Shown here: positions 1 through 64,000 of the stretch, piece by piece
Position numbering within the stretch: the stretch's first letter is position 1
Layout of the letters: each line of letters opens with the position of its first letter
From: Sclerodactyla briareus
Lineage: Eukaryota; Echinodermata; Holothuroidea; Dendrochirotida; Sclerodactylidae
Direction: 5' to 3'
Length of the DNA stretch: 64,000 bases
NCBI GenBank assembly: GCA_026419785.1
Contig: JAODTK010005796.1
Location: 183,964 to 247,963 of the forward strand
The notes under the pieces: model-generated
The model's database searches: none
What the model was told of the DNA's origin: nothing
What the model saw: only the letters and a program-made list of their open reading frames with translations
Made by a program: the position numbers and the translations under genes

Positions 1-180
1 AACATTCTGAGAAGAGCTTCCAAAAATGTTTTCTAAACGTTTAAATGTGGTGTTATTGAAACATTTTTATAACGTTTTAATGGTCGAAACATGTTTTCAA
101 CGTTTTAAAAATGTTATCATATTGGAATAAAATGTTGACAAATAATGTTCATATACATAAAATATGACACCACAAAATGA
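1..180. repeat. AT-rich short-motif repeat
   Basis: The first 180 bases repeat variants of AACGTTTTAA and AAAATGTT in both orientations, with no open frame. This is probably the edge of an interspersed or low-complexity repeat that continues to the left of the window. No gene is visible. Confidence 0.4.
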
Positions 181-199
181 TGTTTTTAAAGTGACCTTT

Positions 200-690
200 A
201 TTATGTTTCTGAATGCCAGCCACAGTCAGACTCGCACAAACAGAAAAGTGACAAAACAAATTGTGAAGAAAAAGACCAGCCAGACTGAGCGGCATCTACG
301 TGTTTGCCCACTTTTGGCACTGTCTGGCACCGCTATTGTACGTCTCATCCAAAAGGGACGATCAGTGAATTCCAATTTCCGACCACTTTCTCGGAGTTCA
401 ACGCGACTGCTCGCAGCCGACTGACAGGACTTGATTGCAAATATCACGAAACAAACCTCAGAACCCAGCACAGAATCACTGCAGTAAAGGGGAACCATTG
501 GAGGGGAAGACATAGATTCGTATCGCAGCTGCAAGTACAGCCACTGGAACTCAGGTGACTGCTGGAGTTCGAACCTGGGATGTTTGCTGACAAAGGTCTC
601 TGATAACCACTCTGCTTTCTCCCGTTGATCCACCATGCAGGCCGATCGGCGAGCCTCTGACAGAGGACTCCGATGGGGATTCATCATCTC
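200..690 (-). mobile_element. tRNA-derived SINE
   Basis: Read on the minus strand, the right part carries a pol III A-box-like stretch (AGCAGAGTGGTTA, 604-616) followed by a perfect B box (GGTTCGAACTCC, 564-575). The spacing suits a tRNA head. The left part would be the tRNA-unrelated body and tail. A 153-residue minus frame (226-687) crosses the element and is taken as a chance reading of it. The family is not named; the boundaries are approximate. Confidence 0.5.
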
Positions 691-824
691 CTACCCCGAC
701 ATGCGAACGTCACCTCCTAGACCAACAATAATATATTATTTTTGACCGATCCATTTAACTCTTCCCGCTTTTGTTAAATTTTGGGAACTTTCTCTAAACA
801 AAATGTCAGTACCTACAATTGACA

Positions 825-1830
825 ACCGTTTTTAAGCAGGATTCCCCCACAGAACTTAGTTCCCCGCCGGAGGGGATGGTTGCTCTTCGACGGGTGGTCC
901 CGTACCTCCGGGTTGTCAGTTGGCGCGGTCACTGGGCTTGTTGGTTCCTCCTCTTCACAGAGAGAATCACTAACTATATTACTAATAGAACTCAGTTGTT
1001 GAACTTAGCCATTCTTGCCATCCCGACATCATTTTTTCGAATACCGGGTCGCCCCCGGAAACAGGTCTAGCACCATTTCCATTCACTCTGTACACGTATG
1101 ATGCCAAGTCATAGCACAGGGTGCCCACTCATTAAGTTTGTTGACGATACGCCATGGTCGGTTTAATCGATGATATAGGTGACCATACTCACCTGTGTCG
1201 ACTTCAGTCTTTCGTAAACTATTGTGATCGAAACTTCCTCAACTCAATGTTGCTAAAACCAAAGAAAGAATGATTGATTTTCATCGTGAAGCTAATCCTC
1301 CACCCCATGTTGTTATCAAAGGAAGTGTAGGGGATTGTGTTACCGGTACATCCCATAGGTATCTTGGGGTAGTACTGAATGATCATTGACATGGGGAGAT
1401 CATGTTGATATTATGGTTAAAACAGTTTAAGTTCTAGACGGTACTTGACTCAGTAAGATGTCAGCACTTTATGTTCGCCAGACATTGCTGGAAAACTGTT
1501 TCATGACTGTACTATTAGCAGGGTTTGGCGATATTGTTTGATTTGCTGGGGTGGCAATAACACCCAATAACGAAAAAGTGCGTATCACAGCATCATGCTG
1601 AGAGAGTTGTCAGGGACCCCTGTCTACGATTGATTCAGTTTACCCGTGCCTCCTCGAATCCAAACTGGCCCCGTGTGGAAGGACAACACCCACCCTCCCC
1701 AGTAGACAGATGTCCAGAGGAAGTGACAGGTTGAGACTTCCGTGTCTCAAAACCAATAGATACAGAGATTCCTTTATCCCCCGTGCAATTACGTTTTTTA
1801 ATGACGTTTTAATACGTTGACTTAAACATC
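825..1830 (+). pseudogene. Decayed non-LTR (LINE) reverse transcriptase
   Basis: This is the C-terminal half of a LINE ORF2 split over several frames. In order I see TNRTQ, NTGSP, LYTYDAKS, then KFVDDT at 1134-1151, a version of the catalytic (F/Y)xDD box. Next comes WSGLIDDIGDH-like sequence, then NVAKTKERMIDFHREANPPP at 1246-1305 followed by HRYLGVVLNDH. The end reads RLRLPCLKTNRYRDSFIPRA and stops at 1818-1820. The order and motifs fit reverse transcriptases of the Jockey/CR1/Rex type. Frameshifts and in-frame stops mean it cannot make an enzyme as read. The 5' end and any endonuclease domain are missing or unrecognisable. Some shifts may be sequencing indels, so its age cannot be judged. 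Confidence 0.85.
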
Positions 1831-1845
1831 GACACCCCCCCCCCT

Positions 1846-2495
1846 CTTTTAGCTGCGGGAGAGCAAGCTCTACGAGTCATCGTGTCTCTCCGTCGTCCGT
1901 TCGTTCGTTAGGTCGTTCGTTCGTCCGTTCTGTTCGTAACTTTCACTCATACCTTCTAAATCGTACATGCGATCAGGTTGAAACTTGGTAGGTGGATAAA
2001 GCTTGCTACTGGCTATGCTGAGTTACATTTAGGTTCGCATAGTGTGATTAGATTTTAATTAAATCCCAATTTATTACCAAATTTCCCACTTCCATCGAGC
2101 TCTCTGTGGCAGTGTGAGTGAGGTTTGTTTAAATTACTCCATCCCTCAGGAGATGATTTGTCTGTCAACACTCTCGCTCCAGATTGTTGGCTGATGACCC
2201 AGAAATAGAGTGTTTCCACGTGTTGGGTTTCGTTGAGTACATACACTTATAACCAGGCCTAGGAATGATTTAAGTTGGGTACTTGTGCTGGGCACTGATA
2301 GCAAATATTAAAGCCTGTTTGAACATTTCCAAGCCATTTCAAGGTTATGACAGATGTCATCAATAAAAAGGTCATTAAATGTGAACAAGCAATAAATGTG
2401 GATTGGTGAAGAACGCATGCAGTGTATTAGCCAAAGGAATTTTGCCGTCCGCAGCTATCAAGACGTTTCTACGTGCGCTTGTTTTATACATATTT
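1846..2495 (+). repeat. Dispersed repeat family A, copy 1
   Basis: The sequence starts with GCGGGAGAGCAAGCTCTAC, passes through a (TTCG)n tract at about 1897-1930, and ends with a block around GCCGTCCGCAGCTATCAAGACG. The same order of blocks recurs at 51659-52510, with about 80-90 % identity in the conserved stretches. It carries no coding potential I can recognise and begins directly after the LINE fragment. Confidence 0.8.
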
Positions 2496-2591
2496 ACTGT
2501 TTTATTGTACAAACGTACACATCTATTTTTTTGTAACATTCTTATTAATATATGAGCGAGTGCCTGGATTTCCCTTCGGATTAAAAGTTTC

Positions 2592-2631
<40 letters not shown>
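2592..2631. repeat. (ACTT)10 microsatellite
   Basis: Ten uninterrupted ACTT units make a perfect tetranucleotide microsatellite. It is the cleanest simple repeat in the window, apart from the homopolymers. Confidence 0.97.
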
Positions 2632-3499
2632 GAAGAACAATTGGCATTTAGGTGTTCCATCTGGCAGGGGCGTAATTCAAGGTAGGGGGAGGGGTAGTGG
2701 CTACCGGTCCCCCTCCTCTCACGAAAATGTAACATTTGAATGGCAGGAACACGACCCGCAAAACATATTTCACAGGCAAAGGCTGCAGATAATTATTGTT
2801 GGTAGTGTGATAGAGAGAAGTATTGCCCAGGGCAAATTACCCACATCTCCCAAAATGTCATTGAGATACACCCACCTTCACGAACTAGCTGCCGTGGCTG
2901 AGGAGGACAAGAGTAATTTCTCCCCTAACAACAAATAGCAATGAATTACGGTGCGCCCATGCGCTTTAGTATCACAGAATTCCAGACCGTGAGATCATGA
3001 TTTATAGTTAGTTTCAATGTCAACCTAACGGCCAGGGGCTGGGGGGGGTTTGTAGAATAGGCCTGCGGTGTTCCCCGCCTGTCGTAAAAGCGTACTGAAG
3101 GGGGGGGGGGAGGGGGAAGGTTTGAAGAGATAGAATGAGGATGGGAGTTGGGAAAGTAGAAAGGTGCAGGGAACAAGCTATAAACGAGTTCCCTGTGTAT
3201 CCTGAGTTCTGACCATCTTATTTATCCAGGTTCTGTCACTGGGCACCACCAGTTGGTGTATTGGGTGTGGCAATTGCCTTTTTGGTGGGGCTGCTAGGAG
3301 TTGATTGGAATCCTGTGTGTGGGAGGCATTTTCAAGGCCACCCTCCGCAGGCAAGTCCACTCATCATATGTCCTCTTGGTAGCTCTGCTAGCTTGTATTG
3401 TATTGACCTTCGGCGCTGTCTAATGGCTTTGGAGTTTCCCCAGTCAGAAAACCAAACCTAAACTTTTGGTAATTGTCAATTCTTGGTTGGCAAACCAAA
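2632..3499. other. Gene-free stretch
   Basis: Only short unrelated frames occur here, with a G-run near 3101. I see no exon with splice sites and no recognisable domain on either strand. Confidence 0.5.
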
Positions 3500-3920
3500 A
3501 TGCTGAAAAAAGGGAGCAAGTCGGGCGCAGTTGGGTGCAATACCCCGAATCCTCCTCACTCCATGTGGATTTCATGTGCCACCTGTACATCCTTCAGAAA
3601 AAAGTAGAGAGGGAGATAGTCGGGCGCAATATTCCAAATCCTCCACACTACTAAAACAGGAGGATTTCATATGCCACCTGAACAATTCAATCAATTTAAT
3701 CTTGGGTAACAAGTCCTCATGGGACATTGTAATCTTTAGAAACACAGAAACCATGGATCGAGCAAGGAATCAGCCTGCTCTGATATATGGGACTCAACAA
3801 TCTCTGTCTTGGCAGAAATCAATTAAATCTGGTGTTACAGGTCCTCACAGGACACTGTTATCTTCAGAACACCGTAAAACCATGGGTCGAGCAAGGACAT
3901 CAACTTGCCCGAAATGTGGA
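3500..3920 (+). repeat. Degenerate local direct repeats
   Basis: Two pairs of direct repeats lie end to end. One pair (about 3525-3585 and 3622-3685) shares GGATTTCATRTGCCACCTG. The other (about 3700-3770 and 3830-3905) shares CCTCAYRGGACA and ACCATGGRTCGAGCAAGGA. The spacing of about 97 and 130 bases suggests an old, diverged tandem array. The 139-residue frame across it is explained by the repeat. Confidence 0.6.
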
Positions 3921-4839
3921 ATGAAGAGGAAACCCCCGACCACTATGTAGGCAGGAGTTCCTTTTATCAGGCTATTCGAAACGAATGTCTGAATGTTACA
4001 ACTACCACGATCCGAATGTGGTAGAGCTATATCTAATATAAATCAACTGCTTCGCGTACTTGGTGAGACAGGACGCGTCTCACAGAGTATGATGACTTGT
4101 AAGAGCTTGTAGCTTCAAGGTGTCATTTGCAATGGGCCCATTTTGTGGCCTGCGCAATGTGTCAGATATGGTTGAATGTCTGACACCACCTTCCCCTAAT
4201 AATAAAATAAACGGCCAGGTGAAAGTCATTTCAGGCAATCTGGTGACAAAAAAGGGTGAAAACAAACGTCTTGGACGCTACGCGCCCCCCATGTTGACGA
4301 TACGCTTAGATAGAATACGGTAGGCCTAAATCGTCATTCACTCGGAACTTTCATGGCATCACCAGTTATAGTCTGTTAGTGGTGAACACTACCATGGCCG
4401 TAGCTAGAGTCATGTAGGAAATGCCCCCCCCCCCCCACCATTTTCTGGGCATTAAAATGACAAATGAACACTGATCTAAGATCGAAGTGCTATCATCCCA
4501 ATGAGCATGGGAAACAACATTTCAGAAGAGTGAATTGCTTGAGTGTGCATGACGTTTGCCGTTTGCCCGAGTGAAGTGCCATACATGTACATAGAAGCGT
4601 AGTAATATGGTTTTAGCGACATATTAATGTGGCGCGAAACGGCTAGGAGAAAATCCAGATCACCGAGATTACATTTTGGCATAAAAATCACCACTTTGGC
4701 CTAACTGCCTAAGTAAGACCGAAGAGATATCATTACAGTGGGCGTATAGGCTACAGAGCGTATATGACGGAGAATCCGTCGGGAGGTAGAATGGCCCACT
4801 GACGGGCCCCACCGGAGAAGGAAAGCCTGCCTGAGTTAT
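3921..4839. other. Gene-free stretch with C homopolymer
   Basis: No exon or RNA gene is recognisable. A C-run at about 4424-4437 ends a repeat-like segment, as in other families of this window. Confidence 0.5.
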
Positions 4840-5100
4840 CTGGAACATTGGCGTACCGATGGATTCCCCTTGGGGAGGGGGTTGAGTTCGAGACCCATGA
4901 GGATTGTGCTCTCATTTATAGCCTCACCATCCCTATTGGCAGATGAAATCGTTATCGCGTCTAGACACATGCTGTTGCAATATTCAATGGACAACAGCTG
5001 TAAAACGTCTACTTAATCGTGGTTTAATTCATTGGTCACATGGGCATCCGGTCATGGGGTACTGACCCCCCCCCCCCCCTATTGCGTCCGCCACTGATTA
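4840..5100 (+). repeat. Dispersed repeat family F, copy 1
   Basis: Shares with 60510-60735 the ordered blocks GTGGCRTACC-like, CTCATTTAT, CATCCCTATTGGCARA and CTAGACACA, and likewise ends in a long C-run followed by a GC-rich tail. Probably a short non-autonomous interspersed element. Confidence 0.6.
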
Positions 5101-5559
5101 AGGAGGTTGTCGACGATGGGTGAGAAAGGAAAGTGGAAGAGTCAAACATTAGCGTCAGAGGGGTGTCAGTCGAGGGGAATGCAAAGGGCATTTTTCCAGA
5201 TGACAGAAGATCGTGGAACTGTCATTTTTGACCAGTTTTCTTCTTCTCCGGCTTAGTTTTCGGCGGCTGACGAAAGGGGTACATTCAAAGGGAACAAGAT
5301 CAAAGCTATTTGATGCGGTTCGAGGACCCAGATCGTATATTTGCCTTGCCATACAGGTGCCCCGTTTTTCTGAAACAATTTTCCAAATAGTTAATACTAT
5401 GGCTAATGAACTGAATGCGAAAAAGTCATGAGCATTCTCCAACCAAAGAATACTCAGGAGCTCAAAGAGAGGTAGGGGCTATGCAAGCCCCACAGATGGC
5501 GGAAATGGCCTTTACCGGGCAGTTTTAGCGAGTATCAAGCTTTCAAAGCATGAGCATTT
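5101..5559. other. Gene-free stretch
   Basis: Frames on both strands overlap at 5155-5442, but neither has flanking splice sites in frame or a recognisable domain. Nothing here can be annotated with support. Confidence 0.4.
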
Positions 5560-6350
5560 TATGATCACAAATTTGTAATCGGTGGAAAATTTGGACATTT
5601 TGTCGTTTGGTCATTGCCCCGACTTTAAACTTTTTGGCCAGGGTGTTCAACACTTGCTGCGCCACACTATAACCACCAGTGCGCGCGAAGCGCAATTTTT
5701 CAGATTTCCACAGCACATCTGCAAAAAATCAGGATCTCAGCAAACATTCTGGACATTTAGCCAGCTTTAGCTCTACTGTCCCAACCATGATATAAACGTC
5801 ATGCCATGGACAGCAGGTGATTTCCGAGTAGATTCCTTGGAAAAAACGCGCTGAAAATCCAAGTCTGATAGCCCAGGCTACTGCAGTTCAAAGTTGCGCG
5901 TGGTTGAGAGAGGAAGAACGGACAAGAGGGTAAAGGGTTGAGTAAATCCAAAAGAGGTTGATTGTAGTTTTCAAGGTGAACGATAATGTTGTTGCATATT
6001 TTCACCTCACAGATAATGTGGCAGAAATTTCCCACAAAGTTTGCGGAGATGTCGGGAGACGGGAGAGCAACGGGACAAATTCCACCACTATAGTACCACG
6101 CGCGAAGCGCGAACTTTCTACACTTTTCCAGTGAATTCGAGGCAAATTTGGCACAATTACTGCCTTTCTTGTCATTAAAAACAACATATTAGCCAAGTTT
6201 ATATCAAACTGGTAGTCATATACTGACTACAGAATATTTTTTTCAAAAATCACAAATCTCATTGAGGGGGGGGGGGGGGACACCAGGGGGAGGGGGAAAT
6301 GGTTTTTATAGGGGGCGCGTTCCCCCATGGCCCCCCTTGGCGACGCCACT
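5560..6350. repeat. CGCGAAGCGC-type interspersed repeats
   Basis: Two stretches (about 5640-5770 and 6060-6180) share a CGCGCGAAGCGC core followed by a T-rich AACTTTYYACACTTTTCC-like tail. A related core, CAGCGCGCGCAGTGCGAG, appears near 8322. The block closes with a G-run at about 6266-6279 and TTGGCGACGCCACTGC. Neighbouring copies in the same orientation suggest a local array or repeated insertion. Confidence 0.55.
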
Positions 6351-6469
6351 GCATTTGAGCACTAGTCGAGAAGAGAAGGCGAGTTATCGCCGGTGCTCAT
6401 TCACGAACAATACGACCAGGGTTCCTAGATGAGCCTGATTGCTTCCTGCTGAAACCGTTAGAGAAATCA

Positions 6470-6790
6470 AATCAGATAATCCCTATTGTTTTGACGTCAG
6501 GTCGGAGGTTTTAATGCGTCAACGGAGGTTAATTATATAATCCTTGTAAAACACGATAACCTAAGGTGTAGAGGGTGCGTGTAATTGGCATTTGGGCTGG
6601 TCATGTGACGTGATGATCCCTACTGTTTTGGGGTCAGGTTCAAGGCCACCGAAGGTCACACGATGACTGTGTAACAAAAAGGTGGCATCATGTATAGGTT
6701 TGTCATGTGGAGTAGAGTGAGGTTCAAGGTCACCAGTACGTGTCAACACTCGGTGGTCGAAGTTTGGAAACCTTGTAAACATAATAAATG
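6470..6790 (+). repeat. GGTCA-rich repeat family D, copy
   Basis: Contains two imperfect units (CCCTAYTGTTTTGRSGTCAGG near 6480 and 6605) followed by CAAGGTCACC blocks. The same phrases occur at 20280-20660 on this strand and inverted at 38880-39900 and 40910-41430. Confidence 0.55.
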
Positions 6791-8100
6791 TGTCACGAAA
6801 AAAGAAAGAAAAAACAAACAAAAAAAACCTGAGGTAGATGGCTCATACTTCGTATGTAGGCTGGTTTTGCACGTGGAGTATATCATCCCCGCTAGTATTG
6901 TTGTCAGAGGCAGTTATTAGGGTCAGCGCTTCGAGACTTTTGGAAAGCGCTTATAATATTATATGTATTATTGTTATTATTATTGAGCCAAGTCAAGTTC
7001 AACGACAGTCGATGTCTTAAAACCTGTTAAGCCCGATAACTATTTACTTGGAGAAGTAGAAGGATCATGCACCTTGGCGTAATGCTACCCCTGATTCGGT
7101 AAAAAAGTCGTATAATTGTTTGTGGCTAATTTCTAATTTAATGAGAAAATAATCAATCTATATAAATTTTAATACATATCCGATGAGTCGAGATTATACA
7201 GGATCATATCTACCATGCACTCCCTTTCCATAGCCCTCCATATCGCAAGTTACCTTTGTCCATCAGCCCATGGACCTACATTTCCCAAATTTGTCCATAA
7301 TTTGAAATCATAGTACACAGCAGCTATCTGCTAAAACTTGGACAGTGCGGGTTTCGTCAATATCAGTGGTGGCGATTTGTGTTGAATATTGGGGGCAGAT
7401 GTGGTTAGTACTATCTAAGCCGAGCGCCACATCGGTTGGCGCGTGGCATTGAACTAAAAGTTTCGTTTTACAAACCCTCTAGATTGCACCGCCGCAGACA
7501 ACGGCACTTCTCGGGCCTTATGGCAGTGAGCAACATCACTGAAATTTACAATAAATTTATAAAACTGATCAATGTTTATTTAAATTAGATTTTAAAAGAC
7601 CTCTGGTACCGAATTCTGTCATGTTCTTCGGGCCACTTTTGTCCCCACCCACCAAGTTTTTGTGTGAATCGGACTAACTTTCGTGTAAGCCTGCAAAGAG
7701 AGGCCATGCAGCAGACATTCAGTAAAGCCCACTTTCGAACTCATTCGAGATTTAACTAGGACGGACATGTGTACCAGGTTTCGTATCATCAGATTGAAGT
7801 GTTGGAGAGTTAGTCAAGGGGGCACAGCCACTGTCTGAAAGTGGGGGGGGGGTCAAGAGCAATTGGGGGGGGGGGGGGGGGGGGGGTCCGAGGCAGTGAT
7901 GGGAAACATTTTGTGTGTGCGCCCTTGGAGTTAGTGCGCTAACGGCTAGTTTCCAGCGGCGGCGGCGGGGACGGATACAGCGGCGGATACACCCTCAAAC
8001 CATAATATCCCGGAACACTTCAGTTGTTGCGGGAGATAAACAGCACGCCAGGCTGGCAAAGTCAGTCTGTTATAAACAATAAGGGAAGGATTGAAGTAGA
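6791..8100. other. Gene-free stretch with long G homopolymer
   Basis: No supported gene. A run of about 22 G, at about 7865-7886, is among the longest homopolymers in the window. The segment near 7650-7810 looks like interspersed repeat but has no second copy that I could find here. Confidence 0.45.
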
Positions 8101-8525
8101 CTAAACTCTAGACAATGGTTTTGTACGGTTTTGTCCAGCATTGGTGGGGGGGGGGGCGGGGCAGCATTAATCATGCCCCAAACCACATTCTCCTTGTGGC
8201 CTCCCCATATGTTCACCGCACTAGTTGTAGATGACACGTATGGAGAAGAATCATATTTGCTGATGAAGTTATTGTGCATGGGCCTGCTATATTATTACAC
8301 ATGTCACGGAAAAGACAGAAAACAGCGCGCGCAGTGCGAGAAATTTTTAGCATTTTGGTCTCCTGAACATGAAATTTAAGCAATCCGCTAGAAATTGTGT
8401 TGGGCCTTTGTGTTATGGCTGTAGACCTACTGTACCTCTGTTGCGCTTTAATACCTCATTCCATTTAATTATTTTGGGAAATGCATGCCTGGACCATTGG
8501 GGGAGGGGTGATCATATGGGCCACC

Positions 8526-8548
8526 CCCCAACATCAAATGTTGGGGAG
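8526..8548. repeat. Short perfect hairpin
   Basis: CCCCAACAT and ATGTTGGGG are exact inverted repeats separated by CAA, set in a C-rich repeat segment (8490-8600). It resembles an element-internal palindrome rather than a terminator, because no gene borders it. Confidence 0.6.
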
Positions 8549-8599
8549 GTATCCACCCTCACCCTCCCCCCTCCCCCCTCCCCCCCTCCCTCCCCGCGA

Positions 8600-11234
8600 T
8601 CTACGCCGATGTGGCTAGATTACTACCTTACAATTTCGATGAGGTCCAAGGTCACTTAAACCTGCTGTTATAATAACTTTGGCATCCAGCTCACGCATGC
8701 GTGTCATACCTGTGCATTATGGAATGGCGAGACTTCGTTGGTAATGTCAATGCTGCATAGAATTCCTAACTTTCCTGGAGCGCCCTCTTTTATCTAAGCT
8801 CCATTTGGCTTTGACACAAGTAATGTTTCAGCTTCTAAATTACATGAAAAAGCACTTTAATAGTTACACTGTGATTCTGAGTAGAGACTGTGTTACGCAT
8901 AAACCTTCGAAATACTGAAATTGCTTTTGCTGATTTGTATTTTCGTTGTCTAACGTGCCTAATTTGGGCAGATTTGCAGGCGCGGGAACCACGATATCTG
9001 GAAGTGGGATCTCGTGTTGTTAGGCTATACGCCAACGAGAGAGTAACACTATCTAGCATAACACTAGGACTGACGTTAGGCTACGCCGCCTAGCCTAGGT
9101 AGGCTGGACTATTAGCAGCATACTTGGCATGTTACATCGTGGCTCAGGCAATCACTGATCCGAGATACGCGCAAACTGCCTAAGCCTACGTCACAGTCGT
9201 GAAATACCACCACTGACGTAACTAGCCTAGGCCCCCTAGGCTAGCTAGCTATCCCTAGGCTGGCCAGTGAAAACAAGATCTGAACCCTGGTTGACGCAGT
9301 CAATCAATCAATGCCTGGCAAGTTTTTCTTGAACTCCTATCAGACTCACAGGCCCCCTCAACGGTCAATAGTAATAGCCTATAAAAAACTCCAAGGTTCA
9401 ACTCTTCTGCCATTGACTAGGCCCTAACAGTTAAACAGCCGCTTAATCCGGTTCACACTCGAATATGAGCTTATTCTACCATCTTTGGAGGAAAAAGTTG
9501 CTTCACCTGGAAGATCTGTGCTGTAAAATCAGCTCTGCAGTGTTTTCTTTCAACACATTGTCATAGTCTTGGTGTTGGAGTGAATTTTCTGGTCTCAAGA
9601 CATCCCGGTGTCTAGAGCAAGTCCCAAGTATGACACAATTTTTTTCATTTTTTATTGTGGGCATTATACGCAATCACCATTGACCAATCATGGTGCAGGA
9701 TTTATGGACAACTCAGCATTTTTGCCTTCATGAATTTAGCCGGCTGCAAGGCTGTTTTCTGGTTAGCCTACCTAGAATTGCTTCCGGCTGCCTTATAGCC
9801 TAGGCAACGTGCAAAGCTCATTTCATAGCGGCACTTGGTTAGCAGTCAATGGAATAAGCTAGGAAAGTTACAATATTTCACTCATTTGTGAGTGCATTGC
9901 CACCAAATTCTGATATTTAGTTGTTAGTATTCTACTTCACATGAAAATTGCCAAAATTCCGATTGAAATCTGCTTTTTCTTTGTAAAAAAGGGCCGTTTT
10001 TCTGATCGCCGAAAACACAGCCTATCATGATAATCCGTGAAGGCTAGGCCTCCATGGAATCCATATTGAGCAAAAACCCAAATAATTGCTTGATTTGAGT
10101 TGGAAAAATGAATTTCAATCAGAATCAAGTTTAATGTGAAGTGGAAATATAGCGTAGTGTGTGTATCGTAAGTCGGTCAGTATCATGAGCAAGGCTGCAA
10201 AAAGCCGGGCGCATCGCGCCCGCGAAAATTGTTGGTCCCAGCTAGAAATTTCACCTGCTGAGCGCCCAGAAAAGTACACTAGTCATTCCCCTCCGAAAAC
10301 TCCCAGCTAACCACAACTGCCTGCGGTAGAAACTTAGTACACACCACCCGCCCTGCTCGACACATGGCTCGAAAGAACCCTTTGGTAAGCGACTTTGAGA
10401 CGCGGCGACATCGTCGACAATGAATCCGACTTCGATATCAAATTATGACAATGATTCATTTAGCGATGTGTAATGGTATATTATCAGTAGCCACACAACC
10501 ATACCATGGGCTATGCCAGCCGCTACGCTGCTTTCAGAACCGGAACTTGCCACAACGGCACATGTGTAATCTCATACAGTGGATTCTCAGAACTGAACCA
10601 ATTACAAGCAACACTGTACTTCACCTGAATGACGCTACACACGGAATCAGAATGTGTACGTAGATTACTATCGTTGCGAATCATCACTCGCGAACCTCCA
10701 GTCCTCTATTCTAAAGGGCATAATTTTAACCCGCGATGTCGGAAACGGAGAAAAATCACGAAATCGGCAGTGAAACGATTCAAACAATTTAAAGAATCTG
10801 TCCCAAAAATAGTCTAAAGTCAAACTGAATTGGACGTTAAGCACACCAAAAAATAAAAAGATTTTATTTTTCATTTTTCAGGAAACTCCTTACCGAATAA
10901 GTACGATAAGCGAAATATAAGACATATTTTGACCACCTACACACTGACCCTCACCGCGACCGAAACACTTCACTTAAAATCAGAGCTGAGCACACAGGTT
11001 TGAAGCCTATCCCTTTGTTTTCGTCGGCAACGTCTTTTTCACAACATGAGCGGTCATGAAGGCACGCTGCTCCTCAATCCTGTCCACGATGTAACTTTAA
11101 TATACATCACGTACAGAAGCTCGCGCCGCAGCCTGTAAAACTAGACTTCGCTAAAAGGTCACATAATCAACGGCAATGTCACCCTTGATGGAACCAAACC
11201 TTTTCTAAATCTACATTTCATGTGAAAAAGTGTT
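8600..11234. other. Gene-free stretch
   Basis: Frames here are all under about 75 residues and lack recognisable features. The segment contains the CCTAGG-rich hairpin at 9222-9244 and a small GGGCGC-ATC-GCGCCC hairpin near 10208. A possible short start codon and donor (ATGGCTCGAAAG followed by GGTAAGCG near 10365-10388) is too weak to call. Confidence 0.4.
9222..9244. repeat. CCTAGG hairpin
   Basis: CTAGCCTAGG and CCTAGGCTAG are exact 10-base inverted repeats around CCC. More CCTAGG palindromes lie within 200 bases (about 9090-9105 and 9253-9262), so this is a small palindrome cluster. Confidence 0.7.
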
Positions 11235-12190
11235 TTAAAATTGAATACAACTGCCCCACGTGTGTTGCCGAGCTGTGTATTGCACTTGTTTGCCGATTAT
11301 CCCAGCCGCTGCAGACATAGCAGCTTCACCGTAATGTAACATGCAAAGCCTGAATGTTGCTAGTCACTCGCCCAATGCTGTGCACTACTACTTTCAACCT
11401 AGCCCTGCTTGGAACTGTGGTCATCCAATGTTCTCCCATCCCACAGGCGCTACACAACGCTACCAAGTCTATGTGCCGACTGCAACGATCCTTCCACACA
11501 CACTTAACTTTCAATAGGATTCCCATTGACTATGTGGTTAAGGAGTGGATGTTATTTACGATCGCGATCAGCGTACCGCAATATAATTCGCGTTGGCCAC
11601 CTTCTAGCATGAACGAACGTGTTAATTAAAATTGGTGGATGAACATCATGCATTAATGTTTAGCATTGATTTGCTGTGGCTTGTTACGACTAATTTTAGA
11701 TCGTGCCTTGCTTCGGGTTTCTTGCTGAAATATCCGTTACGTGTAGGCTTACTCAGCTGGTATTTGCGCTAGCGAGTAGCGTCCTGTTTCGGCGGGGCTG
11801 AGGCTACTACTAGGAAGAATGAGTTGTCACATGTACTCTGCTGCGTACTAGTACTACCTGCACGACAGTGGTCACATACATATGCTGTTTGCCATAGGTA
11901 CGTTGTCATGAATTCTTTTCAGAAAACGAACGAACCATATGAACATTCCATTGACTACACGAATCATTTTTTTTTGGGGGGGGCAATCTTTTTTACATGA
12001 CAAAATAAGGATGTAGGAAAGAAAAACATTGTAAAATCGATGCCCCATACAGTTTGCTGCGAGTATGCAGTGTAGTATAACAATCACTAGCAGTATTTTA
12101 GGCAAGGCATGATACCGGAGCGCACCGATACCGGTGCTCGAGCTCGGTAGTACCGGTTCAAAAATATAGGTATCCCCCAGCGCAACCCTA
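11235..12190 (+). mobile_element. hAT-like DNA element, 3' part
   Basis: From CCACGTGTGTTGC to the end, the sequence runs parallel to 55528-56339, with shared blocks GATCGTGCCTTGCTTCG, GCTGTTTGCCATA and TACGTTGTC. It ends in GCGCAACCCTA, the exact reverse complement of the TAGGGTTGCGC that opens the complete copy at 55278. The 5' end is not found upstream in the window. No transposase is readable, so it is either a decayed or a non-autonomous copy. Confidence 0.75.
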
Positions 12191-14177
12191 ATCAGTGATG
12201 AGGTAATGAAAGTTTTATTTGGTTCATTATTACTTTTAGCATACAATATAGCCAGGCATAATTGGCTACGTTTTGTAGGCTCATTCTCCACAATGAAAAC
12301 ACATACTGAGGAGGCACAGAAAAACTGGTTGCTTTGTTCTTCTGTATTTCGGAGATTCCAATTAATTGAAACAATGTGTTTTTTTTACAAAACGGAAAAA
12401 CGGCAAACATAAAACTTTTTAAACAGAATTTACAGTTTTTACAAAACGGGAAATTATGCCTTACTCTATTCGCACAAGTTGCCGCTGCACGTGTGGACCT
12501 ATCGGACAGATTTTGAAGGTAATTATGCTTAGGCTATAGTCCCATATGCGTGCATGCGGCAAGCAGATATGCCAGCCAGGGAATTTTGAAACTTCGAACT
12601 ATTGTTCATACCTACCTGGAAGTAGTGAATAGGCCCACGAATAGAATGAAATCTTCAATGTTCACGGCACTTCAGATGAACGTGCTTACGTGCACTGTAG
12701 CGATCATCGTCAGCGTACATACGTGGGAATTCCCAGTGGACTTTGCAAAAGTATGAATATACCGATTGGCCAATGGGATCGGGAGCGGGCCCACTGGATT
12801 AAAGGTCGGCTAGATCGAATCAAAACTCACAGACCATTATTAATCCTCGTCATCGTGCTCAGATATGTCTGTTCTTTCCGAGGAAACGTAGGCTATAAAA
12901 ATATTAATATATTAAATTTTATTGAAACTATCTGAGTTTGATGGAAGGTGTTTACTCTGATTTATGATTGGCTAAGCTAATATTCGTAATGACATTCGAT
13001 AGTGGGGACCTGTGGGACTTGCCCAATGTCCACAGTTCCACTATTGATCGTCAATTTACGAGCAATTGCCAAGTTCGAATTGTCAGTAACCTGAGCGAAT
13101 TTGAGGGGTGCGTACAATGATCATGAATTTTTATGACTAACCTCTGATGGATGACTCCACTGTGTGGAACTGTGCGTCCACCTTTGACACGTGGCATCAA
13201 CCCTAGGAGGCTAATGGCACCAAATCCATCTAAGGACACCCTACAATGCTAAAATTTCCAAGGGGACACCCCCATCCCCGGTTATACCCCGTCCCCCAGG
13301 ACTGCGATCATTCATGCTTAGAAATCCAAGGTCTTAATTTGGTGCCCACGAAATTTAGGATATTTTGCAGCGGTGGATCAATGATTTGGTCATGACCTTT
13401 TTCGCAATTATACTATATAGCATGTTTGCGGTGGCACTGTGGGGATAGTTTTTGAATTCATGCTGGATCTTCAGGGGCAGTTTTGTGTTAGCATGTAGTG
13501 GAAAAACTTGTAAATTTTAATTATCTTCCTCATTCTCCTGTACATATTCGTTAACATTTATTATGTTTTCTCTGATAATTTTTTACGAGGTTTCATTGAC
13601 CAATCTGACTAGAATGTGCTTTTTCTCACCAGGAAAATGATTTTAAAATCGGCTGAAATTCCTATTCGTCCTTTCATAAATTGCCTACTTTGCCCCCTGA
13701 CTAGACCACAATGCATTGCGAGAGGCTATTTGCGAAAAGGGCTATTGCCATAATATAATTTTTTGGCTTATAACACAGAAATCACGTGACAGTTAGGTGA
13801 ACCAATGTCATAGCCCATATACTTAAAATATTTCACTCTTTTGTGGTGTAATGCACCAAAATCTGATTGTATGTTCTTGTTATTTCCTACTCCACAGAAA
13901 AATTGCAGAATTCTGATTGAAATCTTATTTTTGTCCAACTTGATCAAGCAATTATTTTAGTTTTGTTTTGGCCCAATATGCATTGATTGCGTTCCATTTT
14001 CCCCTTTCCGGGTCCACATGACGCACAGATATTCCCAGGGACCAGATGGCATGCAGAACCTCGCGTCCCTGGGACGCATGTGTTTTTAGAACATTGACGC
14101 ACCACTATACCACTTTAATATTCGCCACAGCCCTCTTCCCCAAGCACTCAATCATGCCCACCCAATATATCCCACAG
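12191..14177. other. Gene-free stretch upstream of RPSA
   Basis: No exon is recognisable. The non-coding first exon and promoter of RPSA should lie in or upstream of this stretch. A pyrimidine-rich patch near 13998-14013 (TTTTCCCCTTTCC) is a possible 5'-TOP-like site, but I cannot support it further. Confidence 0.4.
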
Positions 14178-14397
14178 TAGGGTTGTGCGGTATACCAGTA
14201 TCATTTAGTCACCAGTTACTCCGCAGCACCGGTACTCCGCCGTACCGACAGTCAATGCACAGTTACTATTAACTGGTATTGGCTACCAACTCACGGTACA
14301 ATGAAATTACCAATCCAGTGCTGTCAGACTTGTATTTTTTGCCGACCCCAGCCGCCGCCTACATAGCAACTTTATCTGCAATCTGTTAAATTGATAT
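14178..14397 (+). mobile_element. hAT-like DNA element, 5' end
   Basis: Begins TAGGGTTGTGCGGTATA and follows the first 220 bases or so of the complete copy at 55278, including TATTGGCTACCAA, TGAAATTACCAA and GCAATCTGTT. It stops matching at the point where the copy at 11235-12190 begins to match. It lies in the presumed first RPSA intron, ending about 70 bases before the acceptor. Confidence 0.75.
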
Positions 14398-14465
14398 TTG
14401 AATTTGTGGCAGTCGAGGAAACCTCGAAAATCACTGAATATTTTTAATTTCATTCTTTTATTCAG

Positions 14466-14637
14466 GTTGGTCCACCATCGTACCTTCACAGATCAACATT
14501 CGCAATGTCCGGAGGTTTAGAGTTCTGTCCTTCGTGAGGAGGATGTTGCTAAGTTCTTGTCAGCATGCACTCACCTAGGTCAAACCAGCGTTGACTACCA
14601 GATGCTTTCAGTATGTCCCTACAAACGAAATCAGACG
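14466..14637 (+). CDS. RPSA: RPSA coding exon 1 (start codon exon)
   Basis: Acceptor TTCTTTTATTCAG ends at 14465; a second AG at 14490-14491 (CTTCACAG) could also serve. The start ATG is at 14505 and reads MSGGLE, the universal RPSA N-terminus. After two missing bases near 14522-14532 it continues EEDVAKFLSACTHLGQTSVD, then YQM and QYVYKRKSDG with further indels. It ends at GACG before GTAAGC (14638). The ATG in its RPSA context decides the start. About five single-base indels occur in 133 coding bases. Confidence 0.93.
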
Positions 14638-17600
14638 GTAAGCCGCCCTTTCAAGCTCATACATATCGATGAATTGCGTAATCTTGAGATTGGTCTTGGG
14701 CCAAATCAGAAAAATGTAATATCGGCTGAAAAACACCCAAAAATGTGCCCGCAATGTAGCGCATGATCGTCTTGAACTGAACATGTACAGAAAGACATAT
14801 TTCATAACCTACAATAGCATCTTAGTGATTTTCCAACAACTCACTCTTCGGACGATTCACGAATAAAAACTAGCAGCATTATCACTGTTGTGTGGTGCTC
14901 TATTGAGCATTGTCAGACAACCCGCCAGCTAGAGACTAATTCAATATTGTGCCCTGTGTCGTGTAATCCATAGCGCACATTGCGTGATCGCAATCCTGGT
15001 CTGATAACTTACGAGAACTGGGAGTGGTTTAGCTGCCGCCAGCTCGTATTTTTGCTCATCATCGTTGTGTCTGCCCAGTGGCTAGCGCTAGGATTGAATC
15101 TGGAAGAAAGTCCTTTTTTTGATTTTTTCCCAAGAGGGATTCTCTTAAATCAAGGATGATTTCCCATCAGCTACATAATTAATTGTTAAAATTCTCCACA
15201 CATTGGAGGCAATTTCCTCCTCAAAATTTTGTGGAGGGATTTTCTGCCGCAGTGTGATAATTACTCCGTAATGAACAATTTGGGAATCTGATTATGCTGT
15301 AAATTAGATGTTGAACCTACTAGCCTGCTTGCAGCTTGCTGTGTTACAGCATTCCACTGATCATTCCTTGGTATAATGAGAATCATCTTGCTACAGTTCC
15401 CCATAAGGCGAAAATTAAAGTTGGTTCAAAGAGAAAATATTGAACAAAATGCCCTCATTGGGTGGCCGCAAATTAGTTTTTGTTGGAAATTCCAAATTAG
15501 CTGCTGGGCTGGGACCCATTGTGGAGTCTGAGTATGTTCTGAAAAAAAGTACTGCCTCAAAATGCCCTATAGATAAACATGGAAGTTGTTCATAAATACC
15601 CAATTTGGCCATATTCCAAAGGGGAAACAACTATCCCACCTCGAATCTTCCTCCTCCAAACCAACGAAATAAAAAAAAACAAAAACAAAAAATTCCCCAA
15701 GATTAAACCAAAATCCCAAACAATCAATCCTCTCCATCCATCCCCTCTCAACAAATCTCAACTCCAATCCCCCCCAAATTTGAGTAAACTTTTTATGAGA
15801 AAAAAAGTGGCTGCCATGTGAAAACCAAAAACCAAACTGGTGGCTGTGAATACAACCCATCATCCCCAACGTGGCATTCATAACTACACTCTGTCATCAT
15901 AACACTCGACAAGTGTTCTTGCCTTTGGCATGAGGCTTGGGTCCTGGGGTACCCTCACATACCGTCACATGTAAATCAATGAGTTGTCTCGTCAACTTTT
16001 AGTGTAGACTGTTATGTAATTTCCTTCCAATAAAGGGACCTGATTGGCAAGTCATGTGACACCACTACATAATCTAACCGAGTAACAGTTTCCAGGAGTC
16101 CCCGATAGTTAGGCCACACCCAACGCAGCACGTCATACAGTTCACCATGTAATCAATGAGTGTGTCCCTCGTCACTTTTAGTGGTAGAACTGTTATGTCA
16201 TATTCCTTCAATAAAGGGACCTGATTGGCTACAAGTCAGTTGACACCACTACATCATCTAACAGAACTAAACGTTCCAGAGTCTCGATATTAGTCCACAC
16301 CCAACGCGACACTAATTTTGGTATCTGTACAGAATTACAACACCTTCTTTGATCACCAGCTGATTACTGATCACATAGACTGTTTGCGTTGAGGAGTCGC
16401 CATGCAAAAGTATCTCTCACAAACAGTCGACTAAAATGCACCCATTGTCTCATTTGGGCAGATTGACAATCAGCTGTTTAATTTTCCAGCTTTCCCAGAT
16501 GGACAATACATGTTTACATCCACTACCTGATGACTAGTTATTGACCTAATGTTTCAGGAGTTCCACATCAATCAACCTGAGGAAGACAATGGGAGAAGCT
16601 GCCTACTTGCTGCCCGATCAACGTTACCCTTGAAAAAAACCCAAAGGGATATCTTGCGTCACTCTCTCGGCTAAGCCCTGATGGGACAAGGTATGTGGCA
16701 TCACTCGAGGCTACGTGGGGGTACTACCCCAAATGGTCCTACACACCACACTGCTTGCATGCTGTGCACTGTTGGTTCCTGTATTGTTAATACTATACAG
16801 TATAGCTAGGTTCACACGGGTTTTGGCAACTGTGCTTTAGAAACCGTGCTCGTGAGAGCAAATACATTTATTGTGCTTGGTGATGACTTTGTCAAGGTGC
16901 AGTGTAGTACCCTCTTTGCAGGGAGGAGCAATTGCTGTTAGGACCATATGCGGTAGTTGGGCAGTAAACTGGCAGTGGCCACCAGGAGGGATAGCTTGGA
17001 AAAATCAGAAGGTTGCAGAACGTGGATAAACATGGAATAAATGAAAAGGGTAGGGTGAGTGGCACCCCCCGAAAAGAGAAAAATCGTGTTGTGGTTGCAG
17101 GTCCGTCACTCAGAAGTTTGACCTAATTCACCCACCCTGACTCTCCCTGCAAAATCTTGTCATGGCCGTTGCTCTGAGACAGCCGATTCAAGTGGTCAGC
17201 TTTTTTAGTGGTTTGTCAATACTTTGTGTTGCCATATATGTCCACTGGATGATCATTCGAGCTGTTATGGCTAAGCGTGTGTCAAGTAGACAACATGCGA
17301 GAAGCCATCGTTTAACAAGAGGAGGGCTATTCATCACTCACCGCACAACACATCGTCTGCGGGCTTGGCCAATTCCTTGCAATCATTGAACATTACTCTT
17401 TGCCCATCTGCCCCCGGTCAATAGTATGTGAATACTTGAATCAATAGTGATCAAATTTATTGTAACTTCATCTACAAAACAGGGATTTCCCAAACCGCGA
17501 TCATTCCTGTGTATAAAATGAAAAAGCGGATCAGGTTTACGAGGCGGGTTAACATCAAATCCCAGTTCAACAGGCCAAATTTATGGCTTGCTATAAACCT

Positions 17601-20600
17601 AGGTTTTTGCTTGCTTGGTATCACTTTATCAAGTCATCGAGCTGGTTACTCCAATCACATTATCAAGTTGTTACATCATAGCTGGTTACTCGCCTCACTG
17701 AAGCATCTAGGAGAGGTGGAAAATCATGGAGAGGCAAATCTATTGGGTTAATAATGATTCCCTCTTTTTGCCTTACTTAGCTGGAATGTGGACCTGACGT
17801 TTTTGGCTTTAGATATGCTATTCAACTGTTATAAACAGCTGATGATCAACAACATTTTGTTTCTTCAGAGGGCTGTGCTGCAGTTCGCCCATCACAACCC
17901 GTTCTCAGCCCCATCGCTGGACGGTTCACCCCTGGTACCTTCACCAACCAGATCATGCGCTTTCCGTGAGCCGCGCCTGCTGGTCGCGACCCGACCCACG
18001 TGGCACCACGCCAAATCCGGGAGCCTCCTATGTTAACCTTCCCGTGTTGCTTTCTGCAACACCGACTCGCCACTGCGGTTCGTGGACGTTGCTATTCCCT
18101 GCAACAACAAGGTGAGTTAGTGTTAGGAGATGTTGGCTTTTTGTTGTGAAGAATAGCGAAGTGGTAACAGTGACGCTTCGCAATCAGCAATCCAGTGTTT
18201 TCTCAAGTGCTTATCTGCAGTTGCGATTGGTGTGGTCCTCATTCTTCACCTCATGTTCTGTTGTGAATGCAGTCACTTCCTGGGGTTACTGTGATTGTTA
18301 TGAATGTTTTTCAACAAGTCTTGTCAGTCGGCTGTGAGCAGGTCACATTGGAAAACTTTTGCTTCCTCCTGGATCAAATGATAGTCCTCCAAGTGGTACG
18401 TAAAACGAGCCCATGATAAGGCTGGGATGGTTCACCCCCTGCTTCGATATTTAACTGAGAACTGGTCGGGAGAAGGAGAGGTTCCCCAGCATACAGTATG
18501 GCCCCCAAGGTTCCTTGTGAGCCTACTCGCTCTCCTGGACCCGGAAATTTGAACCAAATCACATATCTATTGCTGTGTCAGCAAGTTGACTTAACATAGC
18601 CAGCACAGAGGTAGCCTGCTAAAGCTAGGATATGAGGAAGGCTGTTCCTCACATGAGGGGGCTATCCTTCTTCAGTATATACCATGATGGAATATTACCA
18701 CCTATCGTGTCAGGACTGAGTTTGACAATTCCAAAAATTTGGGATTCGGCTCATTACAATTCAGGTGACTTAGATGTCAATCATCAGTACACACGGCGTT
18801 GATGATGAACTCACCCTACATGGGCCCAACATTTTGTTCATGAGTCTTGATAGAAAACTATTTTCTAACCTCTTACAATCTCCGACAACGAGAATTTATT
18901 CAAGAATGATGGATCTGAAAGCCCTAAAAATGAATCGCAGCTGCTGTTTTAGAGGCTCTGCACCAGGTGTTTGCCAAGGCTTGCTTTGTAGTGGGTCAAG
19001 GCCGCCGAGTTTCAGAAACATTGGAGCCCTTCGAATTGGGAATTAAAGAAAAATCATCCTATGTCAAATTAGGTTGGAGGTTGTTAGAACCATTCCTAAT
19101 TTCAGATCAGTGTGAGTGATTTTTCTGCAGGTAATGACTGTTTCCCAAAAGTTAGGGAAAGGTAATATGGGCGATTGTGCAATCAACGATGGAACGAAGC
19201 TCCCACAGGCGTTGCTGGTTTAGGCAAATCACCGAGTGGTTAAAGCATCATCCTGTGCATATGAGTGAAATGAGTCTGATACAATGTGAACAAAGTCAAA
19301 CGCCTGTTTCAACGGCGAGCACAGCGGTAACCAGCCCAGCTCTAGGACCTGGAGGATGATCCCTGGTATCCGATGTGGTAACTTTTCTAGGATTCACAGT
19401 GCATATTTGGTATCCATCAGTCCAGTATCTCAACTTTAATTTTCCAGGCCAATGGCCATGTAAATATGTATCGACTTTTGGTACTTTCTATTCATCACAT
19501 CATGGCAGGCAAGTCCCCAGACTAAATTCTGGTTTATTGCAAAATTCGCGCTGGTAATGTCCACAGGGGGGGAAACTGCTAGGATCCCCTGTATAATAAA
19601 CAAAATCAATGTGACAACTGCTTTTGGAAAGTCTATAAGAACAAACTATAGTCGGATCCAAATAAGAACTCAACACATCTCATTAATTTCCAAGGCGATA
19701 CTTCATTTATTCATTTACTGTAATAGACTCTATGTTCATTTCTTTACTGTAAGAGACTTCTATGAGTCCACCTTGCAAAAATCAATCCCCCCTGTGGAGG
19801 TCATAGATTTCCCTAAAAATTCCAGGCTTGTTTTTGGTTGCTTTTACAACGGAGACGCTCAATGTCCAACTAATGGTTACTCCAGTACTGAATTTAATTT
19901 TCATGATGACTTCCGGTTTGGGACCAAATCATTAAATATTGAAATGGCTAAATTACAACTAGTCTTATCCTAGTACAAAGTCCATTGTAAAACTACTTTG
20001 AAAAGTCCTATAAGAAACTATCGATTGGATCCAAATAAGAACTCGACAAATTCTCTTTAATTTCCCCAATCTATACGTCATTTATCTTTTCTGTCCCAAT
20101 GCCCGAACTTGCTTTACTGTTTAGACTCTATGAAGCCACCTTTTGCGCATCCCCCCTGTGACTCATACCAGTCCCTGAAAATTCCAGCTTGTTTTGGTTT
20201 GGCTCTCCACAAAGGATCACTCCACTCCATTCCAAATAAGTTCATGAGGTAATGAACTTAATTTTGATTCCTTGACGAATTCAATGACACTATGCCTCAT
20301 GACATGTTTGTTGTATGTGCACTGGCTTGTAAATACGATAACTCACCCCACCTGGATTGATTAATCTCATACTTGAGTAGTGTAGCGTTCTTATGGGAGT
20401 ACAGGGACCCTATTGTTTTTGTGTAGCTCGGAGGTGACTTTTGGCCAAGAATAGCCAATCTGAAAAAGTCGATATTTTGGCCAATTTTGGCTTGTAAACG
20501 CACATAACTCGACCCGGCCTGGATTGATGAAGCTCATACTTGGATGTGTGTTCCTCTCAATTAGTAAATGATTGTAATTGGTTTTGGGGTCAGGGTCACA

Positions 20601-23600
20601 GGTATCTGAGGTCACCAGAGGTCAAAGTCTGAAACCGAGAAATTTGTGTGTCGCTGTTGGTTGGAAAAAATGGAAATTATGTAAAACTTGTTGCCCTCAA
20701 TGAGCTGGTACAACTCCCATTTGTCCTGTGTCTGGCTAGAGTTGTCAAAATAGTCAAGAGATCACGAAGCCTTTTGTCTTTCTGGCTTACTAAAAAATGA
20801 CTTCTGGTTTGGACCAAATCACTGTAGGCAAGCCGGCAATAGGAATTCTGGTTCAATTGCAATAAATGCTATACGAAACCTATGCACAAGCCAAACCTGA
20901 CAAATTAACGTTATTAAAATTTCTACTTCTCCACATACAATTTTTCTCAATTATGCCATTACGTTCACGAGTTATTAGTCACCTGTTTGCCCATTATTTT
21001 ATCTACCCTTCAGGGTATACCCTCCATTGGGCTCATGTGGTGGCTGCTTCTCCCGTGGGGTCCCCGCCTCCTAGGGGCCCATCAGCCGGGAGTCCCCTGG
21101 TAGGTGATGCCTGACTTACTTCTAAACCGTGATCCACAGGAGGTAAGTCCGGTCGACTATCGGTCCGGGATCTGGTGGGGTGGAGGCCACTGCCAACGCC
21201 TCCTTAGCTTATGGTTTGCTCACTCGGGGGGGGGTTTACCTTCAGGGAGTGACATTTGGGCATGTGCTCCCATGGCAGTGACACTAAAAGTCCGTCCAGA
21301 ATGCCCAGTCCGAGCAAAGCTGAAATGTGGTAGCCAGCTTTCCGTATGGGGAGTACAACAGGCTTTCAAGCATGTCCTCTTTGCCTACTTGGTCTCCTAA
21401 ATGAATCATGAAGAGACTTCGTGGTCACTTTCTCACAACCCGTGAGGGCCATTAGTCCTTGTCGGTTTCCGTTTAATAAGGAAAAACATTAAATTCGTGT
21501 ATCTCAACCGTTTAACCTGTACACGGATAGCGCCATTCGGATCTGAATGACATCGTCGATTCCCTCCCCGACCGGTACCGCGAATCATGCAGCAAACTGT
21601 GTGGTGTGTTCCGCCACATTATCGACTGTGGGTATTGTTTGTATATGCGGCGAATCTGACGACTATGGGTTCAATAGTATAGGTCCCTGAGAAGTATTAA
21701 CGATCTCCATTTGGTTTCTGCTGTGCGAAACCTACACAGTATGGCCTACTACCATGGAATGATATACTAACGCCTGCATTACAAGCACCAAACGGGTTAC
21801 ACGCTAGGTGATTCTGTATGCTGTTAGTGTAGTAGTGTTTCAACAGTATTTCATGCATGCATGCATGCAGTGCACGTGGATCACAAGATACAGGGTTACG
21901 TACATCGTAAGATTTGAGCGCACAACGCCAACAAATACCAAGTCGGGCCACAGAAGATCCACCAAATCGGAACTTTCGACCGTACACTTAACGGTCAATG
22001 GTAGATTTCTATCGACTGTTGTATATACAACCGATATTTCGCGCTCGCGATCCTCTATAAACATTACAGCGATATGATTTGCATTGGAATAACTCTGGCG
22101 AATTGGGTAATTGGTGCATATAACAATTAAAAATGAAAGTTTTCAATGATTTGTTGCCATTTATGACTGAGTTCCGGTACCGAGCTAGCACCTCAATACA
22201 TTTAGTAAACGTCTCTAAGTGAGATTGCGTCTCTCCCAGTGTTTTGTTACGTACGAGAGACACATTGGACCGTATACATGTAAGCCCTGCCTTGCGTGTG
22301 TGCTTTTTTGCCTTGCATAAATAGGCTATACACTGCATAGTCCGGTTTCCTGGATATTACAGACTCAGTGGAATTCTTTTAGGACTGAACACAGTGTGCA
22401 AACAATTTTTCATTATTGGGTGACACAATGTGGGGGAAGTCCTCAGGAATTTTCCCACTTCCGTTTCACACTTACGGTAAATTGTAAACGTTCAACGGCG
22501 CAATCGTTCGTTTAACGTGTACATGTTAAACGGCGGCAAGCTAAGGCCGATTATGATGTAATTTTGTTCATGCCCGGGGTGGGGTTTGGTGAAAACGATC
22601 TGATTGGATTTTGGGCAGCAAAGTCTTAATTAAGTTGGGTATTAGCCTGTTTTATGTAATTTAATTTTTCAGCTCGTTAGCAAGATTACACAAGAACCAT
22701 ATGTGCTACAGTGATGCATACAATGCCATAGCTGCTATGTCCTGAATAGAACATTTTTTCTTACTACGGCAGCCCACAAATAGCAATTAATCGATACAAA
22801 TGTGGAGGTTTCCAAAGTTTATGATTTTGGACATCCTTGACTGCTGCTTGGGAATAGTTGTTGGTGTGTGGGTGAGGCGCTGGGGAGGGTGTTTGCTGCC
22901 TGCAGGGGAGGGTGGCAATGTCTGGCTGCCTTGAAAAATAAGAGGCAATGAATCATGAGGAAATTTTTGGATTTTGGGTAAATAAGTGATTGGACTGAGC
23001 AATTTCTGTACCATGGAGAGAAGAGTGGGGGGGGGGGTCTTAAGCAGAAAAAGCAATCGCGTGACTTTTCCCTATTACGAGTCAAACTGATTGGTCAGTT
23101 AATTTTTAGGAATTTTTTATTTTGTGAAAATTGGATAGCTCCGGCGCATTTGGTTGGGCATCTTGGTCAACAGACCCAGTCCAGAGTGCTCATGAATTAG
23201 GATTTGTATCTCTGGTGAAGAGTTGACCTCAGGCAACAATGACACCATTCATTTAGGCATGTCCCCCTCGGCAGCAACATAATACAGCTAGCCCTTGAAA
23301 TGTCTGATGTTTTTGAGATGCTTCTTTGATGAACTCTTCTCTATCCATTCCAATACTGTGGGCTAGGATGGCTTAACTATTCAATATATCTTTCAAACCG
23401 CCACGTTCATGTTGAGAAGGATGAGCAGGAGGCTCGTGAGCGAGCTGCCCAGCAGGAAGAGCCCAGCGGCCCCGTACGTGGACCAGTGGGGGGCAGATGT
23501 CCTGGCTGTACCCGGTACCAAACAAACCCCCAGAGGTGGCTGATGTAAGTGTAATAATGAAATGGTGGGGAGGGCATTGAGAAGAAGACTCAGCCGCTTT

Positions 23601-25698
23601 GTATGTAGACAGTTGGGGGGAGGCGGGAGATGTCTTGGCTCTATCAGGTACCGCTAATCAGGTACCAAACACCTCCAGAGGTGGCTGATGTAAATTTAAT
23701 GGACATCAATGGGGGGGGGCATGGGAGAAGAGCCTAGCAGGGGTTGTATGGGGACCAGTGGAGGGGAAGATTTTCCTGGCTGTACTGGGTACCAAGCCCC
23801 CAGAGGGTGGTGATGTAAATATAATAGATATGGGTGTGGGGTAGGGGGGAAGCGCATGAACAGCTGTATCAGGCCTCTTTATAGGGTCCGGTGTTTGGCA
23901 GATGAAAGGGGCTGTTCCAGGTACCTACCAGCCAGAGTGGCTTCTGTAAGTATAATGGTTGGAGGTGGTGTATGGGGGAAGGGCCATGTATGTTGACCAG
24001 TTGGTGGCAGATGTCGGGCTGTACCAGTATCATATCCCTAATGGGTGAATGATGTAATTTTAAGGTGAGGTTGAGGACCCCCAACAGTCACGTGGTGACA
24101 GTGGGCCTGTGAAGAAGTTTGTATTGACCCTTTGATTCCTAGGCCGAGTGTCTAGATCAATTGGGAAGAAGATGGAGAAGTGGGTCACGGGGTCGGGATC
24201 AAGATAAGGGATCATAGTCCAGAGGTTACTTTTCAAAGTAATAGCCCCTGGTTCGTGTAATCTGGCATGGACTAGGGGTTTTTGGTAGGACCAGGGCTCC
24301 ATCCTTTCACGACATCTACATTAAGGAGGACCCGAGGGGCTTCAAACGAGAACAATTGACCCCAGAGGCTATAAAAACTAGCCTCACGATTCATTACCAC
24401 ATACACGGAGTGTCAGGGCGTCAACAAACATTGGAAATAGTGCTTTGCCGTCATTTATTAGTTAGAGGCCTACTAAGGTGAAGACCCCATGGTCTATGCC
24501 CCCTCCCCCCCCCCCCCTCGCTCAATAGCTCCTGGTTTATACGCTTCACTTTTGACCTGGGGTTATTGATGATTTTTAGGGGGATAATAGCCTCTGGGCG
24601 CCCGCTTATAGTGATTGGGTTGTGATTACTCAGCCCTACCACTATAATAAACCATAATTGTACATAGACTGTCTGTAACTACCAGACTAGAGACACCAAA
24701 AAGATTTTGGATTGAGAATGCTACAGACAGTCCCATTTTTGTCAGTTGGAGGCTGTCCTGGAGCATTTCTGCACAAATTTGCTTTCCCTTTTCTTCTCCG
24801 CAGCTGGCAATGGTGCTTCTGCATAAGGTGTTGTTTAGCGTTTTCTTCTAATTGTTCCAACAACTTCGAGGCACCTAACAATCGATGAAATGTCGAACTT
24901 TTCAAGAATGATGAGCTAAAGCTAAATTGCACAGAATTGGCAGTGTGGCTATGGACTTTTGTAACTGCAAACCACAAACATTGGAAATAAGAAATATTTC
25001 ATTTTATTAATTTTTGGCTCAGTTTTCTAATTAGCGTTACAACATATCAGTGAAATGATTTTCTGTAGGTTTGAGGATTAGCCTCAATTCCAGGAAAGAA
25101 GTGTTCAATTGCACAAAGTTAGAGAGTTCGTATTTTGACAGGATCATCACCAATCAAAACATATAGCATTTCATCTGGTGATAGAGTAATTCCCTATATA
25201 TCTATGGACTCTGGCTGACAGGGTCAACTATAGTTCAATGTTATCGTACTGCATTATTGATATTGATCCTTGACAGCCTCTAATCTGCATACTTGGCTCT
25301 CAGAGCAACTAAAGGGGAGGATTGTGTATTACATATTCTCCGCTGATCACTCAATTCAGTCTGGTCCCCAGAATGTATCGCCCCACAGTCTCTTGCTTGT
25401 TGTGGGCTTGCTTGAATTGTTTTATGTTGAAGAGAGACGTTTCCAGTTGGGAGCATCCCATTCACCAATCATTGTTCTCTTGTTTCCTTGCAGTGGGCTG
25501 ATCCTAGCATTGCCACACCCATCCATCGGCCAGGGCGCCGCCGTAGCTGCCGTGCCGGACGTACCCACGGTCCCTACCGTCCCTGCCGTCGCTGCCGCCG
25601 GGGGAATGCAGACCTTCCAGGCCACTGAATGGGCTTCTGAGCCCTCCAATGATTGGTCCTCAGAGCAACTCTGCAGTCACCCAAAAAAATTTTTTTAA
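14466..25698 (+). CDS. RPSA: 40S ribosomal protein SA (uS2) / laminin receptor, whole gene
   Basis: RPSA is the eukaryotic uS2 protein of the small ribosomal subunit, needed for 40S maturation. Its metazoan C-terminal extension is also described at the cell surface as a laminin-binding protein. Six coding exons follow in the correct order: 14505-14637, 16558-16690, 17869-18111, 21014-21142, 23411-23544 and 25494-25698, with GT/AG borders at nearly all junctions. The sum, about 310 codons, matches the family (about 295-320). Every exon reads through only after one to several single-base indel corrections, most in short homopolymers. The ordered introns and consensus splice sites argue for a real gene in error-prone sequence. 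A decayed duplicate is the alternative. Introns of 1.2-2.9 kb hold many repeats. A 5' non-coding exon is expected upstream but not found. Confidence 0.93.
15966..16315 (+). repeat. Two-unit tandem repeat in RPSA intron
   Basis: Two adjacent units of about 175 bases share ATCAATGAG, CTTTTAGTG, ATAAAGGGACCTGATTGG, ACACCACTACAT and CACACCCAACGC. They differ by many single-base indels and few substitutions, consistent with recent duplication plus sequencing error. Confidence 0.85.
16558..16690 (+). CDS. RPSA: RPSA coding exon 2
   Basis: Acceptor GTTTCAG ends at 16557 and donor GTATGT starts at 16691. The frame-corrected reading gives GVHIINLRKTWEKLLLAAR, then TIENPKDICVISAKPYGQ. This is the conserved uS2 core strand-helix segment that follows KSDG in all RPSA proteins. 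At least seven indels fall in 133 bases, for example an extra A in ATCAATC, extra A and G in AAAAAAACCCAAAGGG, and extra bases around CACTCTCTCGG. No frame longer than 30 codons survives uncorrected. Confidence 0.9.
17869..18111 (+). CDS. RPSA: RPSA coding exon 3
   Basis: Acceptor TTTGTTTCTTCAG ends at 17868 (an alternative AG lies two bases on) and donor GTGAGT begins at 18112. Corrected reading: [65 protein letters not shown]. These are the best conserved blocks of RPSA; the [10 protein letters not shown] part lies in the region usually called peptide G / laminin-binding (family knowledge). Indels occur near 17898, 17962, 17994 and 18050. Substitution stops are absent once the indels are corrected, which favours a functional gene. 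Confidence 0.95.
19209..19350 (+). mobile_element. tRNA-like SINE fragment (family E)
   Basis: Contains ACCGAGTGGTTAAAGC, an A-box-like block of a tRNA-Leu/Ser type, then GTCAAACGCCTGTTTCAAC. The same order appears at 31458 and 32314, where the copies are longer. It lies within RPSA intron 3 in the same orientation as the gene. Confidence 0.55.
19605..20275 (+). repeat. Tandem duplication of about 380 bp in RPSA intron
   Basis: Segments 19605-19905 and 19985-20275 share CCAAATAAGAACTC, TTTAATTTCC-like, CCCCCCTGTG and AAAATTCCAG-CTTGTTTT blocks in order. A fragment around CTTCTGGTTTGGACCAAATCA recurs at about 20800. The 138-residue frame at 19557-19973 falls inside the first unit and is interrupted in the second, so it is not taken as coding. 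Confidence 0.75.
20280..20660 (+). repeat. GGTCA-rich repeat family D, copy in RPSA intron
   Basis: Two units (from about 20320 and 20490) each contain GCTTGTAAA, CATAACTC or CGATAACTC, CTGGATTGAT and CTCATACTTG. GGGTCAGGGTCAC and GAGGTCACCAGAGGTCAAAG follow. The inverted counterpart is found at 38880-39900 and 40910-41430. Confidence 0.7.
21014..21142 (+). CDS. RPSA: RPSA coding exon 4
   Basis: Acceptor CTACCCTTCAG ends at 21013 and donor GTAAGT begins at 21143. Reads G-SIGLMWWLL at the start, then needs corrections in the RGVLRLRGPISRE-like part (about 21060-21095). It then gives PW-VMPDLLLNRDPQE. This matches the conserved segment between IPCNNK and the acidic tail in RPSA. The exon is 129 bases, close to three codons off 40. 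MPDL is preserved although the aromatic YFY usual before RDP is LLN here, which may be real or a base-call problem. Confidence 0.93.
21143..23410 (+). other. RPSA intron 4, no further gene seen
   Basis: I see no exon in this intron. It contains a (CATG)n-like patch at about 21853-21869 and a G-run at about 23028-23036. Open frames on both strands are short and lack recognisable domains. Confidence 0.5.
23411..23544 (+). CDS. RPSA: RPSA coding exon 5 (acidic linker)
   Basis: Reads VEKDEQEARERAAQQEE and then, with indel correction, Y-DQWGADVLAVPGTK and PEVAD before a GTAAGT donor at 23545. This fits the charged helix and the PEVADW junction of RPSA, since the next exon opens with W. The start is uncertain: the base before GTTGAG is T, not the G of an AG, so either a base is miscalled or the acceptor is the AG at 23415-23416 and the exon starts at AAGGAT (23417). 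Its 3' portion is the founder of the tandem array that follows. Confidence 0.85.
23455..24066 (+). repeat. Tandem array derived from RPSA exon 5 and its donor
   Basis: About five direct copies (from about 23455, 23582, 23722, 23857 and 23980; 87-140 bases each) repeat the exon's GTACGTGGACCAGTGGGG-, GCAGATGTC-CTGGCTGTACC- and CCAGAGGTGGCTGAT-like blocks, plus the first intron bases. Donor-like hexamers persist: GTAAGT 23545, GTAAAT 23690, GTAAAT 23815, GTAAGT 23946, GTAATT 24054. Copies 2-5 have no obvious acceptor of their own and decay progressively. Copy 2 can still be read as EEDSAALYVDSWG. Confidence 0.85.
25494..25698 (+). CDS. RPSA: RPSA last coding exon (W-rich tail)
   Basis: Acceptor TGTTTCCTTGCAG ends at 25493. 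The exon opens with TGG GCT GAT, giving W-A-D-P directly after PEVAD of the previous exon, the PEVADW signature of the family. One frame change near 25525 leads to IGQGAAVAAVPDVPTVPTV and MQTFQATEWASEPSNDWSSE. The TEW and DW repeats are typical of the RPSA C-terminus. The frame then runs through LCSHPKKFF to TAA at 25696-25698. That last piece is unlike known RPSA ends and follows a run of seven A and seven T, so the true stop may differ. Confidence 0.88.
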
Positions 25699-25872
25699 CC
25701 CAACTACTCAACTGGTGCCGACTGGGTGGTGTCTACCTCCCGGACTGGTCATAGAGGACATGATGGGTACTCCACGGTCTCGACCACATCAGCTCAACAT
25801 AGGATAGGCAATGGTTGATCGAATTGGAATGGACCACCACAGTCTGGACACTAGTGAGCTCTGGACTTGTTG

Positions 25873-26202
25873 AGTGTGCTTGTTTAATGGGGATAGACAG
25901 TCGTGCCGTACGGGCACCATAGAAAGGGGTTTTCACGGGGTTGCATGAATGGTCCACATATAGGGCCCTAACCCTTGTTGATGGGCTGTTAATGGGGCAG
26001 ACCAGTCAATGCTATAATACGAGCAACAATAGGTATGGGGTTACAGAGGGTCCATGGAATGGTCCACATAGAGGGCTTCCAACCCTTGTTTGAGAGTGCG
26101 TTAATGGGGTCTGACGGTTGATATGCATAACAAGCACAATAGGAATGGGTTACAGGGGGGTCCATGGAATTGTCCACATTGAGTGCTCCTAACCCCTCAA
26201 GT
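25873..26202 (+). repeat. Tandem repeat, three units of about 110 bp
   Basis: Units from about 25873, 25981 and 26092 share TTAATGGGG, GGTCCACAT-GAG-GC and TAACCC-TTG blocks. The array starts about 175 bases after the RPSA stop, so it may lie within the 3' UTR or just past the polyadenylation site. I found no clear AATAAA before it. Confidence 0.8.
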
Positions 26203-26366
26203 GGCTTGTAGTGAGCTGGTGGATGTTGATCCCGCAATAGCACACTAATGAAATGGGGTCTGGTAAATATTCACAATCGAACTAGTTTCGCTAATTTGCT
26301 AAAAAAAGTGTCCGTACTGTTGACCAGGAGACGGAAGGGTAGGTTCGTTGATGGACCGTATGTGTC

Positions 26367-26374
26367 TATAAAAG
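26367..26374 (+). promoter_or_regulatory. Possible TATA box
   Basis: TATAAAAG on the + strand, 270 bases upstream of a short ATG-donor exon. A start site would be expected near 26397. This is only a motif match, but its position relative to a GC-richer stretch and a splice donor makes it worth recording. Confidence 0.3.
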
Positions 26375-26396
26375 GGAGATTACGTTGCTCCATTCA

Positions 26397-26664
26397 AGAA
26401 GATGCGTTACCATCAACGCGATGGTCTAGCGCGCAGATCTTGTTGATTGTCCGGCCCGATTTGTACGGGAGTCGTCGTTGAAGCACGTCTCCCATTGCCT
26501 GGAGGGTCAGTCGCCCTCGTCGGTGCAGCAGGTCCCTGGGGAGGGAGCGCAGCCTCCCCCAGGGGGGCCACACACCACGTGTCCGTCGGTGTGGGGGGGA
26601 GGGAATTAAAAGCGTCACGAATCTGATGACGTGGCCAATTGGACATGGATCCACCAGCTGTCTG
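26397..26664 (+). CDS. Possible first exon of an unknown gene
   Basis: Downstream of the TATA box, a GC-rich stretch ends with GGACATGG, a good Kozak context. ATG at 26645 reads MDPPAV and runs into a GTGAGT donor at 26665. Upstream, a + frame read with one shift (RFVRESSLKHVSHCLEGQSP) looks coding-like but lacks its own start. A minus frame of 86 residues overlaps (26394-26654). I do not recognise a product and could not identify a following exon. Confidence 0.25.
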
Positions 26665-26699
26665 GTGAGTCTGATGTCTGAAAAATTATTGTGTGAGAA

Positions 26700-28129
26700 A
26701 CATCCAAAAAAAAAAAAATAAACAAAAATCTGGCAAGAGTAGCTTGATGTGGATCCATATCACTGAGGTGATGAAACGGTACTCTGATGGCAGAGGTTCC
26801 GCCTTTGCTCAAACTGGGTGAAAACTCGGTGGAAATGTTGGATTTTTTTTGAACTTTTGGGCATTTTTTTCGGGCCCTTTTTTAGGTATTTTTCCCCCAA
26901 ATCAGTGTGTTATGACCTCCTTTTTGATGCGGTCATAGTTAAGATAATTCTCCTCCCCCTATTTGAATCTGGTCTGGCATAGTTGGTTGATTGTTTTCGT
27001 TTAGGTTCTCCGTAGTCATCATCATTGTCCTGTCTACTGTTATCTGTTGTGGTTTGCAAGCTTTCAGGAGAGGAAGAGTGAATAAACACTGAAGTCTCAA
27101 CATCATCCTGGCTCTCCCTCATTAGTTTTGGTTTTTAAGGTGAACGGTCAGTACTTCCAACTCGGCATGATAACGATGCTGCCCCTGAGATGAGTTGGAC
27201 ATATTATGACTTACCAGTTTGCCACGAACATTAGGTATGAAAAAAAAAAAACTGCTGCCCTTTATCTAGCCATCCCGTTCACCGCACAGGCACGTCCAAA
27301 AAGTACTATCACTCGCTTGCAGCACTGTGCACCCTATCCGCAGGGAGCTGAGGAACACGACTTTTAAAAGACTCGGTACGGCTTGTCTTTGTCTTGTCGT
27401 CTACTATGCAAACACCAACTAGTGTTTTCCATACTGGCTGGGGGCAACATGCACACCAAGTCTTAGACCTGATGATGAACCCTCCTGTCTTGGATACAAT
27501 ATGAAGTTAATATTGGTGGGGAATGGAAAAACATCTGTTGGCTCAAACCCGTTTCCAATCAATGTTCGGAAGAGAATTATTGACCTTCAGTTTGGTCCAG
27601 TATGATGCAGAGAAATGGGGGAGAAATCCCTACTGGGCAATAATTGATGCGACAACACACATAGATATTGTAGTATTCATGTGTTACCTGAACTTGAATT
27701 CCCCATGCTACTGTCTTTCAACCACAGACCATCAACACCTACCAACTCACACTACCGCAATCCCTCAAAGTGAAATTCAATGTGTGTAATTTTATAATGG
27801 AAACAATACTGCATGGTTGTGCTAGTATGACATCGTTCATTACTGCTTGATGGAGCTTCTCAAACTTGTGCCCTACACATGACACAAACTCTGAATTTTG
27901 TAATGGGAAGTCGTGTGAATGTCAGATTCAAATTGAGGATGTAGTTTTATACAATCCGCTATTATATAGTTTCCTTGTTGTCAGCGTCTGAAAGAAAGTT
28001 AGGAAGTGACTAGGACTAGGCGGATCCTTTGTCGTGTATGGGTGTCCCACTTCTCCTGAGCATAAACGGTATGAAGGCCGATTTTGATGAAATTAATATC
28101 AGTATCGGGTGGAGTCACTAATTATACCC
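26700..28129. other. Gene-free stretch
   Basis: A-runs near 26706-26718 and 27240-27250 and short frames only. Segment 27490-27780 weakly resembles 59565-59740 (shared GGAAATGG, AGTTTGGT and GAAATCCCTAYTG-like blocks), suggesting another dispersed repeat. Confidence 0.4.
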
Positions 28130-30890
28130 CGCACACTAAGTGTTCGGGGAATTATGGTTTTGGCCGTGTGCCACTGGCTCCTGCCTCCGCTGGCCGCCGC
28201 CCGCCGCGCCGCCGAAAACTTTAGGCGTTAGCGCTCCTCATTCTTTAACACTTTATCCGATTGACTCCAAACTTGGTACAACATGTCCGTTATGAGTAAA
28301 ATCTCTGATAAGTTCGAAAATGGGCTATATCGTATATTTGTTGCCCTCTATTTTGCAGGTTTTTCGCAAATTTCTTTCGTTGCGATTTACAGAAACGTGG
28401 TGGTTGTGGGTAGTTGTTGGAGCCGATAAACAAATGGGGACAATTTCCAAGGTCATCCTGGACGGTCAGTTTGCATTTTTTTGGGCCAATAGCCTAATTA
28501 TAGCATAATGGATGTGAATTTCAAACTTCATGGATTTTCATGAAACTTGGTGACTAGGGCCAACTATTAGTGCCGATGAACTTTCCTAATGTGGCCGAGG
28601 TCTCTTGCACTTCGACTCACCCCTTCTGCATATTAGTTGGGCCAATTAGCAATAAGGCAAACTTATAAACTTTGTTGATTCCACGAAACGTGGTGAGTAG
28701 GAACTTCTAACAGTCCCTATATTTATTCATTGCATTGAATCACTGGAAGGTCCTTCCTATGTGTGTTCTAATTACATTTCCGTTAGCATAAAGTAGAATA
28801 TTAATGCACTTATTTTTCTTCACTTTTAGGGATTTTGACCGAAAACTTGTGGATGGACCTACTATCCCCCCCCCACCAGTCCTGATAATTTATTAAATAG
28901 CATCGAGATCACTGAGGTTAAATTTGTGGACTATTTGCATATTGTTTGTCCTGATCCATCAAATGATGAGTTTCAACTTTTTTCGCAATAACATTGGACA
29001 TGTTTCATTGAATGCAGATTCTCTAGGAAGGCTGGCATCCAGGAGTGTAACAATTTTCATAAAAACCGCCAGTTCATTGAAGGTCATTCAAGGTCACTTA
29101 GGGGTCAAAAACTGATTTTTTACTTTTTCGGCAATAGCACTGGGTGTGTTCATCAGAATGCCAAATGCCTCCTAGAGTGGATGTATCACATGAGATAACA
29201 TTCTCATAAATCTGTCATATCATTAAAGGTCATGCTCTGGGTCACTATAGTCCGGTTCAAAAACTGTTTTTTTTGCCATAATCGTAGAATTGGATATCTG
29301 CGAAGCCTGGATGGTTCACCATTGCTATATTGTTGATCTACATGTTGGTGGTGAACCTCTGACCTGAAATTTGACCTCTGTCGGGTGGTCACATGTGGTT
29401 CAGGTCCAATCTGACTAAATGTTCCTTATTTACGGAGTTACGGGCAATAAAAGTAGAAACTGTTTATTTTTTGGATATTTTATAGAGCTTTGTGTGCTTT
29501 ATGGAGGGAAACACTCCCGCTTCGATCGGTTACTTTGGTAGTTACAAGTGTCAAAGTTCGAATTTATACCTTTTTCGCAATAACATTGAACATATTCATT
29601 GGCATGCATATGCTTCTAGAGTGGATGCATCACTGCTAGTGATCAACATATTTTCCATAAAGGTCACCGCCTGTCATGAAGGTCATTAAGGTCACTTAGG
29701 TGTCAAAAACTGATTTAGTACTTTTTCGCAATACAACTGGGTGTGTTCATCATAAAGCAAAATGCTCCTAGGAGTGGATTATCCATGAGAGTAACAATTC
29801 CTCATAAAACTGTCATATCAGACAGGTCATTTGGGGTCACTGAAGGGTCAGAAACTGTTTTTTTGCTATAATCGGAGAATTGAATATCTGCAAGGCTGGA
29901 TGGTCACCATTGTGATATAATTGTTGACCTGCATGTGTGTGGACCTCCTGACCTGCATTTGACCTCTTTCGGGTGCTCATGTGGGGGAAGTCGAATCTTA
30001 ATAAATGTGCTTATTTTAAGGAGTTTACGGGCAAAAAAAAGCGAACCTGGTTAATTTTTGGATATGTGATTGAGCTTTGTTGCTTTATGGAGAGAAACAA
30101 CTGCCGCTTCCGATCGGACACTTACTTGTAAGTTGGTTCTTTTTGGATATGTGACTGAGCTTTGTGTGCTTATGGAGCGAAACAACTGCCGCTTCATCGA
30201 CACTTACTTGGTGTTACAAGGGGTCGAAGTTCAATTTTATAACTTTTTTGCAATAACATTGAACATGGTTCGTGGATTGCACTATGCTTCTAGGAGTTGA
30301 TCCATCACATGGAGTGTAACAATCTTCATAAAAACCGACATGTCCTTAGAGTCATTAAAGGTCACTTAGGGGTCAAAAACTGATTTTATACTTTTCTGCA
30401 TAGCACTGGGTGGGTTTCTCAAATGCAAATGCTCCTAGGAGTGGCTGTATCACCTGGAGTACAATTTTCATAAACTGCCATACTCATTAAAGGTCATTCG
30501 GTCATAGGGGTCAAACTGTTTTTTGGCTAACTCGGAGAATTGATATCTGCGAAGGCTGAAGTGTTCCCCACTTGTGATATAATTGTTGACCTGCATGTGT
30601 GTGACCTCTGACCTGAATTTGACTTCTGTCGGGTGGCCATTTGTTACAAGTCATATCGTGATAAATGTGCTTATTTTAGGGACGCACCTTGTCCGGGGCT
30701 GTAGGGGTGGCCTCATACATAACAAGTGCATTAATGGATGGAAACCATTTACCTGTACATGTCCGCTTCACAAGTCTTTTAAATGTCTTTCTTTCCACGA
30801 ATTTGTCCGGTTTCAGTTCACAATTTCTTGAAAATAGATGCGGGATATAACCTAGCGGTTTACCCGCTCCGACATTTTCTAGTTACCTCC
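28130..30890 (+). repeat. Dispersed repeat family C, copy 1, with internal tandem array
   Basis: The left end (TTCGGGGAATTATGGTTTTGG, then a CCGCCGC-rich patch and AACTTGGTACAACA) and the right end (GCGGTTTACCCGC-like) match copies at 33585-34190 and 58705-59255. Between them, copy 1 holds about 1.8 kb of tandem units anchored by GCAATAACATTG at about 28983, 29577 and 30249 (periods of about 594 and 672). Each unit has two half-units related to each other (CTAGGAGTGGATG, GGTCACTTAGGGGTCAAAAACTG). A further 80-base duplication lies at 30054-30220. Confidence 0.85.
29081..29096 (+). promoter_or_regulatory. DR4 nuclear-receptor-type half-site pair
   Basis: AGGTCA-TTCA-AGGTCA is an exact direct repeat with four spacer bases, the textbook spacing for TR/LXR-type heterodimers. 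It lies inside the family C tandem unit. The equivalent place in the second unit (about 29680) has spacing 3. Any regulatory role is inference. Confidence 0.3.
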
Positions 30891-30899
30891 ATATATAGG

Positions 30900-31457
30900 T
30901 TCAGAACATGACCCAGTTCAAGCTCTCCTTTCAACTTGGAAACTGAATATTTCTTCTCTATCTGGAGTTCTTTTGATACCCACTTGCCGAAGAACGAGTC
31001 TTTTGGTAGTTGGTCATAGCCATCCTACTACTTTTCACAATGGAATCCATATGACAGTTCCACCCTCACTACCACTTATCAGAGTACATTTCAAAGGCAT
31101 CATCGTGTTGCAGCATATGCAAAAGACGGAGGGTGCTCTTTACTTGGATGTACAGCCAAAATGACCGAGGTATATCAGAAGTAGTTCTATATTGACGTAA
31201 TGTATTGTGTATATTGGATGCACTGTCATGGATTTTGAGTCCTCGACGTCCTGATGAATATATGAGTCGCGCTGTGGTGTATGTTGTGATGTCTGACTTA
31301 AACACGACTCGACCAGTAGCTTGATGGTTCCGCTCATGCGTGGTATGCCTGTTCACCATATGAATAGGGCTACATGATCCCTATCATTTGTGGTGGGTGA
31401 AATGAACCCATAGGTCAGATCTAATTCCTTGTAAATAAACCAATAACTAATTGCATC
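30900..31457. other. Gene-free stretch
   Basis: Overlapping short frames occur on both strands at 30973-31359. None carries a recognisable motif or splice context. Confidence 0.4.
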
Positions 31458-31992
31458 AGGGGTTTTGTTTAGGCGACTCACCGGTGGTTTAAGTTCTCCT
31501 GGCACATATGATTCTGCTGGTGAGTGTGCAGGCGATGACGAGTGAATACAGTCAAACCCCGTTCCACAGGCTAGTAACTACCTGACAAGAGGCCAACACT
31601 CTCACGCCAAGAACTCATCCATGCGAAGGTTTAGTTTACCAAACCAAGCCCAGACTAGAGACCATGCCTCGGACAGGTGCCTTGCCCTATTGTGCCACAA
31701 TCAAAATGATTACAGTTGATGACCTTCACTGAACTCCTTCCTGAACATCCTATGGATGATGATATACCACTATGTTCAGCATAATAAATTGTGGGTTGGG
31801 TTGCAAAGCCGTACATTTTGAACGCTCGACCCCAAATGACATAGTGGGGGGGTGATTCAAATAGCATCATCCTCAGATGGGTCCATGCTGCATGCTTGCA
31901 AGAAAAACTATCAAAAAGGGGTTAAATGACATATGTACAGTCCCAAGGGGGGGTGTGGATCATCCGCCCTCCGCCAACGAGATGAACGAGAG
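31458..31992 (+). mobile_element. tRNA-like-headed repeat family E, copy 1
   Basis: Starts with GGCGACTCACCGGTGGTTTA, an A-box-like tRNA head, and runs through TAGTAACTAC, ATGATTACAG, TGGGTTGGGTTG, TTTTGAA-GCTCGACCC and TATGTACAGTCCC. Copy 2 at 32314-32838 preserves all of these in order. The length of about 530 and the tRNA-like head suggest a SINE or SINE-containing composite. Confidence 0.7.
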
Positions 31993-32313
31993 CCACTGTT
32001 TTAGCTCTGCGCAGGCATAATGCAGCGTGTTGATAATTGGCTATCCCCCACGAGGGGGTTCGGAAAAATCTGATCCTTAAATGCGGAATTGAAAATAATA
32101 TTTAAAGTATGCCAAAAACGGTCGGAGGTTGGTCTAAAAAACTTCTGAGATTAGACCAATATGAGTAATTTTCCAGAAGACATTTCCCATGATTTAGTAA
32201 AAGAGAAAATCTTGATCGAATCAACGTTGAAGTCGCACTGCCCCATTAGTCCTGACCATAATTCTGTTGACTTGCTTTAGTTTTTTCTTTTTTTTCTGAC
32301 TAAACGAAGGTGC

Positions 32314-32838
32314 ACAGGGGTTTGTTGAGGCAATCACGATTGGTTAAAGTGTCGTCCTGCACATATATAGTGCAGTCAGGCCTGATCGAGGTGATAAGTC
32401 AAACACCGGTTCCAACACGCCTAGTAACTACTACAAGACGCAATACTACTCCACCAAGCACTCCATTCATGGAAGGTTAGGTACCAAAACCAACAGACTA
32501 GATGACCATGCCCCCGCCGACAGTGCTTGTATTGTGCACACATCAAATGATTACAGCTGGACCTTGACCTCTAATTCCTGAAAACTCCATATGTATTGAT
32601 GATACTAACCACTATTTGTTTTAAGCAATAATAAATTTGCGGGTTGGGTTGAAAGTACATTTTGAAAGCTCGACCCACAAAATGACCATAGTAGGGTTAT
32701 CAAATTAGTCATCATCCTCAGAATGGCTCCATGCCTGCCATGCTTGACAGAAAAACTATCGAAAAGGCGCGTTACATGACCTATGTACAGTCCCCAAGGT
32801 GTTGGGATCATAACTGCCCTCGACAGCGAGATGCGCGT
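32314..32838 (+). mobile_element. tRNA-like-headed repeat family E, copy 2
   Basis: Opens with GGCAATCACGATTGGTTAAAG and has a B-box-like ACCGGTTCCAAC near 32404. It is colinear with copy 1 at a period of about 856 bases. The 320 bases between the copies (31993-32313) are not obviously shared. Confidence 0.7.
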
Positions 32839-33584
32839 TCACAGCATAGCCTCCAAACTTTCCCTTCTACCTTCCCAAAACAATGGGGATCATGTACTCA
32901 TAGGGAAACACAACCCAAGTATAGTCTGATCCATCCATTCGGTATCAAGTGATCGTGTTACAAGCCACGGACATTACACGGGGCCCACCACACACGCATG
33001 CACAAACACACACATTTTGCATTACTACATAAAATTCTTTTGACTCCAACAAGGAATCCAAAAAGCAACCTGCCACTGGTTGGCCAATAAATCAATACAG
33101 CCAGAAAAGATTTGTGTAAGAAAAGTATCCTTTTATTCAGATGCTGACAACTGTGAATTCTACTGTCCCTGGCATTCCACCAAATGGGCATAGACTATTT
33201 TAGAATGCTCTACAATATAGAAACTACCACGTTAATGCAATGACATACAAATCATGTTAGGAAAAGATGGAGTTCTCAGCAGAAATGATCTATTTCACCA
33301 TGTAACTGTTGAATACGTCACCAGAAATGAAATCTGTGTGGTTGGTATTATTATTTAGTGTAGTTGTAAGGTTTCAAAATGGGAGTTGTGCTTATCCCTC
33401 AAAGATGGTGAGTGCTCCAACAGATTGACAATGTTTTTCTGAGTGAATGTATCACAAAGTGCATCTGAGAGTTACATCCTGATAATTAATCCCATATTAA
33501 TCCACACCCTCTAGACCACCACAATACAGGTGCCACAATGATAGGGGAAGACACTGCGATTGGTCGAAAGACAGGCCTCAGTTA

Positions 33585-34190
33585 TCCCGCCGCACCTGGA
33601 AGTGTCCGGGGATATATTGGTTTTGGGTGTGTTGCCGCCGCTGTCCCAGGCTCCGCCCCGCCGGAAAAAAATCTAGGCGTCTGCGCAATAACTCTTTAAT
33701 GCTCAATCCGACTAGTGAAAAAATCTCGGATGAAGTTCGAAAGTGGGCAGCACTGCAAGCTGGGGGCACTAAGTGCATTAACTTTACGTGAAATTTTCAG
33801 TTAGTCGGATTTGAAACGGAAACTTGGTGTGCGTCGGGACCATAGTTGTACCTGAAAAATGTGGAGGTCATTTCAAGTCATCGAGGTCAATTTGTGCATT
33901 TATGCGATTTTAAACTTTGTCAGATTTGAACGAAACAATTGATGGATGGGAGCGACATTTGTTCCTCACAAGTTGGAAGTATTTCAAGCCCTCGTGAGCG
34001 TCAACTTTGCATAATTTACTAACATGGATTACACAAAACTTGGTGGATGAAGTTTATCTTGAATTGGTTTCTGACCAAAATGGGGGCGTCTTTATGGGGT
34101 GTTAGACATACTTCTTCCCAATGATGCCCTCAAAAGCGGGGATAGACACGTGGGCGGTTTACCCGCCTACACATGTATAGTGTATCATGA
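33585..34190 (+). repeat. Dispersed repeat family C, copy 2
   Basis: Short copy without the tandem expansion. CCGGGGATATATTGGTTTTG is followed by a CCGCCG-rich patch, CTAGGCGT, several AAACTTGGTG and GAGGTCA blocks, and GGGCGGTTTACCCGCCTACA. The terminal GGCGGTTTACCCGCC is itself nearly palindromic. Confidence 0.8.
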
Positions 34191-37100
34191 AATTGAGAGC
34201 AGCAACCAATACAGAACGAGCATGTTTCAGTGTTGGAATTATCAAACAGTACAAGCAATGAATGCCATATTTGGTGCACGTTACACTTGAAAATAATGGA
34301 TTATTAAGAAGGGTAAGTGAATTATTATCGATCGAGGTTGGTGGCCATGTGAGGAGTATCGATTGCGAAAGTAGTAGCCATTGAATCATTTTTACAAATA
34401 TTCTGTATATGAGGCCGAGTGCCTTGTTCAACAGCCCAATTACAGAGGTGATTGTATAGGAAATGCCTCCGGAGTCTGGCCACAGAGGTAAACTACCTAA
34501 TAGCAGTGTTAGGTACATGTGGAAATTTGAATTTCACACAGTGAATTGTTTGGCAGCAAGGTCTGTCCGACCCCTATGAAGTAGATCGACACTACAGGTA
34601 CATAGTTGTCTTCAAAGACACAATTGCAAAAGGTTTGTAAAATCATTCAGGAGAGTAATGATTCGGATGAGGGATGGCAGTATGGAAGTATGAAATTAGC
34701 TCATACAATTTATTTCCTCCGGTCTCATATGCAAATCTTTCCAGGATTATTGAGATCAGTCTCTTAATGATCATATGTTGTTCCAGAGAACCTGCACTCG
34801 TGTCCAGCGTGCCAAGGAGTGTAAGGCGGATCAATATAAATGATAACTCACAGAAACAAAAAGAGCATTTTCAGGCCAGAAAAGGTCCACAAGTGACTGG
34901 CCCGAACCTGAGTGTGAATGGTCACAGCTATGAGATTTTACTCGAGGGTTCAAAATAATAAGAGCCAGTTTAGGTGTACCACATTAAATAGAGTAAATGA
35001 TGTGCACGTGATGTGTGGAGAGTAAGCAGACCTTCGAATGAGTCAGTGTACATTAATGTAACCGTTGTCGTTTCTCAAACTCCTATTTCGTTATCAAGTG
35101 TCACTCAACCAAACAACTGAGAGGGGGAAGGGTACCCATAAAAATCCCACATCAGCAGAGAAAGCAGTGTTGGTGGAGAAACTCTAAATAAAATCTTCAT
35201 GCACAGGCCCTGATTGTTCTATTAGATGCAATGGACCTGTGACAAGATTTTTTTATATTATAAAAACTGTCAACTTGTCTATGAACTAGGCAATCTAAAC
35301 ATTTTTGTTATCATTTTGTAGCTTGATATGGCTATCATTGCTTTCTGAGTGGCCTCAGGCATCCAGTCATTCCCCTGCTGCCAGAGCTGACGTTTCTCTG
35401 ATCAGTTTCAATGTGGAGAACTTGCACTAGGAGCGTTGATGTAGGCATATGCATGCCATAGGCTCGAGGCTGCATGCCTAAGGCTATAGAAATAAACATA
35501 GATATATTTGAATCTGGCCTCAGTCAATTCTTAGTGATTGTACCATTCGAAATTGCTCCCTAACAGGATTGCGCTCGACCCTCCCAGCAAAAAGGCAATA
35601 CTCTTACAAGTCCAGCACGTTCCACAAAACAAAAGATGTGTGGAGGAAAAATCTCCAACATTACCGACCGACTGGAAAACCAAAACACAATTATTGTTTG
35701 ATACTATTTCATAATTTCCTAGCATCACATAATATAACTGAAAAAATGCCAGAGTCGAATGTAGGCTGTATACCTCTAATAAACTTCCATTTCTAGTCAG
35801 CCCAAGAGTTGATCGATTGTTGAGCATACCAACATTATTAAAACAAACAAACAAAAAGCCAACCCCAAAACCAAAAAACTAAACAAAATAAAAAAAATGA
35901 GAACAGTCATAGGAAGCTGATCATGGGGCAGATTCAGATTTTCAGAGAGCTTTGTTTTTTTTAACAATTTCAATATACTAATAAAACTGTGAAGAAACCA
36001 CTATAAATTTTTGAACATAAATTTTTTGATAGATTTTATATATGCTAAAGAGAATGATACAACCTATAATTACCGGAAACCATTTACTTTTGAATATCAG
36101 AACTCGCTGAATGAGAACTGAAATTTGCTCAACAAAGTAAGCATGCTTTTCTTTTTAATTTCTCTCAGATTCAGTAGGGGGACAAGGGTTACCCAAACAA
36201 TCTTCCTTCAAATTTTTATTAGAACATTGTAATAATATTAAATACTAATCTGGGTATAAAGATGCATATAGGTCCATATCCTATTTAACACACTGCTACC
36301 ATAGTGTGACAGTACCAAAAAACACAGAAACTAGTCATAACCCTGATAGTCTAGGACTCAAACCTATATGCTATCCGGGAACCTCTTGTGAATAAACAGA
36401 AATGTTTGGGGGTTCCCCCAAACATTGATACTATCGTGAGAAGGGGGGGGGGGGTGGCACTAATTTCTACATGTCTCGACCCTCTTCAGCGTAATCCATC
36501 ACTTTCACGGCCCACCTACAGGCTTCTTCAGCACAAACCTCTTGCTTTTTGGACAGACCCATGCAGATTCTCCAATGCACAGGACTCCACAATTATCTTA
36601 CTCGGGTAAAAGTGGAATGGTGGTGGAATGAGACATACCTGTCAAGGGAAAAACTCAAATTATGCCCTTCACCAGATACTATGTAGGGGCTGCAATTTAC
36701 CCAGAAGAAGTGGGGTTTCTGTATCTGTCAAAATCACCGTTAGGGGAACACTGAATGCAGCGTTGGGCCTGTCGGGCCATGCACAACACTGGACTTAACA
36801 CAAAAATTGGTACAGGGGGATGGCAACATAGCTGGGGGACGTGCATCAGCATTTCACCTTAATACCACTTCTGGTTTGTGTTCTCTGCACAGTTCTTCAG
36901 GTGCATTGACATTTTGGGTGATGCCTCTCCAGTTGACATAAAGGCAACTAAGCTCTTCCCAGTCCATATAATCGCTCCGCATGATTTTCAATCGAAACTT
37001 CAGAATTCTCTCACAGGAGCATAAACAAATTCAGGCATAAATATAATGACATAATTGGATGCACGTTCAAGGTGACAATAAAAGCCGACCTATTGTAGTT

Positions 37101-37837
37101 CTGCTTGGTAATGCCATCTGTTAATAAACTCAAACGAACATGGGCATTGCCATGTCGCTCAAAATATCATTATTACCGTAGTTATTGTATATTTAGAGCT
37201 TTTCACATTTACTTTTCATTTTTGAAAATGTCACGGGTATGTACTTCAACTCTTATACTCGTTATAAACTCTGTGTTCAACCAATTTTAATGGTGATTAT
37301 ATTGGATTTAGTTGAATAACCCTATCTATTATCGATTAGCTAATAACAGGAAGTACATATTTTTTTGAACATGTGGTTAGCATATTGCACAGTAAAACAA
37401 CACAACACAGTAAGTATTCTACAATCAATGATGAGGTAAGGAATGATTCTAAGAGACCATAAATACCAAAATTAAAGTAGAAGAAATATTTCTCAGTATA
37501 CGTGAAGAATAAGTTAAAAAAGAATTTAGAAAATTATACTACTTAATCAGCACATCTGAATTGAGCTGTTCTCTTATTTATGCTGCAGTGGCAATTGGAA
37601 GATCATCTCCCCCAGAACCTTTGCACGACCATGCTGCGCAAGAGCACCTTCTGACATGAGGTATTCAGGTCACTATCCCCTCAGCCGCTTCGGCGGCTGG
37701 CTCGGCTGCCCTTGCACCGTTTCTTCCTCCTCCCTGCGAAATATGAACAATAATTCATATGCGATGAGTGCAAATACCAATGAATCTACAATATGGTCCC
37801 GAATCTGGCTTATGTTTAGATCTTTAATGTAATACTT
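34191..37837. other. Gene-free stretch
   Basis: AT-rich, with several overlapping frames of 60-119 residues on both strands (for example 34159-34518 minus and 35531-35854 minus) but no recognisable domain or exon borders. Contains the hairpin at 36401-36426. An intron of a large gene cannot be excluded. Confidence 0.4.
36401..36426. repeat. Perfect 12-bp hairpin
   Basis: AATGTTTGGGGG and CCCCCAAACATT are exact inverted repeats around TT. No gene ends here, so it is more likely an element-internal palindrome than a terminator. Confidence 0.8.
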
Positions 37838-38735
37838 TGTGGACAGAGGATTCCCACCTACCTGATGTTAGGCGAGGAGAACACTTTGTGGACAGGATTA
37901 CTCCTATGTAATGTAGGCAAGGGTGCAGACATGGAACCAGGCTGGAGAACACGTTGTGGACAGGATACTCCTATGTAATGTCAGGCAGGGGCAGACCATG
38001 AGAACCACTCACTTGTGGCCGAGGATTACACAACTACATCAGGAAGAGCACTTTGTGGACAGAGGCTGGGACCTTAGATATGTAGGCAAGGGTGCAGAAC
38101 CACTCACTTATGACAGAAGATTAACAAATGTAAATGTCAGCGAAGAGTGCAGACCCATGGAGACCACTCACGTTGTGGACAGAGGATTACAACCTATTGT
38201 AATGTCAGGCAAGAGCACTTGTGGACAGAGGATTAGACCTGAATAATGATCAAGGCAAGGGTGCAGTACCCTCACTTTATGGACAAGGGATTTCACCAAA
38301 TGTAATGTCAGGCAGTGAGCGCACAGACCATGAGACCAATCACTTGTGGAAACAGAGGATTATGGATTACACCTAGTAATGTCAGGCAAGTGTGCAGCCA
38401 CTCACTTATGGAACAGAGGATTTTACAGGTAATGTCAGGCAAGAATGCATTACACCTCACTTTATGGGACAACAGGATTTCACAAAGTAATGTCAGGCAG
38501 AGTTGCAGACCACTACTTTATGGACAGAGATTCTACAAATGGTAATGTCAGGCAAGAGTGCAGACCATCACTTCGTGGACAGAGGATACAACTAGTAAGT
38601 CAAGCAAGAGTGCAGACACTCACTTTGTGGGACAAGGGGATTACACAACTATGTTAATGTCAAGCAAGAGTGCCAGACCACTCACTTTGTGGCAGAAGGA
38701 GTGTACCAATGTAATGTCAGGCAAGAATGCAGATC
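37838..38735 (+). repeat. Minisatellite, about 56 bp x 16, with higher-order structure
   Basis: Consensus monomer: CTTTGTGGACAGAGGATTAC, then a few bases, then AATGTCAGGCAAGAGTGCAG and ACCACTCA. Monomers start near 37840, 37884, 37951, 38011, 38051, 38107, 38172, 38218, 38274, 38342, 38404, 38459, 38515, 38571, 38622 and 38684. The first nine fall into triplets of 171, 161 and 170 bases: a short 40-46 base monomer, a middle one, and a long one ending in an ATGGAGACCACTCA-like extension. Flanks are unrelated. Confidence 0.93.
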
Positions 38736-38879
38736 ATGCTGATGACGTTTGACTTGTCCCAGGAGGAAACCATAAGGGCAAACCATATTGATCAGAGCGC
38801 ATGCAAAAAGTGTTCCAAATCTGTTTGGTTCCAGAATAGGGTACTGATCCCAAAACTCTCGCCAACAGTTGTTCCATAA

Positions 38880-40322
38880 AGATGCTACACACCAAATTTT
38901 ACCTGATCATTCTTGACTTACGTTTACAAGGATTTTCAGACCTCTGTGACCTCAGAGGGCCTTTGACCTGAACCCAAAAAATGAATAGGGTTAGTACTCA
39001 TATGACAACTTAGCATACCAAGTATGAGCTCAATCCATCCAAGTGGGGGTGGGTTAAGTGTTTTCAAGACCTTCGCACCAAACAAAGGTCCATTTTCACA
39101 TTCCATTTTTCACATTACTTTGTTATATTTTTTATTCCAACATACATCTCAAAACCAAAATAAATCGCTTCATGTACTCGACATAAGAAGTACCACACCA
39201 TTCAACCTGATCAGGACATCATTCTGGATTTATCATTTGTACCACATTCTCAGACTTGACCCACTGGTTTGTTGACCTTGGATGACCTTTGACTCAACAC
39301 AGAAACAATAGGGTTCATGTACTCATGGGGAACTCATATGCCAAATATGAGCTTCATCAATTCAGGGGGGTCAAGTTATTATCAAAATTGGCCGCCCCGA
39401 TTATATTGATTTCCACAAACTTTTATTTGACAAAAATTCACCACAAACTAACCAAAAACAATAGGGTTCTGTACTCTCCATAAGGAAAAGCTATATACCA
39501 AATTAAACTGAATCTGACAAACATTCCTGAAATTATCATGCACGGTTTTGAGATATGACCTCTGTTGACCTACCTGACCTGACCCTGAAACCAATTAGGG
39601 TTCATTATCATAATGGGGAACACACCTACCAAGTATGAGCTTCATCCATCCAGTTACCAAGCATGTGTCATACACACACGACATGACTGGATGGATCCTC
39701 TGACTTAGTCAAGGGATCAAAATGTAATGTTCCCAATTGAAAATTCCCACTGTTCAATGTAGTCAACTTGAGGTGACCTAAATTATAACATAAATTTGCT
39801 AGAAATGTCAAATTTGAAATTGTTTGGAGTACGTATAAATAACCTTGACCAAAAATGACCATGATCTACACCGAGTTCGGCACATTATCCTCAGCATGAT
39901 TTGGACATTTCTATACTACAACCAGATGTGTTAATCTATCACATACTCACATGTGAACAGGAGGGTGGGCTGGGAGGGGGACAAAGAGTTGTATGGAGGG
40001 GGGGGGGGGTGTTGAAAAGGGGTGGTGTGTGATTGGATGGAGGGGGGTCGATGGGGAGGAGAAGGTTGGAGGGGGGGTGGTGGCGGTCGGGAGAGTGGTG
40101 AAAAGTTGTGGCGGGAGAAGGAGCAGGATGGGGGCCGGGGAGGGGGAGAATGGGGAGTAGGGGGTGGTGAGCAGAGTTGAAAGTGGACAGGTCTTGGGTC
40201 TAGAATGCTTTCTGTACAAGGTTCACTGTAGGTGGAGCCTGGTGGTGGGTGGGTGGTCAGGACAATGGTAGGGCAGGGAGTTGGAATGAGGTGGGAGGGT
40301 AGAGCATCCTCATACCAGTCCC
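38880..40322 (-). repeat. Duplicated module, copy 1 (family D plus G-rich tail)
   Basis: GGTCA-rich repeat in inverted orientation (ATAGGGTT, CATGGGGAACACA, CAAGTATGAGCTTCATCCATC), then AGTCAACTTGAGGTGACCTA and a G-rich tract (39958-40180). It ends with GGTAGGGCAGGG and ATACCAGTCC. The same blocks recur in order at 40910-41890. Internally there are about three GGTCA-type units (38900, 39270, 39560). Confidence 0.75.
39958..40180 (+). repeat. G-rich, purine-biased tract
   Basis: About 220 bases made almost only of G, A and T, with many runs of three or more G, giving strong G-quadruplex potential on the + strand. The related part of copy 2 (about 41515-41755) is also G-rich but less extreme. 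The proline-rich minus frame (39947-40219) is a by-product of this composition. Confidence 0.8.
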
Positions 40323-40909
40323 TAGGTTATTTTCAATCTGGCCTCCACTGGCGACGTAGAGTGTATCAAGGAACGATTTAGAACAATCAGGCATCCCTCA
40401 ATGCGCACGAGAAGCAAATAGCACATAACTTTCTAAGAATACGTGGCTACCCATTGCCTACTCAGGTGGGGTCAAGTTTATGGAATGCTATAGTGTCTGT
40501 CAAATTCTTACAAGGTTCGAGTCCTCCCATTAGGTCACCACGGCCTGGGGTACCCGAGGCCACCTAGTAATCTTTGCCTGAATTGTACAGTTAGTGGCAC
40601 GTGTGGCATATTTGACTACCGTATTCCCTTCTAAATGCCGCCCCCTCTCCCATAAGTGCAGGGCAGGGCGGGACGGGAGGAAAGGCCTCGGGAAGAATAA
40701 CGAAGAAGACAAAGAACCTGCACGGTAAAGCGCTAGGCCGTACCGCGGAAGTGTAGCGAGCTGCAGCACTCAAAAACACCACAACGGTACGAAGCCCGCT
40801 AACGCCAGCACAGGGAGGTGTGAGAGTGAATACAAGGCGATCGCAAATGTCTCGCCTGGTAGCGCTGATCGTTGGTTTCTATTATCACTAAACAACCAAC
40901 CAACTATTT

Positions 40910-41890
40910 TTCTGCAGACCATCTTCATGTCAACGCACATCACATATTTTTGACTTTTTCACAATTTTTTCTAATTTTCGACCAAATTAACCCCTCATCT
41001 AACCAGAAACAATAGGGGCCCTGCACTTTACATAAGAAAGCTATATACTAAACTTCAACTTGATCTGACCACCCTTCGAACGTATCCTGTCACATATTTT
41101 CCGACCCTCGACCTGACCTGAAACATAGGGTTCTTGTACGCATCATGGGGAACACAATACAAGTATGACTTCCAATCCATCCCGGTGGTTTGAGTTACCG
41201 TGTTTTACAAGCAAGGTGTCACACACATACACACCCCATGACTGCATATAAGTCCTTCGTAACTTCGGCAAGGAATAAAAATGGACATATTTCCAATGGA
41301 AAATGAAATGTTCCATGCAGTCAACTTGAGGTGACCTAAATTATAACATAACCTTTGCCAGAAATGGCAAAATGTTTGAAATGTGGATATGTTATAAATA
41401 ACCTGTCGACCAACATGACCATGATGCTAACCATTGCACACATACTCCTCGCAGATTGAATGACATTTCTATACTTCAAAAGTAGGTGGTTATCTTATTA
41501 CATACACACTGTGGAATGGAGGTGGCCTGGGAGCACATTGAACCGGAGGTGTGGCTGGGAGGGAACAAAGGGTATTGATGGGGGCCCACTGGAGTGGGCC
41601 GTGGTGGTGGGTGGGATTGGGAGGGGTCGAGTGGAGGAGAATGTTTTAGGGGTGGTGTGGAGTAGTGGTGAAATTTGTTGCGGATGTATTAAATTACGTA
41701 GATGGGGACAAGGGGGAAGGGAGTGGGGTGAGTGGGGAGTGGGGGTGGTGAGAGATTAAGTGACAGTCTTGTCTAGTAATGCTTCCCTGTGCCAAGGTGC
41801 CTGTAGTCCTATGGTGTGGTGGTGGCCGGTAATGGTAGGGCAGGGTTTGGTGAGGGGACCGAGGTAAGCATTCATCCTACCAGTCCTCCC
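40910..41890 (-). repeat. Duplicated module, copy 2
   Basis: Colinear with 38880-40322: AATAGGG, CATCATGGGGAACACA, TCAACTTGAGGTGACCTA, TATAACATAA, ACATGACCATGATG and GGTAGGGCAGGG are all in order, but fewer GGTCA units are present. The 590 bases between the modules (40323-40909) have no counterpart. Confidence 0.75.
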
Positions 41891-44800
41891 GTTTTTTACA
41901 TTCCACACGCTAAGAACGTCGCGCCAGAACCTGGCTTCAAAAACCGATGTGTGCGTGTGGCGTCAATTGTTTCTGTACAGCTGATTCTCTGTACTATCTT
42001 CAGGCGTTTGGATGTTTTACCCGCGCTCAGTGCTATGTTCAAAATCTTTTTGGTATGTGCATGTTGGATCCGATCATTTACGTCACTCGGCAGAAAGGTC
42101 CCTCGTGACGACACAGGGGCCCTCTGTACAGTTAAAGATCCCTTTTTACTGACTTTTGAAGTCAGCTTTCAGCAATTGAATGACCATTTTTATCTTTGAT
42201 AACATGTCCGACAAAATTAGAAAAGTTGTTTTTTTGGTGGCCTTGTACTTTGAGTTTGTTTTGAAATGTTAAATGTCACAAGCTGTGTACAAATTCAATG
42301 TGTGTAGCCCATAACTGGGCCATGCTCCCTGGCAAACTCATGCGGTTGTTCGCCCCTTCCCCTATCAATATTATCACTCGCGACGACTCCTGGTCGCTGG
42401 GTTTTACTGCCTCAATGGTACTTGTGTTACTTTTTTTTCCAATTGGCAAGCGTCCATATAAATGGTGGCAGTCACGGAGCAAAGTTACAGCATTTCCTTC
42501 CGGCTGTGTACCTAGTTGTAATACAAGTACTAATAATGAACACTGCCCAGTTTCTAAAATCCTGAATGACCCACTGATTTCTCTAACAAATGAGTACATG
42601 CAGTACACACACCGCACGGTTGAACTGGTGGAAGGCAAGGCGCTGCACAACCCATGCTTCCAGTTTCACATAGCTTTGAAATGATCACAAATATCAATAA
42701 ATGAATTCAGAATTGAGTAGAAATGTGATTGTCACCATATAAAGTTATAGTTGCAAATCGAACAGCAAGCTCGAATCGCTTCTCTGCCATGTTGCCTGTA
42801 ATTATCGGGGCATCATGTCAGATTAGGAGGGGGGGGATTTTTCTTTAAAAGGCTTGACCATCATTCCTGGCATCCACAACAATACTGCGCATGAGGCACG
42901 CACAAAACGGGTAGCTTCCCTTTCGCTCCATGTCTGTGGCGACTCATGAGTGTGTTGTGGTACTGTTCCCGAATCTGGGTTTCCAACCTCGATGGATGCG
43001 CGCACACAAAACGTCACAGCAGATCGTCTTGGGGTCCTTCCTAAACTCTGTTCAGTATGAGGATAAGAATGAATAATCCTGGGTGTCTAAGCCGGGGGGT
43101 TGTGTGACCTACTGGGGAATGATACATTGCAGGGTATCTAGCGATTTGACGCAAACGCAGGGTGTACTAGGGATATCTGAATCGGTGAGGAGTGAGATTA
43201 GGGCAGAAGTAACGGAGAAAACAGTGGGGGGGTAACCGTTCTCGAGAGAGAACTTGCACAACTGTGACGGACATTTAGGAAGCTGTAAAGGTTACTTGAG
43301 GCGGACGCAGACAGGCGGTCACGTGGGGGTACGCGGCCGAGGTCCCCGTTCCTGAAGAGACTATCGTCGTCACTCTTCCGAGGCTGGTACCGTTCCTGGG
43401 CATGAGGTGACTCCACCTCGCGAGAAGTCGCCAGGGTTCGCCCAACGTAGGGGGAACTGCCACGATACCGAGTATGCAGAGGCGGAAAAACGAGAAGAAA
43501 CTAAAGAAACTGAATGCTAAGATGTCTATAAACGATGATAATGAAGGATTCCATACATCTTCATTAGTCCTAATGCCAAATGACAATTCGTGTCCTTAAA
43601 TGGAACATAAGACATCTAGTTTAAAGAGGCAATGTTATTACAATTTTGTATTTCTGTTGGACCCTTAGAGGAGTGTCAATGCACAGGAGCTCACTATTAA
43701 TATCTAGTGGCATATGTGACGTATTTTACAGGATTAGCGCTACATCAGGGTCTCTGGGTACTAGACATCTTTTTTGGGCAGAAAGGGGTACAAAAAGGGG
43801 GGAAGTTTGACACTTTTCCTCAGAAAATGACATGCTTTGCTGTTATGTGGCTAAACCCACATGATGAACCGCGATCCAGCACCACCCTGATGTAAAGGTT
43901 GTGTAAATTGTTTCAATTATTTTAATTGATTTCTACGGGTTCGGAATTCAACTAAGGCTCATCTAGGAACCCTGGCCGTTTTAGCATGGATGAGCCCGGC
44001 GATGATACGAGGCGGGTAGTCACCAATCCCAACTACTCCCGAGACCGCCATTTTACGTCCCCATCAGTCCATGACTATCGTGAACTCCAACTCCAGGACC
44101 CGACCACTTGTCTCAAACCTTGGAGCGAAGTTCAAGGTCACTGCTCAAAGCCGACAGACGAGACTATTGCAAATATCCCTTACAAATCCCATAACCCAAG
44201 AAATTCACTGCAGCACAGCGGACCCCTGAAGATGTCCGACCAAGCACCTCGCCCATCACAAACTCAATAACAGCGTCTGACCTAGGGACAAATCGGTCCC
44301 TGTGCCGCTCTAGACATTCAACCGGAATATTTGCAGTGGTAAAGTGTCCCCACTGATACCACGTTACCATTCTTCCGCCCTACCATAATGATATTCTTCA
44401 GGTGTCTTGAACATTCGAGAGACCTTATAAGAAGGCCGACAAATCGTGTCAAGGTAAGACTACTGCACTCAGCCAATTGTGACATTTGGACCTCGAGTTT
44501 CTGACACTACTATTATGTCAATGATAATACTTGACTAATTTCCATTAATCTGATCATTCCTAGGAGTCTCAACTATTCAAACAAATTGGCCAAAATTGAC
44601 CCCTACTGCCCTCTGACTTCAATCACTACACACCCTATCTTCATACTATCAGACTACTGATGGGAATACGGGGACAGTATCATGTCCATCCATTCAATTG
44701 TGGAAGGAGCATTTTGTTCTTAGACCTCAAATTCCATCTTACCAAAATGACCCCTAGTGACCTATGATCTCAGATCCCTAAACACCCCATAGGTAAAGTG

Positions 44801-45926
44801 GTCCCCTAATCATCACTAGACCAATTTCATGATCCTCTGAGTTCAAACTGTAGGGGTAGAAATACATTGAATACATCTCCACAACATGATGGTACCTTTG
44901 GACCCCACATTTTTTTAACACCCCAGCTGACCTTACTTAATCATCACGTGATTCGGCCTCATCCCTGTCCATTGAAGGATTAGGAGTGAGTAATTCGAAC
45001 AATTGTGCAGATAGATAGATATGGATGATGGATGGATGCTGATGATGGCCGTGACGACAGATAGAAATGCACCCTCACAACAGCTCACTCAGCTACATGG
45101 CTTAGGTGATACGTTCATTCCTGTCCCAGGCTTTGGATAGTATATCATTCAAAGCTCCATTCAGCCCTTATTTCTTGTCCTCCTTTCTATCCACGCAGCT
45201 ACCCATACTGTATATCCATTGTATCACTGATATAAAACTACAATTGAAAAATTCTGTCGAAAGGATCGTGTTAGGTAAAAAGCATGATTTGTGGACTAGG
45301 CCCCTGTGGCTAACAAATACATTCGTCCGGCCGCCAGCTTTTTTGAAAATTCACATACTGATCCATTTTCTCTGAAGATTGAAAGTATTTGAGTGCTGTA
45401 AAATTTGATGCGTTCTCTTGTAAATGAGGAGGAACAATGTCACCCATTTTCAATATCACCGACGCTTATTTTCTCGGCATATTTCCGAAGCTGAATGGAC
45501 TTTACTATGGGGATGGTAATAGCATCATATTAAATTTCTACTCCGACCAAGAATGCACCCAATGCAAAAATGGTGACGTCATGCAGACGACAGTGAATGC
45601 ATGAGACAATATCTATGTCCACTAAAAACTAACATACATGAACTATTGCATATTTACAGTGCAGAGACCTGATTGTTTCAAAGGTTTATGAAACATTCAA
45701 TATTTGCTTACGCTGGAAGTCAAATACTACAATGCCCGCAACATAACCATTTGGTGAATAAAGAGAATTTTGGCGAATGGTATAGACGGCTAAATGAGAT
45801 TTCTACATTTCATGAATAATAATAATTGTATTAGTGGATGACAAATTGTTTAGTGCTATCAGACCATTTCATGGCAGGGTTTTCCTGCTGACATGTTATG
45901 TCCGAGTATTTGCCAGGATTTTATCA
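41891..45926. other. Gene-free stretch
   Basis: Overlapping frames of 94-128 residues occur on both strands (41816-42199 plus, 42298-42684 plus, 42276-42650 minus, 43275-43586 minus). None shows a family motif or a splice context I trust. Segment 44570-44960 contains GGTCA-like degenerate repeats (CAAAATGACCCCTA twice). A short GATA/GATG-rich microsatellite lies at 45010-45050. Confidence 0.4.
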
Positions 45927-46668
45927 TGCAGGGGTTCCCCTAGTGGTACATTGCCCTGTCCCCATTTGAATGTGCAGGGCTTTTGATAGTGGTACGCACT
46001 GTCCCCAAATTTCTGCAGGGTTTTTGTTAGTGAAACATTGCACTGTCCCAGTTGTATGGAGGTTGTTGTTTAATGCAGGGGTCTCAATAGTGGTACAGTG
46101 CACAATTTATAGGCAGGGCTTTTGATAGTGGTACATTGCACTGTCCCAGTTGTATACAGGGGTTCCTGCTAGTGGTACATTGCACTGTCCCAGTTGAATG
46201 CAGGGCTTTTGATAGTGGTACATTGCACTGTCCCAGTTGAATGCAGGGTTCTTGCTAGTGGTACATTGCACTGTCTCAGTTGTAAGTAGAGTTCCCACTA
46301 GTGAAACATTGCACTGTCCCAGTTGAATGCAGGGCTTTTGATAGTGGTACATTGCACTGTCCCAGTTCTAAGCAGGGTGTTCCTGCTAGTGCATGGTACA
46401 TTGTACTGTCCCAGGTAAATGCAGGGTTCTTGCTAGTGGTACATTGCACTGTCCCAGTTGAATGCAGGGCTTTTGATAGTGGTACATTGCACTGTCCCAG
46501 TTGAATGCAGGGCTTTTGATAGTGGTACATTGCACTGTCCCAGTTGCATACAGGAGTTCCTGCCAGTGGCACATTGCACTGTCCCAGTTGTATACAGTGA
46601 TGTTCAAAGCAGAGGTTCCCACCAAGTGGTACATTGCATGTCCCAGTGATATGCAGGGTGGGGACAGT
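45927..46668 (+). repeat. 43-bp minisatellite, about 16 copies
   Basis: The monomer reads TGCAGGGCTTTTGATAGTGG then TACATTGCACTGTCCCAGTTG plus two bases. Two subtypes alternate irregularly: CTTTTGATAGTGG and TTCCTGCTAGTGG. Units near 46198, 46327, 46462 and 46505 are almost identical, while the left end (45927-46110) is more diverged. The frames of 60-112 residues crossing it exist because the monomer lacks stops in the minus frames. Confidence 0.95.
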
Positions 46669-47041
46669 AATGAACTTTTTGTAAATGTAATGTAATGTTT
46701 TGCCCTAAAATGACAAATCGTCAAATGAGGCTAAACTACAACTAGACTGCACAATAAGATAGGGGTGCATGATATCCTGGATACATCCCGGGCAGGTGGA
46801 AATGCATTTCCTGCCCTGGTTATGGATACAGTTTTATTCTGTGGTACTTCAAAAGTGTGAATTGGTGCCCCAGTCGAAAAAAAAGGGTTCAGTACAGGTT
46901 GTTCATCGTTTTTACATTGTTTGAAATTGCAAGCAGCCCATAACAGTAGTGAATGTATTTGTGATTGCAAGCAAATTGACTTCCATTGGCATCAGATTCC
47001 CTCCCCTGCAATGTTCAAGTCACAACGTTTACTTGAAAAAA
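46669..47041. other. Gene-free stretch
   Basis: No recognisable coding or RNA feature; a possible repeat edge near 46780. Confidence 0.4.
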
Positions 47042-47330
47042 TGTTAGACTTGCCAAGCCCGAGTAGTGAACCTATTCGAGGGCCAGCAAGGTGCAGTCCT
47101 GGAAATACTATACGTTATTGTCAGCTCTGCAAATCCTTCACACCAGTAACTGAATAGTCACTGCCTCTTTGCCGGTACATTGATGTGGGGATGGGGGGTA
47201 ATCGCAGGCAGAACACGCAAATTGCAAATAACTGCCTCTCGTCGTTTGTCCCTGCTCCGATCCCTTGTGCTGAACGCTAGCGAGAAGCAATTTTATCAAG
47301 TCCTTGTACTGGCCGAGTGGGATGATGTTT
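47042..47330 (-). mobile_element. SINE-like repeat, truncated copy
   Basis: Shares GCAAGGTGCAG, ATTGTCAGCT, TGTCCCTGCT and AGCGAGAAGCA in order with 47625-47955. It lacks the tRNA-like end seen there. Confidence 0.6.
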
Positions 47331-47624
47331 ACTCAGAGCTATGCAGCAGACACAGTTGTCCTCGGCAAGGATTTCCACTCGGAGTTATCTGGTCAGGGTG
47401 GAAATTGGTTTAGGTGACCCCATCACATGCTAATAGGTAGATTCGTCTCAGTTTCCCTTATTAAAACCGAAAGTCAGTTTGAGGAATGGATTTCCTTTTT
47501 ATACTAATCAGGATGAATCACTATCTTCAAAGTCATGTTTTGCACGTCCACTGAACCAACCTTCAATCTGTACAGCACTATGTGGTATTGGGATTTTTTC
47601 ATAATTTTTTTTTATATGGTATAC

Positions 47625-47955
47625 TTGCCGAACAGAGGATCGACCCTATTAAAGGCCCGCAAGGTGCAGACCGGATATACTGCACCTAATTGTCAGCTGC
47701 GAATTCTCCATCACCAGGTACACAAATAAGGCAATGCCTCTCTGGCGATGCCTTAATTGCTGTGGGTTGGGATATTCACACTTAGACGCACAACTTGCAC
47801 ATTGCCTAAGCCCTTCGTGTTGTCCCTGCTTCCAATCCCTCGTGCTGAGCTTCCAGCGAGAAGCACAGTTCTTCAATTTTTTTGTTTACAAGTCTTGGTA
47901 TGACGGGACCGGGAATCGAACCCTGGTCTCCCAGAATTGGGGAATTGGGAATACT
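47625..47955 (-). mobile_element. SINE-like repeat with pol III B box
   Basis: On the minus strand a perfect B box, GGTTCGATTCC (47912-47922), stands at the head. The body matches the truncated copy at 47042. An A box is not clear to the right of it, so this could be a degraded tRNA head rather than an active promoter. Confidence 0.6.
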
Positions 47956-47984
47956 TGAGTCATTCATGTTGAACCATGTATGGT

Positions 47985-48340
47985 ATCACTCCTTGCCGCA
48001 ACCCCTCCTCTGCGGCCTGCCTCAGTCGGTTGTGGTTCCTTGCCCGCATCTCCCTCCTCCTGTGGGTCACCCTCCAAGTCCTTCTTCTTCAGGATGGACT
48101 TTGTTTCCTGGGGCTTTCCTTCAGGGGCCCGTTGGGTACCGGGGGTCGCTCTATCATCGCAGTCTCATCTAGGTTTGTGTCTGTCTCCCCCCACCTCCTC
48201 CCCGCCCTCTCCCCGCCCTCATCCCCGCTGGTGAGGTTTCTGTTGGGGGTGTCTCAGAAAGTGTGTGGTCCATCTTTGAAGAGCTGCATCTCAGGTTGTA
48301 GTTCCTCCTGCTCGCCTGTGAACTCTTCATCAACAGGGCA
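47985..48340 (-). CDS. Exon-like stretch, unknown acidic protein
   Basis: On the minus strand an open reading with about three indel corrections gives EEFTGEQEELQPEMQLFKDG, GDEGGE-, DETAMIERPPVPNGPLKESP, SILKKKDLEGDPQEEGDAGK and EPQPTEAGRRGGVAA. It is rich in E, P, K and D, like a disordered linker or cytoplasmic tail. A likely acceptor is TTCACAG at 48316-48322. No good donor is visible at the left. I do not recognise the family. The overlapping + frames are less protein-like. It may belong with the minus-strand exons at 56.6-61.3 kb, but this is inference. Confidence 0.4.
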
Positions 48341-48344
48341 GTAA

Positions 48345-51300
48345 CACCCCAATGAGGGAAGGTGCACAATAAACCATTATTTTCATTACTCTATGAGAGA
48401 AACACAATTCATGAACGGCTTTCCAGTGACTGGTTCATTCTAGCTGCAAAAATTCATAGCACACCACATGTGTGGAGGGTGGATTATGTTGGAAAATGTG
48501 CGGCTCTTGCGCGTGCATTCTGCGACAATATCTGGCGAACCATGATTCACCATTGTTTTACCACTATAGCAAGGAAAGCTCTTTTTCCTGTTTTAAATTC
48601 GACTGAATCCTGTTTGTGTCATGTGTTGATGGGTCCATAATTCACCTGGAATGCTGATCAGATAAGGTGGAAGAAGTGCGCAAACTCAAAACAGGGTGGG
48701 CTATACACTGTTTTTGGTGTTTATTTTTATGATTTCGAGTTCCTCTGGGAAATCCCAAGTGTCTATCAGCCTGAGGATTCTGCTCATGTTTTCATCGTTG
48801 TGTTATGTTGTTAGTTCCTGCCTAATTTTCCATCCTCCATTCAGAGGGACCGTCTGCCTTTTTTCCGTACTCCTATCCACTCTCCCCATGTGCATCTCTC
48901 GTGCGAATGGCATTATGCCCTAGTCATGGCAACCATGATCACACTTGTTTTACACACTGCGCAAAGCGTTCGCGTTTATTATGATCTTACTAACCACAAT
49001 CAACGTTGACATTGGCGCCGTCTCTGTGACCCGCCCACTCACCCTTTGAAATTTTTGTTCTTATTTTTCTGCATCAACTTGTCAATCAGCCCCCCCCTCT
49101 CCCTCATGCCGTCGCGCTAAGTATATCCATTCAATGTAATGATCAAATCTGAATTGGGTAGTGAAATACAATTTGACCGAGGGTATTTCAGTTTTATGCA
49201 GCATCAATGTATCTACCCTAACCTCCTCAAGCGTTCACCCTTATTCACTTTTTCACTGAAAAAATTCAGTCAAGATTCACCCCACATGCTGGAAACAATT
49301 AGACGAAGATCACCGCGTCTAATTTGGTCTCGTGCGTTCATCCAGTGGACTATTCCTATAAAAGTCAAAGATGCCCAACCCATGAAAAGTTTAGGCCAGA
49401 TTCACCTCTTGTAGGGGAAAAAAATGTACTCATTATTAAGGCCCAACATTTTTCTTCACCGAAAGAGACCGTAGGCTACTCACCTGCACCTGGTACACCT
49501 GCCTCAAATCACTCTTCAGTTACGATCGTTCAACCGGACATCACGAGGCGATCTTAATTGATATCGGACCCGTACCGCGGACCACACACAGCTTTTTTCC
49601 GAAGATGGAAAAAGGGTTACCAGTGTGGCTGAGACCTGGGTCATGATGATTTTCAGGCCTCTTGGCGAATACCTAATGATTTTCGTCCCTTTTTTAACGT
49701 TTTGTAACATATTTTCAAGGCAGTAGGTGGCCGATTTAAGATTTTCATTTAGCTGGATTTTCTATCGAATTTGCCCGTTTCCAAAAACGCTGAGTTAGCA
49801 ATAAACTTCAGACGTGCGAAGGCACAGTTCGCACTGCACTGTTGGTCAATGGACTGCTATCACTCCACGAATATTTGAACGTGATTTTTGAATGCTGTTC
49901 CAGTATACTGATGGGAACACCCGCTGAGCTGAACAGGCGTACAATATACTGCGTTATGGCAGAGAACTCTCACAGTGAGATGCCGAGCGACTTATACAAT
50001 GGGTGATACTCCAGCGATCACATGTAAGCCAAGCCTAGTGCCTGCCTGCGCGGCACCAGTAACTACGAATGAAAACGAACGGCAAATTATCGATCACAAA
50101 TATTGAACTGACATCGCACATATGAGACGCTCTTTCGACACGCTATTGTTTTCGGTCGGCACAGATTCATCACAGGGATCATCGTGCTCGTCAACGATCG
50201 GCAACGACAATAAGTATCATGCGTGAAGATCCCCAACCGCAAAGAATCCGTTGGAACAAGATTCACCATCCCAACAATCCTGGCATTTCAAGATTTGACA
50301 TTAAGTCGACGTCGAATCTTCGATGAGCCTGAGGAGGGTCATGTGAGGTACAATTGACGCCTCATTAGTTGCAAAGAATTCAGCCTCTTGCCAATATACA
50401 TGAAGCAGTGGAGTGGTGGGTATGCTCTGGCATGCCAGATCAATTATGCCTCTCCAACATTAAACTGCTTCCCCTAGGACGGGTTAGTGAACACACTTCA
50501 TTAGACACACAAGTTGGTTTTACACCCAACACCACCAACACAACACTCTCATTTGAAATTCCTTACTCTTTGAAACATTAATAAAAAGCGGAAACATGCA
50601 AGGCTTCTTAACGAACCTGAGAGACAGTATTCGCCACAATTTCATTGTACCCACCTCTGATGCCCCTTCATTTTTATGTGTCCTGATAATAGCCCCCAGT
50701 TGAATATATCTTTTACAAAATGTCTGGCCCACCGATGCCAAAATCCTGGCTAGGCGGCTTGTGGTATGTCTTTAATTATATCGCAGCAGGCGCCATTTCT
50801 TTCGTTGGTAATATGACAGTTCACTTGATTGCGTCAAACCGGGGGGTTGTGGGCTGCTTCCAAGAATCCACTTTTAACACTTGAAGAGCGAGAGAAAATC
50901 AAGAAGACACGTAAGATTTAGATTTCAGTGTTCAATTACAATTTTCATCCCACGCAGAAGAACCATCTTTTACACTTGAAGAGCGTTATGCAACAAGGAA
51001 CATGTAAGTTAAACATTGTTCAACTACAGTTCTTTACAAAAGACCAACTTTGGCATGTGGAGAGCATGAGACAATCACAGAGCTACATGGTACATTGAAA
51101 TCCTTAGTGTTGAAGGCCAATGGTCATGTAAACAAATACATCTTCAACTAACACGGTTGAAAAGATGACATATGAAAACCTCCAATTGTGGAGGTTCTAG
51201 CAGTTTGCCTTGCTGAGATATGACAATTTACTTTTTGAGAAATTTGAGGAATCCATGACCTCACAGGGGGAACGATGCAAGGCCGCTCATAGACCCACAC

Positions 51301-51658
51301 AGTCAATGTTGTCAATTTTTGCGCCATGATAACCCAAGGCTGGAAAAATGTAGTCACTTTAAGAAATAATGAGATCAGTTCTTGTATTCTAATTCGGATC
51401 CCACTATAGTGTGTTTGGTACAAATTATTAAAAAGTACAATGTTTTACATTGACTTAGTATTACATAGGGGATCCTGCGTCCCCCCTCCGCCCCCCCCCT
51501 CCCCCCCCCTCCCCCCCCCCCGTGTCACTATGCAATTCTCATAGCCGATTGAGCCTAATCCGCTCACTCAAATCAGCTGGAATGTTGGATAATAAACGCA
51601 GAAAGTAACAATAGTCCAGTCATATTTTTACATGACTATTAACCTTTAATCACAGTTT
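48345..51658. other. Gene-free stretch ending in a C-rich tract
   Basis: No supported gene. A minus-strand donor-like CAG-GTGAGT lies at about 49478-49487 with a short open stretch (DLRQVYQV) before it, too little to call an exon. A C-rich tract of about 45 bases at 51479-51521 is a likely assembly problem. Confidence 0.4.
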
Positions 51659-52510
51659 GCTTTTTAGCTGGCGGGAGAGCAAGCTCTACAAGTCATCATG
51701 TCTCACCTTCCGTTCGTTCGGTCGTTCGTGCGTTCGTTCGTTCGTCCCTTCTTGTCGTCACGTCATTCCTAACTTCAAACCATACATGCGATCATTTTGA
51801 AACTTGGGTGGATGAAGTTGCTACTGGCTAGCCTTCGCTACATTTATGTTCGCATAGTGTTAATTAGATTTTAATTAAATCCCCATTACTAAAATTTTGA
51901 CCCGCAATTTCCCCAACTTAATTTGAGCCCTCCCCCCCTACTGCCATACAAGTTTGTTACATTACTCCATCCTCTGCTGAGCAGTGTTACCTTACGGTCC
52001 AAGGTCCATTCTGGCAGAATAAGTTGACATAAAACCTATTGTCCAGGGGTGTTGATTTGTCTTTTCATCGCATCCTCGCCCTAGTTTACATTAGACCCTG
52101 CCTCCCTAGCATTTGTTTACATTACATATCTTCGGTCCAATTTCCTAATGGTGACCTAGAAATGGGGGCTTGCGACCTCACCCCGCCCCCCCCCCCCCCA
52201 CCCACCTAAATGCTTGTTAATGGTAATTGTTGGAGTGGTTCAATATAACTATGAGTGCAACCATGTTTAGATTATTCATTCTGTGGGAAGTGTGTTTCCA
52301 CTGTTCACTGCACAGGCTTAGGAATGGCACTGATAGCCAAATATTAGGCTATGTGGTAGACATGTTCCAAGTCATTCATGGTTATTACAGATGTCAGTCA
52401 GAGGTCATTTGAATGTGCGACAAACAATGAATGTGATGGTCTGAAAAAAAATTCCGTGTTATTCGCCACAAGAATTTTGCTGTCCGCAGCTACCAAGACG
52501 TTCCGACTTG
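51659..52510 (+). repeat. Dispersed repeat family A, copy 2
   Basis: Colinear with 1846-2495: GGCGGGAGAGCAAGCTCTAC, a TTCG tract at 51713-51748, CATGCGATCA-TTGAAACTTGG, GTTCGCATAGTGT-ATTAGATTTTAATTAAAT, and finally TTTTGCTGTCCGCAGCTACC. Extra sequence of about 200 bases, including a C-run near 52187, accounts for the length difference. The start of the 169-residue frame at 52378-52887 lies inside it. Confidence 0.8.
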
Positions 52511-55277
52511 ACTTGTTAAAACATAGTCGGACTTCAGCTCAATTTGGAGACGCTCACGACCAACATGAAGATCTCACGCATGACCGAAACAACTCACTGA
52601 GGAGAGGTCCAGGTTCCTACCTTGATCACAGCAATCCTTGGGGAGGCGGGAGACCACAGTTGACAAACGCACTCATCAGGGTATTTTACGTAGGACTTTC
52701 CCTAAAAATTGAAATAAATTCAAGAAATAAAGCCCCCCGTGAATGGATTTGGATTATAAGTAGTCCAAAACACAAAAAAGTCCAACACTCTAAACACAGC
52801 CGTCGGCACCTGACGCATATATTAACCTCCAGACTTCAATTCCGAGGTGGACCTTGGATGACCAACAATCGGAATGGTTTAGAATGACATCACACAAAAC
52901 GGTCAAAGGTGCTGAGTTGGTAGTCCACCAATGTTAAAAGAAAAAGTACTTCATTTGTGACAAACCAAAGAATCACCCAACAGTTAGGTCACTAGTGCAT
53001 TGCTGACAAGCAGTGTACAAACACATTAAAACGGCCAATAGAATTTCTCAACCTTCCTTCATCACGTTCTTACCAAATAGGTAATCGGCCCCTCGTTCCT
53101 AGACTATTCAACCCCCCCCCCTCCTCCCCCCTCCATCCATCCTATTACTATTCCCTTCCATCTCATCTCTCGACTTTTCAACCACTGTTTTGGCGATGGC
53201 TGGCACTGTCGCATGAACTTACCGTTACTGGCAACAAGCCTCAGGCAATAATCACTACTCCATGCGTCTGATGGTCTACTCTGGTACAGGCAACCAGAAA
53301 GTCATATCTGTCATGGTATAAGGCGTAAATTTGAGGCTGACAGCATAGTAACCCCTCCAACGCTATTTCTCAATAACACACACACCTAAAGCCTGGCTAA
53401 ACACTGTGCGGAATTATGGGGGCCGCAAGGCTTGCGAACAGCTTTATGGTCATTCCCACGGTCTCTTTGTGATGTTAAGGTGGGAAGCGATGACCGCAAG
53501 ACATTACCGGACCATGAGCGTCCAACCCTCCGTAAGCCCTTGGAAACCTCAACTGCCAAGGTTTGGAACAGTTCAATTTTGTTAGATATTCTGCAAGGCC
53601 CACACTTCGTTTTTTGAGAGCCATCATATGATTAGGCATAGCCAGGTAGGGAACTGAAAGTTGTTGACTGAAAGTAGTACCGTTCTTCTTAGAGTGGTAA
53701 GGGGACTATTCGTCAGTATTCTTGGGGATGTTCACACAGTACCTTGTAAGGAAACCATATCCCTATTTGCGTTCTTCTGCGAGTTTTTTTCACCCATTGT
53801 GTGTGTCCACTGGTCTACAAGCTACTTTCACTGGCTTGGTAAGGTAGAGAATTGCTTTTGAGATCTTCTACTTATATATAAAGCATCAACTGCATGGCTC
53901 CTAGTTTCACCTCAGAGCTTTGTTTTTCAGCATGCAAGTGTTTCCTTCCAGATCTCTAAGGTGTCCTCTTCCAGCAACAGCGTAATTTTATAGTTCGCAT
54001 CATCCACCAAGTTTTATACGGAATAACCTCACTGACTCTGTCCGTCTGTCTGGCTTCCGACTATAGCTACGTTCAAGTAATCGCTTAAAACGTTTTCTTT
54101 CACTCAGCACCTTTCTGTCTGACTCATATTCCTCCTGTTTGTCTTTGGGTGTGTGCTTCTGCTCCCTGTCTTCCTTGTCTTTTTTTGCCTATGCTTTCTG
54201 GGGTTTTTTCTTTCTGCTCTTGTTTCTTTTAAGGTCCGTAAGGCACCTTAGAGCATTTTTGCATTAGGCCACTTTAGGTTGCTTCAAGTCCTCATCATGT
54301 ATCATTAAAACATATGCGTGCGAATGTTTTACGGTCCGGCATCCACAACACTTCTGTGGGCTGTGGGCAGTGGTTAGTGGCCTAAGGAGAATTTTTGGGG
54401 AGGGAATTCCCTCCCAAGAAATTTTTTTGGGAGGTATTCTTTCAAGACTGCTGAGGGGGGGGACCTTATCTTCCGGCCATTTTTCGCACAGTTCCCCTAA
54501 CAGTTTCAGGGGACAAAAACCTTCTTAACTAAAAACCATCATTACTGCCCTGTGGTAATGACATTACACTATCGTCCCTTACACTTAACTAATATTGTGT
54601 TGGGTTCATGCGTGAGCCCTAAATACCCTGGTATCTTGAGAACCTATTTTTCGAATCCTACAACAGCACCGAAAAAGGTACCATATCCCACCGAAGGCAC
54701 ATCTTTCATCAGCAATTTGTTCTGATCTCCTTAAGTTGTCATATGGCAAAATTGTATTTTTGCAGTAAAATGTACAAATCTAAATGATTATCACCATTAA
54801 TTCCACAGGGTAGGACTATGCTGTTGAATTTGCTATCATTTTGTTTACCCCCATATGACCCAGTTCATCCTAAACAAAAAACTAAAATCCCTGTCCTGAA
54901 GACACCTCATGAATATTGTGCTTCAGACTAACAGACTTCGGTGAAAATAATTATTCTACCCCATTTACATGTCTTGTTCCACCATTTGATTTATAATGGA
55001 ACAATCAGATTGCTGTTGTTTACTACGTTATTGTACAGTGATTTTGCACCAGAGCAATGGCCATAATAGAATTTGTACCTTGCCAGTTCTGTGAAATGTC
55101 AACGATAAGCACTAGTTGCTCAAACATAATCCCACCTGCTGTTTGCTACGTCTTTGAACTGATAGTAAACAGTGTTTTCACCCATGTCCTGCAACGTTGA
55201 ACGAAGTATGGGCATGCAAACATCGTGCATGTGCTAAGATCGAGATTGACTTCAACTTTATATTGTGGAATATACAC
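52511..55277. other. Gene-free stretch
   Basis: The remainder of the 169-residue frame (to 52887) and several shorter ones have no motif or exon border. C-run near 53110. Nothing else can be annotated with support. Confidence 0.4.
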
Positions 55278-56339
55278 TAGGGTTGCGCGGTATAACGTAT
55301 CGTTAGTATAAGTGCCGGTACTGCATGCGGCGCCATTAGACTCGCAGCAAGCACCGACGGTCAAATGCACATACTATTACAGGTACTGGCGGAATATTCC
55401 GTATTGGCTACCAAATCCGGTACTACTTGAAATTACCAAATTCCAGTGCTGTATTTTTTTGCTGATCCCAGCCCTCTGCCGCGTACATCGCAACTTCATC
55501 TGCGATCTGTTGAAATTGTTAAACACTCTGACCACGTGTGTTGCGAACTGTGTAATTTGCATTAAGTTGCCCGAATCTCCAGCCGATGCGGACTCGCAGC
55601 TTCACCCCTATTACTATATGTAACAGCAAGCTATGTTGCAACCACTACACACTCTCGCAATGCTTGCAACTACTTTTAAACTAGCCCCGCTTGGAACACG
55701 GTGGACCCCTCACCTATGGCTGTTCACGACGAACCTTCAATGTGCTCCCAATTCCCACTGCAACGCTACGCAACAATACCAGTCTAAATGGACTGACGGC
55801 AAACGAACCCCTCCTCTCGCTAGCACTAACTTCCAGTACGATTTTTTCCCATAGACTCTATGATTAAGGGGTGGATTTATTCACGATCGTCGAGCAACGA
55901 TACTCAGCGTGCAAATAAATTAATTTGCGTTAGCCTACAATTCTTTGAATGAACTAAGGTGATTACTAGCAGTTGGTTGATAAACATCATAGATGAAGGG
56001 CTAGCATTGATTTGGTGGTTTTTTACCTAATTTTTAGATCGTGCCTTGCTTCGTTCCCTTTTCCTGCTACAATAATACATTCACGTATGTTAGGGCTTAC
56101 TGGAATTGCACGATGCGACCGGAAAAAAAAACCGCGTTTCGTTCGTGGGGCTGGGCTTGTTACCTATATGACGTAGTACGTATTGAGAATGTAGTGTTAT
56201 ACCATGTATTTCTGCTGCCTGGTTACTAGTTCTAACGGTGACTACCAGCATACGTGGTCCCATGCACGTGCTGTTTTGCCATACGTACGTTGTCCATGAA
56301 TTCTCTCAGCTATCGATCAATAGGTATCGCGCACCCCTA
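55278..56339 (+). mobile_element. Complete non-autonomous hAT-like element
   Basis: Starts TAGGGTTGCGCGGTATA and ends GGTATCGCGCACCCCTA, imperfect terminal inverted repeats of about 16 bases. Flanking octamers ATATACAC (55270-55277) and TTATACAC (56340-56347) match at 7 of 8 positions, the 8 bp target duplication expected of hAT transposons. At about 1.06 kb it has no transposase, so it would depend on an autonomous relative. It joins the sequences found separately at 14178-14397 and 11235-12190. Confidence 0.82.
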
Positions 56340-56595
56340 TTATACACACTATTCCTGCATCCCTGGTTGAGAAATCAGTGCGGGAATTTCCCGCACACAA
56401 TGTTTTTCTCTGCGTGATTCTGGCTGCGTATGCAGGAGTCCCGCATCCCGCGCCTTAGCGCAACACTGGTGCTGTGGCCCGCGAGGTTTAACGTATAACA
56501 TTGCACAGTGTGAGTTAGTCCCAAGCCATACAGTTCAAGGGGGGGGGAGGGGAGGGGGGGGGGGTTGACATGGCCCTAACCTGGGGCTACGTAAC

Positions 56596-56691
56596 CCTCT
56601 TCCATGATTTTTCTCGGTTTTTTTCCATCTCCAGCTCCTTCTGTGCCTCCTCTATCCCCTTACGGATGATCTCAGACATGCTCTCCAAGAA
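56596..56691 (-). CDS. Exon-like coiled-coil segment, unknown gene
   Basis: On the minus strand, acceptor CTTCCTACCACCAG precedes FLESMSEIIRKGIEEAQKEL, continuing EMEKNREKSWKRV. It ends either at a GTTACG donor (56595) or at TAG 56587-56589. No indel correction is needed. The composition is that of an amphipathic charged helix. The overlapping minus frame with many C and F is in another phase and not credible. Family not recognised. It lies 640 bases downstream of the next minus exon in the same orientation. Confidence 0.5.
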
Positions 56692-57335
56692 CTGGTGGTA
56701 GGAAGCAGACGATAAACAAAAATGGAAGTGATACAGACTGGCTGCTGCTATTAACCGCAAATTCATAAGACCCTTTATTCATTATATCAGCTATAATATT
56801 AAACGATACCATTCTTGTATTACCACGCCATGTACGTCTACAATTTTTACAAGATATGTATATAGCGCTCTTTTCAAACATAATTGTTTTTCAAGGCACT
56901 TCACAAAGAGCATAAAATAAACATCCATACAGAACGGCAAACAGATATAGGAACATACCCATCTCTCAGAGTAGTCCTTAGTGTGGCTTGCCATGTAAAG
57001 AATCACTAATAAGTTACATATATTTTTCATGTTGTCGTTGGATTTTGCGTTTTTTTTGTGGGTGGGGGGGGGGAGGTATCATTGTGTAATGGATTATGCT
57101 GTTCTTTTGGTATAGTTCTAATCTAGCACTCTCCGATTGCAGGGTTTGGATGCTACGGTAAGACCTTGTGCACCCATGTGTAGGGCCTTTGGAGAAAAGT
57201 GATTGTAAAGACCCCCTCGATGGGTACATCAAACAGTTATCCCTAACAGCTGATATGATGTACTAAATGATGCCTGACTGGAATCAGTACCCCTCATTTG
57301 ATCGTCACATACACACAAAACAGACACAGACTCAC

Positions 57336-57575
57336 CTTGGATGAATCTTCCGTTTCTTTCCGATGGTCCATGCCCCTTCACGACCTCTTCTATATTGGCC
57401 CCTGGTTTGACCACACCCACCCCGACAGACACTGTGTCTTGCTCCGCAGGACAGATAAAGGGGACGGTCTCGTGGGCGGCTGTAAACCTCCTGATAATGT
57501 CGGAGTTGACAGAGTTCAGCTCCTTACGGCCAGCATCTTATTCCTCCTTCTTGAGATAATCTGACTCAATCTGCA
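57336..57575 (-). CDS. Exon of unrecognised gene
   Basis: The acceptor CTTCTTTTTTTCTAG is very strong and the donor GTGAGT starts at 57335. After two compensating indels near 57520-57540 the minus strand reads IESDYLKKEE, ELNSVNSDIIRRFTAAHETV, PFICPAEQDTVSVGVGVVKP, GANIEEVVKGHGPSERNGRF and IQ. A single open frame covers the last 67 codons up to the donor without correction. It looks like a folded domain flanked by a helix. I do not recognise the family. With the segments at 56.6 and 61.2 kb it is the best evidence for a second gene in the window. Confidence 0.6.
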
Positions 57576-58704
57576 CTAGAAAAAAAGAAGAATGCCCACT
57601 GGCTCTGAATTGAATAAAAGCTGTAAATGCTGCCAATTTTGTTTGCAAAACCGATAGAATTACTGTCTCAACCCTATTTCATAAATCTATCTCCATTTTT
57701 ACACAGAATTTCCCTTCAGCCAGATATCTGACCAAGTTTGGGAACAGTCCTGACGTGACACAAGACCATGTCAATAAATAAGATGTGCACATCAGAAACG
57801 TTTCACACCAGGACACAATAAATCAGTTTCTTTCTTGTATATTCCCCACCACCTGGTTTTCTTAATATTTTTGATAAAATAGCCCAAGATCGTCACAGAC
57901 TGAGAGGTTATGAAAATGGGGGGGGGGGGGGGATTGGTCCTAGTTTCAACGGATTACACTTACACTACACAAAAGTGAGACTCATCTATTCCCCCACAAC
58001 ATTATCAAAAGGGCCATTTTAAAAATTTCCTGGAAAGGAAATTTTCTCCTATGCTTTTTCTTTTTTCCTCCCCATTCAACAGTTTGTTCAGGGGACAACT
58101 CATGCAGCTTCATTCTACCTTCACATGTAAAATTGGTCTCGATCAGGGTGGATATTGTCATTTGGAGTCCTTTTTTTCTAGCTGAACTTTTTGCATTTCC
58201 AAACATGTTGCCAAAGCGGACACCAAAAAAAAACTTTTTGGCTAACAGATCAATTATATACTCATAGGCCATCTAGATATGAGTATGGGGCAGAAAATAT
58301 CCACAGCACAGACACTGTTTTGAAACTTAGGAAAATCTCAACGATTCCCTTACTCTGCAGGTTGCACCCAACCCTGCCGTGGTTGTCGTCACAATTAAAT
58401 CGAGGTTTCCTGGAGTTGACAAGACCTTTGAACTTTGACCCTGCTTTATTGTGAGTCAAGGTCAATTCTCACAAATAGGAATTATGGAAAACACTAGGGT
58501 GCATGGGGGGGGGGGTGGGGCAGAAAACATACAATTCTTCACCATGTCTTCATACCTACAACCAAAATTTGTGGAAAACATTCCTCAATTTAAACTATTA
58601 AAAATTTTTTGGAATAGTGGAAGGCCTTATATGTATAACCCCTATATACACAATAAATCAGACGGCTGAGATTACCTGGGCAACCAAGCTGATTATATCC
58701 CCGC

Positions 58705-59255
58705 CAGTCAGTAGTGTCAGTATATATGGTTTTGGGGTGGGTAGCCCCGCCGCAGCCGCCCTCAGGCTCCACCGCCGCCGGAAACTCAGGCGTCGCCCCG
58801 TACCTCTTCATGTTTTAAACCCTATTGAATCTGAAACTTGGTACAACACATTCCCCCCTCGTGGACTCTCGATGATTTTCGAAAGTTGGCAGGACTGCAT
58901 GTCTGCTGTCCTCTATTTGCAGGTTTCTACACGAAAAAATACTTATCCGATTTACTCAAAACTTGGGAATGAAACGTTGTCCCAAAAAACATGACAGGGC
59001 TTTCAATGTCACTGGAGGTCATATTTTTTTGTTTTTTCACAATTTTATTTTCTAACTTCGTCGTATTCAAAACAAAACTTGGGGAATGTGGGACTACAGT
59101 TGGACCTGTGCGATTAACAAGTAGAGAACTCAAAGTCACTGGAGGTAAAATTGACATAATTTGATTCCTTCATCTAAACAAGGTCCACAAAGCTGTTCCT
59201 GCGTGGGCATATACCACGTCAATCGGTTCAACCGCCTGCACATGTCTATTATGTA
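58705..59255 (+). repeat. Dispersed repeat family C, copy 3
   Basis: TATATATGGTTTTGGGGTGG is followed by a CCGCCGC-rich patch, CAGGCGTCGC, AACTTGGTACAACA and repeated AAAACTTGG, and it ends TCAACCGCCTGCACATGT. It lacks the tandem expansion of copy 1. Confidence 0.78.
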
Positions 59256-60509
59256 CATAGTAAATGTTGTCCTGCAGCAAATTTCTATAGTGTCAATTAG
59301 GCATGCTTATAAATACCATTTGAGAAACAACTTACCAAATGTCTTTCAGGTTTTGGAACGCAGGATGTGTCTATACCTCTGACGTCGTTTCCATTGTCTG
59401 CAAATGAAAGGGTGACAATGGAATTTACGCAGCTGATAATATATGTGGATCTCAGGAGGAAATCACTCGGAGCAACTGAACCAATTAAAGTTTCTCCCAT
59501 ATTTTCAGACAAATACGAAGGTGCCAATTGCTTAAATGACACTGCAGGCTTGAATACAACAGGCTAGGTTGTAGGAAATGGAAAACTATTCGAGATGGTC
59601 CAAAAAATTCCATGAAGTGCCCATGTGGGGTTATTGGCCCTTTGAAGTTTGGTTATTTTGCTGAGAAGTCCAGGGGAAAATCCCTATTGCACAGTAATGT
59701 ATGACCAGCAAGTTGACAACACAGATTTGTTTTTCCTGATTCCTTTTCTTCATAGTGTTTTCCGAAAAATTCCTGGGGTTGTTTTTTCTCTCACCAGAGT
59801 AACATCAACACAATCCACCCGCTTACAGGCAATCCCTCTCAGAGACTAATTATATCTCTAATTGAAATAATTGTTGTACATTTTAAGGAAATACAACAAT
59901 ATTTGGCAGGGTTGACCTCATTATCCTTGCAATGATGGGATTTTTTTCGATCTTTCACAATACACAATTCAGAAACCTCTGTAAGAGTAAGTGTTATGAA
60001 GTCAGGTTCCGCTGTACCTTTAGTCTCTTCCCAGTTTATTACCTCTCGTAATTTATCCTGCAGCGTGTCCTCCAATCAAATATCAAGAAAGTACACCCAA
60101 AAAACTAGTGCCACGTTTTGTGAACCAACCAACCTTTAAAACCCGCCTCATGGAGGAAAAGCAGTCATTGAGTCATCTCCCCTTGACACTGAGTTTATGG
60201 AAAAACTTTCCAGGTATCATAGAAGTACTGACATCAGCACGGAGGCATATCGTCTCAATAATCCTCTTGTAAAACAATATTTTTGCCTTGCAATGGTATA
60301 TCGAGACTGACGGGAGGCCTTCCTGATACCAGAATGACCCCTACACAGGGGAGACCAACCACGGTTGGGGTAATGTCTGTGAAGCGAGAACTGGGATTTT
60401 GTTTTTTTTGTGTTCGGGCCCAAGAAACTTCAGCCTGCCAGGCTCCTCTGCCTACCTCTATCATCGCTGTTCCAGCCCACCCCTCCCTATGCTAGGCCCT
60501 AAATGGGAA
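59256..60509. other. No firmly supported gene
   Basis: A minus-strand stretch at 60018-60069 (DTLQDKLREVINWEETK, followed by GTACAG) and another at about 60240-60440 (TVVGLPCVGVILVSGRPP) could be exons of the gene seen at 57.3 kb. Their splice sites are weak, so they are not called. Confidence 0.35.
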
Positions 60510-60735
60510 GTAATACCAGTGGCATACCACGATTTGTCTGGGTGGGGGGTGAGGTCAGTGGCCCGAGGCAAGTGTGCCCTCATTTATCATCCCTATTGGC
60601 AAACTGAAGCAACTTATTGTCCCCTAGACACAGTGGTCCTCAAATTTACCTTTTCATTGTTTCACATAGTCAAGGAGGGGCGAGGAGAGGGGGTTCCTGA
60701 CCCCAGCGCCCCCCCCCCCTCGGCACAGGGCCATT
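60510..60735 (+). repeat. Dispersed repeat family F, copy 2
   Basis: Counterpart of 4840-5100, with GTGGCATACCACG, CTCATTTAT-CATCCCTATTGGCAAA and CTAGACACAG. It ends in a C-run at about 60710-60719. Confidence 0.6.
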
Positions 60736-60821
60736 GAGTTATACAATATGCCTAACATTTTTTATGAGTGATTGAGTCGAGATTATCAAACTCCACCTTC
60801 CATAAAAAAGGGGACGCATGA

Positions 60822-61112
60822 TGAACTCAGGTTTTCCTGCAGATTCTGGCAATCAATTCACGCCTTTTCCATGACCAATAAAGGATTCCATGACCTTCTC
60901 TATGACATCTCACACAGAATTCTCAACTGAACATCTAGAAGAGCCAAGCAACAACAAGTAAACGCTGTGAGAAAGTACAACATCACAGAATTTCCATGAC
61001 TTTCCATGACCTCAACAACTTTTCAGTGAATTTCACACTTATCCAGGCCTGGATTTTTTTATTATGAAATTCCATTACTTTTCCAGGTTTTCCATGGGAC
61101 CAGCGTAACCCT
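60822..61112 (-). mobile_element. Non-autonomous hAT-like repeat (CATGACTTTTCC type)
   Basis: Repeated CCATGAC, TTTTCCAGG and TTTTCCATGG phrases lead to an end reading CCAGCGTAACCCTG, the inverse of the CAGGGTT-type start of many hAT-derived repeats in animals (from general knowledge). The other end is not clear. Confidence 0.55.
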
Positions 61113-61191
61113 GTGAACTGTACCAACCACGGAATTCAGGAAGACCTGCACGTAGGAAAATGCCAGCTCAGTCACCAATTTGGTAACTTAC

Positions 61192-61345
61192 CTGGAGCAC
61201 TCTCTAAGGGGGCTGAACTTGAGGCAGACTCCCTCCTGGTCTCCTTCAACGACCGCCATGACCCCTTGGACACCCTCCTGTTGGGGAGCTCAAACCACAC
61301 ATCTGTGCCAAGAACGAACAGATGTTTCAACCGATTCAGGCCAGG
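61192..61345 (-). CDS. Exon-like stretch, unrecognised gene
   Basis: On the minus strand the stretch ends in a consensus donor, CCAG-GTAAGT (GT at 61190-61191). Upstream the frame reads LNRLKHLFVLGTDVWFELPN, RRVSKGSWRSLKETRRESAS, SSAPLESAPG without correction. It looks like a structured segment followed by a basic-Ser-rich one. The acceptor is unclear (an AG near 61352 would put the start in another phase, so an indel is likely). Two + frames overlap but end without splice context. Family unknown. Confidence 0.45.
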
Positions 61346-61439
61346 GGGCCTTTAATGCATTACTACCCGCGGACCAAGGCAGGTCTCCTGTCCTCAATTG
61401 TCTCACCAACCCAGTGTAGAAGTGAGGACCTTGTTAGTT

Positions 61440-64000
61440 GACTTGTAAAAGGTAGTTACATGCCATATGTGGCAGCCCTATGGGAAATCCCTCTGCAATA
61501 ACCTGTTAATGGTGTCTCAGGAATGACCACCCCAATTGTGTACTGAAGGGGACACATGGAAGTGATATGCCCTGGAGCACTTCCACTTTTCAATTTGGGC
61601 ACTGAATAAAAACTAGAGATCAGATATTGATAGAGGCATCATTTGGGGTTGCACCACTTGCAAAACGCAGCTCCTAAGAGCAAAGAGGAAATGTTCTTCT
61701 TCCTGTGGGGTTAGAATTTGTATTCAGATTTCCATGTAGAATCACTCACTTGCCTCTCAATATATACCCTGCCGCAGACACAAATAGAACTGTTCAGCAT
61801 TCTGGCACAAAATTTGACAGCGTGTAAGTCATCATGTGAAGCTTGCCTGCGACAGTTTGGGATATATAATCCAGAAAAGAATCAGAATTGCAGCTACAAA
61901 AAATAAAACATTCTATATCCTATGGTCTCATTCAGTATCACCATATTCGTTTAGACGTCTGTTATCCTTTGACATGGGTTGGACGGACCCACAACACATC
62001 TGTTCCCTAGCAAAACCACACAACTAAATACCCTTCTCCTGTAAATCTTCCTGGACAACCTCATCCCAAGTCTTCCAGGGTCTAGCCTCGACCTCAGACC
62101 CGTGATTTCCTATAAATCTTCACTTACTAACCCAGTTATCCTCCTTTAGCACTATATCGGCCTAAAAACTGAGCATTTTGCAGCTATGACTGAACTGTCA
62201 CGACCTGATGGATGCTAAGGGAGGTTGTACAAACTATCTTAAGCTTTCAAACGCTTGCCAGGCCGCGTTTTCCACGGCATGTACAATTGGTTAGCGTCGC
62301 AAACGCGGTTAGTCGTTCCGACCAAGTGGGATTATTCCTACAAGTGCTGAAACATCTCCCAGCGAACGCAGTGCGTTGCGATGCGGTCGCTTAACTGTGG
62401 CTGCACAATACCATTGTCGCACAGGTCGCAACGTTCCGACGCGGCTGCATTATAGAATCGAGTCAACTCAATGACTGATTAAGATCGATCATTCCCTGCC
62501 CCCGAACAGGTAACCGTGAATGAAAACTTTTAGCAACAGACAAGAATTTATCAGGCACGATGCTCATGTATGTTTTCTCTCTTTAATATGTTGGGTAGGT
62601 TAATTGCGTTGATTTTGGTGTTATATATACTTACTGTGATGCTCGACAACAAGCCCACTGAAATAAATATTATGAACTTGATTTTATTCACTTGGACTGT
62701 TGGCTGTTAGATAATCTTTAGACAATGTTTATTGGTAAAAGTGCAAATTCAATAGATTCTAACTAGTCCATGGGTAGGCGGTAAGGATGTACTTGGTTAT
62801 TTTCCGTCAGATTTTTTTTAGGCCATGTTAGTAGCCTATGTATTATGACTCAAACATTTGGTGATTTTTACTACAAGGCTGCGCGAAGATTGGGCAAAGG
62901 GGGTATTGCAGAGGGTCCAGTGTACGGCGTTTAATAAATGTTCACGTCGGGGGTGGAGGCAAGCATCAATACACGACGAAGTAGAGGAGGTTTAAATTGG
63001 CAGGCGGGGAGTAAGGCATGGTAACAACTTCCTTAAACGATTTCCCCGATCGAATGGGTCCTCCCACCTGTCCCATTCAAATACCGTTCACCAGACCCAT
63101 TCTCGAACACCTCGGCGCACGCACAGGATTATTGAGGGCCATCGTACGCCAAGGCCGCGACGTAGCCCATGCATGCCTTGAGACACCCCTGACATACAAC
63201 AGTGCAGTGGGTTACCGGACTGTTTATTGTGCCATGTTTAAGCTGGTCTGTGCAACATTACGTTCATGTGCATGATATGAGACCCTCCCATTTTACGTCT
63301 GGGGATTCCCAGGGACTAATATTCATACGCAGAACTGCTATCAAACATGGCCTGGAATGGGACCGTGTGACCACAGAAAAAAAAGGGACAGGGAAATGAT
63401 TTAGTATTTGAAGGGTTTGAGTGTTGGTGATAGTGTTCATGTGACGGCTTGTGGTATTGTTCAAAATAAAAGTACAAGGTATAATTTGTATTTATTATAA
63501 TGAACATTTTTCAGTTTTGTGAACAGAAGGACAAAAATAAAATGAGACCCGTTTTCGTGTTATGTTACACCCTCCCTACCCATTTCTTTGCAGGATTACA
63601 AAGAACATTCATAGAGCCACTTCTAGGTCGTTTTTTTTTTGGGGGGGGGGGTGGAAATGAAGGGGCCAAAAATGCTTCGGTTGGTAAGGCGGCAATTCCG
63701 AAACAGGCAGTCACTATAGCTTCTAATGTTCAGATGTTTATATTTTGTATTGTTGCATTAAAAAAGGTTTTTGTTGGTTTTGTTCTCGTTCCACTACTAA
63801 CAATCAAGAAAGAAAATCAATCAAGCCTATATCAATCGAGTAAGCAAGCCGTCGATTACTGATATTTATCTTCATGCTTTGGGAATACGAATTTATTGTT
63901 AATGAGCTGATTTACACAGAATACTGATATAACTTTTCCAACCCGAGCCAGGCTGAGATGTTCTTTCCGATGTTAGTTCACTGGTACACTTGTTGGCCTG
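61440..64000. other. Gene-free right end
   Basis: No recognisable exon. A CpG-dense patch at 62265-62460 stands out. A T-run plus G-run at about 63629-63650 interrupts the 120-residue frame at 63500-63862, whose composition is unremarkable. Confidence 0.4.

Follow-up and report, generated by a model that had tools for sequence, protein, structure and literature searches.

The RPSA gene (ribosomal protein uS2) of Sclerodactyla briareus, identified by homology with its exons in order, carries at the border of exon 6 and intron 6 a tandem array of five head-to-tail copies (c1–c5; Table 1), in which the 3′ part of a coding exon is repeated together with its splice donor. We consider it likely, judging from the genomic letters, that this array is an intronic minisatellite which was born from the exon end and spans the donor, and that it is removed with intron 6 and probably inert. 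The sequence analysed here, referred to as the window, comprises the final 64 kb of its contig in a genome assembly of 319 Mb.

Identification of the RPSA gene

Using human RPSA as the query, tblastn placed exons 2, 4 and 5 in order on the + strand (E values in Table 1), with only weak matches for exons 6 and 7 (E 0.12 and 0.35, respectively). Exon 2 additionally matched chains of 40S ribosomal protein SA in the PDB (best E 9.4e-5), while exon 7 had a match to Pfam 40S_SA_C that lay below the cut-off (E 0.0031, 19.2 of 25 bits). These matches bear out the initial annotation, made from the letters of the same DNA, in which the source exon of the array was assigned to RPSA. Pfam returned no match for the five other RPSA pieces searched, and the two NCBIfam matches obtained with four pieces were both at chance level and both to one piece.

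The exon borders were read by eye. Exon 6 is preceded by the letters CAT where an acceptor CAG would be expected, and exon 3, which was recovered by frameshift-aware alignment, had 7 frameshifts in 36 codons under the laxer penalty and 3 in 23 under the stricter one. Donor 1 comes right after the PEVAD codons and exon 7 opens with TGG, that is, W; in human RPSA, PEVAD precedes W as well. At the DNA level, exon 4 and the array were each found at a single place in the genome. Pfam searches of the genome itself (Ribosomal_S2 and 40S_SA_C) found nothing, missing even the RPSA gene in the window, and are thus uninformative on further RPSA copies.

Table 1 Coordinates of the RPSA exons and of the array copies in the window
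Feature	Position	Strand	Remarks
RPSA exon 2	14466..14637	+	Start codon at ~14505; followed by GTAAGC; tblastn (E 1e-5), frameshift-aware alignment, PDB
RPSA exon 3	16558..16690	+	Error-laden; followed by GTATGT; frameshift-aware alignment only
RPSA exon 4	17869..18111	+	Followed by GTGAGT; tblastn E 6e-14
RPSA exon 5	21014..21142	+	Followed by GTAAGT; stop inside as written; tblastn E 3e-8
RPSA exon 6 (acidic linker)	23411..23544	+	By eye and frameshift-aware alignment
RPSA exon 7 with stop codon	25494..25698	+	Preceded by TTGCAG; ORF end; Pfam 40S_SA_C below cut-off
c1	23456..23579	+	3′ part of exon 6, donor 1 GTAAGT at 23545, first intron bases
c2	23580..23725	+	Donor-like GTAAAT at 23690; extra stretch of ~13 bases
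c3	23726..23847	+	Donor-like GTAAAT at 23815
c4	~23848..23974	+	Donor-like GTAAGT at 23946; exon core most diverged (42/66)
c5	~23975..~24076	+	Donor-like GTAATT at 24054; final copy

Extent and composition of the array

The array spans ~23456–24076 and has a unit of ~125–130 bp, made up of ~90 bases from the 3′ part of exon 6, the donor and ~34 intron bases, with the exon's own donor (GTAAGT, 23545) falling inside the first unit. Relative to the splice sites, it lies between donor 1 and the acceptor of exon 7 (25493). Local alignment scores exceeded the largest of 300 dinucleotide shuffles for all ten pairs of copies (z 5.6 to 23.3), in agreement with the annotated number of about five copies, head to tail, at this place. 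Pair identities were 63 to 77% with gaps counted, the extra stretch of c2 being included among the gaps in the pairs that involve it, and eight of the ten pairs fell at 63–73%. The donor-like GTAA starts had also been located correctly, all five of them; the start of the repeat had not, as it was put at 23411, and the unit begins within exon 6, at ~23456. A possible sixth copy at 24081–24194 was rejected, since none of the five pairs with it beat the shuffles.

Read in one frame, the majority of the copies gives YVDQWGADVLAVPGTKPPEVAD before the donor (by eye, with ambiguous columns read as in c1), which is in line with an exon origin of the unit. Matches to GTGGCTGATGTAA with at most 3 mismatches numbered 23 across the window against 19.7 expected, so that the count as such is uninformative; the array holds 7 of these matches, 2 of which are exact.

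We also considered a tandem snoRNA in the intron, a candidate that was discarded when no Rfam family reached its gathering score within the window. With the threshold relaxed to E up to 5 over 13500–26300, one chance-level match appeared (E 4.4, minus strand, 22960–23039), outside the array. No tRNA was found in the window.

Assembly error and the reality of the copies

Histones H3 and H4 hardly vary among animals. In seven alignments of these proteins, 59 to 81% of the codons were as expected, and simulated errors of 10, 12 and 15% left 78, 74 and 64% of codons as expected, which indicates that an error of roughly 10–12% per base is typical of the assembly. At about one error in 10 bases, donor hexamers and reading frames in the window are untrustworthy letter by letter, and the donor letters, stops and unit lengths of the array are therefore unreliable. 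Actin was broken up in a similar manner, its matches adjoining one another in three frames on one contig. The histone H3/H4 genes, at three loci on two small contigs, serve as a yardstick of this error and had ~5–12% of their codons frameshifted under the stricter penalty.

This error level bears directly on the idea that the RPSA gene in the window is a defunct duplicate, with the array arising from pseudogene decay. At the laxer penalty, exons 2 to 6 are shifted and exon 5 contains a stop, and aligned positions hold 1 or 2 stop codons in RPSA versus 0 in the histones. Against this, the frameshifted codons amount to 24/278 in RPSA and 69/779 in histones H3/H4 under one penalty, and to 12/263 and 53/773 under the stricter one, and exon 4 has no second genomic place at the DNA level. 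Because frameshifts are as frequent in the histones of this genome, the broken frames of RPSA do not mark it as a pseudogene, and we dropped this reading as highly improbable; the similar frameshift density suggests that RPSA itself is probably intact.

The same error level raises the question of whether one exon end could have been stacked into several copies during assembly. The assembly is error-laden, and no second, allelic contig that would inform on copy number was found over the locus among the 40 of 688 candidates scored, where elsewhere only a dispersed repeat (see below) matched. Moreover, the histone loci, which are perhaps near-identical in truth, showed just 69–75% DNA identity to each other over 2.4–3.1 kb including spacers. 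The array copies are no less alike than this, so that much of their divergence might stem from error alone. In simulations, however, two readings of an identical unit at 10–12% error agreed at ~82–84% (5–95% limits 76–89, with 5% limits of 76–78), above the 63–73% of eight of the ten copy pairs, and divergence of the exon cores is graded, at least coarsely, from copy to copy. The copies thus probably differ in truth and not through error alone, although part of their difference, and any single hexamer, may be assembly error. Overall, an origin of the array as an artefact appears quite improbable.

The probable working exon end

Each copy was compared with the majority of the other copies over the exon core (23474–23544), with gaps and columns without a majority set aside and the poorly aligned edge (23456–23473) omitted. 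Agreement was 62/67, 53/67, 53/67, 42/66 and 47/66 for c1 to c5. The core of c1 is better kept than those of c2–c5 pooled (195/266; Fisher p 0.00028), and c2 and c3 together differ from c4 and c5 (p 0.022), p-values that are rough in view of the columns set aside, the omitted edge and the copies not being independent of one another. Over the intron part, c1 held no such advantage (15/30 versus 66/109 for c2–c5, p 0.31). This combination fits one coding copy accompanied by drifting intronic copies, with the proviso that errors being locally fewer in c1 would give the same picture. The description of the copies as less exon-like with distance survives only as a coarse trend in these counts.

The notion that the exon part is better kept than the intron part across the copies was not retained, as no such difference was present when the unit was taken in full (p 0.24 counting gaps and 0.43 ignoring them), a result that speaks against the inert reading. 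An earlier cut that left out the exon's 5′ edge had given 0.79 for the exon part versus 0.65–0.70 for the intron part.

We propose that tandem duplication and expansion of a stretch across the border of exon 6 and intron 6 gave rise to the five copies, with c1 presumably still serving as the working exon end. Splicing would then run mainly from donor 1 (23545) to 25494, and copies 2–5, lying in intron 6, would be spliced out with the intron and drift in the manner of a minisatellite. Use of the distal donors would be occasional at most and would yield aberrant transcripts with stops instead of an extended linker. The preservation of the c1 core, the poorer preservation of c2–c5 and the frequency of such arrays in this genome (see below) favour an inert array, and we infer that it is probably without function.

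Donor strength, stops and reading frame

Both readings offered initially, namely an inert intronic minisatellite born from an exon and a set of alternative donors that lengthen the negatively charged linker by unit steps, could be weighed against the properties of the repeated donors. With the letters taken at face value, pairing with U1 is good for donors 1 and 4 (−7.3 kcal/mol each) and poor for donors 2, 3 and 5 (−1.6, −1.6 and −1.4 kcal/mol). The parity of donor 4 (23946) with donor 1 counts against the inert reading. Continuing in frame past donors 1–4, a stop is met at codon 12, 16, 10 and 17, that is, in all four segments; the chance of a stop is 0.635 per segment in random sequence of the same composition, and the chance of stops within 17 codons in all four is 0.028–0.046 for a coding stretch carrying 10–15% error.

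If the distal donors were used productively, they would add unit steps to the acidic linker, or the whole array might even be a coding repeat that ends at donor 5. Consistent with such use, the exon part has an open frame in the majority of the copies taken as one sequence, the junction is open as well if a run of G is off by one base (by eye), and one of two measures points to good preservation at the donor: the surrounding stretch is the densest run of invariant columns (9/11; column permutation p 0.0016, for a stretch chosen after the fact), whereas by mean agreement the best-kept stretch does not lie at the donor (p 0.11). We do not take these invariant columns as selection. The stops weakly disfavour a longer linker, every distal donor requiring readthrough of the first of them, and three of the four donor spacings (145, 125 and 131, the fourth being 108) are not multiples of 3. 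In addition, three of the five donors are weak with U1, and c4 and c5 have the most diverged exon cores. Thus, lengthening of the linker is disfavoured and, in our estimate, very unlikely, even with a residual chance of all four stops under coding, and the inert intronic minisatellite is the better supported of the two readings, given the kept c1 core and the commonness of arrays.

The stops could instead be the point of the arrangement, with the distal donors giving rise to unproductive RPSA mRNA in regulated amounts and dosage being controlled via nonsense-mediated decay. The stops after donors 1–4 and the equal U1 pairing of donors 1 and 4 would suit this scenario, and unproductive splicing is known in ribosomal protein genes, with alternative 5′ splice sites reported for RPS9 (PMC3315480). 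Set against it, the exon cores of c2–c5 drift and, apart from the mixed donor test, there is no hint of selection, which makes the scenario very unlikely in our view. It is very unlikely, too, that the repeated donors form a splice-site array diverting a tunable share of RPSA to stop-containing mRNA, with copy number setting the dose. The array would matter more if transcripts did use the extra donors.

Known parallels

The array resembles a variable number tandem repeat in intron 18 of human ABCA7, which starts at the donor of exon 18 (PMC5954066); both are tandem arrays that extend from an exon end and include the exon's splice donor. As described there, the ABCA7 unit is 25 bp long and starts at the GT, it is present in at least 12 units, its length varies among people and is tied to exon 19 skipping, and the donor one unit downstream is usable, so that 25 bp are retained and the frame is shifted. 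The RPSA unit, in contrast, is ~125–130 bp long, takes in ~90 coding exon bases and is present in 5 copies, as seen in one assembly.

A second parallel is intron gain by tandem duplication in the potato RdRp gene, in which an internal tandem duplication crosses an intron-exon border (PMC4974935). There, as in RPSA, the duplicated stretch carries splice signals. In potato, the outcome is a new intron whose acceptor signals derive from the former border, whereas in RPSA the copied border is that of the donor and the copies lie inside a pre-existing intron. As to ribosomal protein genes, the RPS9 account (PMC3315480) describes stops introduced through alternative 5′ splice sites in lamprey and Drosophila; the likeness to RPSA consists in 5′ splice sites, candidate ones in RPSA, that lead to stops. 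The unproductive splicing described there concerns RPS9 and not RPSA, and the RPSA array is known from genomic sequence alone. Among the papers listed in literature searches for RPSA with a tandem repeat and splice donor there was no RPSA case, and those on laminin receptor gene structure were unrelated by title; this does not prove that no such case has been published.

Array frequency and neighbouring repeats

Tandem Repeats Finder reported 11 arrays with units of at least 30 bp in the 64-kb window, the RPSA array included. Under the same settings, 40 kb from five other contigs contained 5 arrays, and two of the five stretches had none; these comparison stretches were taken from contigs already in use and are not random draws. 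With arrays this frequent, one that crosses an exon border is no great surprise, and the RPSA array is probably an ordinary, harmless repeat. It would provide a further example of a minisatellite taking in an exon border, apparently without harm to an essential gene.

Intron 6 also harbours, separately from the array, a copy of a dispersed repeat of ~420 bp (24195–24614), whose best matches, among the 40 of 688 candidates scored, lay on 39 other contigs at 71–80% identity and which is probably a transposable element. A second tandem array, of ~110 bp × 3, lies at 25866–26195, ~170 bases past the RPSA stop, in the 3′ UTR or just beyond it. Larger minisatellite-like arrays occur in the window at 46068–46597 and 38049–38736, with 43/178-bp and 55-bp units, respectively.
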